Assembly (NCBI GenBank): GCA_021108275.1
Contig: JAIORD010000005.1
Span: forward strand, 62,001-126,000
DNA: 64,000 nt
Origin: Methanococcoides sp.
GTDB lineage: Archaea > Halobacteriota > Methanosarcinia > Methanosarcinales > Methanosarcinaceae
Direction of reading: 5' to 3'
Shown: piece by piece, positions 1 through 64,000 of the stretch
Position numbering within the stretch: position 1 is the stretch's first letter
Layout: the number at the start of each line of letters is the position of its first letter
The notes under the pieces: generated by a model
What the model saw: the letters and a program-made list of their open reading frames with translations, nothing else
Databases searched by the model: none
What the model was told of the DNA's origin: nothing
Made by a program: the position numbers and the translations under genes

Positions 1-527
1 GTATAATCCCAACTGCTTGTCAGAGTTGTTTTGCCACCATAGTTCTTAGCCAGATACACAAGGAAATTTTCAGCATTCTCTTTCAGGAAATCTTCCTGCA
101 GACCCATGTTGAAGAAATATTGTTCATCAAAACTTCCATAGGGTTCACCACCAGAGAAATCGTAGTCATATGTAGAGTTCAATATTGAAGGATCGATATA
201 ACTTGCAATGTTAATAAGCACAGTTCCATTTGATTTTGCATATTCCATTTCATCAGAGAACTGATCGTACTTAGATTGCCACAGCATATAGGTAAAGATG
301 ACATCCTGGTTACTGAGATCTATTTCAGAAAGATTCTGCATTGTTGAATGATATGTAACATTTATGCTTGCATTGTAAGGATTTGCTCCCTTCGCATAAT
401 CTATTACTGCTCCATCGCTATAAGTGATCAAAGTAATGTTGACCTGTTCATCTGCCGATACCACTGGCGAAAGAGCCAGTAAAATCAAAACACTTAAAAG
501 TAATAACTGATGTTTTATGTTTTGCAT
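1..527 (-). CDS. Secreted CobN-like protein, N-terminal part (cut by window edge)
   Basis: The first 175 codons of a gene that runs off the left edge. The N-terminus is a signal peptide (MQNIKHQLLLLSVLILLALS, then PVVSADE) almost identical in DNA and protein to that of the large CobN-like gene at 1132-5733. The mature part then diverges but keeps the same kind of alternation: a beta-strand, a segment ending in a DVIFTYML-like strand, an AKSNGT helix, and several N-X-S/T glycosylation sequons. The start is the ATG at 527, preceded by GGTGG at good spacing. Known: CobN-type N-terminal regions have this Rossmann-like look. Inferred: this is a paralogue of the downstream CobN-like protein and works outside the membrane. 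The catalytic region is not in the window, so full domain content is unknown. Confidence 0.75.
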   Translation of the reverse strand, partial: MQNIKHQLLLLSVLILLALSPVVSADEQVNITLITYSDGAVIDYAKGANPYNASINVTYHSTMQNLSEIDLSNQDVIFTYMLWQSKYDQFSDEMEYAKSNGTVLINIASYIDPSILNSTYDYDFSGGEPYGSFDEQYFFNMGLQEDFLKENAENFLVYLAKNYGGKTTLTSSWDY

Positions 528-592
528 ATTATCCACCCGATAATGTGTAAGACGTCCCGGCACTTTGCTTGGCGGCTGTTCCGGGATGACTC
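528..592 (-). promoter_or_regulatory. Structured leader RNA, copy A (twin hairpin with SD in loop)
   Basis: On the minus strand, directly before the ATG at 527. Hairpin 1 pairs 592-581 with 560-549 (ten of twelve positions pair, including one G-U) around a 20-nt loop holding GCCGCCAAGCAAA. Hairpin 2 is ATTATC-GGGTG-GATAAT (544-528), whose loop is the Shine-Dalgarno. The CCGCC of loop 1 can pair with the GGTGG of the ribosome binding site. The same layout precedes the other CobN-like gene (5734-5799). A B12-box of the usual cobalamin riboswitch was not seen. Function as a riboswitch is inference. Confidence 0.5.
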
Positions 593-1069
593 AAACTTTC
601 ATGATCCACTCATTTTCATTCAATTTTCTAATTTGTCATTTCCATAAACTCTTGAAAGAATAAAATGAGCGTCCTAATTGTATTTATTTACTGCCACATT
701 TCTTGATCCTTGTAGTAGTTACGTAATATATTGTATTACAAATAGAACAATTCGTAACATGAAACTTTAGTGTCTAGGATAATATTGCATAAATACATTT
801 GTAATTAGATAATATATGTAATCTAAAGTACTAACTGTGTGCATAGTGGAAAAGGAGGCAGCGACAGAAGCATAACTAGGAGCTAAATTTGTTTTTGCTT
901 TAAAAGCATAACTCTTTTTTCAGGAACAATGGCACTACTCTGAGCATAGCTTATACACATTAAAAATTGTTAATCTAACCATCGGCTATAAGCAAGAACG
1001 TCAAAAGCCCAAGATTCCCTTTATACTGTTTATGGTATGCATATAACACCAAGTATTGAGAATCGATAA
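593..1069. other. AT-rich intergenic region upstream of CobN-like copy A
   Basis: No credible gene. It should hold the promoter of the minus-strand gene at 1-527 and the transcript end of the gene at 1132. An inverted repeat GTAATA-tattg-TATTAC at 723-739 could be an operator, but there is nothing to link it to a regulator. Confidence 0.4.
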
Positions 1070-1117
1070 CCAAAAAACAAAAAAAGAAAAGGACACTTCG
1101 ACAACATTATCGAAGTG
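1070..1117 (-). terminator. Hairpin plus T-run terminator of the CobN-like gene
   Basis: On the minus strand, CACTTCGA pairs with TCGAAGTG (1117-1110 with 1101-1094, 8 bp, 8-nt loop), followed by a run rich in T (minus strand of 1070-1091). It lies just after the stop codon at 1132. Confidence 0.7.
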
Positions 1118-1131
1118 CTACTAAATTGATT

Positions 1132-4100
1132 TTAGATCCCTCGTCTCCTGAAACCGACAAATATGACAGAAACGGCCAGTATGACCAACACACTGCCTAA
1201 AATATCAGCACCGGAGAAGGATGTAGACGACGAGGCTGAATCGCTTGTTGTGGATTCTTTTGTCATTTCATACCCTTCAACGTAGTTGTCTGGTGTGTTT
1301 TGCTGAGAAGACTCTGTTGCCTGCTCGGTGGTAGTTCCATACCCCCCACTAGCACTGCTTGTGCTAGTGGTATTGACGATCGAAGCAGATCCAGTTGATC
1401 CACTACTGCTGCTGCGGGTACTGGAAGCTGATGATGAAGTTTCCCTTTGTGTGGCTTCCTGCATCAGTTTGTTGTACTCGTCTATGGTCTCCTGTGAAAC
1501 AACACCTGGTATGGACATCACGCCCTGTATATAACTATCGAGCAACGGATTACCACAGGTATGATGACAGCATGTTACACCGTTCTCGACCACGGATTCT
1601 GCGTACTCCTTTACTAGGTTCTGGAGGACCTCATCCGATGCATCCCAGTAGTCTTTCCTTGCGGTTTCAAGCATGCGAGCAGTCATGGATTGATATTGAT
1701 ATGGGTTATCATTGAAGAATTCATCCATGCCAAGATCGTACTTGTCGTTGACGTAGATATCATAGATATCATTCCAGTCAGAATCCTTTACCAATCCAGG
1801 GGTCGTCGCATCCCAGCCCCACATATGCTCGGTGAACTTCATGAACTCCCTAGCGCCAGCGTAATCGTATTCCATCATACCCTCTATCCATTTAGGATTG
1901 AAATATCTTGCACGCAATTCCGTCCTGAATGCCTCGTTCAGGGTAATGATCTGGGGATTGTCCACACTTTTCAGATCTGCAATATACATCTCCGGATTAT
2001 CTCCTGTCAATGACCTCACCGCAAGCCCAAGTCCACCAAGGTACTGGTAGAAATCATCGTTATCGATGAGCCCATACAAGTTCGTGGTGTCACTGTGTAT
2101 GGCAGCGTCAACATCCATTAGGTTCATCTTGAACACATCTTCATAGTTCTCACCCCACATATCCTGCCCATAGATGTTGGACATGCGTGACATGTAAAGA
2201 TCTGCAAGTTCATCATCACTGTCCCATGTCTCACTCGCGGTCACCGCTCCCGGAAGCCCGGTACCGTATGAGCCCGGTGATTCACTGAATATCCTTGACT
2301 GTGAGAGCGCCTGTGCTGTGCTGTTATTGAATCCACTGGCCAGAAGTGCTTCTTCCATCTTCAGGGAATTCCATCTGACATAGTTCGTTTCATTGGTCTC
2401 ATTGAGTGCTGCCACCGTTCGGACTGCCTCATCGATCAGCTCAAGCTGATACGGGAACGTGTCCCTGTACAGTCCTGAAGGTGTGATGACCACATCTATC
2501 CTTGGATGTGTCATGTTCTCCAGCGGAGTGACATTAAAGCCTGTTATCCGACCATAACTCCTTGTTGGATTTACTCCAAGAAGCGAATATATCTGGGCTT
2601 CCATGAGTCCACGATGACGCATCGTTTCCGTAGACCACAGAACATAAGCTACCTTGTTTGGATAGGTGTTGTTATGTGTATCATGGTACTGCTGCACCAG
2701 CTGGTTTGCAAGGATCGCGCCCATAGCTGTTGTTTCCACATCAGGGAACTTCCTCTGGTCGAAACTGTAGAAGTTCCTGCCTGTTGGTAAAGCATCCGGA
2801 TTTCGTATCGGATCATTTCCAGACCCAGGTTCAATATATCCCCCATTGAGAGCATACAGCGTCTGAGTGATCTCACGGGAGGTATTCCCTAGAGCACTGG
2901 AATAATTCAGTGCCAGATTCAGATCTGCTGTGATGCTCGAATCGGTTAGGTTCAACACATTTAACTGAGCAGCTGAAACGTTCGTGCCATTGAGCAATGT
3001 AGCATTCAGAAGCTCGGTTGCATAAGCACCAGCAGCATCATTCCAATCCTCCTCATCTCCGACATGGGGAATTACATCAACGATATGATCAATGAAATTG
3101 CTGCTAAGCATTGATTTGACCATGGTGACGAGTTTTTCGTCCTGTGGTGCAACACCAAATGTGTGAAGTCCAAGGGGCATGAGCGTACCTTGTAGTTGAT
3201 GAAGATAATCGTGGAGAGTGTCCGAAGCGAAGTTCGCAAAATCGACCTCTGACATTGCCCTTAGTTCACCAGCCGTCACATTAAGATCATTTACCATCGT
3301 GAGATTTTCGTAAAGTTGGATGGTACTGTTGCGATAAAGTGCCATCATTGCAGTATTATTGGAACTTGCTGCATCCTCATAACTGTGCATCTTATCATGC
3401 ATATTAGCCAGTTCACCATATAATTCGGCCTCTGTTATTGCCGGGATCATGTGATCTATGATCACTGCATTGCCTCGACGTTTGGCCTGAGTACCCTCTC
3501 CCACATTATCCATGATGTATGGATATACTACAGGCGTATCAGCCACCATGATGGAAGGATAATCATACTTCCACAGTCCAACCTCTTTCCCAGGCAACCA
3601 TTCTTGGGTACCATGCGTACCAAAGTGGATCATAGCATCGGCATCATAGACGTTGTTGATCCAGAAGTATGTCACAAGATACTGATGAGTAGGAGGCAAT
3701 GATTTATCGTGGTACATTACCGATTCGTCTGACAGGTCGCCTCTGGTCGGTTGTGGTATGAAGTTGATATTACCAAGCTGTACGGTTGGGATCACAAACT
3801 TATTCTCGTACACCATAATGTTGCCTGGTGCTTCGCCCCATCGTGCTTCGACCTCATCCTGTACGGACTGCGGCAGGGTGTTGTACCATGCGAGATATTC
3901 GTCCACTGGAACCAGCGTGACATTACCTGAGTTGACGACCTTCTCAAGTTCACCTGGTGCCCATGAACCAACGTTCCTGCTCTCGATGAAACGATCGATG
4001 AACTCACTGCCATTTGGAATAGTACCATTTCCTACATCATAACCTGCTGTTCGCATCTGCTCAAGCAATAATGTAAAACTTGATCCAATATCCATGTAGC

Positions 4101-5733
4101 TGGCACCTATGTTGTTCTTGCCACCCTCATGATTATAGTAAATAATAGTCACTTTCTTGTTAGCATTACTAACATGACCAAGTTCTGCCCAGGAGATTGC
4201 ACGGTCACACATCCAGTCCAACTGTTGCATCTGGGGTTCATAGTATTTCTGCTGGAAGATTGGGTCTGTAACCCTACCAGCAAGCCATATGAAATCAATC
4301 AACCCATCTATCTCAGGCTGGGTGACATGGGAAGGAATTGAACTCGGGTCCATACCATGTAAACTTTCATTGAACTTATCTGGACCTTGGTAATAATCAA
4401 GCACACCCTTTATTACAGGAACACCATACCCCTCGAGATACTCAACACCTTTTTCCTGGTCTCCGTAATTGAGACTGAAGCCCTTTAATGAGATGATGGA
4501 ATCTATCAGTACAGTTCCATTTTGTGTGAAATAGTCAACATCATTGGTGCATACTTTGTATGTTGAGAAAATAACATTATATCCTTTTGATTCCAGATTG
4601 TTGATTATTGCATCATCGGTGGTATGAAGAAGGGTTGTTTTCTCGATATTGTAACTTGCAATCACTCCAATAGTTGGTGCAGATGCATTGTATCCATTGC
4701 TCGCATACCACTCGAGGTATTCGGTACTGTTCTCGAATACCCTAGGGAATGCATCAGGGTGATAAATGCCATGATCAGGGATCGATGGTGCGGCTGGAGC
4801 CGAGTATTCAACGTACACATCCTCGAGGGTCGCTCCTATACAGCGGACCCAGTCTTCCATGTTCGTGTATCCACTGTTATAGAGATAATCCTTCATTGCA
4901 CTATGTGGTACATTCTCCATATCAATGGTTCCGATTCCATACACATCGGACATACCAAAAAGCCCGATCTGTGAGCCACTTGCCTTTGCAGCGAGAAGTT
5001 CGTCCTTGAACTCCGGAAGTTCGTTGGCGCCTATCATGTAAAGCATGATAACGTCCTGATCAGAAACATCGCTGAGGTTAGCAGCTTCTGCACCACTCAT
5101 CACAGTAACATTGAAATTGTCTGTGATCACACTTCTCTCAGACAGGACCTGAGAAAGATAGTACCTGCTGGTATCAGAGTTGATAATATATGTAATCTTT
5201 TGTTTGGACTGCAGAATAACAGGTTCTGGAATGGTCTCGTTCTCCCATGCACCGCAGAACTTCTGCCCCATGAACTTGAGCATGGACTCCGTGTTGTTGT
5301 CGCCACCCTGTATCCAGTATCGTTCGATGTCTGTATAATCATTTGAGTACAGGTCAACGTTTGGCAAGGTGATATTGGATGAAAGGTTGTATCCGATCAC
5401 GCTACAGCCATTGTCTTTGGCGGTGGTCAGGTTAGACGTCAAATTCGCCTGCCAGTCGTTGACAACACCCTCTGACTGTGATTCGAGGAATATGACGGAA
5501 TAATTCGAGAAATTGAATCCTGTCGGAACGTTTTCGGTACTGTTGAAGATCGTTACGGTCAGGTTGGAGGTGATGTTGGGGTGCGAAGACATAGTTGTTA
5601 GCGAAGCTTCATTCACATCCGTGCCCAGCACAAACATTACATTCGTTTGGTTCTCATCTGCCGATACCACTGGTGAAAGAGCCAGTAAAATCAAAACACT
5701 TAATAATAATAACTGATGTTTTATTTTTTGCAT
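1132..5733 (-). CDS. Secreted, membrane-anchored CobN / magnesium chelatase H-like protein
   Basis: A protein of 1533 residues with a signal peptide (ends near PVVSADE, residue 26), a long N-terminal region with Rossmann-like segments and many N-X-S/T sequons, a CobN/Mg-chelatase core, a Ser/Thr-rich stalk (about residues 1415-1500) and one C-terminal membrane helix (LGSVLVILAVSVIFVGF) with an RRR stop. Core motifs seen: HFGTHGTQEWLPGK (about 700), GEGTQAKRRGNAVIIDH (about 745), LWSTETMRHRGLMEAQI (about 1035), CCHHTCGN (about 1388). The start is the ATG at 5733: it fits the signal peptide and a GGTGG site; the longer frame to 5763 would begin inside leader hairpin 1. Cytosolic CobN inserts cobalt into corrins using CobST. 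Here the protein is exported, so the ATPase partners cannot reach it; the ExbB/DUF2149 genes just upstream suggest proton-driven energising. Role in metal or tetrapyrrole handling at the surface is inference. Confidence 0.85.
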   Translation of the reverse strand: MQKIKHQLLLLSVLILLALSPVVSADENQTNVMFVLGTDVNEASLTTMSSHPNITSNLTVTIFNSTENVPTGFNFSNYSVIFLESQSEGVVNDWQANLTSNLTTAKDNGCSVIGYNLSSNITLPNVDLYSNDYTDIERYWIQGGDNNTESMLKFMGQKFCGAWENETIPEPVILQSKQKITYIINSDTSRYYLSQVLSERSVITDNFNVTVMSGAEAANLSDVSDQDVIMLYMIGANELPEFKDELLAAKASGSQIGLFGMSDVYGIGTIDMENVPHSAMKDYLYNSGYTNMEDWVRCIGATLEDVYVEYSAPAAPSIPDHGIYHPDAFPRVFENSTEYLEWYASNGYNASAPTIGVIASYNIEKTTLLHTTDDAIINNLESKGYNVIFSTYKVCTNDVDYFTQNGTVLIDSIISLKGFSLNYGDQEKGVEYLEGYGVPVIKGVLDYYQGPDKFNESLHGMDPSSIPSHVTQPEIDGLIDFIWLAGRVTDPIFQQKYYEPQMQQLDWMCDRAISWAELGHVSNANKKVTIIYYNHEGGKNNIGASYMDIGSSFTLLLEQMRTAGYDVGNGTIPNGSEFIDRFIESRNVGSWAPGELEKVVNSGNVTLVPVDEYLAWYNTLPQSVQDEVEARWGEAPGNIMVYENKFVIPTVQLGNINFIPQPTRGDLSDESVMYHDKSLPPTHQYLVTYFWINNVYDADAMIHFGTHGTQEWLPGKEVGLWKYDYPSIMVADTPVVYPYIMDNVGEGTQAKRRGNAVIIDHMIPAITEAELYGELANMHDKMHSYEDAASSNNTAMMALYRNSTIQLYENLTMVNDLNVTAGELRAMSEVDFANFASDTLHDYLHQLQGTLMPLGLHTFGVAPQDEKLVTMVKSMLSSNFIDHIVDVIPHVGDEEDWNDAAGAYATELLNATLLNGTNVSAAQLNVLNLTDSSITADLNLALNYSSALGNTSREITQTLYALNGGYIEPGSGNDPIRNPDALPTGRNFYSFDQRKFPDVETTAMGAILANQLVQQYHDTHNNTYPNKVAYVLWSTETMRHRGLMEAQIYSLLGVNPTRSYGRITGFNVTPLENMTHPRIDVVITPSGLYRDTFPYQLELIDEAVRTVAALNETNETNYVRWNSLKMEEALLASGFNNSTAQALSQSRIFSESPGSYGTGLPGAVTASETWDSDDELADLYMSRMSNIYGQDMWGENYEDVFKMNLMDVDAAIHSDTTNLYGLIDNDDFYQYLGGLGLAVRSLTGDNPEMYIADLKSVDNPQIITLNEAFRTELRARYFNPKWIEGMMEYDYAGAREFMKFTEHMWGWDATTPGLVKDSDWNDIYDIYVNDKYDLGMDEFFNDNPYQYQSMTARMLETARKDYWDASDEVLQNLVKEYAESVVENGVTCCHHTCGNPLLDSYIQGVMSIPGVVSQETIDEYNKLMQEATQRETSSSASSTRSSSSGSTGSASIVNTTSTSSASGGYGTTTEQATESSQQNTPDNYVEGYEMTKESTTSDSASSSTSFSGADILGSVLVILAVSVIFVGFRRRGI

Positions 5734-5799
5734 ATTATCCACCCGATAATGTGCCTGAAACATACCGGAAATTTGCTTGGTGGCTTATCGGGATGTTTC
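5734..5799 (-). promoter_or_regulatory. Structured leader RNA, copy B (twin hairpin with SD in loop)
   Basis: Directly before the ATG at 5733. Hairpin 1 pairs GAAACATCCCG (5799-5789) with CGGTATGTTTC (5767-5757), ten pairs and one mismatch, around a 21-nt loop with GCCACCAAGCAAA. Hairpin 2 ATTATC-GGGTG-GATAAT (5750-5734) shows the Shine-Dalgarno in its loop. CCACC in loop 1 (5783-5779) can pair with GGTGG (5743-5739). Compared with copy A, pair A5797-U5759 corresponds to G590-C551, a compensatory change, and the loop core GCC(A/G)CCAAGCAAA is kept. It lies inside the presumed operon, between the DUF2149 gene and the CobN-like gene. Confidence 0.55.
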
Positions 5800-5905
5800 A
5801 AACTACTAATTATTCCACATTCAATTCACTTGTTAATTCAAATTTTTTCTAATAATGTTCAAATTCCATTTCACATCATACGATCAAATACAGACCAAAA
5901 AGGGA

Positions 5906-6265
5906 TCATGAACCGGTCTCATTACCTGAATCCGGAACATAGACGACCCTTCCATCAGCCAGCTGGTAAGCCGTACCAAGAGCCTCACCAGTACCACCGC
6001 CGATCTGGCTGGTCATGTTCATCACTTCGATATTCTGACCTTCCTTGACGATTATCTTCATGTCAGCTTGACCCGGATTTTTAACAATGGTTATATCTGC
6101 CGTAGGACTTAGAAGCTCAGGGAGCTGGAAAGACATGACAAGAGCTATCATAAGTGCTACTGAGAACACCATGGCGATATCGAATAGATTCGCAACCCCT
6201 GTCAGAGGGTTCTGGTCTTCTTCCTCATAGAGGATGCCGGGCCTATGATAGCGTTTTCTCCTCAT
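5906..6265 (-). CDS. DUF2149 family protein, ExbD/MotB-like accessory
   Basis: 119 residues: a charged N-terminus with EEDQNPLTGVANLFDIAMVF, one membrane helix (about residues 28-48, AMVFSVALMIALVMSFQLPE), and a soluble outer domain ending in YQLADGRVVYVP. This is the DUF2149 pattern. The layout (short cytoplasmic tail, one helix, small outer domain) is like ExbD/TolR. The start ATG overlaps the stop of the ExbB-like gene by four bases (ATGA), so translation is coupled. Inferred partner of the ExbB-like channel; the pore aspartate of real ExbD may correspond to the Asp in NLFDIAMVF just at the helix start, but that needs structure to decide. Confidence 0.75.
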   Translation of the reverse strand: MRRKRYHRPGILYEEEDQNPLTGVANLFDIAMVFSVALMIALVMSFQLPELLSPTADITIVKNPGQADMKIIVKEGQNIEVMNMTSQIGGGTGEALGTAYQLADGRVVYVPDSGNETGS

Positions 6266-6885
6266 TGTTCAGACTCCATGGAATCCACAAGATAATCTAT
6301 ATCTGCCATATCCTGCCAGTACCACCGCTTTCTGATAAGTGTCAGGACATATCCTACGACACCTGCGAACAGTCCGAGAACTGTTGTTGCAAAAGCGATC
6401 ATGAGGTTGTTAGCAAGCTGGAGGATATCACCCTGCGCAAGGCCAATGAGGGCAGGACCCAATGGAATTAAGGTACCCATCAGACCGAGCATTGGAGCAA
6501 CCGTAGATAGTATCTTGGTCTGCTCCAGACGCTTTGTCATCCTTACCTCATACTCTTCCGAAAGCCAGTCGATAGAGGAGACAGAGTTCTGTTTCAGATA
6601 ATCGCCAGCATCTTTTGCAAATGAGGTTACCAGTTGGTTCTGGTCAAGACTGTGCAGTTTTTCTGCCGCATTGTCAAGCGAAGAAGTTTTCACACTTTCC
6701 TGCACGCTTCGACCTACTTTTTCAAGTTCCCGTACATTGCGGTGACGTTTTGCATATTCCGAAATGAACTCACCGATCAATCCAAGGGATGCTGCAACTG
6801 CTAGCAGCAGCAGTATAACAACTGGATATAACAACGCAGCTGATGCAGTGTACATCAGCTGGAACAAAAATGAATCAATAGCCAT
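6262..6885 (-). CDS. MotA/TolQ/ExbB-type proton channel protein
   Basis: 207 residues from the ATG at 6885 (a TTG at 6891 would add two residues). Three membrane helices: about 14-37 (ASAALLYPVVILLLLAVAAS), 120-145 and 160-185, with a large cytoplasmic loop between the first two, as in ExbB/TolQ. The signature region VAPMLGLMGTLIPLGPAL matches the family's conserved third-quarter motif. Family members form pentameric proton channels that drive a periplasmic or outer domain. In this archaeon there is no outer membrane TonB receptor, so the driven partner is probably the DUF2149 protein and, through it, the membrane-anchored CobN-like protein encoded next. Overlaps both neighbours by a few bases, so one operon. 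Confidence 0.85.
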   Translation of the reverse strand: MAIDSFLFQLMYTASAALLYPVVILLLLAVAASLGLIGEFISEYAKRHRNVRELEKVGRSVQESVKTSSLDNAAEKLHSLDQNQLVTSFAKDAGDYLKQNSVSSIDWLSEEYEVRMTKRLEQTKILSTVAPMLGLMGTLIPLGPALIGLAQGDILQLANNLMIAFATTVLGLFAGVVGYVLTLIRKRWYWQDMADIDYLVDSMESEQ

Positions 6886-6887
6886 TT

Positions 6888-7562
6888 TCAATTACTCCGT
6901 ATTTTATTCAGAACATATCCCCCGGCAATGAAGACCGCGAATACCACAAAAGGAAGAATATCCATAGGCGGTGCAGTATATTGGGGGATGTTCATCTGTT
7001 TCGTTTTGATGTAAGCAGGAACAATAATGGCACCCATTAGATAGTAGATACCAAGGATCATCATGATGTTACCGAGCGTTTCGGGTGTCTTGCCAAGTTT
7101 CTTGCAAAGCAGTGATGTTGAAACGACAGAAATGAAAAAAACTACACCCACAAGCAACCCTATCAGAGTGCCACTTATATCGATGTATGATGCCAGTAGC
7201 ATACAGGATATGAACAATGCTGTCAGGCAGACAGGACAGGGAAGCGAGATCACAAGGAATGTGCGATGGGAAACATCACACCCGCAATTCCATTGTTTCT
7301 GGGTATAGATGCCTGCACCGATCAGTAACAACGCAACCAGGACGTGGAGAGACATACCCATGCTCGTAATAACATCAAGGTTCGACTGGTCCACATACCC
7401 TATCAGACTACCCAGAACGATGGACAAAATAAGATAACTGGAAGCCAATAGAAGAATGCTTTTCAGACTACGGTTAGAGAAGCCACAACCAATCCCGGTT
7501 TTTACACCAAAGAGCAAGATAGCCATTAGGATACCTACGACTGTGAGAATTACCATGTTCAT
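6888..7562 (-). CDS. DUF2162 family predicted transporter
   Basis: 224 residues with seven likely membrane helices (about 3-24, 35-57, 68-89, 103-130, 138-156, 166-186, 200-220). Cysteines stand out: GCGFSNRS after helix 1, NCGCDVSHRT before helix 4, and CPVC inside helix 4. These could bind metal or do redox work. Known only as a predicted transporter family. First gene of the presumed operon with ExbB-like, DUF2149 and CobN-like proteins; GGTGAT five bases before the ATG is a good ribosome binding site. Inferred role: moving a metal or tetrapyrrole across the membrane. Substrate unknown. Confidence 0.75.
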   Translation of the reverse strand: MNMVILTVVGILMAILLFGVKTGIGCGFSNRSLKSILLLASSYLILSIVLGSLIGYVDQSNLDVITSMGMSLHVLVALLLIGAGIYTQKQWNCGCDVSHRTFLVISLPCPVCLTALFISCMLLASYIDISGTLIGLLVGVVFFISVVSTSLLCKKLGKTPETLGNIMMILGIYYLMGAIIVPAYIKTKQMNIPQYTAPPMDILPFVVFAVFIAGGYVLNKIRSN

Positions 7563-7898
7563 TTAGTATCACCCATTGAGCATGGCGAACTAAATGCTGA
7601 AATGTATTCGTTTATGACCAATATACCACCCGTTTTGCTTATAGTTAATATCTGAATTTTTGAACTTATATTCATAAAGTAATACAATTAATATGAATTG
7701 TAACAAGGAAACTTGTTATAGTATATAAGAACTAGCATTTGGATTAGATAAGTAATCCTATTGGTGTATATACACAATTATTCTATAATACACATATAAT
7801 CCAATGAGATAAGATAAGAAGTTTTAAAAAAAAGTAAAGAGAAAGAATTAAAGAAAGCTACCGGAGAAAAATATCCAGTTACAGCGTTCTCAGCAAGC
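7563..7898. other. AT-rich intergenic region, promoter of the DUF2162-ExbB-CobN cluster
   Basis: No gene seen. Very AT-rich between 7600 and 7860; the minus-strand cluster must start transcription here. Several TATA-like stretches (for example tatataag near 7720 on the plus strand) prevent choosing one. Confidence 0.35.
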
Positions 7899-8092
7899 TC
7901 ATTCGAAGAATGGCTTTAGATCATTTATACTCAATGAAACATTGAACTCTTTCAACCTGAAGAACTTCTTTGCCCTCATATTATTAGCCTCAAGTCGAAG
8001 ATCACTTTTAACAAAAACAGCATTTTAACCTGACGCGAAACGTCCAGTTCATTGGCAAGCTCATAGACATAGGCACCGCAACTGCAAAGATG
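7899..8092 (-). pseudogene. Remnant of an ArsR/winged-helix regulator
   Basis: No open frame, but two adjacent frames on the minus strand read as one broken protein: GAYVYELANELDVSRQ (typical helix-turn-helix, about 8075-8028), then after a frameshift or deletion SDLRLEANNMRAKKFFRL and KEFNVSLSINDLKPFFE up to a stop at 7899. The order (winged helix, then an RAKKFFRL-like strand) is that of archaeal ArsR-like regulators. A stop codon lies just before the first segment, so the N-terminus is gone. Its old target may have been the neighbouring cluster; that is a guess. Confidence 0.5.
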
Positions 8093-8171
8093 TCACATGA
8101 TGTCGTTTTTAAAAGATTTGCAGTAATCAAAACGCTTATCACACATAATAAGATTAGAACTGTTGATTCCA

Positions 8172-8714
8172 ATGAGAAAAGCACTATTACTCCTAATAAT
8201 TACAGGCATGCTCCTTGTGAGCGGGTGTGCAAGCAACGGGAATCAGGAAAATACCATGGTACAAGAAGGAGATCTAATATCGGTCAACTACATCGGTCAG
8301 CTTGAAGACGGAACTATCTTTGATACATCCCTTGAAGATGTCGCAAAGGAAGCAGGACAGCACAATCCTGCAAGAGGATACGAACCACTTGAATTCACGG
8401 TCGGTGCAGGCCAGATGATCGCCGGGTTCGATGCAGGAGTTGTAGGCATGACGGTCGGTGAAGAAAAGACGGTCACCATCCCGGCAGCAGAAGCCTACGG
8501 AGAATACGATGAGGAACTTGTTCAGCCAGTCCCAAGAACCCAACTTAAAGAAATGGGAATCGAACCAGAGGTCGGTATGCCACTCTTCACCCAGTATGGC
8601 CAGGTCACCATTGTTAGAATGGATGATACCAACGCTTATGTTGACTACAACCACCAGCTTGCCGGAGAGACCTTGATCTTCAAGATCACACTGGTTTCCA
8701 TTGGCCAGGACTGA
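8172..8714 (+). CDS. FKBP-type peptidyl-prolyl isomerase, lipoprotein
   Basis: 180 residues from the ATG at 8172 (a TTG at 8163 would add three). Signal peptide with a lipobox-like LLVSGC (Cys19), so probably anchored outside the cell. The FKBP domain starts at GDLISVNYIGQLEDGTIFDT and continues with AGQMIAGFDAGVVGMTVGEE, both standard; between GTIFDT and the next strand there is a short insert (SLEDVAKEAGQHNPARG), and a flap-like insert follows AYGEYDEELV, as in archaeal long FKBPs (slyD-like). Catalyses prolyl isomerisation, here probably for exported proteins. Followed after nine bases by the OB-fold gene, so likely one transcript. Confidence 0.85.
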   Translation: MRKALLLLIITGMLLVSGCASNGNQENTMVQEGDLISVNYIGQLEDGTIFDTSLEDVAKEAGQHNPARGYEPLEFTVGAGQMIAGFDAGVVGMTVGEEKTVTIPAAEAYGEYDEELVQPVPRTQLKEMGIEPEVGMPLFTQYGQVTIVRMDDTNAYVDYNHQLAGETLIFKITLVSIGQD

Positions 8715-8723
8715 ACATTACAT

Positions 8724-9104
8724 ATGGAAAAAGAAGAGAAAATAATTTCGATCCTGCTGGCGATGGCAATACTATCGCTGGCATTAGCTTATTTTACATA
8801 CATCCCCGGAGAGTTGAGCGGCAATATTGAACCATTTTCAGATTCAACAACTCTCGGAGAAAAGGTCTTTGTTGAAGGACCTGTCCTCAATAAGAAAATC
8901 ACCTATTCCGGAGACCATCTTGTCCTGGAGATCGAACACGAAGGTGAGATGATCACTGTGTTCGTTCCGAACAACAAAGGTGCCAAAGAGATAGGCAAGG
9001 AACTGGCAGTCAATGATATGGCACATGTTGCCGGGGTCCTTGACGAGTACGAAGGTGAACTTGAGATAATTGTTAAGGACAAGAAGGATGTTGAAAAGCT
9101 CTGA
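8724..9104 (+). CDS. Membrane-anchored OB-fold protein
   Basis: 126 residues: one N-terminal membrane helix (about 6-25, IISILLAMAILSLALAYF) and then an OB-fold like domain (GEKVFVEGPVLNKKI, HLVLEIEHEGEMITVFVP, VAGVLDEYEGELEIIV), resembling the nucleic-acid-binding tRNA_anti type. Function unknown. The domain should face outside the cell if the helix is an uncleaved signal anchor. Short gap to the FKBP gene before it. Confidence 0.6.
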   Translation: MEKEEKIISILLAMAILSLALAYFTYIPGELSGNIEPFSDSTTLGEKVFVEGPVLNKKITYSGDHLVLEIEHEGEMITVFVPNNKGAKEIGKELAVNDMAHVAGVLDEYEGELEIIVKDKKDVEKL

Positions 9105-9166
9105 AACTTTCAGACCTCTTGTTCAATATAGCAACAGTAATAAAGAAAAACAACATCTTAGAGGGC

Positions 9167-10327
9167 ATGAAAGCGTGTATCATGTGTGGTGGGGAAGGCA
9201 CACGACTTCGCCCCCTTACCTTCGAAAGACCTAAGCCAAGCATACCTATTCTGAACAAACCCTCTGTCGTACATCTGATAGAACACCTCGCGAAAGAGGG
9301 ATTCACAGAGATAGTCATTACCATTGGCTACATGGCAGAAAAGATAGAGGAAAGCCTCGGGGACGGCAGGATGTTCGGAGTTCATATCGACTATGTATAT
9401 GAAGAAAAGAGGCTCGGTACCGCAGGTGGAGTAAAGAATGCGGAAGAGTTCCTTAAAGGTGAACCGTTCATGATAGTGGGTGGAGACCACGTAATGGACC
9501 TTAGTCTGCGAACCATATACCGCCAGCATGAAATGAACGATGCCATCGTGACCATCGGACTTATGTCCATCGATGACCCGCGTGAATTCGGTATCGCTGA
9601 TATGGATGTCAATAACAGGATTCACCGCTTTTTAGAGAAACCCGGGCCAGGAGAGATATTCAGTAATCTTGCGAGTACAGGTATCTACATGTGTTCTCCG
9701 GAAATATTCGACTGGATACCCGAAGGTGAACAATATGATTTTGCAAAGGACCTGTTTCCGGCATTGATGAAGGAAGGAAAGAACATCAATGGAATGCTGG
9801 TTTGTGGCCAATGGACCGATGTAGGAAGTTCCACAGCATACAGACAGGCACAGAGATGGATGCTCGAATCCCTCCCAGGAACATCCATTGAAGGCAATTT
9901 CAATACAAAGAATGCACGAATACAAGGCCCTCTGAAGATAGGGAACAACGTTATCGTAGGTACGAATTCCGCACTGGTGGGACCTATCGTTATAGGAGAG
10001 AACACTACCATCGGAGACAACGTGCTTATCGGACCTTACACTGCAATAGGGTCCAATTGTGTCATTAAGGACAATTGCAGGATATTATCTTCATACATAT
10101 TCAACGATGTGACCATTGGAAGCAACACAAATGCATCCGGATCCATAATCGACAACGATACAATTGTCGGACAAAATTGTAACCTTGAGAACGGAACTGT
10201 TATCGGGCCGCGTGTTATCATACGCGATGATGCGACGATCCACTCTGATGTGAAGATATGGCCTGAAGTGACCATCAAAGCAGGTTCAAGGATCAAGGAG
10301 ACCATAATAAATCCAGAATTCGACTAA
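9167..10327 (+). CDS. Sugar-1-phosphate nucleotidyltransferase with left-handed beta-helix
   Basis: 386 residues from ATG 9167, chosen because MKACIMCGGEGTRLRPLT is the normal N-terminus and AGAGG precedes it. N-terminal NTP-transferase domain (1-230) with GGEGTRLRPL, EEKRLGTAGGVKNA and a metal-binding VGGDHV. C-terminal hexapeptide repeats (about 245-380; NNVIVGTNSALVGPIVIGEN). This two-domain architecture is common in archaea as mannose-1-phosphate guanylyltransferase, glucose-1-phosphate thymidylyltransferase or a bifunctional UTP/acetyltransferase enzyme; the substrate cannot be told from the sequence alone. Followed by a flippase-like gene, so it may feed glycan or lipid modification. 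Confidence 0.85.
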   Translation: MKACIMCGGEGTRLRPLTFERPKPSIPILNKPSVVHLIEHLAKEGFTEIVITIGYMAEKIEESLGDGRMFGVHIDYVYEEKRLGTAGGVKNAEEFLKGEPFMIVGGDHVMDLSLRTIYRQHEMNDAIVTIGLMSIDDPREFGIADMDVNNRIHRFLEKPGPGEIFSNLASTGIYMCSPEIFDWIPEGEQYDFAKDLFPALMKEGKNINGMLVCGQWTDVGSSTAYRQAQRWMLESLPGTSIEGNFNTKNARIQGPLKIGNNVIVGTNSALVGPIVIGENTTIGDNVLIGPYTAIGSNCVIKDNCRILSSYIFNDVTIGSNTNASGSIIDNDTIVGQNCNLENGTVIGPRVIIRDDATIHSDVKIWPEVTIKAGSRIKETIINPEFD

Positions 10328-10348
10328 AACTTCGAAGTTACCAAAACC

Positions 10349-11383
10349 ATGAATAGGATCTTCAAGTGGCTATCTGTTTCGCTTGTTATCAGCTTTATAT
10401 CGATAGTACTTCTGCTGGTATTCACAGTAGATACCACGACCATTGATGTGATCGTGAACATTAAGAAAGAGGCTATTGTTGCTGCAATAGCCCTTCAGTT
10501 GTTCTCATACGTGGTATGGGGATTACGAACAAAATTCATGTGCCAGTCGCTGGGACATGACATAAAGGCCTTGAAAACGATCGAGATATCAATATCCAGC
10601 CTTCTTGTCGCAGCTGTTACACCCTCTTCTGCCGGTGGAGAAGCGTTGAGGATACACCTGCTTTCCAAAAATGCGATCCCCATAGGAAAGGCCACTGCTG
10701 TCGTAGTGGGGGAAAGGCTGACGGATGCATTTCTTATCCTTCTTATAGCACCATTTGCCCTTTACATTTTAAGAGGGTTTTTCCCCGAAGATAACTTAGA
10801 TATGCTATTGATAGCAGGTGAACTGTTCATTTTCATAGTACTGGGAATACTGACCTATGCAATATGGAAACCGAACAAGACAAGGTCCACAATTCACTTT
10901 TTTGTAAACAGGACAAAACGCTTCCATGGCAGGAAGACAGATGAGGCTCTTGCAAATGTTCTGAGAAAGATCGACATAGAGATGGACCATTTCCAATATA
11001 GTATAAGGTATTTCACCAAAGAGGGAAGGAAAGGACTCTATTATGGAACTATCTGTACCATCGTTTACAGAGGAACACTTTACTCCATACTGCCAGTGAT
11101 ACTTGCAGGACTCGGACAGCCCCCAGAGATCTTATTGTCGTTCATGGTACAGATACTTCTTACATGCCTTATGATAATACCTGCAACCCCCGGAGCAAGC
11201 GGTGTTGCTGAATTTGGTGCCAGCTCGCTCTTTTCTGTTGTTATCGCGACCCCTTCACTGATAGGGATAACAGTGCTCACATGGAGAGCACTCACATATT
11301 ATATGAATATCATTGTTGGAGGGTTTATCAGCATCAAGGTACTCAAAGATGCAGATATCATCAACGAATCCATCAAAAAGTGA
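10349..11383 (+). CDS. Flippase-like membrane protein (lysylphosphatidylglycerol synthase TM / UPF0104 family)
   Basis: 344 residues with about eight membrane helices. The conserved stretch ISISSLLVAAVTPSSAGGEA and the later ATPGASGVAEFG are hallmarks of the family. Members include the membrane part of MprF and AglD-associated proteins, and are thought to flip or present lipid-linked intermediates. Sits 21 bases after the sugar nucleotidyltransferase gene, so probably one operon. Molecular role in this organism is not shown. Confidence 0.8.
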   Translation: MNRIFKWLSVSLVISFISIVLLLVFTVDTTTIDVIVNIKKEAIVAAIALQLFSYVVWGLRTKFMCQSLGHDIKALKTIEISISSLLVAAVTPSSAGGEALRIHLLSKNAIPIGKATAVVVGERLTDAFLILLIAPFALYILRGFFPEDNLDMLLIAGELFIFIVLGILTYAIWKPNKTRSTIHFFVNRTKRFHGRKTDEALANVLRKIDIEMDHFQYSIRYFTKEGRKGLYYGTICTIVYRGTLYSILPVILAGLGQPPEILLSFMVQILLTCLMIIPATPGASGVAEFGASSLFSVVIATPSLIGITVLTWRALTYYMNIIVGGFISIKVLKDADIINESIKK

Positions 11384-11429
11384 ACATATACGGAAATGAA
11401 CACTTATGAGTGGATCTCCGAATGAAGAT

Positions 11430-13130
11430 TCAGGGATTCACATATAGGTATTCAAGTATATTTTTCGGAAGAGCCACTTTTTGAACAAGTTCATCCATAT
11501 TCGCATAAGGCACATCACTTATGATCTTAGATACGTCCATAGCATTTAGCCCGGGAATTTCCTTGATGACCTTCAACGGAGTAGAATTTACATCCAGTGG
11601 AAAAGGTATCGCTTTTACAGAACGCTGCCCATGTCCCACAATAGCAGCATCGACAAATGCACCCAGAGGAAGATCGAGAGGGAATCCCACAAGGAGAGGG
11701 TATGAACCGAACTGTCTGCCAAATGTCAGATCATGCTTTGACCTTTCATCATGGATCTCGCACATTACATCCTTGAGCACAGTTCCGATCGGCACGATCT
11801 TCCTTAACATAGGCAGATCGATCTCCTTTCTGACCTTTTCTTTGTATTTGAGAAACAGTTTTTTGTGCTTGTAAACAAGGTCATCGTTCCCATACACCTT
11901 CGTTCCAGGAAATGCCATTACCTGCCTAATATTTATCCTTCTTACAAGAAGCCCGGAATCCAGTATATCCTTAAGGAGATCATAGTTCAGCTCGAATGTC
12001 TTCTTGGTCTCCCCAGGCAGACCATGAACAAAGTTCAATCCCGGAAGCAGCTCCAGCAAACCACTGCTACCCCTTCCCGAACCAACCTCATTTATCATCT
12101 TAATGACATCGAACACATCATCAGGGTGTACTTTGAGATCATTCGCACGAACAACGGCAGGGTCCGCACTTTCTATGCCCAATGCTGCTATATCGCCAGA
12201 GGTATGATATTTCACGATGGTCTTCAATATCTCGAGGCTCTGTTCCGGATAGGCGACCATCGTTGCAGGGTTCGTGTTATCCATGTGCAGGACTTTCAGT
12301 CTAGGTGCGACCTTTCTTATACCACTGTAAAGGCTTTCCAGAACGTCCGGGCTCGGCTGAAGAACATCAGCACCTATATCCTTAGCATGATAACTCAATA
12401 GGTCCGGCTGCCTCCCAATACGGAAGTTCCTTGCACCAAGATCATAAAGTGAAGATACTTCAGCGATCACATCTGCCACAGGACGATGATCGGAATGACC
12501 GTAGAATCGTTCAGTGCAGAAAGAACAGTGCACCTTGCGACCACAACCGCGATAGGACTCCATTTCACACATGACGTGGGGATAATCGGGATGTTGAGCT
12601 ATTATGAAAGCACCGAGCTTAGCCCATCTACCGATCTCATCTACAGTCCTCATCCTGTGAGAAACATCTTCAGGATCACAGAGTTCGCCATTTTCAAAAA
12701 GGTCATAGACAAAAGCCTCGATATCGCTTTTTGCAAGAATAGTACCCTCAGCATCAATTCCAAGCTCTTTTGCACCTTTGCCACCTTCTTTACTGAAACC
12801 AAGGCGAATGGGACCACCTATGACCTTGATACCTGAAGCAAGGGTGCAGAGGTTCTCGATCTCACCGGGCGTTATCGGGGAGGAACGAAGGTATTTGCCG
12901 GGAACTGTCATACCGGACAATATGACCACGATATCGGCATTTTTTAAGAGATGGACATCTTCAGGAGTTGCTTTTCTGAGACTGTCGATGGTAAAATAAT
13001 CAATGTCATGCTCTAAAAAGCCCTTTTCACGCAGGGCTCCAGCTATGTAACGAATATAAGGAGAAATATAGGGCGGGACTCCGAAACATGCCGGTTCATC
13101 CACATAACCATCTATTATCACAGCTCTCAT
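11430..13130 (-). CDS. Radical SAM protein with C-terminal helix-hairpin-helix
   Basis: 566 residues. The N-terminal part (1-185) resembles a B12-binding-like / YgiQ-type lead domain (DIVVILSGMTVPGKYLR, VIGGPIRLGFSK). The Fe-S motif GCGRKVHCSFC lies at about 192-202; spacing is C-x5-C-x2-C rather than the common C-x3-C-x2-C. Radical SAM barrel to about 430 (HMDNTNPATM, LGIESADPAVV, LPGLNFVHGLPGETKKTF). The C-terminus (about 520-560; EIPGLNAMDVSKII) is a helix-hairpin-helix. Family enzymes cleave SAM to make radicals or transfer methylthio groups. Archaeal homologues are uncharacterised. Monocistronic and convergent to the flippase-like gene. Confidence 0.8.
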   Translation of the reverse strand: MRAVIIDGYVDEPACFGVPPYISPYIRYIAGALREKGFLEHDIDYFTIDSLRKATPEDVHLLKNADIVVILSGMTVPGKYLRSSPITPGEIENLCTLASGIKVIGGPIRLGFSKEGGKGAKELGIDAEGTILAKSDIEAFVYDLFENGELCDPEDVSHRMRTVDEIGRWAKLGAFIIAQHPDYPHVMCEMESYRGCGRKVHCSFCTERFYGHSDHRPVADVIAEVSSLYDLGARNFRIGRQPDLLSYHAKDIGADVLQPSPDVLESLYSGIRKVAPRLKVLHMDNTNPATMVAYPEQSLEILKTIVKYHTSGDIAALGIESADPAVVRANDLKVHPDDVFDVIKMINEVGSGRGSSGLLELLPGLNFVHGLPGETKKTFELNYDLLKDILDSGLLVRRINIRQVMAFPGTKVYGNDDLVYKHKKLFLKYKEKVRKEIDLPMLRKIVPIGTVLKDVMCEIHDERSKHDLTFGRQFGSYPLLVGFPLDLPLGAFVDAAIVGHGQRSVKAIPFPLDVNSTPLKVIKEIPGLNAMDVSKIISDVPYANMDELVQKVALPKNILEYLYVNP

Positions 13131-13217
13131 GGGATACTAAAAGGAAGGATAGTTTATCAATTTATAGCAAGAAGACCACCGATTTTAATCTCGCATTAAA
13201 TCGAAGATTTAATGGGA

Positions 13218-13240
13218 GTTTCATTTCATGGAAATGAAAC
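13218..13240 (+). repeat. Perfect inverted repeat at left end of the TnpB element
   Basis: GTTTCATTTC-atg-GAAATGAAAC, ten paired bases. Subterminal palindromes like this are what TnpA recognises in IS605-type elements. A second hairpin lies just left of it at 13194-13214. Confidence 0.6.
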
Positions 13241-13329
13241 AGGTGGATGAATTGCGTTGTTTTTTTAATCATTAAATATTTTCATACATGTACGAAAAAT
13301 ACTTAAATGACACTTATGTATAATAAAAT

Positions 13330-14421
13330 GTGAAAAAGAACTATAAGTTCAGGTTACACCCTACCAAAAAACAGGAAATCGCATTCATTCGGATTCTTAA
13401 CTATTGTAGACACATTTACAATGAGTTCCTGGAAGATAGGCGGAATGCCTATCATAGATGTGGATAGGGTATACATACCGATGAACAGGTTCGACAGGTA
13501 CGGTTCTTAGAAACTGATATTGAAATATATTCTCAGGTCAAGCAGGATATTCCACGAAGACTGGGTAAATCAATGGATGCATTCTTCAGGCGAATTACCA
13601 ATGGAGAGAAACCTGGGTATCCACGTTTCCAGGGTAGGAACAGGTACAACAGTTTCACGTATCCACAGGCTTCGAACGGCAGTGTGAAGTTTGTCGATGG
13701 TAAACTTAAACTCGCTAAACTCGGTACAATTAAGATAAAACTTCACCGTGAGATCGAAGGCAAGATTAAGACATGCACGATCAAACATGAAGGTGATCAG
13801 TGGTATGCGATCTTTTCGGTTGATCTGGGGAGAGCACCACGAAAAGTTGTACCCCAAACATCAGTCGGGATTGATGTGGGACTGACATCCGTGATTTCCT
13901 TGAGTAATGGTGAACAGGTCAATCCGCCTAAGTTTTACCGTAATGCTGAAAAGAAGCTCGCAGTCCAGCAACGTAGGTTAAGCAAAAAACAGAAATATTC
14001 GAATAACTGGAAGATACAATGTAAAGTTGTGTCAAAGATACATCAAAAAGTCGCTAACCAGAGGAAAGATTTAAATCATAAACTGAGCCGTGATTTGGTC
14101 AATGATTATAATCTGGTCGTGTTTGAGGATCTTAAGATCAGGAACATGGTCAAAAATCATCATTTAAGTAAATCCATTCACGATGCGTCATGGGGTCAAC
14201 TTATTCAAATGACAAAATACAAAGCGGAAGAAGCTGGTAAACATGTCGAGTTGGTTAACCCATATAATACGTCACAAACCTGCAGTAATTGTGGGAACAT
14301 TGTCAAAAAGGGATTGAGTGTACGCATCCATACCTGTCCGCATTGTGGACTCGTGTTGGATCGGGACGTTAACGCAGCCATTAACATTTTGAATTTAAGC
14401 ACCGTAGGGACTACGGGATGA
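13330..14421 (+). CDS. tnpB: TnpB RNA-guided nuclease with in-frame amber codon
   Basis: 363 codons from GTG 13330 (VKKNYKFRLHPTKKQE, the normal TnpB start), interrupted by TAG at codon 46 (13465-13467): ...HRCG-TAG-GIHTDEQVRQV... A frame starting at 13573 would lack the N-terminal 81 residues. RuvC residues look intact: GIDVG (about 180), FEDL (about 264), DRDVNAA (about 343), and the zinc ribbon C-x2-C ... C-x2-C (CSNCG, CPHCG). TnpB is a DNA nuclease guided by an omega RNA from the element's right end. In Methanosarcinaceae UAG can be read as pyrrolysine; one change AAG to TAG would explain it. Otherwise the gene is a nonsense pseudogene. Both readings remain open. Confidence 0.8.
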
Positions 14422-14496
14422 GCCTGTGGAGTCACGTCCGTTGGGATGGGCTATGAAGCAGGAAGCCACCCATTTTAATGGGTGGTAGTTCACAAA
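14350..14496 (+). ncRNA. Probable omega RNA (reRNA) region of the TnpB element
   Basis: In IS605 elements the guide RNA scaffold spans the 3' end of tnpB and the right end, with the guide taken from flanking DNA. Here the segment holds the end of tnpB, a GC-richer stretch (tagggactacggg) and the right-end hairpin 14466-14485. Borders are by analogy; the guide would be the host DNA following 14496. Confidence 0.35.
14466..14485 (+). repeat. Right-end hairpin of the TnpB element
   Basis: CCACCCATT-tt-AATGGGTGG, nine pairs, just before the likely element end. Typical subterminal palindrome of IS605-type right ends. Confidence 0.65.
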
Positions 14497-14580
14497 TGAA
14501 CCTTTTGAGATACCATGCCATATTATTCATATACTTTAATCGTGTAGAATAGTTGGTCATTGCATTTACGAGGTTATCAT

Positions 14581-16242
14581 ATGAGAAGTGACAATACAAA
14601 GAAAGGAGACGCACGAGCGCCTAACAGATCGCTTTTGAAAGCTATGGGAGTGACGGATTCTGAGATGAAAAAACCGTTCATAGCTGTTGTGAATTCTTGG
14701 ACAGAGTTCATCCCGGGACATATTCACCTTGACAAAGTAGCAGAAGCTGTAAAGGCCGGTATTCGCAATGCAGGCGGAGTTCCTTTCGAGTTCCATACAA
14801 TAGGTGTCTGCGATGGCATCGCAATGGGACATGAAGGTATGAAATACTCACTTCCAAGCAGGGAAGCAATAGAAGATACTATTGAGATCATGTTGCAGGG
14901 ACAGCAGATGGACGGCATGGTCATGGTCACTTCATGTGACAAGATCACCCCGGGACACCTGATGGCTGCCGGAAGAGTCGATATCCCGGCAATCGTTGTG
15001 ACAGGCGGTCCAATGCTCCCCGGATTCGTTGATGATAAATATACAGACCTTGTTTCCGTTTTCGAAGGAGTTGGCGCTTGCCGGAGCGGTGCGGTCTCAT
15101 CTGAGAAACTTAAACAGCTTGAAGATCTCTGTTGCTGTGGTGCAGGCTCCTGTGCAGGAATGTTCACTGCAAACACAATGGCATGTATGACAGAGGCTCT
15201 CGGACTCAGTCTTCCAGGCTGTGCAACCGCACACGCGATCGATGCGAAAAAGATGCGCATTGCAAAGGAGTCAGGAGAAAGGATCGTTGCAATGATAAGC
15301 GAAGGACTTACCGCACGCAAGATAGTCACTGATAAGTCATTTGAGAATGCGATAAGAGTAGATCTTGCAGTAGGCGGAAGTACCAACACGACACTTCACC
15401 TGCCTGCCATAGCACACGAATTCGGGCTTGAGCTTCCTCTTGAGAAATTCAATGAACTGAGCAGGACAACTCCACACCTGATAGGACTTAGGCCTGGTGG
15501 AGAGAACTTCATGATCGACTTTGAGAGAGCCGGTGGCGTCCCTGCAATTATGAAGAGACTCGTAACAAAGCTCAACCTTGATGAAATGACGGTCACAGGA
15601 AAGACCGTTGGTGTGAACATTGAGGAATTCGTAATTGTCAATCCAAAGACGAACGAACGCGTTATCACGACGATCGAAGAACCCCTCCACGAAGAAGGCG
15701 GTATTGCGGTCCTGAAAGGAAACCTTGCCCCTGATGGAGCTGTGGTCAAACAGGCTGCCGTTGATGAGAAGATGCTCAGGCACACCGGACCTGCAAGGGT
15801 CTTCGATAGTGAAGAGGAAGCAATGGAGACCATCCTTAAAGGAGATATCAAATCAGGTGACGTTGTGGTCATCAGGTACGAAGGACCAAAAGGAGGACCA
15901 GGAATGCGAGAAATGCTCTCTCCAACGTCCGCCATAGCAGGAATGGGACTTATCGATTCCGTTGCACTAATTACGGACGGAAGGTTCTCAGGCGGTACAA
16001 GAGGTCCATGCATAGGACATATATCCCCTGAAGCTTATGAGGGCGGTCCTATTGGATTGATACAGGAAGACGATATCATTGAGATAGATATGCCTGAAAG
16101 AAGAATTGAGCTCAAAGTTTCAGAAGAGGAACTTGAAAAGAGAAGGGCCGTGTTCAAACCGGTAGAAAAGGAAGCTACTGGATACCTTGCACGCTATCGA
16201 AAGATGGTATCTTCAGCAAGCAAAGGTGCTATCAGAGAATAA
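14581..16242 (+). CDS. ilvD: Dihydroxy-acid dehydratase
   Basis: 553 residues, full length for the family, from ATG 14581 ([20 protein letters not shown]). Fe-S cysteines are seen in [12 protein letters not shown] and in [17 protein letters not shown]-terminal [20 protein letters not shown] is the substrate/metal loop. Converts dihydroxy-isovalerate and dihydroxy-methylvalerate to the keto acids of valine and isoleucine synthesis, in the cytoplasm, with an oxygen-sensitive Fe-S cluster. Starts about 85 bases after the mobile element, so the element may have displaced upstream regulatory DNA. Ends in a clear terminator. Confidence 0.95.
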
Positions 16243-16275
16243 AGCTGCAATATGCAGCTTAACTTTCTTTATTAA
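16242..16275 (+). terminator. Terminator of ilvD
   Basis: AAGCTGC-aatat-GCAGCTT (16242-16260), seven pairs, then aactttctttatt. The first base overlaps the stop codon. Confidence 0.7.
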
Positions 16276-16296
16276 AATTCAGTATTATTTCGCCTC

Positions 16297-17598
16297 TTAC
16301 TTAGATGTCCTTGTGAGATGCACAATTCCGTCTTTCACAATATTAGACACCTTTCCTGAAGCCAGAAGCTGGTTTATCTTGGTTTCAAGATCATCATCAG
16401 TATACCTTTTTGGAAGAAGGTTCTTGATGACATCCTTCTTTACTTCAGAACCGAATGGCAAGTATGCAAGAATAGAACTTTCCAACCTGTCGGGCACAGG
16501 AAGCGGACCCTCAGAAGCAGAGGGAGCCTTAGATAACACTTCTACAGAAGACGCACCTAAATTGTTGTTTACCTGAGCCCCGGAAGGTGCGAACATTGAT
16601 GTTACAGAAACATTTGGTGTTGAAGATGGCAGTGTTTTTGAAGAGATCACACCTTGTTCGACCAAAGATGTAAAATTATCCGCTGATGAGACAGATCTTC
16701 CCAGCAAGTTTTCCAATGGTGGCTCCAGATCATTCGATGAGCTTTCTATTTCACGAACCTCATTAGTGAATACATCCTGCCTGAGAGAAACGAGAGTCTC
16801 AAAAGGAGTGGGGTCCGGAGAAGCAGAAGAAATAGGTTCGCTTGTGAGAGGATCAGAAGATAAGATGCCTTGTACGAACGTCCCTTCATTCATAGAAAGG
16901 CTGTCTTCAGAAGGGAGTAATTCCGGCGGTATTTTCAACTCCGGAAATGATAGGGTTGCATAAGGAAGTTTCATTTCAAGATCATTTGGAACTGTTGAAT
17001 TTGGCTCGGAAGTTGCCATTATTGGATCTGATACAGAATTGATATAATCGCCAGTATCAGCAGAAACACCGTCAACAGAAAAATCGTCAACAGAAACGAC
17101 GTTAACAGAAATATCGTCAACAGAAACACCGTCAACAGAAACACCGTCAACAGAAACATCATCAACAGAAACACCGTCAACAGAAACACCTTCATTGACA
17201 CTTGATCTTTTCATAAGATTAAAAATGACAATGTTCATATCACTGATCTTATCTTCAAGTTCATCTATGCGGTTTGCCATATCTGCAATAGACTGCTGAA
17301 AACATGCCATTTTTTCAATAGACACATACTTTCCATTGTCACCAGGTTCATTCAGAACATCAGGAGATGATATTGCCGGTTCACACACATCATCCAGGAC
17401 CGGTATGATGTCCAAAAAATCCCCAACCATTACAACTTCAACATCTGCATCATTTGAGCTGTTGTTCGACACCTGAGGGTTGCATTCTGCCCTTTCCAGC
17501 TCTTTCTGAAGAAGTGCTGCTACAAAGGAATCCCTATCCTTAACATCGGACAATCCCTTAAATAACTCATCAGATATACTAACCTTAAGTTCTTTCAT
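16297..17598 (-). CDS. Unknown protein with VSVDG repeats, coiled coil and winged-helix-like C-terminus
   Basis: 433 residues, not recognised as a named family. N-terminus (1-38; LKVSISDELFKGLSDVKDRD) looks like a ribbon-helix-helix. A coiled coil follows (about 102-128; IADMANRIDELEDKISDMN). About residues 137-180 are nine units of a five-residue repeat VSVDG/VSVDD. A long acidic, Ser/Pro-rich linker leads to a folded C-terminus (about 370-430; DLETKINQLLASGKVSNIVK, then DGIVHLTR) that looks like a winged helix. This suggests a DNA-binding or scaffold protein with a disordered middle. No neighbour gives a role. Confidence 0.6.
   Translation of the reverse strand: MKELKVSISDELFKGLSDVKDRDSFVAALLQKELERAECNPQVSNNSSNDADVEVVMVGDFLDIIPVLDDVCEPAISSPDVLNEPGDNGKYVSIEKMACFQQSIADMANRIDELEDKISDMNIVIFNLMKRSSVNEGVSVDGVSVDDVSVDGVSVDGVSVDDISVNVVSVDDFSVDGVSADTGDYINSVSDPIMATSEPNSTVPNDLEMKLPYATLSFPELKIPPELLPSEDSLSMNEGTFVQGILSSDPLTSEPISSASPDPTPFETLVSLRQDVFTNEVREIESSSNDLEPPLENLLGRSVSSADNFTSLVEQGVISSKTLPSSTPNVSVTSMFAPSGAQVNNNLGASSVEVLSKAPSASEGPLPVPDRLESSILAYLPFGSEVKKDVIKNLLPKRYTDDDLETKINQLLASGKVSNIVKDGIVHLTRTSK
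17057..17191. repeat. 15-bp tandem repeats inside the coding region
   Basis: About nine units of the type gtcaacagaaacacc, coding for VSVDG-like pentapeptides on the minus strand. Units differ by a few bases, all in frame, so length can change in steps of five residues by slippage or recombination. Confidence 0.85.
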
Positions 17599-17669
17599 GC
17601 ATGACCAACCTGGAAGTTAAGAGGAATATGTATAGAAGCAATACATAAGCATTTCCAAGACCGAATATT

Positions 17670-19127
17670 TCAGACCAGCCTGTTAAGAGGGTGTCTGGAA
17701 GCGGTCTGGAAGACCATATCGGATGAAGCTTCCGCTATCATAATATCAGCCATTGCAGCCATTGGGAAGGTGTATGTGGAATTCTCGATAGGACCATAAA
17801 GTACAAAATCGCCACCTACCAATTGCTGCATCGTTACCGTTCCGATATCACACATACGATATACAAGAGGATCGAGCTTCTTTTTTTCCTTGAGCCATCT
17901 CCATGAAGAAGGAACATTATGAATACCTGAACCTACCGGGAATCCCCATTTTTCCTTGGCTGCCATTGTCATACGAAGTGCAATGCCTGCACCATTGCCC
18001 ATGGGAGTAATGCTCGGATCGATAAGGATATTACTGATACCACAGTCCTCTGCCACTTCGATCAATCCCTTGTCAAGCAGTTTGCCGCCATTTTCAAGAA
18101 GGGACATCCTTCCCTCAAGGGAAGAATCCATTGCATTGAACCCGAGAACAATGGAACTGTCAATGTCAGAAAGTCGGAGGGCTTCGCATTCAGCTTCTGT
18201 TATGCTCATATTGATGGAATTGTAGATGGTCTTGTCAGCAAGACCAATATCAGTAACATACTCAGCAGAAGCCATTCTAACCTCAGGTTGTGGAGAATCG
18301 ATTATGAATGGAGAATCAGTTACAGATGAAACAAAGTCAATATATTTCTGCATACTTCCGTCAGTGTTGGCAAAGATATGCACTATCGCAGGATTACCGG
18401 TCTCATCCGACATCAGGTCCTGCACATTCACAAGGTCCTCTGCAGCGAACCGGTCAAATATCCCAACATCCGCATCCTCTACAATTTTATGCCCTTCGTA
18501 GAAGATAGTACCTGCAAGGACCGTAGGCAGCTCACCGGGTTGACCACCCATCTTCACGCCGGCAATATTCACAATATTCTGTCCCTTCTGGAAACAGAAC
18601 ATGCTACCACCCACCATATCCGTTGGAACTGTTTTCCTCTTCGTCACAACTTCCACAACAAAAGGATCTTCGCAATATGGACCATCCTTTGAGCAGTATT
18701 CGTCAACGATATTGTATATTTCATCAATATCAATAAGACCTATGCGGTCAATTATCGTAACCTGTTTCTGGAAACGTTCGATGGCATCCTTTCCGATGTT
18801 CTCCACAAAAGGAATAGCACCATCCGAATCAATAATTCGACCATCATCATCAATGCCATTCTTATGAAGTGCAATAAGCGTCTGTCCGGCAAGGTGACCT
18901 TTTGATTCATTGCCACATAGCAGCACATATCTTATATTGGAATTCGAGATAGTGTTTATGATGATCTTTTCCGCACCAAGGTTCTCGGTCTTGCAGCTAC
19001 CCCACATAGCAGCTTTCTCATACGGTTCCAATGAACTCGCAAGCGTGATAACAGCAATACAGGAATCCTCTTTACCGGATACACAATCCCCTTTTACAAC
19101 AGGCCAGTCATAAGCAACAGTTTCTAT
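17670..19127 (-). CDS. MtrA-MtrH-type fusion methyltransferase (MtxA-MtxH)
   Basis: 485 residues if started at ATA 19127. Residues 1-165 are like MtrA, the corrinoid subunit of the methyl-THMPT:coenzyme M methyltransferase; CGNESKGHLAGQ (His about 78) matches the cobalamin-binding His region. Residues 175-485 are like MtrH, which moves the methyl group from or to tetrahydromethanopterin. No membrane anchor is seen, unlike real MtrA. The reading frame shows WPVVKGD and AVITLASS upstream of the first usual start (TTG 19031), so the gene must begin earlier. The only well-placed start is ATA 19127, five bases after AGGGGTG. Follows mtxX after a 20-base gap. Proposed role: soluble methyl transfer between a corrinoid and THMPT; substrate unknown. 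Confidence 0.8.
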   Translation of the reverse strand: METVAYDWPVVKGDCVSGKEDSCIAVITLASSLEPYEKAAMWGSCKTENLGAEKIIINTISNSNIRYVLLCGNESKGHLAGQTLIALHKNGIDDDGRIIDSDGAIPFVENIGKDAIERFQKQVTIIDRIGLIDIDEIYNIVDEYCSKDGPYCEDPFVVEVVTKRKTVPTDMVGGSMFCFQKGQNIVNIAGVKMGGQPGELPTVLAGTIFYEGHKIVEDADVGIFDRFAAEDLVNVQDLMSDETGNPAIVHIFANTDGSMQKYIDFVSSVTDSPFIIDSPQPEVRMASAEYVTDIGLADKTIYNSINMSITEAECEALRLSDIDSSIVLGFNAMDSSLEGRMSLLENGGKLLDKGLIEVAEDCGISNILIDPSITPMGNGAGIALRMTMAAKEKWGFPVGSGIHNVPSSWRWLKEKKKLDPLVYRMCDIGTVTMQQLVGGDFVLYGPIENSTYTFPMAAMADIMIAEASSDMVFQTASRHPLNRLV

Positions 19128-19147
19128 GTAAACACCCCTTAATTCGA

Positions 19148-19996
19148 TCAGTTCCTTTCGTTCTTCATATCCACAAGAGCGCTGGCAAGCATTATGGCTT
19201 TCGTATAGTGGCCACCCACCCGGGAAGTATCCACGAAGACATGATCATCCATCAATACCGGCGCACCAATACCATCCCCTCCGCCGAGGAAAACAAGTGT
19301 CCTGAATATCAGGTTGCCGGTTATACCATCTGGAGCAAAGATAAAGTTCGCTTCCTCGATAGCATCTTCGATGAGTATTGTATAATGCTTTGCACATATA
19401 CCGTTTTCCAGAAGCCGGGATGCAAGGAAATCCCCATCTGCAAGGGTACGGTCGATCTTCTCGTGTCTGCCAAGATCACCCATTCTGCCCCCTGAAAGTA
19501 TACCCACCACAGGCTCGATATCGAACCTGCGTATATGTTCGACACCAAGACGCACAAGGGTTATCTTGTCCAAAAGGTCATTTCCCTCATCGATACCGAC
19601 AGGAGCAAGGAAGAAAGGGACACCGTCCGCACTTATCAGAAAGGCCATGCGATACAACTTATCGATGCCAAGGACATCCTTAAGATGGGAAAGAGTGCCT
19701 GAAGCATTAGCAGTGCCTCTTACCGCAGCATCCACTGAACCGGAAGCAAGCAGATCCCCAAGCACTAACTCGGGTTCATGGGTATTGATGATCTCAAGAG
19801 AAGTTCCCACAGAATCAATCTCCTTTTTATCCCCTACAACAATAACGTGAGCATAACCCGAATTGTGAGCATTCTCGATACTGGAGATCATCTTTGCAGA
19901 AGGATTTCGAACTCCTATGGCAACCTTTGCCACATTTGAAATAGCCCTTCTCCTAACAACATCCATAAGACCTTCTGTGCTGCTTTGCCGAGCCAC
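19148..19996 (-). CDS. mtxX: MtxX, methanogen marker protein 4
   Basis: 282 residues from GTG 19996, preceded by GCAGGTG; an upstream TTG would add 16 residues of low similarity. The sequence ([71 protein letters not shown]) is that of MtxX, related to phosphotransacetylases but found next to methyltransferase genes in methanogens. Molecular function not established. Co-transcribed with the MtrA/MtrH fusion gene, which supports a joint role in methyl transfer. Confidence 0.88.
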
Positions 19997-20085
19997 GATA
20001 CACCTGCCAGAAATGATATTAATTAGAATCAAAAAGAAATGCAAACATTAATTACTTTTCCCTTTTATGTAAGGTATGATTACAG

Positions 20086-21579
20086 ATGGTAGAATCTATC
20101 GAATGGGTTGAAAAATACCGACCACAGTCCCTTAAGGACATTGTAGGCAACAAAAAATCTGTTGTGGATATGCGTGAATGGGCACAGTCATGGCTATCAG
20201 GAACGCCTGAAAAGAGAGCGGTCATACTGCATGGTCCTGCAGGAGTTGGAAAGACCTCAGCAGCACACGCACTTGCCAGGGACCTTGACTGGGAGACCAT
20301 CGAACTTAATGCAAGTGACCAGAGAACGGCAGGCGTCATTGAAAGGGTCGCTGGTTCTGCATCAAAGATGAGCTCCCTTACCGGAACCACTGCAAAGAGA
20401 CTTATCATACTTGATGAGGCCGATAATATCCATGGGAATTCCGACAGAGGAGGAGCCCGGGCCATCGGCGGTATTATAAAGAACACAGACCACCCCATCG
20501 TGCTTATTGCCAACGACCTCTATGGACTTACACCTTCCGTACGTTCACTCTGCATTGAGCTCAAGTTCAATTCGGTACAGGGACGTTCCATGATACCGGC
20601 ACTGAAGAGGATATGTGTCGAAGAGAAGATCATGTGCGGTGTCGGAGTTCTTGAAAAGCTAGCGGAGAATGCCGGAGGGGACCTGCGAAGTGCCGTTAAA
20701 GACCTTCAGGCAGTGGCAGTCGGAAGGGATGAGATACACATCGAGGATATCGCTACTTCCGAAAGGGATACAAAAGAGTCGATCTTCAAAGTGCTTGGAA
20801 ATATATTCAAGAATACAGACCCAAAGAAAGCACTGGAAGCTACCTATGGTCTTGATGAGACCCCTGAGAACCTTATACATTGGATAGATGAGAACCTGCC
20901 TTTACAATATGGAACTGAAGAAGGCACAGAGGAAGACCTCATCACCGGATATGAACATTTGGCCAAAGCGGACAGATACCTCGGACGTGTAAGAAAACGA
21001 CAGAGCTACCGCCTCTGGAGATATGCAGGTGCCCTTATGACATGCGGGACCGTTGTTTCAAAGACCCACGTTGGCCGCGGATTCACAAAGTACCAGCCAC
21101 CATCGTTCTGGCGAAAGATGGGACAGTTAAGGGCTAAACGTGATATGAGAGATAATATTGCTTCAAAGATAGCGGACCATGCCAATAAATCCATGCGATA
21201 TTCACGCACAGACCTTGCACATCTTTACGGCAGGATGCTGGAAGAAGACGAATATGCAGCAGATGTCACTTTCGATCTTGAACTAAGCATTGATGAGATG
21301 GTCTATCTCACGGGGAAGAAAAAGGTCACAAAGGACATACAGAGGATACATGACCTCGCACAAGCAAGACGACAGAGCCTTGGACGTGATGAAGGCAAGG
21401 CATTCTTTGAGAAAAAACCTAGAAAACAGACACCTGACAAGAAACAGATGGACCTTACACAGATAATCAACAGTGCACCTCAAGAGGAAAAGGTCGAAAA
21501 GAAAGAGACCGAGAATGTACATCCTGTTAAAAAGAGTGCATCAAAGGCTAAACCACAAAAGACATTGTTCGACTTCTGA
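20086..21579 (+). CDS. rfcL: Replication factor C large subunit
   Basis: 497 residues, usual length. N-terminus [18 protein letters not shown], Walker A GPAGVGKT (50-57), Walker B ILDEADN (about 113), sensor-1 region [10 protein letters not shown]. The C-terminus is lysine-rich and ends in KTLFDF, a PCNA-binding PIP box. With the small subunit it loads the PCNA clamp at primer ends in DNA replication. Divergent from mtxX, with about 90 bases between the starts to hold both promoters. Confidence 0.95.
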
Positions 21580-21683
21580 GATAGATAGGAACTTTGCAAC
21601 TCGAGAGAAAGTAAAAGAAGAGAAGTTCAAGATATTGAGACACAAACTTGCAAGGTATGTCAATATCATTTATCATAGGATGA

Positions 21684-21731
21684 GGAAATTGACAGTTGTC
21701 AACTATTTCCAACCTTTTTCTTTTCTTTTTT
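21684..21731 (+). terminator. Terminator-like hairpin after rfcL
   Basis: GGAAA-TTGACA pairs with TGTCAA-(cta)-TTTCC (21684-21710), then a strong T-run (ccttttt, cttttctttttt). It lies 105 bases after the rfcL stop. Confidence 0.6.
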
Positions 21732-22058
21732 GAATCTTATCTTGCTCAGAGAGGTCATTTAAAAGCGTCCTGCAAACATTAATAGATTAGAAATATAAAA
21801 AGTTCAAGATATAATTATTATATTACATCCGATATAAATATCATGTGTTATAGACATACTTCTGTAAATTATAATTTGGCCCTTAGGCCATAGAATAATT
21901 GAAAGAATGATTTACTTTACAGTTAGAATATCAGGGGATAGCATGATATATTTAGCAAATGAAAAGCATTGAGGTATTGACCATTGCTTTTTATTTTTAC
22001 TTTACAAACACGAATTGGTATTTTCATTTTACGTATCAGTTAATTGGGGGGAGAGATA
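21732..22058. other. AT-rich intergenic region before the DUF523/DUF1722 gene
   Basis: No gene or RNA seen. Probably holds the promoter of the gene at 22059; the site ttaattggggggaga at 22041-22055 contains its ribosome binding site. Confidence 0.35.
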
Positions 22059-23093
22059 ATGGATTATGAGATTCCTGAGTATCCTTACACAAAGCCTCGC
22101 ATTGTAGTAAGTAAATGTCTGGAGTTTGAAAATGTGCGCTATGATGGAGGGGTCATACATTGCCATACAGTTCGTGACATGATGCAATTTGGAGATTTTA
22201 TTAAAGTGTGTCCGGAAGTGGAAATTGGACTTGGAGTTCCACGTGATCCCATTAGGATAGTACTTGTAGATGGGGAAAAAAGACTTATCCAACCAATAAC
22301 ACAGAATGATCTAACAGAAAAGATGGATCACTTCACAGACACATTCCTGAAAGAACTCCCTCCTGTTGATGGTTTCATATTTAAATCCGGATCCCCCACC
22401 ATTGGGATTCGGGATATCAAGATCTACTCCGATAAAGTGAAAGGATTAGTGGTCGATCGTGGTAATGGTTTTTTTGCAGAGAAGATACTTCGTGACTACA
22501 TCGACTATCCGATGGAAGAAGATGATCGGCTGAATAACAATATTATAAGGCACCATTTCCTTACAAAACTTTTTGCTTTTGCAGATCTTAGGAAAGTAAA
22601 AGAATCAGGTTCAATTGAAAATTTGGAACAATTTCATCAGTATAATCACTATCTTTTCCGTCTCTACAATCATGATATCTCTTTAAAATTGGATGAGCTG
22701 GTTGAAAATAAGAGTTCTTTAAAATTCGATGCGATCTTGAAAGAATACGAAAGAATAATGCCACATATTTTTTCCAGAGAACCGAAGTCGAATGAATTTA
22801 TAGATGTTGCAAATGAAACATTCTTAAATATAGTATCTTCCTTGAACATTGTTGAAGAGAAATACCTGGCTCAGATCATAAAAAAATATAATGATAATCG
22901 ATTGACATGCGATGCATTACTTGAGATCCTTAAGTTTTATGTTATGAGTTTTAGTGACTCGAAAAAAGAATATTCCAGATTGTTCTTCCCATATCCGGAA
23001 GAATTGAAAACGGAATCAGAAACTGAAAGGGATCGGGATTTCTGGGCTAATTTTCCGATTGCATCCGAGCAATCCAAAGTGCATTTGCACTAA
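22059..23093 (+). CDS. DUF523 and DUF1722 domain protein
   Basis: 344 residues from ATG 22059, preceded by GGGGGGAGA. Residues about 8-150 are DUF523 (VVSKCLEFENVRYDGG, FKSGSPTIGIRDIKIY); residues 170-300 are DUF1722/YbgA (HHFLTKLFAFADLRKV, FHQYNHYLFRLYNHD). The two-domain form is widespread in bacteria and archaea; DUF523 has conserved cysteines and is often near photolyase or stress genes. Function not established. Stands alone, with AT-rich flanks and more bacterial-looking codon use than rfcL. Confidence 0.8.
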   Translation: MDYEIPEYPYTKPRIVVSKCLEFENVRYDGGVIHCHTVRDMMQFGDFIKVCPEVEIGLGVPRDPIRIVLVDGEKRLIQPITQNDLTEKMDHFTDTFLKELPPVDGFIFKSGSPTIGIRDIKIYSDKVKGLVVDRGNGFFAEKILRDYIDYPMEEDDRLNNNIIRHHFLTKLFAFADLRKVKESGSIENLEQFHQYNHYLFRLYNHDISLKLDELVENKSSLKFDAILKEYERIMPHIFSREPKSNEFIDVANETFLNIVSSLNIVEEKYLAQIIKKYNDNRLTCDALLEILKFYVMSFSDSKKEYSRLFFPYPEELKTESETERDRDFWANFPIASEQSKVHLH

Positions 23094-23231
23094 AGGCAAG
23101 CTTGTCGCTAGCAGCCAAATTTATATATATTTCATAGATCTTGATCATACCTTACCTCGTCATTTATACTAATAACAAATAAATAAAGGAAATCTCAAAT
23201 TATATTATCATTTAAGGGAAATGGGGTCCAA

Positions 23232-23672
23232 ATGGAAGAAAAAGTACCTGAAGAAAACTTACGGCAGGTCCTAATGGAACAGGGTCTGGCAGTCCTTGCT
23301 ACTGAAAAGGAAGGTGATCCATATACAAATCTGATAGCTTTTGCTGCAACTGAAGACTTCAAAAAACTGTTCTTTGTGACCCCGAGATTTACAAGAAAAT
23401 ATTCGAATATACAACTTTCACATAATGCATCGATTTTAATAGATAACAGATCGAATACCATCTCGGATTTCAAGGATGCTACTGCGGTCAATGCAATGGG
23501 GGCCATAAGAGAAGTAGATAAAGAACCCTCATTTGTCGATCAATACCTTTCAAAACAACCGCACTTAGAAAAATTCCTAAAATCCCCCTCTTCTGCAATG
23601 ATGATGATGGAAGTTAAAAAATATATTATCGCAACGAGCTTCCAAAATGTTGTGGAGATGAATTTGAGATGA
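23232..23672 (+). CDS. Pyridoxamine 5'-phosphate oxidase-fold protein
   Basis: 146 residues. LMEQGLAVLATEKEGDPYTNLIAFA is the start of a split-barrel FMN-binding domain; FFVTPRFTRKYSNIQ and NASILIDNRSN are the next strands. Family members bind FMN, F420 or heme. Its stop overlaps the start of the next gene (ATGA), so the two are translated together. Substrate unknown. Confidence 0.8.
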   Translation: MEEKVPEENLRQVLMEQGLAVLATEKEGDPYTNLIAFAATEDFKKLFFVTPRFTRKYSNIQLSHNASILIDNRSNTISDFKDATAVNAMGAIREVDKEPSFVDQYLSKQPHLEKFLKSPSSAMMMMEVKKYIIATSFQNVVEMNLR

Positions 23673-25807
23673 ACACCCTTATCATCCCAATGGAAAATAT
23701 CACTGAAGAAGATAAAGAAAATGTTGGTGGTAAAGCTTATTCATTATCAAGGCTCAGGAAAAAAGGCTTCAATGTTCCAAAATATTTTTCAGTTACAGCC
23801 GATGCATATCGAAAGTTCTTAAAGGACAGTGGACTTGAAGGTCAGATATTACTTGAAATTTCCAGAAAGGATTTCGGAAAAATGAGATGGGAAGAGATGT
23901 GGGATACATCCCTTCGTCTTAAAAATCTCTTTATAGGTGCTTCCATTTCCAATGAGATCGAAAATGAGATCATATCCGAAATTGCAATGAAATATTACCA
24001 ATTCCCGGTCGTCATACGGTCTTCAGCCCCCGGTGAAGACTCAGTAAATACTTCTTTCGCAGGCATCCATGAGTCTTATGTGAATGTCAGGGGTATCGAT
24101 CCAATACTTGAACATGTAAAACTTGTATGGGCATCCCTGTGGTCAGATTCGGCAATTCTTTACCGGGAGGAGTTAGGTCTTGACATAAGACAAAGTTCAA
24201 TGGCAGTCTTAGTTCAGGAACTAGTTGAGGGTGAAAAGTCGGGAATAGTATTTAGCAAAGACCCAAACAATGAAAGCCATCTGACCATCGAGGCAGTATA
24301 TGGTCTCAATGAGGGCCTTGTTAGTGGTGATATTGAGCCTGACAGGTGGATACTAGATAGGAAAAACGGTGAAATTGTTCAACATATTGTTGCCTCTGAC
24401 AGGGAAAAAAGCGTCAGGTTAAACGAAAGCGGGACTTCTCTCGAAAAGTTGCCAGCTGCTTTTTCAGATAAGGAACCGCTAAATGATGATGAGATCAGAA
24501 GGATCTATGAAATGGCCATGTTCTCGGAAAAGGTGTTCGATTCTCCTCAGGACATGGAATGGACAATTCGGGATAATGAAATCTTTCTTCTTCAGTCAAG
24601 ACCGATTACGACCCTTGATGATAAGGAAAAGAGCTGGTATATCTCATTAAAGAGGACCTTCGAGAACCTGAAAGCTCTGCGTATGAAAATAGAGAACGTA
24701 CTTATCCCGAAAATGATTTCAGATTCAGGATCAATGTCACAGCTTGACCTTCAAGACCTGAACGATATTGAAATTGCTGATGTCATTATTTTTCGAAGAT
24801 CTATCTTCCAGAAGTGGGATGCGACCTACACAAAAGAATTCATTCCATTTGCGCATGGGATGAGATTTTTTGGAGATGTATATAATGAAAAAATGAAACC
24901 TTCTGATCCATACGAGTTTATGGACCTTCTGACAAATTCTGATCTTTTAAGTTTACAGAGAAACAAGCAGCTCAATTTACTTGCTGAAATGGTCCGAAAG
25001 GACAATTCGCTCAGAAAAAGAATTGATTCAGGTTCAATTGAAGGAGAATTTGCAAACATATTTGAAGATTTTATGGAACTTTTTGGAAGATCATCTTACA
25101 TAGAGGACAAAACACAGATGTTAAAGCTGATTCTGGAATTATCCTCACATCCGGAGACTGAGGTTGCAAATTCAAAGGATTCGCAGGCATTAACAAAAGA
25201 TTTCCTTTATAAATTCGATCCAAAAGAAAGATCATATGCTTCTGAATTGCTTGATATTGGCCGTGCAAGTTACAAACTCCGCGATGATGATAATATCTAC
25301 CTGGGAAACATAGAAGGATATTATCTTGATTCAGTCAAAGAAGGAAAACAAAGGCTCTTAAAAAGGAATATTGAACAAAACATAAGCGACGATGATGTCA
25401 TAAAGGCGTTAAGGGATCTAAATTATGTTCCAAAAAAGGAAGTGCTAACTCAGGAGAATGCTCTGCCAGAAAGATTCATGGTCAGGCAGATCCAGGGACA
25501 ACCCGCAAGTAAAGGCCTAGTCTCAGGAATTGCAAGGGTCATCGAAGAAAAGGATGATCTTTTTAATGTAAGATCCGGTGAAATACTGATTTGTGATGCA
25601 ATTGATCCAAACATGACATTTGTTGCGCCTCTAGTATCTGGTATTGTTGAGCGCAGAGGAGGCATGCTCATTCATGGAGCCATAATAGCACGTAAGTATG
25701 GAATTCCTTGTGTAACAGGCATTACTGATGCCATAGATATCATAAATACAGGGGATGAAGTGACAGTTGATGGTTATCTTGGTATCGTAATGATACAAAG
25801 AAAATAA
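23669..25807 (+). CDS. PEP synthase-like phosphotransferase (rifampin phosphotransferase architecture)
   Basis: 712 residues. N-terminal ATP-grasp PPDK domain (1-320): GGKAYSLSRL, IRSSAPGEDSVNTSFAG, VQELVEGEKSGIVF, EWTIRDNEIFLLQSRPITT. A middle helical region of about 320-620 has no PEP-binding barrel signature. C-terminal mobile His domain (about 630-712): GGMLIHGAIIARKYGIPCV with the phospho-accepting His. This order (ATP-binding, variable, His domain) is that of rifampin phosphotransferase, not of PEP synthase, which needs a PEP/pyruvate barrel. Inferred: transfers phosphate from ATP to an unknown small molecule. Coupled to the PNPOx-fold gene. Confidence 0.75.
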   Translation: MNTLIIPMENITEEDKENVGGKAYSLSRLRKKGFNVPKYFSVTADAYRKFLKDSGLEGQILLEISRKDFGKMRWEEMWDTSLRLKNLFIGASISNEIENEIISEIAMKYYQFPVVIRSSAPGEDSVNTSFAGIHESYVNVRGIDPILEHVKLVWASLWSDSAILYREELGLDIRQSSMAVLVQELVEGEKSGIVFSKDPNNESHLTIEAVYGLNEGLVSGDIEPDRWILDRKNGEIVQHIVASDREKSVRLNESGTSLEKLPAAFSDKEPLNDDEIRRIYEMAMFSEKVFDSPQDMEWTIRDNEIFLLQSRPITTLDDKEKSWYISLKRTFENLKALRMKIENVLIPKMISDSGSMSQLDLQDLNDIEIADVIIFRRSIFQKWDATYTKEFIPFAHGMRFFGDVYNEKMKPSDPYEFMDLLTNSDLLSLQRNKQLNLLAEMVRKDNSLRKRIDSGSIEGEFANIFEDFMELFGRSSYIEDKTQMLKLILELSSHPETEVANSKDSQALTKDFLYKFDPKERSYASELLDIGRASYKLRDDDNIYLGNIEGYYLDSVKEGKQRLLKRNIEQNISDDDVIKALRDLNYVPKKEVLTQENALPERFMVRQIQGQPASKGLVSGIARVIEEKDDLFNVRSGEILICDAIDPNMTFVAPLVSGIVERRGGMLIHGAIIARKYGIPCVTGITDAIDIINTGDEVTVDGYLGIVMIQRK

Positions 25808-26041
25808 AAGAGCTTTTTCTTCAGGCTTATTCAGAAAATAAATGAGAAACAGATTCACTTTAATTGTTTGTTCTTTTAAAAAATAAGTAGTTACATTAGA
25901 ATCATAATCGTAGCTTAAAGGATTCTTTTCATATTAAATTTAAAGTAAATATAATTTTATCAAAATAGATAGTAATCTATATATGATATAGAAGATGAAC
26001 TTAACATACATAACTTATTTAGTGGCCAAGGGGGGCGACTT

Positions 26042-26560
26042 ATGAAAATCTCAAAAATATTAATAGCTTTGCTTATCGCAACAATGGTATTAGCTTCTGG
26101 TTGTACTTCTACAGATACTGAGAGTGCACCTGAAGAAGAAATGATGGAAGAGATGGATATTGTAGACACGGCAATTGGTGCCGGTTCATTTACAACTCTG
26201 GTCCAGGCAGTCCAGGCAGCAGGTCTTGAGGACACATTGAGAGGAGAAGGTCCTTTCACAGTATTTGCACCAACAGATGAGGCATTTGCAGCACTTCCTG
26301 AAGGCACTCTTGATGCATTGCTTGCAGATGAAGAAGCTCTTGCAGCTGTATTAACATACCACGTAGTTGCCGGTGAAGTCATGGCAGCAGACGTTGCAGG
26401 TCTGGATTCTGCAGCAACTGTTCAGGGCGAGGAAATTACCTTTGATACCACAGATGGTGTAAAAGTAAATGATGCCAATGTTGTTCAGGCTGACATTAAA
26501 GCCAGCAATGGTGTAATCCACGTCATAGACAAGGTCATCCTGCCACCTTCAATGATGTAA
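26042..26560 (+). CDS. Fasciclin (FAS1) domain lipoprotein
   Basis: 172 residues. Lipobox-like LASGC (Cys21), an acidic linker (EEEMMEEMD), then one FAS1 domain (about 38-170): [67 protein letters not shown], all canonical. Exported and membrane-anchored; FAS1 domains mediate adhesion. Higher GC than its AT-rich flanks. Confidence 0.9.
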
Positions 26561-26597
26561 GAAAAGGACATAATTGATCATAATAATGTATGAAATT

Positions 26598-26637
26598 CAC
26601 CATGAGATTCAAAAGAATTTCATTTTATGATATGGTG
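26598..26637 (+). promoter_or_regulatory. Hairpin leader of DUF3303 copy 1
   Basis: Outer stem CACCAT (26598-26603) with ATGGTG (26632-26637); inner stem AGATTC-aaaa-GAATTT (26605-26620, one G-U). It lies 33 bases before the ATG. The same layout with compensatory changes precedes copy 2. Confidence 0.5.
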
Positions 26638-26669
26638 TAATTATTAAATAAAAATTGGAGGAAATGAAT

Positions 26670-26936
26670 ATGTTATACATGGAAATCAGTACTTGGGAAC
26701 CAGAGAAACGTGATCTTATACTTGAACACTTTAAAGAGCTAAAGATGCCTGCAGGAGTAAAGGTCCACGATCAATGGATCGATCTCACGGGATCTCGATA
26801 TTTTATCCTATATGAGTGCGACGATGCAGAGGCTTTTGCAAAATTCAACCTTCCATGGTCGGATGTATGCTACATTGAGACTGTCCCTGTAATGAAATCA
26901 ACCGAGTTCATATCACTAATGAGCAGAAAAAGCTGA
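26670..26936 (+). CDS. DUF3303 family protein, copy 1
   Basis: 88 residues from ATG 26670, chosen because GGAGG lies eight bases before it and the second copy begins in the same place. Compact ferredoxin-like or dimeric alpha-beta barrel pattern: MLYMEISTWEPEKRDLILEH, VKVHDQWIDLTGSRYFILYE, FNLPWSDVCYIETVPVM. Function not established for the family. About 85 percent identical to the next gene, so a recent tandem duplication. Confidence 0.8.
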   Translation: MLYMEISTWEPEKRDLILEHFKELKMPAGVKVHDQWIDLTGSRYFILYECDDAEAFAKFNLPWSDVCYIETVPVMKSTEFISLMSRKS

Positions 26937-27027
26937 GATTAGAGATGGTCAAAAGTAAATAATGCAATTGTGATCCTGGACGATATTGAAGTCAGTAATG
27001 GATAATAAACATCTTAGAACACTAGTG

Positions 27028-27066
27028 ATACCATGAGATCCTCTTGGATCTAATTTTTTATGGTAT
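27028..27066 (+). promoter_or_regulatory. Hairpin leader of DUF3303 copy 2
   Basis: Outer stem ATACCAT (27028-27034) with ATGGTAT (27060-27066); inner stem AGATCC-tctt-GGATCT (27036-27051). Against copy 1, C-G becomes U-A in the outer stem and U-A becomes C-G in the inner stem, so both stems keep pairing. Confidence 0.5.
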
Positions 27067-27096
27067 AATTGTTAAATTAAAAGTGGGGTAATTAAT

Positions 27097-27363
27097 ATGT
27101 TATATATGGAAATCAGTACTTGGGAACCAGAGAGTCGCGATCTCATACTTGAACACTTTAAAGAAATAAAAATGCCTGCAGGGATAAAGGTCCACAATCA
27201 ATGGGTCGACCTCACAGGAGGCAGATTTTTTATCCTATATGAGTGCGACGATGCAGAGGCTTTTGCAACATTCAACCTCCCATGGTCAGATGTGTGCTAC
27301 ATTGAAACTGTTCCTGTAATGGGATCAACCGATTTCATGTCAATAATGAGCAAAAGGAACTGA
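27097..27363 (+). CDS. DUF3303 family protein, copy 2
   Basis: 88 residues, near-identical to copy 1 (changes such as EKRD to ESRD, SRYF to GRFF). Its ribosome site is GTGGGG, weaker than the GGAGG of copy 1. Own leader hairpin and shared downstream terminator. The two copies may be expressed from separate promoters, since 160 bases of leader-like DNA lie between them. Confidence 0.8.
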   Translation: MLYMEISTWEPESRDLILEHFKEIKMPAGIKVHNQWVDLTGGRFFILYECDDAEAFATFNLPWSDVCYIETVPVMGSTDFMSIMSKRN

Positions 27364-27395
27364 ATCCCCTTTTTTCAGGGGATTATTTTTATTTC
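27363..27395 (+). terminator. Terminator between convergent genes
   Basis: AATCCCC-ttttttca-GGGGATT (27363-27384), then attttta and tttctttttc on the plus strand. It serves the DUF3303 pair; the stop codon of the minus-strand gene at 27375 lies within it. Confidence 0.75.
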
Positions 27396-28010
27396 TTTTT
27401 CTTCTTTTCCTAATAATAAGTTAATAGGGCCAACAGGGAATGCTTTTGTTGGATAACCATAAACAAAATTGCCTTCACTGTCTGAAACGATTGTTTGTGA
27501 AGCTTTGATCTTCAATAGAACATCTTCGACACTTTCAGTCTCTCCATTTATGATTATATCATAGTTTCCTGAAGGAACATCTTTGTCAATGTATACAGCC
27601 CGTCCATTTTCAGCTTCTCTGTACTGCTTAAAAGGTATCAGCATTCGAACTGTGAAGGTCATATTCTTGACTTCATATGCCTCGACATGGAATTCGTTTG
27701 GTATTGAATTTATTGCTACGTCATCGAACCTGTGCTCATACTTATTATCATTAACAGGAATTGACATCTCGAAATTGACGTCTAATTTTATACTTTTTTC
27801 AGGTTTTGTTTTACCTGAGATAATTAACTCCTCGCCTTGCTTTAATTGAATAGCAGACACATCCCATTCAATCATATCTCCATGAGATATTTCGGGAACT
27901 GGTCTATAGAATAATGAATTTATTTTCTTGATGAGCGTAAGGAATAGATTATAATCTTCTTTGGTCGTGATGATACCCCCATATGATTTACTTACCCCAA
28001 TAGTAGGCAA
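27375..28010 (-). CDS. Hypothetical protein of beta-strand type
   Basis: 211 residues from TTG 28010 (a TAA is three codons upstream). No signal peptide or membrane segment seen. The middle is rich in beta strands (KLDVNFEMSIPVNDNKYEHR, MTFTVRMLIPFKQYREAENG), ending in YGYPTKAFPVGPINLL. Not recognised. AT-rich. Convergent with the DUF3303 genes. Confidence 0.55.
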   Translation of the reverse strand: MPTIGVSKSYGGIITTKEDYNLFLTLIKKINSLFYRPVPEISHGDMIEWDVSAIQLKQGEELIISGKTKPEKSIKLDVNFEMSIPVNDNKYEHRFDDVAINSIPNEFHVEAYEVKNMTFTVRMLIPFKQYREAENGRAVYIDKDVPSGNYDIIINGETESVEDVLLKIKASQTIVSDSEGNFVYGYPTKAFPVGPINLLLGKEEKEIKIIP

Positions 28011-28459
28011 AATAATAATTTACTGCTTTTATCTAAATGAATTTGTGGCTTTATGTACTGATCTCACTGCAATTTTCAGGAGAAGTAGCCGAGGGATAGT
28101 AGAAAAGTTAAGACAAGGTTGTAATTACTTCTGGTTCCACCAAATTCCCCCATTTGTCCATACAATTACATTAAAATGGATACTATTTAGATGTATTGAG
28201 AAGTTGTTATTTTGAACATCTTATCCTGATTTGACAAAATATAGACAGGAATTAATTTCTTGCATTTTGTTTTCTGCTTTGGAAAGTAAATCAAATAATT
28301 CACAGAAAGTTCAAATGTCTCTGCTCATCATTATCATTATATAACCCAATAACACTATATATTAAGATTGAATAGATGCATTGATATTTTAAGATATAAT
28401 GAAAATAATTAATTTACACTCAAATACATAGTGACCGAAAATAAAGGGGAAGTTGGTAC
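28011..28459. other. AT-rich intergenic region at the border of the glycan island
   Basis: No gene seen. A TATA-like actatatatta near 28347-28357 fits a promoter for the plus-strand genes starting at 28460. Confidence 0.4.
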
Positions 28460-29242
28460 ATGCTTTCAGTCATAATTCCAGCATACAACGAAGGGCATCA
28501 TATACACGACAATTTATTAGAAATTGATGATGAACTGAGGACTTTTTGTGATAGCTTTGAAATTATATTTGTCAACGATGGCAGTACTGACCATACATTA
28601 GTAGAAGCAAAAAGGGCAGCTGAAAAGACAGATAATATAAAGATAATCTCCTACACCGAAAACCAAGGAAAGGGGAACGCTACCATAGAAGGTTACAAAG
28701 CTGTATCCAAAGGATTGGTCAGCATTCTTGATGCTGATCTTGACATCCCACCAAAACAGATCGAACCATTGCTGAAAATGATCTCCGAAACGGGTGCCGA
28801 TTTTGTGATCCAATCGAAGCGACATCCCCATAGCAATGTGAAAGGTTTTCCCATCAAAAGACGATTTTTAAGTCGGTCATACAATTTACTGATCAAACTA
28901 TTGTTCGATCTACCTGTTTCTGATACACAGGTCGGGGTCAAACTCTATCGTAAAGATGTTGTGAACACGATCATGCCAAAGTTGTTGGTTAAACGATATG
29001 CAGCAGATGTTGAACAGATCGTTCTCGCACACAAACATGGTTATAAGATCGAGGAATGTCCTGTACAAATTGATTTCGACCCAGCAGGGGACCGAATGAA
29101 ATTGAAGGACATATTAAATATTGTAGTTGATACAGCTTCGATCTACTATAGGTTGAATATTTTGAGATATTACGATTGTCCAAATGGTACTCTGATCCAT
29201 TCGAATGAAAATGTGTACCGTGATGATAAGGTGATGGATTGA
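28460..29242 (+). CDS. Glycosyltransferase family 2, dolichyl-phosphate sugar synthase-like
   Basis: 260 residues, no C-terminal membrane helices. VIIPAYNEGHHI at the start, FVNDGSTDHT, and the metal-binding ILDADLDIPP (about 90), then QSKRHPHSN and DTQVGVKLYRKDV: the DPM1/AglJ-type pattern. Probably puts a sugar on dolichyl phosphate at the cytoplasmic side of the membrane. Overlaps the next gene by four bases. Confidence 0.8.
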   Translation: MLSVIIPAYNEGHHIHDNLLEIDDELRTFCDSFEIIFVNDGSTDHTLVEAKRAAEKTDNIKIISYTENQGKGNATIEGYKAVSKGLVSILDADLDIPPKQIEPLLKMISETGADFVIQSKRHPHSNVKGFPIKRRFLSRSYNLLIKLLFDLPVSDTQVGVKLYRKDVVNTIMPKLLVKRYAADVEQIVLAHKHGYKIEECPVQIDFDPAGDRMKLKDILNIVVDTASIYYRLNILRYYDCPNGTLIHSNENVYRDDKVMD

Positions 29243-30315
29243 ATATCCTCATATTCAACTGGCGTGACATAAAAAATCCCGCAGCAGGCGGTGCAGAAGT
29301 ATTCACACATGAGATTGCAGAACGGCTTGTTGCACAGGGACACAACGTTTCCATTTTTACAGCTGGTTTTAAAAATTCCAGATCATCAGAGGTCATTAAT
29401 GGAGTTAAAATATTCAGAGATGGAAATCGCTATACAGTCTATCTGAAAGCTAAAGGTTTCTACAAAAAACATTCCGGCAAGTTTGATGTGGTTGTGGATG
29501 AGATAAATACCAGACCGTTCATGGCGCCTAAATTCGTGAAGGACGGCACTCCTGTCGTGGCGTTGATCCACCAGCTTGCAAGAGAGTTCTGGTTCCTGGA
29601 AACAAAGTTCCCCATAAACTGGCTTGGATATCATGTTCTTGAGGACATGTGGCTCAAGAACTATGTGGACATACCCACATTGACAGTGAGCAATTCTACG
29701 AAACAGGATCTTGTTGACCTGGGATTCAAAGACATATCCATCATCCCTGAAGGATTGAACATTACACCGCTCGATTTGATGCCTGAGAAAGAGGAAGACC
29801 CTACTTTTGTCTTTGTTGGCAGGATGGGACATGCAAAACGCCCGGACCATGTCGTTAAAGCATTTTCTATTATCAAAGAACACCGCCCGGACGCAAAGTT
29901 GTGGATGGTCGGTGATGGTGCAATGAAAAAGCAACTGGAAGCAATGAATCCTGATGGCGTGACATATTTTGGATTTGTCAATCAGGAGAAAAAGCATGAA
30001 CTCATGTCGCGTGCCCATGCGATTCTTGTCCCAGGCATTCGGGAAGGATGGGGGCTTGTTGTCACAGAAGCGAATGCCATGGGTACGCCTGCAATAGGCT
30101 ATAACATCCACGGGTTGCGCGACTCTATACGTGACAAGAAGACTGGAGTTTTGTGTGAGCCGAATCCAGAGGCAATGGCTGAAACAGCATTAGTGTTCCT
30201 GAAAGATGATTCTTTGCGAGAGGTACTATATGATAACATACTCGATTCCGCAAGAGAATTTGATTGGGACAAGAGTGCGAAAGTATTCCTCAAATCCTTG
30301 GAGACCGTATTATGA
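29239..30315 (+). CDS. Glycosyltransferase family 4
   Basis: 358 residues starting with TTG 29239. N-terminal NPAAGGAEVFTHEIAERL binds the acceptor side; the C-terminal GT-B half has VFVGRMGHAKRPDHVVKAF and the EX7E motif EGWGLVVTEANAMGTPAIG. Transfers a sugar from a nucleotide donor, probably in surface glycan assembly with the preceding GT2. Confidence 0.85.
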   Translation: MNILIFNWRDIKNPAAGGAEVFTHEIAERLVAQGHNVSIFTAGFKNSRSSEVINGVKIFRDGNRYTVYLKAKGFYKKHSGKFDVVVDEINTRPFMAPKFVKDGTPVVALIHQLAREFWFLETKFPINWLGYHVLEDMWLKNYVDIPTLTVSNSTKQDLVDLGFKDISIIPEGLNITPLDLMPEKEEDPTFVFVGRMGHAKRPDHVVKAFSIIKEHRPDAKLWMVGDGAMKKQLEAMNPDGVTYFGFVNQEKKHELMSRAHAILVPGIREGWGLVVTEANAMGTPAIGYNIHGLRDSIRDKKTGVLCEPNPEAMAETALVFLKDDSLREVLYDNILDSAREFDWDKSAKVFLKSLETVL

Positions 30316-30435
30316 AAAATGAACTTGTTTCAATAAGATTTCACCATGATACTCAAATGGCATATACTTGCATCCTCCATCCTTGCAGTAATTAAGTTAT
30401 ATTTCCAATAATATTCTGAAATATTGGGCTAAAAT

Positions 30436-30987
30436 ATGGAAATTATAAATACAAAAATAGAAGGTCTGTTTATACTGAAACCAAAGGTATTCGGTGATGA
30501 AAGAGGATACTTTTTTGAGAGCTACAATGCGAGAATACTCGAGAAACTAGTTAGAAAAAAGTACAATTTCGTTCAGGACAATGAATCCAGATCATCCTAT
30601 GGAGTGATACGAGGTCTTCACTACCAGTTAGAACCATACAGCCAGACCAAACTCGTTCGTGTTATTCAAGGAACCGTTTATGATGTGGCAGTAGACCTTC
30701 GAGAAGGGTCTTGCACGTTTGGTGAGTGGGTTGGTGTTGAACTCTCAGAGGATAATAAAAAGCAGTTCTTGATACCAAAGGGGTTTGCACACGGTTTCGC
30801 TGTGTTGAGTGAAACTGCTATATTTGCTTACAAATGTGACGATTATTATCATCCAGAAGCAGAAGGCGGTATTGTGTATGATGATCCTACACTGAACATC
30901 GACTGGAAGGTCAAAAAGGAAGATGCTATAGTAGCTGACAAGGACAAAGAATTGCCCACATTTGAAAGCACCAACATCCCTTATTAA
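30436..30987 (+). CDS. rfbC: dTDP-4-dehydrorhamnose 3,5-epimerase
   Basis: 183 residues. EIINTKIEGLFILKPKVFGD, GVIRGLHYQ (catalytic His) and IPKGFAHGFAVLSE are standard for RfbC/RmlC. Third step of dTDP-L-rhamnose synthesis, in the cytoplasm. Starts the tight rfbCBDA operon. Confidence 0.93.
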   Translation: MEIINTKIEGLFILKPKVFGDERGYFFESYNARILEKLVRKKYNFVQDNESRSSYGVIRGLHYQLEPYSQTKLVRVIQGTVYDVAVDLREGSCTFGEWVGVELSEDNKKQFLIPKGFAHGFAVLSETAIFAYKCDDYYHPEAEGGIVYDDPTLNIDWKVKKEDAIVADKDKELPTFESTNIPY

Positions 30988-31983
30988 ATGAATTCAAGTT
31001 ACCAGAAAACCAAGGAGTTAGATACATTGAAATTACTTGTCACAGGAGGATGCGGATTCATAGGTAGTAATTTTGTCCGCATGATGCTACAAAGAGATCC
31101 AGATTGCGAGATCACAAATATTGATAAATTGACCTACGCAGGAAACCCTGAGAATCTGAAGGACATACAGGACAATCCAAATTATTCATTCATAAAGGGG
31201 GACATCTGTGACCCACAAATTGTAAAAAAGGCAATGGAAAATGTAGATACAATAATCCATTTCGCAGCAGAGAGTCATGTGGACCGATCTATCGAGGATG
31301 GATCAGTTTTCGTGAGGACGAACGTTCTTGGAACAAATACATTGCTAAATTGTGCATTACGATCCGACATCAAGAAATTTATCCATGTTTCAACCGATGA
31401 GGTATATGGGAGCATCGAAAATGGTTCATTTAAAGAAGAGGACAATCTTGAACCATCTAGCCCATACTCATCAAGCAAAGCAGGATCCGACCTTCTTGCA
31501 ATGTCATATCACACAACATACGGCTTACCAGTGAGTATCACAAGATGTACTAACAACTTCGGCCCATACCAGTTCCCCGAAAAACTCATTCCTCTTTTCG
31601 TAACTAATCTCATGGAAGGTGAGAAAGTGCCTGTTTACGGAACTGGTCTGAACATAAGGGACTGGATCCATGTTGATGACCATTGCACAGGCATTGATTT
31701 TGTACTCCAAAACGGAAACTCCGGCGAGGTTTACAATATAGGTGGGGGAAGTGAACTCACAAACTTGGAGATTACACACCGTATACTGGAAACCCTCGGA
31801 AAGGATGAATCCATGATCAGGTATGTGGAAGACCGTAAGGGCCATGATTTCCGCTATTCCCTTGACTGCACCAAACTAAAGAAAATGGGCTGGAAACCGG
31901 AATATGACTTCAAGACAGCCCTTGAGAATACGATTAACTGGTATATTGAGAACAGATGGTGGTGGGAACCATTAAAACGTTGA
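30988..31983 (+). CDS. rfbB: dTDP-glucose 4,6-dehydratase
   Basis: 331 residues from the ATG at 30988, directly after the rfbC stop; the usual enzyme N-terminus (KLLVTGGCGFIGSNFVR) begins 13 residues later, so TTG 31027 is also possible. NAD-binding GGCGFIGSN, STDEVYG, and active-site Y-S-S-S-K in SPYSSSKAGSD. Second step of dTDP-rhamnose synthesis. Confidence 0.93.
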   Translation: MNSSYQKTKELDTLKLLVTGGCGFIGSNFVRMMLQRDPDCEITNIDKLTYAGNPENLKDIQDNPNYSFIKGDICDPQIVKKAMENVDTIIHFAAESHVDRSIEDGSVFVRTNVLGTNTLLNCALRSDIKKFIHVSTDEVYGSIENGSFKEEDNLEPSSPYSSSKAGSDLLAMSYHTTYGLPVSITRCTNNFGPYQFPEKLIPLFVTNLMEGEKVPVYGTGLNIRDWIHVDDHCTGIDFVLQNGNSGEVYNIGGGSELTNLEITHRILETLGKDESMIRYVEDRKGHDFRYSLDCTKLKKMGWKPEYDFKTALENTINWYIENRWWWEPLKR

Positions 31984-32765
31984 TCCTTGGTGCCAGCGGA
32001 ATGCTGGGATCTGATTTATGCAGAGTATTTCCTGATGCTGTGAAACTTACACATAAGGATCTTGACATTACTGACAGGACCAAAGTTATAGAGTTCATCA
32101 AGAGGATAAAACCCGATGTTGTGATCAACGCTGCCGCCTACACAAACGTAGACGTATGCGAAGATGAGCAGGAGATTGCTTTCGAGGTCAACGGACACGC
32201 ACCCAGCTATATCGCACAGGCCTGTTCCGACATCGACGCAATTCTGGTCCACTTTAGTACCGATTATGTCTTTGATGGCTCAAAAAAAGAATACGTGGAA
32301 TCTGACATCACCAACCCCATCAATGTCTACGGCCAGTCCAAACTGATGGGTGAGCAGGAGATCATCAAAACCACGGACAAATACAGGATTATACGCACCT
32401 CCTGGCTTTTTGGGAAAAACGGAAAGAACTTCGTAGATACGATGTTAAGGCTCTCAAAAGAAATGGAAACCGTAAAAGTCGTCAACGACCAGTTCGGCAA
32501 ACCCACCTACACAGCAGATCTGGCCTGTAAGACCGCTGAGATCATCAACCTTGACCCCGGCATCTACCACATAACTAACGAAGGCCAATGCACTTGGTAC
32601 GAATTCGCATCTGAGATTATCAATAACACAATTCCATGTTCCAGTGAAGAACTCACCACAAAAGCAAAACGCCCAACCTACTCAATCCTCACGAACACAA
32701 AAATAACTTCCATGAGACATTGGAAGAATGCACTTAAAGAATACTTGAAGGAGAGTCAATTATGA
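31956..32765 (+). CDS. rfbD: dTDP-4-dehydrorhamnose reductase
   Basis: 269 residues. GASGMLGSDLCRVF, STDYVFDGSKKEY and the Y-x3-K in NVYGQSKLMGE are standard. Overlaps rfbB by 28 bases from ATG 31956; TTG 31980 would remove the overlap and match the usual KTLILGASG start. Last step of dTDP-L-rhamnose synthesis. Confidence 0.92.
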   Translation: MVVGTIKTLILGASGMLGSDLCRVFPDAVKLTHKDLDITDRTKVIEFIKRIKPDVVINAAAYTNVDVCEDEQEIAFEVNGHAPSYIAQACSDIDAILVHFSTDYVFDGSKKEYVESDITNPINVYGQSKLMGEQEIIKTTDKYRIIRTSWLFGKNGKNFVDTMLRLSKEMETVKVVNDQFGKPTYTADLACKTAEIINLDPGIYHITNEGQCTWYEFASEIINNTIPCSSEELTTKAKRPTYSILTNTKITSMRHWKNALKEYLKESQL

Positions 32766-33472
32766 AAGGAATAATCCTCGCAGGTGGCACAGGCAGCAGG
32801 CTGTACCCCCTGACCAAAGTCACGAACAAGCACCTGCTTCCAGTCTACGACAAACCCATGATCTACTACCCCCTGCAAACCCTTTTAGATGCAGGAATAG
32901 ATGACATAATGATAGTATCTGGCCGTGGCCATGCAGGTCATTTTCTGGAACTTCTTGGGTCCGGCTCCGATTTTGGGGCAAGATTCACCTACGAGATACA
33001 GGACGAAGCAGGTGGAATTGCCCAGGCCCTGAATCTGGCACGCGATTTTGCAGACGATGATGACATCACTGTAATCCTTGGAGATAACATATTCCAGGAC
33101 AGTATCCGTGATGTAGTACAGTCTTTCAAGGCAGGTGCACAAATATTTCTGAAACAAGTTCCTGATGCTGCAAGGTTTGGTGTTGCAGAGGTGGATGAAA
33201 GCAGTGGACAGGTGCTTGGTATCGAGGAGAAACCTGAAGTGCCAAAGTCTGATTATGCTGTGACTGGGCTATACGTTTATGACAGCAGTGTGTTTGAGAT
33301 CATAAGGACACTAAAACCTTCTGGACGGGGTGAACTTGAGATCACGGATGTGAACAACGAATATATACGGCAAGATGCGATGAAATATTCAGTTATTGAG
33401 GGACAATGGAGCGATGCCGGGACCTTTGAGAGTCTGCTCCGGGCAGGATTGATGGTGCAAAAGATATTTTGA
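32762..33472 (+). CDS. rfbA: Glucose-1-phosphate thymidylyltransferase
   Basis: 236 residues, the short form common in archaea (bacterial RfbA has about 290). GGTGSRLYPLTKVTNKHLLP, YYPLQTLLDAGI, ILGDNIFQD, VTGLYVYD, EGQWSDAGTFESL. First step of dTDP-rhamnose synthesis. Overlaps rfbD by four bases (ATGA). Last gene before the AT-rich cassette. Confidence 0.93.
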   Translation: MKGIILAGGTGSRLYPLTKVTNKHLLPVYDKPMIYYPLQTLLDAGIDDIMIVSGRGHAGHFLELLGSGSDFGARFTYEIQDEAGGIAQALNLARDFADDDDITVILGDNIFQDSIRDVVQSFKAGAQIFLKQVPDAARFGVAEVDESSGQVLGIEEKPEVPKSDYAVTGLYVYDSSVFEIIRTLKPSGRGELEITDVNNEYIRQDAMKYSVIEGQWSDAGTFESLLRAGLMVQKIF

Positions 33473-33501
33473 ATTAAAATATTTGAGCAGGTGTAAGCAA
33501 T

Positions 33502-34347
33502 ATGAAAGAGCCATTAGTTTCTATAGTTATCCCAACCAAAAACAGCGCTGAATTTTTGGATGAATGCCTCATATCCATTAGCAAGCAAGCTTATAAAAAT
33601 ATAGAGGTAATCATTATAGATGGTCAATCCAAAGATGGAACCATCGAATTAGCTCAAAAACATAAATGCAACATTTATCAGTTTAATCCTAATGTTCTTA
33701 AAGGTACCTTTGATGCCCCTCATAGAAGAAATTATGGGGCCAAGAAAGCAAAAGGTGAATTTGTATATTATGTTGATGCGGATATGGAATTGACCCCTAA
33801 TGTGTTGCTGGATGCGGTGCACCTATGCGAATCAGGTTATCAAGCTATTATTATTCCAGAAGATTCGTTTGGAGTAGGTATTTGGGCACAGGCCAAAAAT
33901 CTGGAACGAAGATGCTATTATGGAGATAATTCAATAGAAGCACCTAGATTTTTAAGAAAAACAATATGGATGGAATTAGGTGGATTGGATGAAAGTTTGG
34001 GCGGAGGAGGCGATGATTGGGATTTACATCAAAAACTTTTGGACAAACAATATACAGTAGGTCGAACTAAAAGTTTAGTGATGCATAACGAAGGTAACCT
34101 CACGCTTAAAAAACTGATCAAAAAAAGATTTATGTATGGTCTTGATTCGGCTAAATATATCAAAAAAAGGCCAAATGAAGGGATTAAAAGTTATTTTCCG
34201 ATAAGGAAAGCATATATCGCAAATTGGAAATTGTTTTTAAGTAGACCAATCGACACTATTGCTTTTATAATAATGAGAACAGTGGAATATCTGGCGGGTT
34301 TTTCTGGTATCTTATACGCATTTTATAGACATTGGGTGAGAAAATGA
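33502..34347 (+). CDS. Glycosyltransferase family 2
   Basis: 281 residues. VIPTKNSAEFLDECL, IIDGQSKDGT, DxD-like YVDADMEL (about 93). The C-terminus (FFPIRKAYIANWKLF onward) is basic with one or two hydrophobic helices near 250-275. Sharply more AT-rich than rfbA before it, which marks the beginning of a swapped-in cassette. Overlaps the next gene (ATGA). Sugar not predictable. Confidence 0.8.
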   Translation: MKEPLVSIVIPTKNSAEFLDECLISISKQAYKNIEVIIIDGQSKDGTIELAQKHKCNIYQFNPNVLKGTFDAPHRRNYGAKKAKGEFVYYVDADMELTPNVLLDAVHLCESGYQAIIIPEDSFGVGIWAQAKNLERRCYYGDNSIEAPRFLRKTIWMELGGLDESLGGGGDDWDLHQKLLDKQYTVGRTKSLVMHNEGNLTLKKLIKKRFMYGLDSAKYIKKRPNEGIKSYFPIRKAYIANWKLFLSRPIDTIAFIIMRTVEYLAGFSGILYAFYRHWVRK

Positions 34348-35318
34348 ACAATTTCTGGACTGATAAAAAAGTACTCATAACCGGCGGACTTGGATTTGTG
34401 GGTTCAAATTTTGTTGAAGAATTACTTAAAATGGGTGCATATGTTACTTGTGTTTATCTTAATGGCAAAAAAAATACTTTAACAAATTTGAATTTACCAG
34501 AATCTAAGCTGAAATTTAAGCAGATCGATCTACAAGATTACAATCAAATTGTGAAAGAATGCAAACAAATAGATGTCATTATCAATTGCGCTGCCCTTGA
34601 TGGTAATACAGAATTTAAAATAAATCATTCTGCTCAAATTATGGATGTAAATCTTAGAATCACTTCAAACATTCTAAATAGTGCTAAAATGAATCAGGTG
34701 GAAGATGTTGTGATGATAAGTTCTGCTGAAATTTATTCTGTTCGTGCTAATAACCCAATTGATGAAGATGATGATCATAAAAAGTACAATGATTATACTG
34801 CCAATGGTTATATTCTGTCTAAGCAGTACGGCGAAATTCTCAGCGAACTTTATGAAAATGAATATGGAATGAATATTTATCGACCTCGTCCAACGAATAT
34901 ATACGGCCCCAGAGATCATTTTGGTGATGGAACTAATCGAGTGATACCAAGCATAATAAAGAAAGTTCTAAACAATGAAACTGTCGAAATATGGGGTGAT
35001 GGGAGCCAAATTCGGCAGTTCATTTATGTCAAAGATTTTGTTTATTCTGTTTTAAAGATGGTTGAAAATAAGAAAATCCATAAGCTAAATATTGCAAATA
35101 ATGATGCAATCTCAATCTTGGATTTGGCCAAGCTGATCTCAGAAATTGACGGATCAAAAGAAAAGATTTATTTTTATAAGGATAAGCCTGTTGGTGCCAA
35201 AGCTCGAATATTAGATGTTAATAAATTATATTCTAGTCTCAATTTTCAACCAAGATCTTTAGAACAAGGACTTAATGAAACAATAAATTGGTACAAAAAT
35301 CATCGCGAGGATTTTTGA
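34344..35318 (+). CDS. NAD-dependent epimerase/dehydratase
   Basis: 324 residues from ATG 34344. Short-chain dehydrogenase fold: ITGGLGFVGSNFVEELL, ISSAEIYS, active-site Y-x3-K in GYILSKQYGE, and RPTNIYGPRDHFG. Makes or epimerises a nucleotide sugar for the neighbouring glycosyltransferases. AT-rich. Confidence 0.8.
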   Translation: MNNFWTDKKVLITGGLGFVGSNFVEELLKMGAYVTCVYLNGKKNTLTNLNLPESKLKFKQIDLQDYNQIVKECKQIDVIINCAALDGNTEFKINHSAQIMDVNLRITSNILNSAKMNQVEDVVMISSAEIYSVRANNPIDEDDDHKKYNDYTANGYILSKQYGEILSELYENEYGMNIYRPRPTNIYGPRDHFGDGTNRVIPSIIKKVLNNETVEIWGDGSQIRQFIYVKDFVYSVLKMVENKKIHKLNIANNDAISILDLAKLISEIDGSKEKIYFYKDKPVGAKARILDVNKLYSSLNFQPRSLEQGLNETINWYKNHREDF

Positions 35319-35373
35319 AAGTGTGTGAGTTTCCGGTAAAAGGTATGGGGCTTATGTTTAATGAGGTGAAAGA

Positions 35374-36390
35374 TTGGTAAATAATCCATTAGTATCTATC
35401 ATTATTGTAAATTGGAATGGCCTTCAATACTTGGAGAAGTGTTTTGATTCATTGATGAATCTGAATTATAAAAATTATGAGATTATATTTGTGGACAATG
35501 GATCAATTGACAATTCAGTTGATTATATCAAAAATAATTATCCAAATACAAAGATCATTATAAATACAGAAAATCTGGGATTTGCTGAAGCAAACAACCA
35601 AGGAGTAAAAGAGTGTTCTGGTGATTATATATTATTCCTTAACAATGATACTCATGTAAGAGATGATTTTTTAACTAAATTAGTTAATACTATGGCAAAT
35701 GATTCTAATGTTGGTGCATGTCAAAGCAAAATGCTACTGATGGATAAGCCTTCTTCATTAGATGCAACAGGTTCATTCCTAACATTCACTGGATTTTTGA
35801 CGCATGAAGGTATCTGGGAAAAAGACATAGGGCAATACGACGAATATAGAGAGATTTTTAGTGCAAAAGGTGCCTCTATGCTAGTACGCCGAAGTGTTCT
35901 TGATGAAGTGGGGATATTCGATAAAGATTTCTTTGCTTATTTTGAAGAAACCGATTTGTGTTGGAGAATTTGGTTAGCAGGATATAGTATAGTTTTCGTC
36001 CCAGATTCAGTAATATTTCATAAAATGGGTGCAACATCAATAAGGATGAGAAACACTTTTATCGAATTTCATTCGTTTAAAAATCGGATTTGTTCATTGT
36101 TAAAAAATTTAGATATTATTAATCTTATAAAAATTGTGCCTCTTCACATTATATTATGTCTGGGAGTTTGTGTATTATATATTTTTATGTTGAAACCACG
36201 CAATTCTGTTGCAATAATACGGGCAATAGGCTGGAACATACTGAACATTAAGAGTACATTAGAAAAAAGGAATATTGTACAGAATCAAATCCGAAAAGTT
36301 ACGGATAATCAAGTGTTCTCAACCAATATGAAGAAAGTCGATATTAAGCATTATATTGGGTTCGCTTTGTCCTACTGTGCTATAAAATGA
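35374..36390 (+). CDS. Glycosyltransferase family 2, rhamnosyltransferase-like
   Basis: 338 residues from TTG 35374, with GAGGTGA at good spacing. SIIIVNWNGLQYLEKCFDSL, FVDNGSIDNS, LFLNNDTHV (metal site), GASMLVRRSVLDEVGIFD, EETDLCWRIWLAGY are typical of WbbL-type enzymes. A C-terminal membrane helix (LIKIVPLHIILCLGVCVLYI) anchors it. Since dTDP-rhamnose genes lie next door, rhamnose is a reasonable donor. Confidence 0.82.
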   Translation: MVNNPLVSIIIVNWNGLQYLEKCFDSLMNLNYKNYEIIFVDNGSIDNSVDYIKNNYPNTKIIINTENLGFAEANNQGVKECSGDYILFLNNDTHVRDDFLTKLVNTMANDSNVGACQSKMLLMDKPSSLDATGSFLTFTGFLTHEGIWEKDIGQYDEYREIFSAKGASMLVRRSVLDEVGIFDKDFFAYFEETDLCWRIWLAGYSIVFVPDSVIFHKMGATSIRMRNTFIEFHSFKNRICSLLKNLDIINLIKIVPLHIILCLGVCVLYIFMLKPRNSVAIIRAIGWNILNIKSTLEKRNIVQNQIRKVTDNQVFSTNMKKVDIKHYIGFALSYCAIK

Positions 36391-36526
36391 GGTACATATA
36401 TGGCAAAAAAATCAAAAATATGATTTTATTTTATTAAAAAATATAAACCACCCTGGATTTGTATCTACTTGTTTAATTAGTACTAATTAATTCGATAATA
36501 AAAGTAAAAATAAAGGAGGGAACCTT

Positions 36527-37249
36527 ATTAAGAGCATATTATATTCCTTTTACTGGTTTTACAAGAGACGAATAAAATCACCTGTTAAAAAAGAGGACCT
36601 GGTATTAGAGATTGGTTCAGGTGATAAGCCTCATTGGAGGTCGGATATTCTTATAGATCGTTATTTATACGATAATTCACAGAGAATTTCGGGTGATTTA
36701 TTATTTGATAAAAACAAACCATTTATCATAGCTGATGCCGAATATTTACCTTTTAAAGATAATGCATTTGACTATACTATTGCTTCGCATGTTTTGGAAC
36801 ATATCGAAAATTTAAATGGTTCTATTGAGGAAATATCTCGTGTTAGCAAGGGAGGATACATAGAAGTCCCATATGGTTTTTTGGAAATTATAAAACCATT
36901 TGATTCACATTTGTGGATTTGTGATTTTGAAGAGGACCATTTAATATTTAAAAGGAAAACTAAAAATAACGATTCTTTATTAATAAAACTTGGAGATATA
37001 TTTAATAAAAATAATTCAAATTGCATTCAACGTAAGTTGAATGATTTTTTTATAATGCATGAATGGAAAGATAAAATAATGTATGATATTTTTGAAGTTG
37101 ATGAGAAAGATAAATATAAGTATTACCCCAATAATAATAATAATAATAATAATGAAGAGATATATTCAAATAGCATCTCAATATCAAAATCACTTATGTA
37201 CTACTTTTACAAATTTATGTGTACAGTGTTCTATAAGAATAAATATTAA
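36527..37249 (+). CDS. SAM-dependent methyltransferase (type 11) with non-standard start
   Basis: About 240 residues. The frame is open from 36491 and codes LEIGSGDKPHW (SAM site), ADAEYLPFKDNAFDYTIASH and VLEHIENLNGSIEEISRV, all class I methyltransferase motifs, upstream of the first normal start (TTG 36794). GGAGGG at 36515-36520 is followed after six bases by ATT 36527, so an ATT start is likely. The C-terminal part has an eight-Asn run from (AAT)n at about 37132-37155. Probably methylates a sugar or lipid of the glycan. Very AT-rich. Confidence 0.65.
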   Translation: MKSILYSFYWFYKRRIKSPVKKEDLVLEIGSGDKPHWRSDILIDRYLYDNSQRISGDLLFDKNKPFIIADAEYLPFKDNAFDYTIASHVLEHIENLNGSIEEISRVSKGGYIEVPYGFLEIIKPFDSHLWICDFEEDHLIFKRKTKNNDSLLIKLGDIFNKNNSNCIQRKLNDFFIMHEWKDKIMYDIFEVDEKDKYKYYPNNNNNNNNEEIYSNSISISKSLMYYFYKFMCTVFYKNKY

Positions 37250-37361
37250 GTTGAATAGACCGATAATAGAACCGAACCCATTAAATATGACTATAGAATA
37301 CTGCTGAATATATATAAATAAGTGATTTGAATATAGCTAAAAAACACGCGAGTAATGCATT

Positions 37362-39749
37362 ATGTTAAAAAAAGCACAAACCAATGCTATTCAATTAGTC
37401 ATATCATTATTTCTATTTTCAGTACCTTTTTTTTGGACTTTGTCAAGTATGTCCAATATTGGCGGTGATGATAGTCGTCTATACCTCATATTTCCAGATA
37501 TGTGGTTGAATAATATCACAAGATACTCGTGGTTTTCATTGTCCACATTTTCAAGCTACAATCCGCAATATGCATTTTTAGGTTTCAACTTTATAACAAT
37601 TGCATTGGAGAAAATTTTATTCATGTTGAATATACAGAAATCACTATTTGGAATTTCTTTAGTGCTTCAATTTCTGTCAATGCGTTTACTTATTAAAGAA
37701 ATAATATGTAATAAAAACACCGAGAATTCCTTTTATGCATCCATCGTAGGTAGTTTATTCTATGTATTTATTCCAATCATATATTACATTGAATGGCCCC
37801 AGCCATTGTATAGCTTGTATGGAATATTTATATACCCATTACTGCTGTTATTTTTAATAAAATCAATTAGAACAAAGAAAACATCATATATCATATATGG
37901 ATCATTCATTACTACAATTTTAGCGGTCACTCTTTTTAATATCCCATGGTTTGTTCCATTTTTTCTGGCAAGTTTGATTTTCATCTTGTTGAATTTCATA
38001 TTAGTAGAAAATAATCGTTTTAATATTATTAAATATTCATTTTTGTATTCAACTATACTATTATTTCTAAATTCTTTTTGGATATTGCCTTTTTTGAGTG
38101 GCTTTTTTTTGTCAAATGACCAAATCTCTTACGCCACAAGTGAGCAAGGTGTAATTGGAGCACATATGATTGTTAATGCAGTTGCACCATCAATGAACAT
38201 TTACGACACATTGTCTGGTCTTTTTAGTAGAGGAATCATTTCTAATTGGGGATGGCCACACATTGAAATTGCAGATTATACTTATAGATTGGCTCCATTA
38301 AGCATATTATTAACAATTTTGATTTTTGCTGGATTTCTTACTGGGAATAAAAATACACAGTTAAAACAACTTAAAAAAATTCACATAAGTCTGGGCATAA
38401 CCACCCTAATATTAGTATATTTTCAAACTGTAAACATTAGTAATTGGGGGATACCTCTATTTAATTGGTTGATTGACAATGTACCTGGATGGGTAATGTT
38501 CAGAAACTTTTATGGAAAATTCCCTATAACGTTTGGTTTATTCTATTCACTCACTTTTGGTATGTCACTTTACATAATATTACAATCAATTTCCCATAAA
38601 TCAATAAAAAAAATACTATTATCATCGATATTAGTGATTATCCTTCTACAAGCCATACCGTTTATTCAAGGTGATATTAATTCACTTCCACCTTATCCAG
38701 AAATGGATTTAACTCGTAATGTAGAAATTCCACAATATTATTTTGATTCAATGGATTACATTAAAAAGATAGAATCGGACTCTAAAATATTGACATTACC
38801 ACTAACAGTGGCTCAATATTCAATATTTGAAAGTGCTGATAAAAAAGGTGTGTACATAGGTGTATCTCCCATCAAAATATTCAGTGGAAAAGATGATTTC
38901 AGTGGAAAAATGAGTTTCGATAACAGTTACATTCCAGAATTGCCCGATATGGTGCAGAATGCAATGGTTTCACATGATTATGATACGTTATCACGCTTAA
39001 TGGGGATTCTAAATATCGATTATGTGATGTACAATAAAGAGATATCAGATAGTGTTCACAAACGTTATATGTGGGAATATGGTACATTTTCCAACAATAC
39101 CGAGATGGAAATGCTGATAAGTGGCATTACTGATGAAAAAATAAGTTCATTTGGCCCCATTTCCATATTTAATGCTAAAGATAGTTATTTCTTACCACAT
39201 ATTTACGCAGCTTCTTCATATTTAGAAATCAAGGAAATGAACCAATTTTTAAATGTGTTGCAATCAGATGATTTTCAGCCAAAAACTAACGTGCTTATAA
39301 TCGATGAACAAAATCTGAATACCAAATTGGAATTAATAAAATCGTCGAAGTCACCAGAGATTATATTTGAAAAAATAAGTCCAGTTAAGTATAGGATAGA
39401 GGCGAATGATGCAAACGAACCCTATTATCTAATCTTTTTAGAAAGTTATCATCCTGGATGGAATGTTTATCAAGGTAACATCGAATGGTATGATACTTTC
39501 TGGAAAAAATCAATTGATGACGAAAGTCAATTTATTGCAAATGGGTATGCAAATGGGTGGCCAATCAATAACACAGGAACATATGAATTGACACTGTATT
39601 TCTGGCCGCAGAACATATTTTACGTTGGTGCTTTAATTTCGTTATTGACTTTCAATTTATGTGTACTATATCTTTTCTACCGTCCAAGAAGCGTATTACG
39701 AGCTAAATGGTTAAATTTATTAAAATATTACAGGGGCGAAAACGCATGA
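37362..39749 (+). CDS. Large polytopic membrane protein of the glycan cluster
   Basis: 795 residues with roughly twelve membrane helices in the first 440 residues, an outer soluble region (450-740), and one last helix near 755-775. An acidic pair GGDDSRLYLIF after helix 1 resembles the catalytic loop of GT-C type enzymes and PTPS-related membrane proteins. The soluble part ends with SPVKYRIEANDANEPYYLIF and SYHPGWNVY, a module shared with the protein at 43964. Probably a lipid-linked sugar transferase or polymerase; exact reaction unknown. Confidence 0.65.
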   Translation: MLKKAQTNAIQLVISLFLFSVPFFWTLSSMSNIGGDDSRLYLIFPDMWLNNITRYSWFSLSTFSSYNPQYAFLGFNFITIALEKILFMLNIQKSLFGISLVLQFLSMRLLIKEIICNKNTENSFYASIVGSLFYVFIPIIYYIEWPQPLYSLYGIFIYPLLLLFLIKSIRTKKTSYIIYGSFITTILAVTLFNIPWFVPFFLASLIFILLNFILVENNRFNIIKYSFLYSTILLFLNSFWILPFLSGFFLSNDQISYATSEQGVIGAHMIVNAVAPSMNIYDTLSGLFSRGIISNWGWPHIEIADYTYRLAPLSILLTILIFAGFLTGNKNTQLKQLKKIHISLGITTLILVYFQTVNISNWGIPLFNWLIDNVPGWVMFRNFYGKFPITFGLFYSLTFGMSLYIILQSISHKSIKKILLSSILVIILLQAIPFIQGDINSLPPYPEMDLTRNVEIPQYYFDSMDYIKKIESDSKILTLPLTVAQYSIFESADKKGVYIGVSPIKIFSGKDDFSGKMSFDNSYIPELPDMVQNAMVSHDYDTLSRLMGILNIDYVMYNKEISDSVHKRYMWEYGTFSNNTEMEMLISGITDEKISSFGPISIFNAKDSYFLPHIYAASSYLEIKEMNQFLNVLQSDDFQPKTNVLIIDEQNLNTKLELIKSSKSPEIIFEKISPVKYRIEANDANEPYYLIFLESYHPGWNVYQGNIEWYDTFWKKSIDDESQFIANGYANGWPINNTGTYELTLYFWPQNIFYVGALISLLTFNLCVLYLFYRPRSVLRAKWLNLLKYYRGENA

Positions 39750-41761
39750 ATCGTAAAATTTTTAGAAAACTTATGATTTTGATTATCATCACCTCATTCA
39801 TAGGCATTACAGATGCCTCTATATCCAAAGGTGAATATCGTGACAATTTTAAAAATTTTGATGTATCCAACTGGACCGAAATATCTGATACTTGGTATGT
39901 TGCAAATGGAACACTATCAAATAATGGATTTGGCAGACCGGGTATTATCTTTGAAAAATGGGATAGTAATCAATATATCAACGAATTCGATTTTACTGCA
40001 AAGAATTCCAAGGATTCAACATACATTGGACTGATAGGATTTTATTTTTATTATAAAGATTCAGATAATTGGGCACGATTTGAAATATACGATGGTAATT
40101 CGAGTCTTGACGTGAAGGATCAGTATCAAATCGATTCAAATAAGGAAGGCAAAAGTAAAGGATTTAAATTAATTAATGAGAAACATTATTTAGAAATTAC
40201 AAATAACAATACAATTGATTTCTCTACTATGCATCATCTTAAGTTCGTACGCCTTGACCAAAACATTTACGTCTACTATGATAATCATCTTACGCTCACA
40301 GCCGAGTTAGAGGACGACATACAAGATGGAAAGATTGGCTTTTATGCATATGGCTCCACCGGCTACTTCGACAACTTCTACCTCCGGCCCATCACCATGG
40401 AAAACGCCTCAGGCTACATCAACGAACTCAACCTCACCTCCACCAACCCAACCACTCGCATCGGTTCGATCTACACACTCCACTTGGATGATATCGCAAA
40501 TGAAAACGCAATGTTCAGTTTAAGCAAGTTCGGTAAAACAGTGGACTCAAACGTAGCATCAGAGGGCGACACAGTCTCCCTCAACTTCGAGAATGGGGAT
40601 GAGGCTGTGAACTTCAAGGTAACACAAGTATTCGATGCAGAGGATAACAGCGCCGTCTGGCTTGAAGATATCATCTCTGCCAGTACTGATGAACTTAACA
40701 TTGGCGTGGATGATATCTCGATTAACTCAACATACCATCAAGAAGAGGAGATGGAGATTCAGTTCTCGGTGAAGAACATGATCGGAGTCCGTTATACAGG
40801 CAAACCTGAGATCACAATATCCACAGAGGGGGACAGCAAGACCACCAACCCGGAACTTGATCTCGGATCAAATGAATCGGAAGAGTTCAGGATCGTGCTG
40901 AAGGCACCTCAAAAGCAGGGCAGCCAGAAGGTCACTGTGACGGTCAGAACCGAGTATTCTACCATCGAGAAATCAGTGGACTATCAGGTGCATGCACTCA
41001 ACCCGGCGGTTACAACACTCTCAGCAGACCTGCAAGAAGATAACGGGATACGCGGTACTGTCAGCATAGGTTCTCCATTCCCTGCTGAATTGGTAGATTG
41101 GGATACGACGGCAGAAATAAAGGTCTACAGAGTTGTTGATAACGGTAAGAAGGAGATCTACTCCAGGGATGTGCCTGTCACTGGCCCTACATTCAACATC
41201 AATCTAGGGTACAATGAGTTCTACCGGGGAGATGGCCAGTATGTTGTTAGTGTGGACACCGGCGGAATGCAGGACAGCGATCTATTCGAAATCGTGGGAG
41301 AGGATTTTGCTTATGCTCCGACAGGAGATGAAATACCGCCTACCATACTTACCGGTGAACTATATCCAAAGCTCATAATGCTTCTGATCGGTATGTTCGC
41401 GGCGGTGTCTGTGAGGAACCACATGCAAAAGATGACACGTTCGCTTCCACTTGATATACTGGCAGTCACCTGCGGGCTTGCAGTGCTTGCAGCTGCGTTC
41501 ATCAGAGGGGAATCAGACATGGCTGCTGCGGGGATCGTTCTAACTGGTGCTGGCATCGGTGTGGCTGTGGTCAAGAGAAGTGATTCGGCTGTGGGCAAGG
41601 TGTTAATGATGGATTCACATCTGCACGACTTTGCAGGGATGCTTTTAGTGTTCCTTAGTGCGGGGTATATTGTCATGCAAGTGCCGGAGTGGAGTTTTTA
41701 CATCGTTGTCGGGACACTGGTCGGGTATTATAGTGCACTGAACATGTATCGGGGCAGATGA
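39746..41761 (+). CDS. Secreted laminin-G-like protein with C-terminal membrane helices; mosaic gene
   Basis: 671 residues from ATG 39746 (overlaps the previous stop by four bases). Signal peptide (about 1-26), a concanavalin/LamG-like domain (about 27-215; DNFKNFDVSNWTEISDTWYV, DGKIGFYAYGSTGYFDNFY), beta-sandwich repeats (220-520), then four or five membrane helices (about 535-665). Base composition changes abruptly at about 40345: AT-rich before, GC-rich with many C-ending codons after. The protein frame stays intact. Looks like a recombination joint with a swapped N-terminal domain. Confidence 0.7.
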   Translation: MNRKIFRKLMILIIITSFIGITDASISKGEYRDNFKNFDVSNWTEISDTWYVANGTLSNNGFGRPGIIFEKWDSNQYINEFDFTAKNSKDSTYIGLIGFYFYYKDSDNWARFEIYDGNSSLDVKDQYQIDSNKEGKSKGFKLINEKHYLEITNNNTIDFSTMHHLKFVRLDQNIYVYYDNHLTLTAELEDDIQDGKIGFYAYGSTGYFDNFYLRPITMENASGYINELNLTSTNPTTRIGSIYTLHLDDIANENAMFSLSKFGKTVDSNVASEGDTVSLNFENGDEAVNFKVTQVFDAEDNSAVWLEDIISASTDELNIGVDDISINSTYHQEEEMEIQFSVKNMIGVRYTGKPEITISTEGDSKTTNPELDLGSNESEEFRIVLKAPQKQGSQKVTVTVRTEYSTIEKSVDYQVHALNPAVTTLSADLQEDNGIRGTVSIGSPFPAELVDWDTTAEIKVYRVVDNGKKEIYSRDVPVTGPTFNINLGYNEFYRGDGQYVVSVDTGGMQDSDLFEIVGEDFAYAPTGDEIPPTILTGELYPKLIMLLIGMFAAVSVRNHMQKMTRSLPLDILAVTCGLAVLAAAFIRGESDMAAAGIVLTGAGIGVAVVKRSDSAVGKVLMMDSHLHDFAGMLLVFLSAGYIVMQVPEWSFYIVVGTLVGYYSALNMYRGR

Positions 41762-41811
41762 GATATATTCTGGCCCATATACGAAATTATTATGAATCTC
41801 CGAGGTAATAC

Positions 41812-43299
41812 ATGACCAATCCTTCAAAGAACAGCTTTGTGATGTTTGCCGCATTCTTCATAGGTGCATTCCTTAACTATGCATTTAATGTTGTAATGGG
41901 CTGGATGCTGACACCTGCACAATTCGGCATGTTGGGGGTATCAGCATCATTCTTGCTCATATTTTCACTGTTTGTGACATCCGCTTTTCCACTTACGACT
42001 ACCAAATTCATCTCCGGGAAGTATGATATCTCTACAAAGCACCGTGTATTTAAGAGCGCTTTGATTGCAAACATCGGCATTGCTATCCTCATATCAGCTG
42101 TATTCTATGTTGGATATACAACCAATATTATCGATCTTGGAGCAAGTTACAACTTATTAATTATATGTATTCTACTTGCAACAATACTCACTGCCATGGC
42201 AGTCATTTATTTTAGCATACTTCAGGGAACTTTTCGCTTCAAGTCCTTTGCATTCATCGGGATAATAATTATTTTTGCAAAACTCATATCAGGAATCATA
42301 CTGGTTAAAATGGGTTTTGGGGCACTTGGTGCAGTCCTCAGCTTCCCAATATCAGTTTTCATTGGGCTTTCCCTTGCGATTCTACTGACCAAGGACTTCA
42401 CCTTCTGGAAAACAAAAGGATGGGCTGATACCAATGTCTACTTCTTCGCCCTTCCGATGTTCTTTGGCACACTTGGAACCACAATGCTCATGAACATCGA
42501 TATCATAGGCGTGAAGTTCCTCACAGAAGTAGCGCTTTCAGATGCGCTTTCAGGATACTACAGGGCAGCTTTGATCCTTGCACAATTACCCATATTCATG
42601 GTAGGGGCATTGATGAGCGTGCTATTCCCATACATCTCAAAGCACACAGAAAATGACAGGTATGCATCAAAAAGTATCAAATACGGTGCATTGTTCATCC
42701 TTCCCCTTGCGCTTGTGATCGCATCTGTCCCGGATGCTTTTATTTTGTTAATGTTCCCATCTGAATATATCGCAAGTGCACCGGCACTTGCCATAGTAGC
42801 CATTGGCATGGGATTTTTGGTCATGACAATGATCTTTACAAGCATATTCCAGGCACGCAATGTACCAAGAATCCCGGCAATTGTCCTGCCACTAGCCGTG
42901 ATAATTGAGATAATCTGTCTGATCGTTTTAGTCCCCTCATACGGAATAGTCGGTGCAGCAACATCGACCACCATCGCATGCTCAATTGGGTGTATCGTAA
43001 CGGCAGGTCTTTATGTGCACACATATAAGCTCAAACTTGACCATCTTGCAATGGTGAAAACACTGTTAAGCTTTAGTGTACTGCTCCTGGTACTGTACAC
43101 TCTTCCACATACGGGTCTTTTCCCACTGGTGGGAAGTCTAACCCTAAGTGGCATAATATATGTTGTGGTATTAGCAAGCTTCAATTTGTTGACAGAAGAA
43201 GATGCAGCAATATTCCTTGCTGGTATGCCGAACCATAAAGCCATAACCCCCATCGCAGAAATGATATCCAGGGTCATCAAAAAACTGAACCGGGTATAA
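41812..43299 (+). CDS. Wzx-like polysaccharide flippase (MATE/MOP family)
   Basis: 495 residues, about 14 membrane helices, no signal peptide. Starts FVMFAAFFIGAFLNYAFNVV, typical of oligosaccharide flippases; loops such as ALSDALSGYYRAALILAQLP fit RfbX/AglR members. Would flip the lipid-linked oligosaccharide built by the upstream genes to the outside. Good GAGGT ribosome site before the ATG. Confidence 0.82.
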   Translation: MTNPSKNSFVMFAAFFIGAFLNYAFNVVMGWMLTPAQFGMLGVSASFLLIFSLFVTSAFPLTTTKFISGKYDISTKHRVFKSALIANIGIAILISAVFYVGYTTNIIDLGASYNLLIICILLATILTAMAVIYFSILQGTFRFKSFAFIGIIIIFAKLISGIILVKMGFGALGAVLSFPISVFIGLSLAILLTKDFTFWKTKGWADTNVYFFALPMFFGTLGTTMLMNIDIIGVKFLTEVALSDALSGYYRAALILAQLPIFMVGALMSVLFPYISKHTENDRYASKSIKYGALFILPLALVIASVPDAFILLMFPSEYIASAPALAIVAIGMGFLVMTMIFTSIFQARNVPRIPAIVLPLAVIIEIICLIVLVPSYGIVGAATSTTIACSIGCIVTAGLYVHTYKLKLDHLAMVKTLLSFSVLLLVLYTLPHTGLFPLVGSLTLSGIIYVVVLASFNLLTEEDAAIFLAGMPNHKAITPIAEMISRVIKKLNRV

Positions 43300-43384
43300 T
43301 TATACGTCTGTATCATTTGACCGAACGATTAAAGTTATAAGATGTAACTGATAGACGAAGAATCTCTCCAAGGTAAAGATCAAA

Positions 43385-43951
43385 ATGGAAACAAGTAACT
43401 GGCCACCATCCAATTATCCGATTTTTCTTGCATTAGTTTTGCTTGCAGCTACAGCAGTGACACTTGCAATGGGTGATGAGACTCGTGCTGAGAACCTTGC
43501 CATATATGCATATTATCTATTGGTCATTGGTGTAATGATCAGGTTTTTCGAACTTTCGCTTCCCGATAACACTCCGGAAAAGCTCAGATCTGCAATGGTA
43601 CGGGTATCAGGAACCGTTCATAAATTATACGCATGGGCCAGTAGATCTGCAGGAAATATACACATATTTAAAAAGATCAGTGGATTGAAACCGTCCATAA
43701 AGCATACACCAATATCCCTGCCCCGCATGGAACAAGTGATCAAGCGATCCCATTTGATGCATATGAAAAGTATATCAAAGGATGTATCGATCAATCTAGG
43801 AATATTATCTGTTATATTGTATGTATATGGATCCATGTTCGGCTGGTGGATTGTCAGAGGATATCTGGAAATGATCTTTTTGATATTAATTGGATTTTCT
43901 TCTATGTATCTGCTTTTGAGCATACTTCTGAGACAGTCAAATGAGAATTAA
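43385..43951 (+). CDS. Small membrane protein of the glycan cluster, unknown
   Basis: 188 residues with about four helices: 14-32, 42-58, 137-155 and 160-180 (GYLEMIFLILIGFSSMYLLL), and a basic cytoplasmic middle (HIFKKISGLKPSIKHT). No family recognised. Lies 12 bases before the next membrane gene, so probably acts with it. Confidence 0.6.
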   Translation: METSNWPPSNYPIFLALVLLAATAVTLAMGDETRAENLAIYAYYLLVIGVMIRFFELSLPDNTPEKLRSAMVRVSGTVHKLYAWASRSAGNIHIFKKISGLKPSIKHTPISLPRMEQVIKRSHLMHMKSISKDVSINLGILSVILYVYGSMFGWWIVRGYLEMIFLILIGFSSMYLLLSILLRQSNEN

Positions 43952-43963
43952 ATCGGGTGCCAT

Positions 43964-46087
43964 ATGAGGAGATTAAAAAATAGGGTGGCTCAGTATTCAA
44001 TAGATAAATATGCCCTTATTTATTATACTCTACTGACACTTGCAATCTTCCTTCCACTGTTTCGACCTGGTTACATTCTGACGTTAGATACTATATGGGC
44101 TCCTCACAGAAATTATCTTGCCGATCACATCCTGAGCAACGGCATTGGGGGACAGACCCCATTCCTTGCACTTCTTCAGTTTTTAGAAATGATCTTACCT
44201 TCATGGGGTACACAAAAGATCATCTTGTTCTCAGCTTTTTTAATATCGGGTATATCTGCCCACATATCTGCCCCATCTAAGTCTGTTCACGGCAAATACT
44301 TTAGCGGAACCCTGTATGCAATAAATCCGTTCATTTATACCCGATTTTTGGCTGGACATCTCTATTTACTTTTAGCATATGCTTTCGTACCTCTTGCAAT
44401 AAGAAGTTTCTCGGATTTTCTAGAGGATAGAACTAAATGGAGAAGGGCATTGCTATGGACCACTATTGTAGGCTTATTCGACCCGCATGTTCTTCTAACC
44501 GTCTTTTTCATTCAATTTTGCATATTTGTTTTTACCGTATATGATAAAAAAGAAGAAAGAAAGAATATTATTAAAAGTACTATTCACTTAGGTTTAGTTT
44601 ATTCAGCGGTCAATATGTTCTGGATCTTACCTGTATTTTCATCTCTTTTTCAAGGATTGTCGATCTTAAGCCACATATCAGCACCTGACCTAGCCGCTTT
44701 CACTGCCAGCGGTACGATCTCAGGGAATATACTGCTCTCAAATGCAATGATGTATGGTTTCTGGCGCGGAGGATATGCCTATCCATTTCATTTTGCACCT
44801 AAGTGGATATTTGTGCTGCTCTTTACTGCGATCTTGTTCCTCACAGTTCACGGTTTTATGTCCAACACAAAGAAAACCCTGCACAAAGGCCTGATCTTAT
44901 CTGCCATAATCTCTTTGGTACTTGCAAGTGGTATCTCATACCCATATTTTGCACCTATCTTTGAGTACTTGTTCGATCATTTATTTATTTTTAAGGGCAT
45001 GAGAGATTCTCAGAAATTCGTAGGTGTTTTGGTTCTAGCATATTCATTCTTGGGCAGTTTGGGTGTTGATGAACTTTTAAACGGTTTAAGAAATAGTAAA
45101 AAAATAGAACTTGCATCAAAAAATAAACAAAAGGTATGTTCAATAGCTCTGGCTGTGCTCATAATTGCAGTTCCATTAGTTTATTCGTTCACTATTTTCA
45201 ATGGTTTTCACGGACAGATCGAAACAAGAGATTACCCTTCCGAATGGTATGATGTCAACGATTTTCTGAACAACGATACCGAAGATTTTGATGTCCTGTT
45301 CTTTCCCTGGCACTTATATATGAGCTTCAGTTGGAGCGACAGGAGGATTGCAAATCCCGCAGGCATATTCTTTAAAAAACCCACAATTATCGGGGAAAAT
45401 GCAGAAGTTGGGAACATACAAACACAGAGTGCAAAACCAACACAGCACTATATGGGGTATTTACTGGAACACAAAAACGAGATAAACAACTTTGGAGAAC
45501 TCATAGTGCCATTGAACGTCAAATATGTAGTTCTTGCAAAGGATGTTGATCATTATCAATATGATTTCCTCTATGATCAGAGTGATCTGGAATTAGTTCT
45601 GGAAAATGAAGAACTTGTCGTATTTAAGAATCTTCATAAGACTTCAAGGATACGGGGAGTAAATTCTTTGATCAAAATAAAGAATTGGGGTGAATTGGTA
45701 GAACTGAGCAAAACATTCGATATTAATAACCATGGTTATTTGATAAAATCTGCTGATGCAGAAGGTATTGAAATGGATGCAATCGATACATCGGAAAAGG
45801 AACTCAACTATACTAAAGTATCGCCATTTAAGTATCGTTTGCATGACTCTGCAGAATATATACTCTTCACTTCACCTGACCACGATCAAAATGGCTGGGG
45901 GATCGATAGTGGTAGAAGTTTGGATTCAGCAGGATTAACGTCAATATTTACAACATCCGACAATATTGCAGATGGTAAGGATATTTATTATAAACCCTTC
46001 AGCACACATATGATAGGAGTATTGATCTCTATCTTGATGACAGCAATCATTTTGTTGCACTATAGAAGATCTATACTTCAATCCTAA
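43964..46087 (+). CDS. Large polytopic membrane protein, second of its type
   Basis: 707 residues; twelve or so membrane helices in residues 15-420, soluble region, and a last helix (HMIGVLISILMTAIILLHY). Asp-rich loop LDTIWAPHRNYLADH follows helix 1. The end of the soluble region (YTKVSPFKYRLHDSAEYILF, then SPDHDQNGWGI) parallels the module in the protein at 37362. Probably the same kind of enzyme or transporter. Substrate unknown. Confidence 0.65.
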   Translation: MRRLKNRVAQYSIDKYALIYYTLLTLAIFLPLFRPGYILTLDTIWAPHRNYLADHILSNGIGGQTPFLALLQFLEMILPSWGTQKIILFSAFLISGISAHISAPSKSVHGKYFSGTLYAINPFIYTRFLAGHLYLLLAYAFVPLAIRSFSDFLEDRTKWRRALLWTTIVGLFDPHVLLTVFFIQFCIFVFTVYDKKEERKNIIKSTIHLGLVYSAVNMFWILPVFSSLFQGLSILSHISAPDLAAFTASGTISGNILLSNAMMYGFWRGGYAYPFHFAPKWIFVLLFTAILFLTVHGFMSNTKKTLHKGLILSAIISLVLASGISYPYFAPIFEYLFDHLFIFKGMRDSQKFVGVLVLAYSFLGSLGVDELLNGLRNSKKIELASKNKQKVCSIALAVLIIAVPLVYSFTIFNGFHGQIETRDYPSEWYDVNDFLNNDTEDFDVLFFPWHLYMSFSWSDRRIANPAGIFFKKPTIIGENAEVGNIQTQSAKPTQHYMGYLLEHKNEINNFGELIVPLNVKYVVLAKDVDHYQYDFLYDQSDLELVLENEELVVFKNLHKTSRIRGVNSLIKIKNWGELVELSKTFDINNHGYLIKSADAEGIEMDAIDTSEKELNYTKVSPFKYRLHDSAEYILFTSPDHDQNGWGIDSGRSLDSAGLTSIFTTSDNIADGKDIYYKPFSTHMIGVLISILMTAIILLHYRRSILQS

Positions 46088-46263
46088 CTTTCACATAAGA
46101 TTATCAGACTTTATAACTATTAACAAATAATTCAGCACTTTTATATAGTTTATTGCTATAAGAAAATCGATAGATGATATGAAATTATTATCATTATTAT
46201 AATCATTGATAGTATTATTAAGATGACATGGTGGTGGTGTCTTATAAAAAATAGAGGTAAATT

Positions 46264-47592
46264 ATGGAAGCAAGATCTAGAACCAGACCACATGGGAAAT
46301 ATATTAGTGTGGGAATAACGATTGCCGTTTTAATAATGATGATATTATCAGGTCCTGTAAGTGCTGTTACAATAGGGATCACAGGCCTGGATGGAACCAC
46401 CCCTACAAAAGGTGAATCCATATCATTTAATGTTACTGCGACGATCGAGAACACTGACAGATACGTACCAATTGATAACTTCTCGTTGGATATCACAGGT
46501 GCAACTTCCAAAGAAGTCGTCTTCTCAACAGAAGGGAATGTACTCTCAGGAGATACAGGCATCACAATTGCAGCTGTCACAGTCCCATCATCAGCAGAAT
46601 ATGGCCACGGTGATGGCTATGGCTATGACTCCAATGTGGGCTATGGGCATGACTTCGGAGACGGCTATGGGTACGGATACAGCTATGGTGAAGGCGGTGA
46701 AGATGTTGTATATGAGTATACCATCACCCTGGACACATCCATCCTCAATACCGGTGCCTACGAAGCGGTATTATCCCTGAACACAGGCAATTCAGCAAAA
46801 CCTTCATTTGAATCATCATCTGCATCCTTTGTTATAAATACACCAAAAACTTCAGGCGGGTCAAGTGGCGGCGGTGGCGGTGGAAGTGGAGCAACCGGCG
46901 AAACCTTTGAAAACATCGCATTTAAGGATGTGAAAACAGAGAACATCCTAGGTGGACTTGAAATTAGCTACACATTCGATGAGGAGCGTAATGCTATTGA
47001 GTACATCAACTTATCTGCACTGAGAAATTACGGAAGGGTCTCAGCAACGGTTGAAGTGCTTAATGATGACTCTTCAATGGTTGACGAAAGTGCTCCTGGA
47101 ATTGTATATAGCAACCTTAACATCTGGGTTGGTAAATCAGGATTTGCTACAGAAGATAATATTGCTGATCTTGTAATAGGTTTTAGTGTAGCAAAAGACT
47201 GGTTCACAGAGAATGGTATTGATGATAATTCAATAGTATTGTATCGCCACAGTGGAGGCAATTGGAATGCTCTCAATACCATGAAGGTTGGAGAAGATGA
47301 TTCATACATCTACTTCGAGGCCAAAACCCCGGGATTCTCACCGTTTGCAATAACCGGCGAGACAAACAGTGTTGTATCCGAGGATGAATGGCTAACTGCT
47401 ACAGATACGAACACTTCGACAGAAGAATCAGAAGGTCGAATGACATTGTATAAGGGACTAAATCGCACAAAGTCCGCAGATCCAAAAACTTCGACAGAAC
47501 ATAGAATTATGTTACTATCTTTTGCTACCATTATTGGATTGTTGGCATACATTAATCGCGGTGATATTAGCAAATATCTTAAGAAAAAATAA
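46264..47592 (+). CDS. PGF-pre-PGF domain surface protein
   Basis: 442 residues. Signal peptide (about 17-38), a beta-sandwich domain, a Gly/Tyr/His/Asp-rich stretch (YGHGDGYGYDSNVGYGHDFG, about 113-142), a poly-Gly/Ser linker (about 200-216), the PGF-pre-PGF domain (215-360; FENIAFKDVKTENILGG, IWVGKSGFATEDNIADLVIG, EAKTPGFSPFAITGE), and a C-terminal membrane helix with KKK. No PGF-CTERM motif is visible, so it seems to stay anchored by its own helix and not by archaeosortase. GAGGT ribosome site. Probably a cell-surface protein. Confidence 0.85.
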   Translation: MEARSRTRPHGKYISVGITIAVLIMMILSGPVSAVTIGITGLDGTTPTKGESISFNVTATIENTDRYVPIDNFSLDITGATSKEVVFSTEGNVLSGDTGITIAAVTVPSSAEYGHGDGYGYDSNVGYGHDFGDGYGYGYSYGEGGEDVVYEYTITLDTSILNTGAYEAVLSLNTGNSAKPSFESSSASFVINTPKTSGGSSGGGGGGSGATGETFENIAFKDVKTENILGGLEISYTFDEERNAIEYINLSALRNYGRVSATVEVLNDDSSMVDESAPGIVYSNLNIWVGKSGFATEDNIADLVIGFSVAKDWFTENGIDDNSIVLYRHSGGNWNALNTMKVGEDDSYIYFEAKTPGFSPFAITGETNSVVSEDEWLTATDTNTSTEESEGRMTLYKGLNRTKSADPKTSTEHRIMLLSFATIIGLLAYINRGDISKYLKKK

Positions 47593-47622
47593 GAGGTTGA
47601 GCCCCCTCTTAATTTTTTATTT
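47591..47622 (+). terminator. Terminator after the PGF-pre-PGF gene
   Basis: AAGAGG-ttgagccc-CCTCTT (47591-47610), then aattttttattt. It follows directly on the stop codon. Confidence 0.65.
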
Positions 47623-47854
47623 ATTTAATATTATTCTCAAAATAAGATACAGCTATTTTCACTTGTATTATCATGTAGGATCTTTTTTCCCAAGAATCGT
47701 TTGTGAAAGTCATACTCAACGTTAAATTTCCTTCAGTTCTTAATAACATTGGCGTAGCAGTCATAATTAGAAGCAATGGCTTCGTAGTTAACCAAGATCC
47801 CACATAATGATCCCAATTTCACCCATACCGTTCTAATAACGGTAAAGTATCAGA

Positions 47855-48361
47855 TCACATCACAAGAGCTGACCTTCCACTACCTTTTATTTTCATCCCC
47901 TCATGCCCCAGAAGCAGGACCTTGTTTTCCAGACCGCTTGAGAATCCGGTGAGCTTTCCTGAAGAACCGATCACCCGATGACACGGAATGATGATCAGTA
48001 TAGGATTTGCACCGATAGCACCCCCTACAGCCCGCACAGCTTTCGGCCTACCGATCATTTTTGCAATATCAGCATAGGCCACAGTCGTTCCGAACGGTAT
48101 TTTGGTGAGGGCATCCCATACCAGCTTCTGAAAGGAAGTGCCTTCGGGAGTCAATATTATGTCGAACTCTTTCAAATTACCTTTGAAATATTGCCCTAAT
48201 TGTTCCTTAACATCTGAAAAAAGAACTTCATCACGAATCCAATCTGAAGGAATGATAAAGTCATTCTTGCCTTTGAGCAGACATACCCTTTTCAGGCCAT
48301 CATTATCGCCTGCGATAAGGAGGTCACCCACAAGGCCTGTTTGCATTAGATCGTAATACAT
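47855..48361 (-). CDS. ogt: Methylated-DNA--protein-cysteine methyltransferase
   Basis: 168 residues from ATG 48361; a longer frame to 48424 would overlap the MFS gene and its promoter. C-terminal MGMT domain: FQKLVWDALTKIPFGTTVAY, RAVGGAIGANPILIIIPCHR (acceptor Cys in PCHRVIGSSGKLTGF). Removes alkyl groups from O6 of guanine by suicide transfer to its own cysteine. Probably leaderless: a TATATAA box lies about 23-29 bases before the ATG. Confidence 0.9.
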   Translation of the reverse strand: MYYDLMQTGLVGDLLIAGDNDGLKRVCLLKGKNDFIIPSDWIRDEVLFSDVKEQLGQYFKGNLKEFDIILTPEGTSFQKLVWDALTKIPFGTTVAYADIAKMIGRPKAVRAVGGAIGANPILIIIPCHRVIGSSGKLTGFSSGLENKVLLLGHEGMKIKGSGRSALVM

Positions 48362-48380
48362 GTTCATTTCTTTGTTATTT

Positions 48381-48391
48381 GTATTATATAG
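48381..48391 (-). promoter_or_regulatory. TATA box of ogt
   Basis: CTATATAATAC on the minus strand. Placed about 25 bases before the ATG at 48361 with no Shine-Dalgarno between, which suggests a leaderless transcript. It overlaps the 3' end region of the MFS gene. Confidence 0.45.
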
Positions 48392-48398
48392 AAAGATA

Positions 48399-49553
48399 TC
48401 AATCGAACCATACCCTGACTGCAAATGTTGTCAATGCCACTATCAGACCAAAAATGCCTGCCAAAAGGAAAACTGTCTGCAGACCGAAGTAGAGCAGTAC
48501 CATCCCCAGCAACACCGGTGCAGCGCTTTGTCCCACATATTTCATGGTATTGTGGATGGACAGAACTCCGCCTCTTGCCCTCGCAGGTGAGATCTGTATA
48601 ATCTGCGAGTCAATACTTGCCTGTGCAAGACCAAAACCGGCACCGAAGAAAAGAAGGAGCAGGAACAGGACTGGAAGCTGAGTATTCATAGAGATGAGAA
48701 ATATCGATACACCCATAAGGATAAAACCGGACCCTATGAGCACTGGAAGCGATAACCTTGCTGCAAGCTTCTTTATGCTGGAAGCTACCAGAATGATAGC
48801 AACCCCCTGAATTGAGAGCACAAGTCCTGCCTCCTTTGCAACGAAGCCGAATACTTCCTTTAGCATGAACGGGATGTAAACCACGATCGAGAATAGCAGG
48901 AAGAAGATAGCGAAACTTAAGAAGACCGTATAGGCAATTCTCCTGTCCTTTAATGCCCGAAGCGCTTCGCCAAGCCCTTTGGCATTTTCATGGTGGCCAT
49001 GATCTTTTGTTTCAGGAAGCAACGCCCACACCAGAAGGGCAAATGGCAGGGAGAGGACGTAGAACAAGAACGGATAGTTCCACCCCACTGTGGCCAGACC
49101 TCCACCTATAAGAGGTGCTGTTACCGACCCAATGGCTATTGCCATACTTATCCTTCCCATGGATTGGACACGGTCAAGCCCTTCATAGACATCCCCTATG
49201 ACCAGCATTACCAGCGACATCATGCCAGCAATCCCTATGCCCTGAACGAACCTCAACACAAGTAAGGTTTCAAGGTCGGTGGCAAAGAAGCTGAAAAGGC
49301 CCATAAGACCGTTGAGAACAAGACAGGGCACAAGGATGGTCTTCCTATTGACCCTGTCCACAAAATGGCCAATTACCAGTGAAAAGATGGCTGTGGAAAT
49401 GGTATAGACGGTCATCAACTGTGCAACTTCGTGGGGCATCCTGCCAAGCGGTCCAACCATCTGCGGAAGGACAGGAGCAAGTATAGCACCACCTGCCATT
49501 GCAAAGAAGGCAGTCGCTGCAAGGAATGCAAGGTGATAGGGTTTGAATTGCAT
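48399..49553 (-). CDS. MFS transporter, drug efflux type
   Basis: 384 residues, about twelve helices. Family motif A-like GHFVDRVNRKTILVPCLVLN between helices 2 and 3, and AIAIGSVTAPLIGGGLATVG in helix 5 (motif C), typical for proton-coupled drug exporters. Substrate unknown. Followed by ogt on the same strand. Confidence 0.85.
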   Translation of the reverse strand: MQFKPYHLAFLAATAFFAMAGGAILAPVLPQMVGPLGRMPHEVAQLMTVYTISTAIFSLVIGHFVDRVNRKTILVPCLVLNGLMGLFSFFATDLETLLVLRFVQGIGIAGMMSLVMLVIGDVYEGLDRVQSMGRISMAIAIGSVTAPLIGGGLATVGWNYPFLFYVLSLPFALLVWALLPETKDHGHHENAKGLGEALRALKDRRIAYTVFLSFAIFFLLFSIVVYIPFMLKEVFGFVAKEAGLVLSIQGVAIILVASSIKKLAARLSLPVLIGSGFILMGVSIFLISMNTQLPVLFLLLLFFGAGFGLAQASIDSQIIQISPARARGGVLSIHNTMKYVGQSAAPVLLGMVLLYFGLQTVFLLAGIFGLIVALTTFAVRVWFD

Positions 49554-49689
49554 TTTTAGAGGTCCTTGGAGAGTTTGGTCTTAGAGAGGAACAGCAGATA
49601 TGCTATAGTATTTTAGAATCTTAAACATGAAAGGAACTATGTTTTAGTTGATCAGAAACAAAAAAGACTTTTCAAACAGAGAGAAAAAA

Positions 49690-49762
49690 GCCTCGGGCGT
49701 GATTCGAACACGCGACCTAGTGATTACAAATCACTCGCTCTGCCGGGCTGAGCCACCGAGGC
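49690..49762 (-). tRNA. tRNA-Thr (anticodon TGT)
   Basis: Full cloverleaf on the minus strand: acceptor GCCTCGG/CCGAGGC, D arm GCTC...GAGC, anticodon stem AGTGA/TCACT with loop TTTGTAA, T arm GCGTG-TTCGAAT-CACGC. The anticodon is TGT (reads ACA). No CCA is encoded, the next base (T) fits the archaeal Thr discriminator, and a T-run follows. Confidence 0.95.
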
Positions 49763-49836
49763 GCTATTGAAACGTACCCATACAATGCATAATAACAGAT
49801 AAATGTAATGGTTGATTCTAGGGTGGTAGATATACT

Positions 49837-50388
49837 ATGTGGCAAAAAATGGCAAAATTCGGGAAAAAGCTTGTGGACCACGGGCTTGTAGAGTCTAATT
49901 TCGGGAACATTAGTGTGCGTGTTGGAAGAAGTATGATAATAACACGGACAGGTGCGGCACTGGATGAGATAGAGGAGAAAAGTGTGGTAGAAGTGCCCAT
50001 CGAAGATACATCAACGCTTGACGTACTGGCATCGTCAGAGACATCGGTCCATCGTGCGATCTATCAGGGAACTGATGCAAAAGCGATCGTTCATGCACAT
50101 TGTCCCTATTCCGTCACACAGACACTCATAACAGATTCTGATAAGATAATCCCCATTGACAGCGAAGGAAAACTTTTCCTGAAGGAAATACCCATCGTTA
50201 AAGGTGGGATCGGTTCTAAGGAAGTGGGAGAAGGAGCGGTTAAGGCGTTTGAAGAGCATCGAGGAATAGTGGTCTACAGCCATGGGCCGTTCACAATAGG
50301 CGAGACATTATCGGAAGCATACATAATTATGACACAGATCGAACATTCATGCAGAATAAAGTATCTTGTGGACCTTGCCAAAAAATAA
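49837..50388 (+). CDS. Class II aldolase, fuculose-phosphate aldolase type
   Basis: 183 residues. Zinc-binding His patterns IVHAHCPYSV and VVYSHGPFTIGE, N-terminal GLVESNFGNISVRV, catalytic Glu region IDSEGKLFL. In Methanocaldococcus a similar enzyme makes lactaldehyde for coenzyme F420 synthesis, so a cofactor role is possible here. Substrate not proven. Confidence 0.82.
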   Translation: MWQKMAKFGKKLVDHGLVESNFGNISVRVGRSMIITRTGAALDEIEEKSVVEVPIEDTSTLDVLASSETSVHRAIYQGTDAKAIVHAHCPYSVTQTLITDSDKIIPIDSEGKLFLKEIPIVKGGIGSKEVGEGAVKAFEEHRGIVVYSHGPFTIGETLSEAYIIMTQIEHSCRIKYLVDLAKK

Positions 50389-50471
50389 ATCCATACGAAA
50401 AGAACCAAAAAAACTAATAGTCAATATACGGTAATAGACCTCTACTATTATTGAATATACAAGGAAAAGCC

Positions 50472-51080
50472 ATGACCATTGATTCATTCAGACCGGCAGC
50501 TACAAGGATACTCGACCCGATAGCAAGAAGCGTAGCGAACAAAGGCATATCACCAAACGCTCTCTCAGTGGGTTCACTGGTATGCGCTGCACTTGCGGGT
50601 ATCTCATTCTATTTTTCTGTGGACAACCCCTTAAGTGCACTCATAGCGATATTATTTGTTGCCCTTAACTCATTCCTTGATGCCCTCGATGGTGCAGTCG
50701 CAAGGTACCTTCGCACAGACAGTAAAAAAGGTGATTTCCTTGACCATGTCATCGACAGATATTCCGATGTTTTCATAATATGCGGAATGTTCTTCGGAGG
50801 ACATGTCCATTGGCAGATAGGCACCATAGCCATTGTCTGTGTACTTCTGACCAGCTATCTTGGAACCCAGGCACAGGCACTGGGTATCGGCAGGTTCTAT
50901 GGCGGCATTATGGGTAGAGCTGACAGGCTTGTACTGATACTGATAGCATCCCTTGCCTACTACATCTACAGTGAAGCGATCTTCGGATACACGATCATCG
51001 GATGGTCTCTCGTAGTGATAGCTATTGGCAGCCATATTACAGCCATACAGAGAATGGGCAGCATATGGAAGCGCCTCTGA
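50472..51080 (+). CDS. CDP-alcohol phosphatidyltransferase, archaetidylinositol-phosphate synthase-like
   Basis: 202 residues from ATG 50472 with AAGGA before it. Six membrane helices and the full signature D-G-x2-A-R-x8-G-x3-D-x3-D in DALDGAVARYLRTDSKKGDF and LDHVIDRYSD. Joins a CDP-archaeol to a head-group alcohol at the membrane. The length and the N-terminal RPAATRILDPIARSVANKGI resemble archaetidylinositol-phosphate synthases. Confidence 0.8.
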   Translation: MTIDSFRPAATRILDPIARSVANKGISPNALSVGSLVCAALAGISFYFSVDNPLSALIAILFVALNSFLDALDGAVARYLRTDSKKGDFLDHVIDRYSDVFIICGMFFGGHVHWQIGTIAIVCVLLTSYLGTQAQALGIGRFYGGIMGRADRLVLILIASLAYYIYSEAIFGYTIIGWSLVVIAIGSHITAIQRMGSIWKRL

Positions 51081-51149
51081 GACAGGACATATTGACCCAC
51101 AGAACCGTTCTGGAATAGTTTAAAGTAGAGCAAAGACCATCTAAAAATT

Positions 51150-51590
51150 ATGCCGTCCACTGAAGTAAAATATGAATATCTTGAACATACTGCGGATGCA
51201 AAGTTCAGAGCCTACGGCAAAACAAAGGAAGATGCTTTTGCAAATGCTGCGGAAGCTATGTTCAATGTGATGATAAATACATCAAAAGTGGACTGCAAGC
51301 ACAGAGAAGATATCATTGTCAATGCACCAGAGATAGATGAACTGCTTGTTGAGTGGCTCTCAGAGCTCCTATTTCTTTTCGAAGTGGATTTCCTCGCATT
51401 CGGGGAGTTCAAGGTTGAAAATATAACAGAAAAGGATGGAGAATTCGAATTATCAGGTCATGCATGCGGTGAAGAGATAGACCTTGAAAGGCATGAGATA
51501 GATACAGAGGTCAAGGCAGTGACATACAATGATCTGAGAGTGGAAGAGACCGAGAACGGATACATGGTCCAGGTCACTGTCGATACATGA
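51150..51590 (+). CDS. Archease
   Basis: 146 residues. KYEYLEHTADAKFRAYGKTK and AFANAAEAMFNVM, acidic surface, and C-terminal EVKAVTYNDLRVEET are diagnostic. Activates the RNA ligase RtcB by helping its guanylylation and GTP use. The rtcB gene follows after about 60 bases, a well-known pairing. Confidence 0.93.
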   Translation: MPSTEVKYEYLEHTADAKFRAYGKTKEDAFANAAEAMFNVMINTSKVDCKHREDIIVNAPEIDELLVEWLSELLFLFEVDFLAFGEFKVENITEKDGEFELSGHACGEEIDLERHEIDTEVKAVTYNDLRVEETENGYMVQVTVDT

Positions 51591-51647
51591 AATTAACGAA
51601 TATTATCGATGATACATTAAGAACAATATCATCAAGGGGTGGGATAC

Positions 51648-53108
51648 ATGGAAAGCGGAAATAAAATAACTGATTTGCTCACGAAGATAGATGATAATAT
51701 CTGGGAGATACCTGAGGACTACTCGCCTGGAATGAACGTTCCGGGAAGGATATACCTTTCAGATAAGCTTATCCGGGACCTCGAGCCGGAAACACTTGAC
51801 CAGGTGGCAAATGTGGCAAAATTGCCAGGGATACAGAAATTCTCCATGGCAATGCCTGATGCCCATCTGGGCTACGGGTTCCCCATCGGAGGAGTTGCAG
51901 CCTTTGATGAAGAGGAAGGAGTTATCAGCCCGGGAGGCGTGGGTTTTGATATTAACTGCGGTGTAAGGCTTTTACGATCCAACCTTACGGTCGATGAGGT
52001 CCGTCCGAAGATGAAAGAACTTACAGAGAGGATGTTCGAGGCAGTGCCATCGGGTGTCGGGTCAAAAAGCCGTCTGAGAGTTACAGACAGCGAACTCGAT
52101 GATATATTCCTGCATGGCTCGAAGTGGGCAGTGGAGAACGGTTATGGGGAAAAGACCGACCTTGAGCACTGTGAAGGCGGCGGGTGTATCGAAGGCGGAG
52201 ATGTTGGTAACATAAGCATCAAGGCACGAAAGAGGGGGAGACCACAAGCGGGAACCCTTGGAAGCGGGAATCATTTCCTTGAAGTGCAATATGTTGATAA
52301 GATATATGACCAGGAGGCTGCTGATGCTTTTGGACTGGAAGAAGGTCAGGTCAGTTTTATGATACATTGCGGTTCACGCGGCACAGGCCATCAGATCTGT
52401 ACGGACAATATCAAGACGATGTCACAGGCTTCGAAGAAATACGGCATACAGCTTCCAGATAAGCAACTCGCATGTGCTCCGGCGCAGTCCGAGGAAGCAC
52501 AGAACTACTTTGGGTCAATGATATGTGCAGCCAACTATGCGTGGAACAACCGCCAGATGATCACGCACTGGACAAGGGATGTTATCGCAGACACATTCAG
52601 GTCGGATATTGACGAGCTGGGTTTAGAACTTGTCTATGATGTGGCACACAACGTGGCAAAGCTCGAAGAGCATGAGGTTGACGGCAAAAAGAAGAACGTC
52701 TACGTCCACCGTAAAGGTGCTACAAGGGCATTCCCAAAGGGACATAAGGAAGTTCCTTTAAAATATCGTGATGTCGGGCAGCCTGTGCTGATCCCCGGAA
52801 GCATGGGCACAGCATCCTATGTACTTCACGGAGGAGATAGATCAATGGACATCTCGTTCGGAAGTGCATGTCATGGTGCCGGCAGGGTGATGAGCCGTTC
52901 ACATGCTAAAAAGGAGTTCCAAGGAGAAGATATCAAGATGCAACTTGAGAAAAGGGGCATTACGGTCAGATCTGCACATCCAGCTGTCATTGCAGAAGAA
53001 GCTCCAGGTGTTTACAAATCCAGTAGCGAGGTGGTCAATGTGGTCCACGAACTGGATATCGCAAGAAAGGTAGCAAAAATGATGCCCATGGGCGTTATTA
53101 AAGGCTGA
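51648..53108 (+). CDS. rtcB: tRNA-splicing ligase RtcB
   Basis: 486 residues, the normal length without an intein. Start ATG 51648 with GGGGTGGG before it. Metal and GMP site motifs: [62 protein letters not shown]. Joins 2',3'-cyclic phosphate and 5'-OH tRNA halves after intron removal. Paired with archease. Confidence 0.96.
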
Positions 53109-53251
53109 TATGTAAAAATTATGTTAAGGATAGAGGGTCGAGATGTAAGGTAGATATGGATATATCTACCCTTATATCGTATAGCATCAGACTAATTTAT
53201 CAAAAAAGCAAAGCTTTCAGGTCAATACCACAAAAGAAGGTAATAAGAGAG
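53109..53251. other. Intergenic region after rtcB
   Basis: No gene seen. AT-rich; the short frame at 53278 has no coding character and lies inside the next structured element. Confidence 0.35.
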
Positions 53252-53341
53252 TGAGGAAACGGTTTTTGAGGGGATGAATGGTTTGCTTGATTACAGTCAT
53301 TTACAACACAAAAGTTTGCAAGCAATCTTCCCGTTTCCTCA
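53252..53341 (+). ncRNA. Candidate structured RNA
   Basis: Two nested, perfect stems in a non-coding stretch: TGAGGAAACGG (53252-53262) with CCGTTTCCTCA (53331-53341), and TTGCTTG (53283-53289) with CAAGCAA (53319-53325). A 20-nt bulge with gaggggatgaatgg lies on one side and tcttc on the other, a shape seen in box RNA or leader elements. Strand is a guess because a perfect stem folds on both. No known family recognised. Confidence 0.35.
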
Positions 53342-53476
53342 ATATAAAGATTGATATAATATTATTTAAAGCTGATTGGTACTATTTAAATATAAAATCT
53401 GTTATGCCAACAATTCGATTCCGAAACATATTTTCGACCGATACTATTTTTAAGTGCAATACATAATCTTGCGCCT

Positions 53477-53947
53477 ATGGATAAAAATGCGAAAATGCTG
53501 AAAAAAGTTCGTGTCATGGCTGACTACCAGTTTGGAAAAGGATGCGGAGAAATTCTGTTCCCCGATGACTCAACATTCCAGCTCTCAAGGACAAAACGTA
53601 TCCGACAGATAATGAGCCAAGGCAAACGTATTGCGACCGTAAGAGCAAGAGATGGAACTTTCACATTGAGCATGGATGCTGCAACAGTTATACACAAACA
53701 CATACCTGCGCCAGGTTCAAGGGTCACTGTCTGTGATGATGCTGTGCCTTTCGTCTCCAAGGGCAAGACCACATTTGCAAAACATGTAACTGCTATCGAC
53801 CCTGAACTTCGGAGCGGGGATGAGGTCCTTGTTGTCGATGAGAACGACATGGTTATCGCAACAGGACAGTTGGTGTTGTCCCCTGAAGAGATCGAAGCCC
53901 TTGATACCGGTGCCGCGGTCGATGTCAGGTGCGGATGCGAACAATGA
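53477..53947 (+). CDS. PUA domain protein, archaeosine/pseudouridine-synthase type
   Basis: 156 residues. N-terminal part (1-70; VRVMADYQFGKGCGEILFPD, RTKRIRQIMSQGKRIATVR) and C-terminal PUA domain (about 75-150; VPFVSKGKTTFAKHVTAIDP, GDEVLVVDENDMVIATGQ). This two-part protein is conserved across archaea and thought to bind RNA. A TATA-like ctatttttaag near 53441-53452 fits its promoter. Confidence 0.85.
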   Translation: MDKNAKMLKKVRVMADYQFGKGCGEILFPDDSTFQLSRTKRIRQIMSQGKRIATVRARDGTFTLSMDAATVIHKHIPAPGSRVTVCDDAVPFVSKGKTTFAKHVTAIDPELRSGDEVLVVDENDMVIATGQLVLSPEEIEALDTGAAVDVRCGCEQ

Positions 53948-54077
53948 GCTTTCTCTTGCAAAACAGCAGGCAGACTTCAAGATCTACACATAGCAACAGG
54001 TTAAATAAGCTGATAGAGCATACATAATTTCAAAATCATCCCCACCGGAGAGTGAAAATATCGCAGAAGAGGGACTC

Positions 54078-54941
54078 CTGAAGACATTTGTCATTCCTGA
54101 CAATACAAAAATGGAAGAACGGAACATCGTTCTTGATGGTGATATCGTAGTGGGCAACCATTCCGACATACGCTATGGAATTATCGCCAAAGCTGCCATA
54201 CTCGGTGAAAGAGTAGAGGTTTCAGGTGACATAGTTGCCAGCTCAGATGTAAGGATAGATATCTGGTCACACATCGGTGGGAACGTCAAGACAAAAGAGA
54301 ACGCTTATATCGGTGAGTTCGTCACCATTGATGGAAGGCTCGTTGTAAAAGGCGACCTTGACATTGGAAATGATGTGAAGATCAGCAGCGGTTTTGAAGC
54401 AAAGGGCTGGATCGTTGTAAGGAACCCGATTCCTGTTATAGCATACCTGTTCCTTTATCTGACAGAACTTTTACGCATGGGCAAGGATGAAGAGGTCGAA
54501 AAGGCGCTTGATGAGCTTTTCGATGAAGAAGTAGAGACCATAGGAAATCTCGCCATGATCGTCCCGAACGGTTCTAAGATATCCATCGATTCTATCAGAG
54601 TACCAGCCACAGCGTCCATAGGCAACAATTGTCGCCTTGTCGGCAATATCCGTGCTTCCACACTCGAGATGGGAAATGATACTACGCTTTATGGAAGTAT
54701 CCGCACCCTTAATACAGTGGACCTCGGGGAAGATAATATCATACACGGGAACATTGTATCCAGAGGTGATGTATACATCAACAAGGGAACACATGTTCTT
54801 GGTGAGATAAATGCCAATTCCATAAAGATACACGAAAGTGCACGTGTTGACGGTGTCATGAGAGCAACCGGAGGAATTATCTTCATAAGGGAAGAAGATG
54901 AGATCCTCAATGAAAATGAACTTATGACGCTTGATATTTGA
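54078..54941 (+). CDS. Polymer-forming / hexapeptide-repeat beta-helix protein
   Basis: About 287 residues if started at CTG 54078, which follows GAGGGA after about four bases; the family N-terminus (FVIPDNTKMEERNIVLDGDI) begins before the first ATG at 54111, which has no ribosome site. Left-handed beta-helix units in two blocks (about 15-110 and 165-270; VVKGDLDIGNDVKISSGFEA, TTLYGSIRTLNTVDLGEDN), with a hydrophobic/acidic insert (VRNPIPVIAYLFLYLTELLR) between. Resembles bactofilin-like or acyltransferase scaffolds; function unknown. Confidence 0.65.
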   Translation: MKTFVIPDNTKMEERNIVLDGDIVVGNHSDIRYGIIAKAAILGERVEVSGDIVASSDVRIDIWSHIGGNVKTKENAYIGEFVTIDGRLVVKGDLDIGNDVKISSGFEAKGWIVVRNPIPVIAYLFLYLTELLRMGKDEEVEKALDELFDEEVETIGNLAMIVPNGSKISIDSIRVPATASIGNNCRLVGNIRASTLEMGNDTTLYGSIRTLNTVDLGEDNIIHGNIVSRGDVYINKGTHVLGEINANSIKIHESARVDGVMRATGGIIFIREEDEILNENELMTLDI

Positions 54942-54968
54942 CCATTATTAACTATTTAGAGGCTTTTT

Positions 54969-56141
54969 ATGACCAAAGAGACAACTCTATCAAAAGATTA
55001 CAATTCAATCGTTGAGAAAGATTCAAAGTATGTAATGCAGACATACACTCGCCAACCATTAGCACTTGAAAGCGGACAGGGCTCAATAGTCCGTGATATT
55101 GAGGGCAGGGAATACATCGACTGTGTCGCCGGCATCGCTGTGAACAATGTTGGACACTGCCACCCGAAAGTGGTCGAAGCCCTCACCAAGCAGGCAGGCA
55201 AGCTCATACACACTTCAAATCTCTATTACACGGACGTCCAGGCAAACTTTGCCGAAGAACTTGTGAACATTTCAGGCATGGGACGTGCATTTTTCTGCAA
55301 TTCCGGAACCGAAGCCGTGGAAGCTGCAATGAAACTGGCAAGAGTAGCCACCGGCAAGAAGGAATTCATCGCTGCTGAGAACTCCTTCCATGGGAGGACC
55401 ATGGGTTCACTGACAGTCACATACAAATCCATTTACAGGACACCTTTCGAGCCACTCATACAGGGAGAGAGATTCGTACCCTACAACGATGCACAGGCCA
55501 TAAGGGATACAATTACTGAAGATACCGCTGCCGTCATCGTAGAGCCCATACAGGGAGAAGGTGGCATAAATGTGCCTTCAGATGAATACCTGAGAGAAGT
55601 GCGCGAGATATGTGATGAGAACGAGATGCTCCTGATATTCGATGAAGTGCAGACAGGCTTTGGAAGAACTGGTAAATGGTTCTGCAAGGAACATTCGAAG
55701 GTTCAGCCGGACATCATGACCATGGCAAAGGCCATCGGTGGTGGATTCCCAATGGGTGCTATTGTAGCACGCGATGGAATTTCATTTGAAAAGAGCCAGC
55801 ATGCTGCAACTTTCGGCGGAGGACCCCTTGCTTGTGCCGCAGCTTTGGCATCTATCAATATAATAAGGGATGAGAAACTGGTGGAACGCTCGGCAGAGAT
55901 GGGACAATACTTCATGAACGAGCTAAATTCCCTTGATAACGATAGCATTGTCGAAGTTCGTGGACGCGGCCTTATGATCGGTGTCGAAATAAACAGGGCT
56001 TGTGCAGACATCGTAGACCTTGCAAGGGACAATGGCATTCTTTTGAACTGCACTTCCGAGAAGGTCATACGCATCGCACCTCCACTCATAATAACAAAGG
56101 AACAAATAGACAAGGTGGTCGAGATCATTGCCCAGATATGA
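54969..56141 (+). CDS. argD: Acetylornithine aminotransferase
   Basis: 390 residues. [66 protein letters not shown], and the PLP lysine in [15 protein letters not shown]. Transfers the amino group of glutamate to N-acetylglutamate semialdehyde in arginine synthesis. Overlaps hisC by 14 bases. Confidence 0.92.
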
Positions 56142-57210
56142 ACTGATAAAGGATGAGATAGGATCCATTGCCAAATATGTTCCCGGTAAGTCCATCGAGG
56201 ATATAGTGAAGACCTACGGACTTGAGCCATCCTCGGTCATCAAGCTCGGGTCGAACGAGAATCCTCTCGGACCTTCACCAAAAGCTGTCGAAGCACTCAT
56301 AGAGAATGCACAGGGCATCAGTATCTACCCTTCAGCAGATGCACGCGAACTTGTGGATGCGATATCTGAGTATATAGACATACCTGCAGCCAATATTGTT
56401 GCATCCGGTCCCGGGATGGATGGATTGCTGGACGGACTGGCAAGACTTGTCATAACTAACGGTGACGAAGTAGTGATCACTACTCCGACCTTCTCCTACT
56501 ATGAGATAGCTGCACGTGCCAACGGTGCAACTACGGTATATGTCCAGCGTGAAAAGGACTTTTCGATCAATGCGGATAAATTACTGGCAGCCCTCACCCC
56601 GAACACGAAGATGATCTTCCTGTGTTCCCCGAACAACCCTACAGGAAATGTCATTCCTGAAGAAGACATACTGAAGATCGCAACAGCTACCGATGCACTT
56701 GTTTTTGTGGATGAGGCATACGTGGAATTCGCTGAGAAGAATGTTGCACATCTTGTACCCCAACATGACAACATCATTGTGGGCAGGACATTTTCAAAGG
56801 CATTCGGTCTTGCAGGTATTAGAATGGGATACGGCATCATGCCGAAGTGGCTCAGAGAAGAGTACATGAAGATAGCAACCCCCTTCAATGTCAGTACGGC
56901 TGCAATGGCCGCAGGGATAGCTGCCCTCTCAGACACCGAACATCTGAATAAAAGTATCGAACTTGCAGTTAAAGGAAAGAAGTTCCTTCAGGAAGAATTG
57001 CCTTTCAAGGTCTACGATACACAAGCTAACTTCGTACTTATCGATATAGCACCACACAAAGCACGCGAGGTTACTAACGAATTGCTCAAAAAGGGCATCA
57101 TTGTACGTGACTGCACATCCTTTGCACATGCAGGCCTATCACTCATACGTGTGACAATTGGAACACAAGAACAGAATGAGAAGGTCGTAAAGGCATTTTC
57201 CGAAATCTGA
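56128..57210 (+). CDS. hisC: Histidinol-phosphate aminotransferase
   Basis: 360 residues from TTG 56128, overlapping arg[41 protein letters not shown] lysine in [19 protein letters not shown]. Seventh step of histidine synthesis. Coupled with argD, so amino-acid aminotransferases are made together. Confidence 0.92.
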
Positions 57211-57240
57211 CCGCTACTCTAAGTGGTCAGTCTATTTTAT
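57208..57240 (+). terminator. Terminator between hisC and mptD
   Basis: TGACCGCT-actcta-AGTGGTCA (57208-57229, one G-U), then gtctattttatct. It begins in the hisC stop codon and separates the convergent genes. Confidence 0.65.
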
Positions 57241-57595
57241 CTATTTTCATCAAAGGATAGTCAAGTTCCTTGTTGAACTCCATTGAAACATGCACCTTTG
57301 CTGAGCCGTATCTTGCATCGATCTGAACATTGAGCATACGCCCTTCAAGCTCGCAGTAACCGAACTCATCGTTGAGCTTTGAGCCCAGGATATCCCTATC
57401 TATGCTCACAGTAATGTTCTCCACACACGGCTGCACTGAAATGCTCTGTGCAATAGCTGTCTCAAGGCTTTCCACAGTACGAAGGTTCACCGGAGAACCT
57501 GTGAACTGATGATATAAAGCTCCAAGCTTGATACCTGCTTCAAAAAGCACGTTATCCCTGTCAGTAATTGTATCTTCGACCATTATATCTACCAT
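57227..57595 (-). CDS. mptD: Archaeal dihydroneopterin aldolase
   Basis: 122 residues. NVLFEAGIKLGALYHQFTGS, AQSISVQPCVENITVSIDRD and LDYPLMKIDKI are the signature of MptD. Cleaves dihydroneopterin to hydroxymethyl-dihydropterin in tetrahydromethanopterin synthesis. ATG 57595, or the internal ATG 57583. Confidence 0.88.
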   Translation of the reverse strand: MVDIMVEDTITDRDNVLFEAGIKLGALYHQFTGSPVNLRTVESLETAIAQSISVQPCVENITVSIDRDILGSKLNDEFGYCELEGRMLNVQIDARYGSAKVHVSMEFNKELDYPLMKIDKID

Positions 57596-57656
57596 GTTCC
57601 TGATGCAACGACATTGACCTTCATATATATAGCCAATTTGGTAGAAGGACCGAAGA

Positions 57657-58877
57657 TCATCCTTTTTTCAGAGATATCCAGAAAACACATCCATCCCCAC
57701 AGGGATTATCCTCAACTCCAAAACTGCCACCATGAAGATCGATAATCTTCTTTACGATCGCAAGACCAAGACCAGTTCCTTTTATAGAGGTCTTGTTGGC
57801 GCGCTTGAACCTTTCAAATACGAATTCTTTATCCTCATCGGGAATACCTTCACCAAAATCAGTGAACTGCACTTTCCATTCATCACCTGCATCAAAAATA
57901 TCAACATAGACAGTACTGCCTTCGGGGCTGTATTTTATAGCATTTGAAAGAAGGTTTGCGAACACTTCCTCGATCATCATATTGGCCTTTGCAGGATAAT
58001 TCCCACTGAAAAGGGACACGACCTTCATACCCTTTTTCTCGAACATGGGCCCAAAGTTCGCTTTTGCGATGTTGACCATAAAGCCAAGATCGATAATATT
58101 GAACTCGATCTCTTCATCTGAATCAAGTCTTGAAAGTTTTGCAGCCATCCCGATCATATCGATAAGCTTCTGATTGCTCATTTCCACTTTTTTGAGCATA
58201 TCCAGCATATAGGGATCAGCTTCTTTTTGTATAAGAACATTCAGAAAACCTTTGACTAACCCCGCCGGATTCAACAGATCATGCCGCAAGATATCCGCGA
58301 ACAGGTCCTTTAGCTCATTAGAATGTTCCAGGTCCTCCGCATACTTCTTAAGTTCAGATTCCGCTTTTTTGTTTATAGTTATATCACGACAATTACAGAC
58401 ATGGCCCTGGATCGACCTATCTTTGAAAACCGGGAACAGATTATATTCAATGACACGACCATCTTTGAGATCTAACAAGCCACTATCTTTTTCTTTTCGA
58501 CTTGAGAAGTCACGTATCTTTGAGGCCACATTATCAGCATTCTCAAGCTGTGGAAAAACAAATTCCACAAATATATCCAAATAGTCCATATCGACCCCTA
58601 TATTTTCAGGAATGTTCCACATACCCCGGTATTGTGAATTCATCAATTTGGCCTTATTATCCATATCAAAAAAAGCAATTCCATCACCCGACGATTCAAG
58701 AATATTTTCAAGTAGAAGTTCATGATCCCCAATCAGACCTTCAACTCTATTATGCTCTAATATTTCTGCTTCAAGCTGCTCATTGACACGAGACAGTCCT
58801 TCGACCCTTTCTTTCACTGTGTCATCCAATTTCAAGTGATAAACTTCCAGTTCCTGCTCAACTATTTCTGCTGACAA
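57657..58877 (-). CDS. Soluble PAS sensor histidine kinase
   Basis: 406 residues, no membrane helix. Coiled coil (1-45), PAS domain (48-165; SGDGIAFFDMDNKAKLMNSQ), PAC, H-box FADILRHDLLNPAGLVKGFL (His about 196), N-box EEVFANLLSNAIKYSPEGST, G boxes FGEGIPDEDKEFVFERF and GTGLGLAIVKKIIDLHGG. Autophosphorylates on His; no response regulator gene is next to it, so the partner is elsewhere. Methanogen kinases of this HDLLNP type are common. Confidence 0.88.
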   Translation of the reverse strand: MSAEIVEQELEVYHLKLDDTVKERVEGLSRVNEQLEAEILEHNRVEGLIGDHELLLENILESSGDGIAFFDMDNKAKLMNSQYRGMWNIPENIGVDMDYLDIFVEFVFPQLENADNVASKIRDFSSRKEKDSGLLDLKDGRVIEYNLFPVFKDRSIQGHVCNCRDITINKKAESELKKYAEDLEHSNELKDLFADILRHDLLNPAGLVKGFLNVLIQKEADPYMLDMLKKVEMSNQKLIDMIGMAAKLSRLDSDEEIEFNIIDLGFMVNIAKANFGPMFEKKGMKVVSLFSGNYPAKANMMIEEVFANLLSNAIKYSPEGSTVYVDIFDAGDEWKVQFTDFGEGIPDEDKEFVFERFKRANKTSIKGTGLGLAIVKKIIDLHGGSFGVEDNPCGDGCVFWISLKKG

Positions 58878-59005
58878 TACCCACTGCCTCCACCATTTAA
58901 CTGAACAAGTTGTCCCACAAACAATGCTCAGTAACCAAGTATGTTCAAACAGTTATATAAACTTAATTATACAAATAAATATTTACATCGCTAGATAAAA
59001 AAAAC

Positions 59006-59312
59006 TTAATGAGACCGGCATTTAAGCCCAACCTCATTGTCAATAACTTCCGCTATCATTTCCAACTCATCGAATATCCCTCAGAATCCTTTCTCATCTC
59101 ACATACAGCTGCTTTGAGACTACCACCACGCAGGTACAATGATCTTTTTTCCTGTAGACAAGACCGGCATCAATGAAGTTTCGAAGATGATGATTGACAC
59201 TTGATAGTTTAATTCCAAGGGTTGTTGCAAGGATCTCCGAAGTTACCCCGTCCTCTTCGGAAATATTTGTAAGCATGCTAAGTACTATTTTTTTGGAAAA
59301 TGTTTAAATGTG
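59006..59312 (-). pseudogene. Frameshifted ArsR-like regulator
   Basis: An intact stretch of 60 codons reads a helix-turn-helix (ISEEDGVTSEILATTLGIKL, SSVNHHLRNFIDAGLVYRKK). Near 59140 the frame changes: the natural continuation YLRGGSLKAAVCEMRKDSEG is in another frame, and IFDELEMIAEVIDNEVGLKC lies in a third, stopping at 59006. Put together, they make a typical archaeal ArsR-type protein, so at least two frameshifts have broken it. Lies upstream of and divergent from clpB, which it may once have controlled. Confidence 0.65.
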
Positions 59313-59488
59313 ATATACACTAAATAAAATTGTTTGACATAAGTTGATGATCAAACAATAACAGATCATTTGAATATCTGAGATCGATACGTGGAACAGG
59401 GGGAAATGTTTCCGTTGCAGAGGTACGATCAGATATCAAAAAAGACAGAAATTCAAATACCATTGTATCACCAAATACGGAGGTAAAA
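59313..59488 (+). promoter_or_regulatory. clpB upstream region
   Basis: Non-coding leader and promoter area of clpB. A GGAGGT ribosome site lies at about 59478-59483. No clear heat-shock operator could be defined. Confidence 0.4.
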
Positions 59489-62098
59489 ATGGACCTTAAC
59501 CGTTTTACACAAAAAGCACAGGAAGCCATACAGAGATCATTCTCTATTGCTGCAAGGTATTATAACCAGCAGACAGAATGCGAACATCTTTTGCTTGCAT
59601 TAGTGGAACAGGATGGCGGGCTTGTGCCCACCCTTCTTGACAGTATGGGGGCTGATAACCAGTCAATAATAAAAAAACTTGAAGATCATTTGTCAGGACT
59701 ACCAAAGGTATCCGGGTCGGGAAGCGGGCAGACTTACGTGAGTCAGGCATACAGTAGAGTACTCGACACGGCTAAAAATGAAGCAGGTTCAATGAATGAT
59801 GAATACATCAGCGTGGAACATGTGCTCATCGCACTCCTGAAAGAAAAAGAGAGCACAAGTTACCGAATACTTGAGAAAGCAGGCATCACAATGGATGCCA
59901 CATTAGAAGCAATCAAAGAACTAAGGGGGAATCGACGCATTACCAGCGAAAATCCGGAAGACACAATGGAACCGCTCAAGAAATACGGAATTGATATCAC
60001 CGAACTTGCAGCTCAAGGAAAACTTGACCCGGTAATAGGAAGGGAACAGGAGATCAGACACACGATCGAGATCCTTTCACGCCGCAGAAAGAACAATCCC
60101 GTACTCATAGGAGAGGCAGGGGTTGGTAAGACAGCTATTGTAGAAGGACTTGCCCTGCGTATTGCAAAACATGATATTCCTGATGACATGAAGGACAAGA
60201 AGATCATAGCACTCGACATGGGTGCACTCATCGCAGGAGCTAAGTTCAGAGGAGAGTTTGAGGAACGCCTTAAAGCGGTCTTAAAGGAAGTTGCTGATTC
60301 CGAGGGGCAGATCATTTTGTTCATTGACGAGCTTCACACCATTGTGGGTGCAGGAGCTACCGAAGGCGCGATGGACGCAGGAAATTTGCTAAAACCAATG
60401 CTCGCCAGAGGTGAACTGCATTGCATAGGTGCTACTACGCTTGACGAATACCGCAAGTACATAGAAAAGGATGCAGCCCTTGAAAGAAGATTTTTGCCAG
60501 TCCTTGTTGACCAACCGGATGTAGAAAATACCATATCCATCCTCAGAGGACTGAAAGAAAGATACGAGGTTCACCACGGAGTAAGGATAAAGGATACTGC
60601 ACTCGTGGCCGCTGCGGTCCTCAGTAACCGTTATATTTCGGACAGGTTCCTGCCAGACAAGGCCATCGACCTTGTTGATGAAGCCGCCGCAAAGGTCAGA
60701 ACGGCCATTGATAGTAAACCATCCGAACTTGATGAGGCCGATCGTAAGATATTGCAGCTCGAGATAGAAAGAGAGGCCCTGAAAAAAGAGAAGGATGCGG
60801 TTTCAAAGGAAAGAGTTGCTGATCTTGAGAAGGAACTTGCGGACATTCGTGCTGAATCCGATGCCATGCGTGCGAAGTGGCAGAGCGAGAAGGATACCAT
60901 TGCAAACCTGGGATCACTGAAACAGCAGATCGAAGATGTTAAGATACAGCTCGAACTTGCTGAGAACAGCGGTGATTTCGAGCTGGCCTCAAAGCTGAAG
61001 TACGGTACATTAACCCCCATGGAACATCAGTATAAAGAAGAGGAAAAAAAGTTGCAGGAGCAACAGGATGACATGCTCCTCAAGGAAGAGGTTTGGGAAG
61101 AGGATATTGCACAGGTAGTAAGTCAATGGACCAACATTCCCATAACAAGGTTGATGGAAGGGGAACGTGAGAAGCTTACACATCTGGAAGATAAACTTCA
61201 TGAGAGACTTGTCGGACAGAACGAAACAGTCAAAGCGGTTTCAGATGCGATCATACGTGCTTATGCAGGTATCAAGGACCCGAAACGACCTATTGGAAGT
61301 TTTATTTTCCTTGGACCCACCGGTGTTGGCAAGACCGAACTTGCAAAGGCACTTGCTGCGGAAATGTTCAATGATGAGAACAATATGATACGCATCGATA
61401 TGTCGGAATACATGGAAAAGCATACCGTCGCACGCCTTATCGGAGCGCCTCCGGGATATGTAGGTCATGAGGAAGGAGGACAGCTTACAGAAGCGGTTCG
61501 CAGACGACCTTATGCAGTCGTTCTCTTCGATGAGATCGAAAAGGCCCACCCTGATGTGTTCAATGTCATGCTCCAGATACTCGATGATGGAAGACTGACC
61601 GATTCGCATGGAAGAACAGTGGATTTCAAGAATACACTGATCATCATGACATCTAATATCTGCGTTGACCGCACCATCTCGAAACTGGAAGAAGGTGAAG
61701 ATTACGCAGAAATGCAGGAGATGGCGCAGAATGAACTTGCCAAATATTTTAGACCGGAATTCATCAATCGTATCGATGAACTTGCCATTTTCCGACCACT
61801 GACAAGGGAACAGCTTGTGAGCATTGTTGACATTAAAGTCGCTGACCTCATACAGAGGCTTAAAGAGAAGAGAATGGAGCTTGAAATATCAGAGAAGGCA
61901 AAACATTACCTTGGTGAAGCTGGCTATAGTGAAGCCTTTGGAGCGCGACCCCTCAAGCGCGTCATTCAGAACCAGGTAGAAACAGCAGTTGCAAAGTTGA
62001 TCATTGAAGGAAAGGCCCTTGAAGGTTCTACCATAGACGTGGATGCTGATGACCGGGGTATCGTGGTCAGTGTGAGAACAGCGACAGCAGAGCAATGA
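59489..62098 (+). CDS. clpB: ClpB disaggregase chaperone
   Basis: 869 residues, normal length. Clp N domain (1-140; [16 protein letters not shown]), first AAA domain with GEAGVGKT (about 205), middle coiled coil (about 405-525; [18 protein letters not shown]), second AAA domain with [19 protein letters not shown] (about 610), [20 protein letters not shown], and the C-terminal D2 small domain. Pulls apart protein aggregates with ATP, normally with DnaK. ClpB is rare in archaea and points to early bacterial transfer. Ends in a strong hairpin. Confidence 0.95.
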
Positions 62099-62125
62099 AG
62101 GGACAACTCCCTTCACTTTTTCTAT
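62097..62125 (+). terminator. Terminator of clpB
   Basis: GAAGGGA-caac-TCCCTTC (62097-62114), then actttttct. Overlaps the stop codon and lies just before the 3' end of the convergent pssA gene. Confidence 0.75.
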
Positions 62126-62137
62126 TCATATCATTGT

Positions 62138-62821
62138 TCATTCATCATAATACTGCCGTGGAATCTTCATTATAGGGGATTCGAGATAGAGAAGCAATAA
62201 TAAGAACATTAATGTGGCAAAGATGGAAAGATATTCCGGCAGGACGAAATAGGACAATATTGGAAGTATGAAGATAATTGCCATAATGGCCATTGCTTTG
62301 GGATGCCGAAGTTTGGGATAAGGATGTTCACTTATCATAAGATACGATAGCAGAAGCATTATCGTAACGATCCCATACAATATTATGTATTTATCCCCCA
62401 TTAATAGGTAAGAGGCAAGAACAGCAGCTGCAGCAGTTATTGGAAGCCCTTCAAAATCAGGGATAGCCTTGTTCTTTGTGTTGAATCTCGCAAGTCTGAG
62501 AACACCACAGAGAACATAGATACAGGCAACAGCCCCCACAAGATAAGGCTGTAGATGCCCATATATCAAAAAGATGACAACTGCCGGTGCAGTACCAAAA
62601 GAGATAGCATCTGCAAGAGAATCAAGATTTTCACCTATGGCACTTGACCCCATTCTGCGGGCCAGAAAGCCATCCGCACCATCGGCAATGGCTGCCAAGA
62701 GAATAAAGATGAAAGCGATATCAGCTTTTCCGGAAAATGCACTGAAAATTGAAAGCATACCGAACATGGCATTGCCAAGGGTCACAACATCCGGGACCTT
62801 AAGTATTTTTATAAAAGTCAT
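62138..62821 (-). CDS. pssA: Archaetidylserine synthase
   Basis: 227 residues, eight membrane helices. CDP-alcohol phosphatidyltransferase signature D-G-x2-A-R-x8-G-x3-D-x3-D in DGADGFLARRMGSSAIGENL and DSLADAISFG. Puts serine on CDP-archaeol. Overlaps the asd gene by four bases, so translationally coupled. Confidence 0.88.
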   Translation of the reverse strand: MTFIKILKVPDVVTLGNAMFGMLSIFSAFSGKADIAFIFILLAAIADGADGFLARRMGSSAIGENLDSLADAISFGTAPAVVIFLIYGHLQPYLVGAVACIYVLCGVLRLARFNTKNKAIPDFEGLPITAAAAVLASYLLMGDKYIILYGIVTIMLLLSYLMISEHPYPKLRHPKAMAIMAIIFILPILSYFVLPEYLSIFATLMFLLLLLYLESPIMKIPRQYYDE

Positions 62822-63444
62822 TTCCGTACCTTAAAGCCCTTTTCTTTTGCGATTACCGTTTCGCCTGCATACACACGGCCTCCAACCTTACAGGTAATAT
62901 CAAAATCTTCCGGAATGGTCACATCGACACGGGAGCCAAAACGGATCATCCCTATCTTCTCACCATTGACAAGCTCATCCCCTACATCGACGTAGGAAAC
63001 TATCCTGCGAACCATTACACCGGCTATCTGAGTAACATTCACATCACCATGGCTACTCTTTATCACTGTGACAGTGCGTTCGTTCCGCTCAGAATCCTTA
63101 TGAAAAGCAGGCAAATAGCCACCTTTTTTGTGAGTTATGCTCTTTACGACACCAGAGATAGGTGCACGGTTCACATGCACATTATGGACATTCATGAATA
63201 CGCATACTCTTTGCCCACTGACATCAATAACTCTGCCATCGGCTGCTGAGAACATACAATGGTCACAGATCTTGGTAGTCCTGTCAGGGTCCCGGAAGAA
63301 CCAGGTGACAAAGACAGTGAGGAAGAGAAAGAGATAGAACAGATACCATATAAGATCAATTCCCGTCAAGAACGCTGCAGTCAGGAAAATACCTGCTAGG
63401 ATAACTACAGTAACTACCCATGAAAGAGAATCTTTAGCTAACAT
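62818..63444 (-). CDS. asd: Archaetidylserine decarboxylase
   Basis: 208 residues, short PSD type. Two N-terminal membrane helices (about 8-45), FRDPDRTTKICDHCMFSAAD, VNRAPISGVVKSITHKKGGY, and the cleavage site in MIRFGSRVDVTIPEDF, where the Gly-Ser bond is cut to form the pyruvoyl group. Makes archaetidylethanolamine. Between pssA and archaeosortase genes. Confidence 0.88.
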   Translation of the reverse strand: MLAKDSLSWVVTVVILAGIFLTAAFLTGIDLIWYLFYLFLFLTVFVTWFFRDPDRTTKICDHCMFSAADGRVIDVSGQRVCVFMNVHNVHVNRAPISGVVKSITHKKGGYLPAFHKDSERNERTVTVIKSSHGDVNVTQIAGVMVRRIVSYVDVGDELVNGEKIGMIRFGSRVDVTIPEDFDITCKVGGRVYAGETVIAKEKGFKVRK

Positions 63445-63455
63445 TTCCGATTCCC

Positions 63456-64000
63456 TTAGATCTTACGTACAAACGACCTTAACTGTTCTGTAGTCATTTC
63501 CCACAGACCATCGATCAGGTCAAGCAGTTCAGGCAATATTCGCATTACCACATAGGCTATGACAAAAAGTGCGATCCCTGATCCGAACTTAGCAATAATA
63601 TGATGAGCAACTTCAAAACTTTCAGGGCCGAACCACTGTTCACCATATGCGACTATCACAAAGGTATTTCTGACAAGGTTCAATGTGTAGATCACTGGAA
63701 CCGATACCATGAAAGCCTGGAAGAGCTTCTTTTTCGGAGCGTTTATAGAGATTATAAGACCCGTGAACAAAGCAATGCTCTCAATAGCAGTACAGGCAAG
63801 TATGATATTAACAGCATATCCGTTATAGACCACACCATTACCACTTGCTACCACATCATGCCCCAGCATCTGGAGCATCCATACCGTATTGCCAGTAACT
63901 GTGGAGATTATCCACTCATTGAGCGAAGGTATGTTCGCAAAAGGGAAATAGAAAAGAGAACCAAGAGCAGTTGCACTTGTAGCCATTAGCACAATATTGA
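63456..64000 (-). CDS. artA: Archaeosortase A, C-terminal part (cut by window edge)
   Basis: The frame is open to the right edge, so the N-terminus lies outside; about 181 residues are seen. Five or so membrane helices with the catalytic Cys in IILACTAIESIALFTG, Arg in IYTLNLVRNTFVIV and a His-rich VAHHIIAKFGSG. Cuts PGF-CTERM surface proteins and is thought to pass them to a lipid anchor. Next to asd and pssA. In Haloferax volcanii the corresponding Pss enzymes are needed for correct ArtA substrate processing. Confidence 0.88.
   Translation of the reverse strand, partial: NIVLMATSATALGSLFYFPFANIPSLNEWIISTVTGNTVWMLQMLGHDVVASGNGVVYNGYAVNIILACTAIESIALFTGLIISINAPKKKLFQAFMVSVPVIYTLNLVRNTFVIVAYGEQWFGPESFEVAHHIIAKFGSGIALFVIAYVVMRILPELLDLIDGLWEMTTEQLRSFVRKI

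What the first reader, a model, noticed from the sequence alone, without database searches (positions are those of the whole stretch)
13330..14421. TnpB with an in-frame amber codon in a lineage able to read UAG as pyrrolysine
The only defect in an otherwise intact tnpB is TAG at codon 46; all RuvC residues and the zinc ribbon are present, so decay looks recent or absent. Known: Methanosarcinaceae have pyrrolysine tRNA-CUA, and in-frame TAG has been discussed for some of their transposases. A Lys (AAG) to Pyl (TAG) change would be mild. A Pyl-dependent nuclease would be active only when Pyl is available.
Basis: partly seen in the sequence, partly recalled or inferred. Interest (0 to 1): 0.62.

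Follow-up and report, generated by a model that had tools for sequence, protein, structure and literature searches.

The report
TnpB nuclease gene likely containing pyrrolysine
A transposon's RNA-guided DNA-cutting protein has a 'stop' codon early in its gene, but its host, a methane-making archaeon, carries the genes to read that codon as the 22nd amino acid and hardly ever uses it to end genes, so the protein is probably made whole; this looks like an ordinary consequence of the host's expanded genetic code rather than a special switch.

Summary
Confirmed: one in-frame TAG (13465-13467, codon 46) in an otherwise open 363-codon tnpB with catalytic and zinc residues intact. It sits in a structurally complete TnpB-only IS200/IS605-type element (13158-14493; TTTAT on its left, folded right end); six sister species have a clean empty site. 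The genome encodes pylS, tRNA-Pyl and apparently pylBCD. TAG ends only 5 of 185 sampled ORFs (18% expected from composition), and at least three of these five TAGs lie inside conserved domains. TAG therefore works mainly as a pyrrolysine sense codon here, and full-length TnpB with pyrrolysine at residue 46 is the likeliest product (inferred; no protein data). Close homologues carry Gln (CAA/CAG) at codon 46, not AAG; Lys occurs in more distant ones. The same codon became TAG independently in another genus, where two species carry the TAG-bearing tnpA+tnpB element at different sites, 97% identical, with purifying selection downstream of the TAG (dN/dS about 0.25-0.4). This argues that such TAGs are translated. 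A regulatory, pyrrolysine-dependent switch is not supported. New example of a known phenomenon.

The parts
13153..13157 (+). TTTAT motif (TAM) directly left of the element
   Evidence: TTTAT is found at the same place left of most copies inspected; empty sites in sister species read ..TTTAT/CATAT/CTTAT followed at once by AAATGAACC
13158..14493 (+). whole TnpB-only IS200/IS605-type (IS1341-like) element, 1336 bp
   Evidence: Flanks are contiguous in six related genomes of the genus; left and right ends match paralogous copies
13330..14421 (+). tnpB, 363 codons, GTG start, TGA stop
13465..13467 (+). in-frame TAG, codon 46, probably pyrrolysine; aligns with Lys48 of ISDra2 TnpB in the REC domain
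13573..14421 (+). first ORF after the TAG (282 aa) if TAG were a true stop; lacks the WED beta-1 strand and most of REC
   Evidence: domain limits from PMC10097598
14340..14493 (+). probable guide (omega) RNA scaffold overlapping the end of tnpB and the right end; terminal hairpin CCACCCATTTTAATGGGTGG
   Evidence: RNA fold -54.4 kcal/mol, z -2.85; hairpin kept with changed bases in homologues
14494..14513 (+). expected guide segment; its first 15 bases (AAATGAACCTTTTGA) match the empty sites beside the TAM position

Best explanation
The element is a complete TnpB-only IS200/IS605-type insertion in a pyl-encoding methanogen of the Methanosarcinaceae (probably Methanococcoides). In this genome UAG is rarely or never a terminator and is read by tRNA-Pyl, so codon 46 is in effect a missense change (probably Gln or Lys to pyrrolysine) in a loop of the REC domain, and full-length RNA-guided TnpB is made. 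Shown: the TAG, pylS and tRNA-Pyl, the scarcity of TAG at gene ends, TAGs inside conserved domains of other genes, an independent TAG at the same codon in a mobile relative under purifying selection, and the element's intact anatomy. Inferred: decoding at this codon, the residue inserted, and nuclease activity.
For: pylS with adjacent tRNA-Pyl(CTA) and following pyl ORFs. TAG ends 0 of 55 window ORFs and 5 of 185 ORFs in 224 kb of the genome, against 18% TAG among stop trinucleotides by composition. Of the five, a dimethylamine methyltransferase, an AlbA_2 protein and a histidine kinase have Pfam domains running across the TAG. TAG46 also occurs in G030 and G035 of another genus, an independent gain (tree, p-AU 9e-7). 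These two copies lie in a 1.66-kb element at different genomic sites, 96.7% identical, with 17 synonymous and 16 nonsynonymous differences after codon 46, dN/dS 0.25-0.41, p 0.0001-0.01 depending on the transition bias assumed. Lys is found at this position in more distant TnpBs and in ISDra2, so a lysine derivative should fit.
Against: No transcript or protein data. One TAG-ended ORF of this genome (L090) looks like a true terminator, the hydantoinase case sits at a domain boundary, and the few TAG-ended ORFs sampled in G002 and G035 have only short extensions, so TAG may be ambiguous or some of those ORFs spurious. A normal full-length aRF1 is present. The insertion is absent from sister species, so an otherwise intact frame could also mean just that the TAG is young. 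The G035 copy has a separate frameshift.
Confidence: 0.75

Rival explanations
1. Ordinary nonsense mutation: UAG terminates, the gene is a young pseudogene, and only a 45-residue peptide is made.
For: Other tnpB copies in these genomes carry TAA, TGA or frameshifts, so decay of TnpB is common. The element is a lineage-specific insertion with no close relative against which selection could be tested.
Against: TAG hardly serves as a stop in this genome; the same TAG persists in a mobile, selected relative. In an M. acetivorans reporter UAG was read through at 20-30% even where it also terminates (PMC2933860).
Confidence: 0.15
2. UAG stops translation and a shorter TnpB is made from an internal start (ATG at 13573).
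For: An ATG at codon 82 opens a 282-residue ORF; in the G030 copy an ATG lies five codons after the TAG.
Against: The product would lack the WED beta-1 strand and REC residues needed for TAM reading in ISDra2 (PMC10097598). In the window no ATG, GTG or TTG codon lies in frame between the TAG and codon 82.
Confidence: 0.05
3. The pyrrolysine codon is a selected switch that couples the nuclease to pyrrolysine supply or keeps the element within pyl hosts.
For: Independent TAG at the same codon in two genera, each with Ile instead of Leu two residues later. Position 46 lies four residues before the counterpart of TAM-contacting Tyr52.
Against: Two random single-step TAG gains coincide in about 2-5% of cases before any bias towards tolerant sites, and TAG occurs elsewhere in other tnpB copies (codons 55 and 301). 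Most close copies keep Gln, and unrelated genes carry TAG too.
Confidence: 0.05

Closest known systems
ISDra2 TnpB (RNA-guided endonuclease of an IS200/IS605 element; PDB 8BF8, 8EXA, 8H1J)
   Same: Whole-length alignment (E 1e-57), same RuvC acidic and zinc residues, right-end RNA and TAM logic
   Different: TTTAT instead of TTGAT beside the element; codon 46 is TAG where ISDra2 has Lys48; no tnpA in this element
Amber-containing transposases of Methanosarcina acetivorans and M. mazei (PMC2933860, PMC3639795)
   Same: Mobile-element gene with an in-frame TAG in a pyl-bearing methanogen, conserved among copies
   Different: [quoted passage not shown] PMC3639795 does not mention IS605, OrfB or TnpB. 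M. burtonii copies of that family were reported to lack the amber codon
'Pyl code' archaea, in which all TAG codons are pyrrolysine (Kivenson and colleagues, Science 2025; from memory, not held in the library)
   Same: TAG scarce at gene ends and present as a sense codon in proteins unrelated to methylamine use
   Different: Nothing known to me; this tnpB would be one more such gene. The paper could not be read here

Membership tests
TnpB of IS200/IS605-type elements | RuvC catalytic triad and TNB zinc ribbon | tested here: met
   D182, E266, D346 and C318, C321, C336, C339; Pfam PF01385 and PF07282
TnpB of IS200/IS605-type elements | Insertion next to a TAM without target duplication, with a structured right-end RNA | tested here: met
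   Empty sites and TTTAT; right-end fold z -2.85 and conserved hairpin
TnpB of IS200/IS605-type elements | RNA-guided DNA cleavage | not testable with these tools
   needs biochemistry
Pyrrolysine-containing proteins | Host encodes pylT, pylS and pylBCD | tested here: met
   (pylBCD named from gene order and sequence only)
Pyrrolysine-containing proteins | In-frame TAG with homology continuing past it | tested here: met
Pyrrolysine-containing proteins | TAG conserved among homologues | tested here: inconclusive
   Same codon in G030 and G035, but an independent gain; the other close copies have Gln, one Ile
Pyrrolysine-containing proteins | Pyrrolysine seen in the protein | not testable with these tools
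   needs mass spectrometry
TAG-as-sense ('Pyl code') genome | TAG not used, or almost not used, as terminator | tested here: met
   5 of 185 ORFs end in TAG, at least three of them inside domains; 0 of 55 in the window. Sample of 224 kb, not the whole genome

The most novel reading that the evidence does not exclude
Pyrrolysine at the REC loop of TnpB has been favoured twice independently, making an RNA-guided nuclease whose synthesis or TAM reading depends on the 22nd amino acid and which confines the element to pyrrolysine-using hosts.
Probability: 0.07. Interest if true: 0.75.

Novelty: new member of a known kind. Interest (0 to 1): 0.4.

Why it matters
It would be a candidate for the first RNA-guided nuclease with a genetically encoded pyrrolysine (the paper search found no relevant text on TnpB and pyrrolysine). 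It also shows that tnpB copies with TAG in pyl-bearing methanogens should not be discarded automatically as pseudogenes. The mobile pair in the second genus gives a direct way to test whether such codons are translated.

Tried and rejected
AAG-to-TAG as the recent change: close homologues have Gln. A single inherited TAG46 shared by the window and the second genus: rejected by the tree. Enrichment of TAG over TAA and TGA among single-stop tnpB copies: by eye about 4 TAG, 4 TAA and 1-2 TGA, too few to judge. Close relatives in named genomes and viral contigs: only distant TnpBs found. Rfam search of the element: nothing near a gathering threshold. Structure prediction was not run: a single sequence would give a weak model and a solved homologue exists. 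The 2025 'Pyl code' paper was not found in the library.

Full report
Observation. The frame 13330-14421 holds one stop, TAG at 13465-13467 (codon 46), and is open for the other 362 codons. The part after the TAG matches OrfB_IS605 and the Cas12f1-like TNB domain, and the whole frame aligns with ISDra2 TnpB (E 1e-57). The RuvC acidic residues D182, E266, D346 and four zinc cysteines are invariant across 19 homologues including this one.

The element. In six related genomes of the genus the two flanks are contiguous (G001, G002, G003, G004, G007, G009). In G005, G006 and G010 both flanks were found but 0.5-2.5 kb apart, not followed up. The element runs from 13158 to 14493. It lies next to TTTAT, as do most copies inspected, and ends with ..GTAGTTCAC. 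The right end folds better than shuffled sequence (z -2.85), and its terminal hairpin is kept with different bases in homologues. The first 15 bases after the right end, AAATGAACCTTTTGA, match the empty sites beside the TAM position, as expected if the guide RNA addresses the vacant site (inference). There is no room for tnpA between the neighbouring gene and tnpB.

Host decoding. pylS is on the same contig, with tRNA-Pyl (CTA) beside it and ORFs with the order and sequence of pylB, pylC and pylD after it (not scanned against families). All 11 genomes of the genus have pylS. None of 55 window ORFs ends in TAG. In 224 kb, 5 of 185 ORFs of at least 100 aa do, whereas TAG makes up 18% of stop trinucleotides. 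Of those five, a dimethylamine methyltransferase, an AlbA_2 protein and a histidine kinase have Pfam domains across the TAG; a hydantoinase has its TAG at a domain boundary; one may be a real stop. In a second genus (G030) both TAG-ended ORFs in a 120-kb sample were followed by homologous sequence, a RuBisCO-like protein and a GNAT acetyltransferase. In G002 and G035 TAG-ended ORFs are equally rare (3 of 138, 2 of 123) but have short extensions, so TAG may still end a few genes there. A full-length aRF1 is present. UAG is therefore mainly a sense codon here. I recall, but could not read here, a 2025 report of archaea that read all TAG as pyrrolysine.

Homologues. Close copies in this and other genera have CAA or CAG at codon 46, one has ATA; more distant ones often have Lys or Glu. 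G030 and G035, of another genus, have TAG at the same codon. The tree needs two gains and rejects one clade (p-AU 9e-7). Both genomes carry the same 1.66-kb element with an intact-looking tnpA at unrelated sites, so the element moved while carrying the TAG, unless each gained it separately. Differences after codon 46 are 17 synonymous and 16 nonsynonymous, dN/dS 0.25-0.41, p 0.0001-0.01 over transition biases 1-8. Selection on a shorter product from an internal start in G030 is not excluded by this test. G035 has a frameshift. Two random single-step TAG gains would coincide in about 2-5% of cases, more if only tolerant sites count, so the coincidence is suggestive only.

Meaning of residue 46. 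By alignment it corresponds to Lys48 of ISDra2, four residues before Tyr52, which touches the TAM. A lysine derivative there is chemically plausible. Effects on activity are unknown.

Conclusion. Most likely pyrrolysine is inserted at codon 46 and full-length TnpB is made (0.75). A young nonsense mutation is the main rival (0.15). Nothing found here shows a regulatory role. The organism name is an inference: G002 is a single 2,575,032-bp contig, which fits my memory of Methanococcoides burtonii.

Noticed in passing
L093:3960-5744 (G000:C4): Sensor histidine kinase with an in-frame TAG inside the HATPase domain, a further candidate pyrrolysine protein.
   Followed up: partly
L088:18030-19988 (G000:C1, minus strand): Protein with an AlbA_2 domain interrupted by TAG; the Pfam match spans the codon.
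   Followed up: partly
L097:7417-8838 (G030:C18): RuBisCO large-chain homologue with an in-frame TAG at about residue 371; sequence after the TAG reads like the rest of the catalytic domain.
   Followed up: partly
L066:569-1645 and L067:503-1570 (G009, G005): Two related tnpB copies of the same genus with single TAGs at other places: codon 55 (Lys in relatives) and codon 301 (a Trp in close relatives).
   Followed up: partly
L018:568-1625 (G000:C9): A paralogous tnpB of this genome broken by a frameshift near codon 130.
   Followed up: no
G006:C1:3206-5689, G010:C8:339523-341020, G005:C1:426068-426606: The site where the window's element is inserted is interrupted by 0.5-2.5 kb of other sequence in three sister species; it may be a repeated insertion site.
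   Followed up: no
window 26655-26936 and 27097-27363: Two small neighbouring ORFs share the N-terminal stretch MLYMEISTWEPE, a likely tandem duplication.
   Followed up: no
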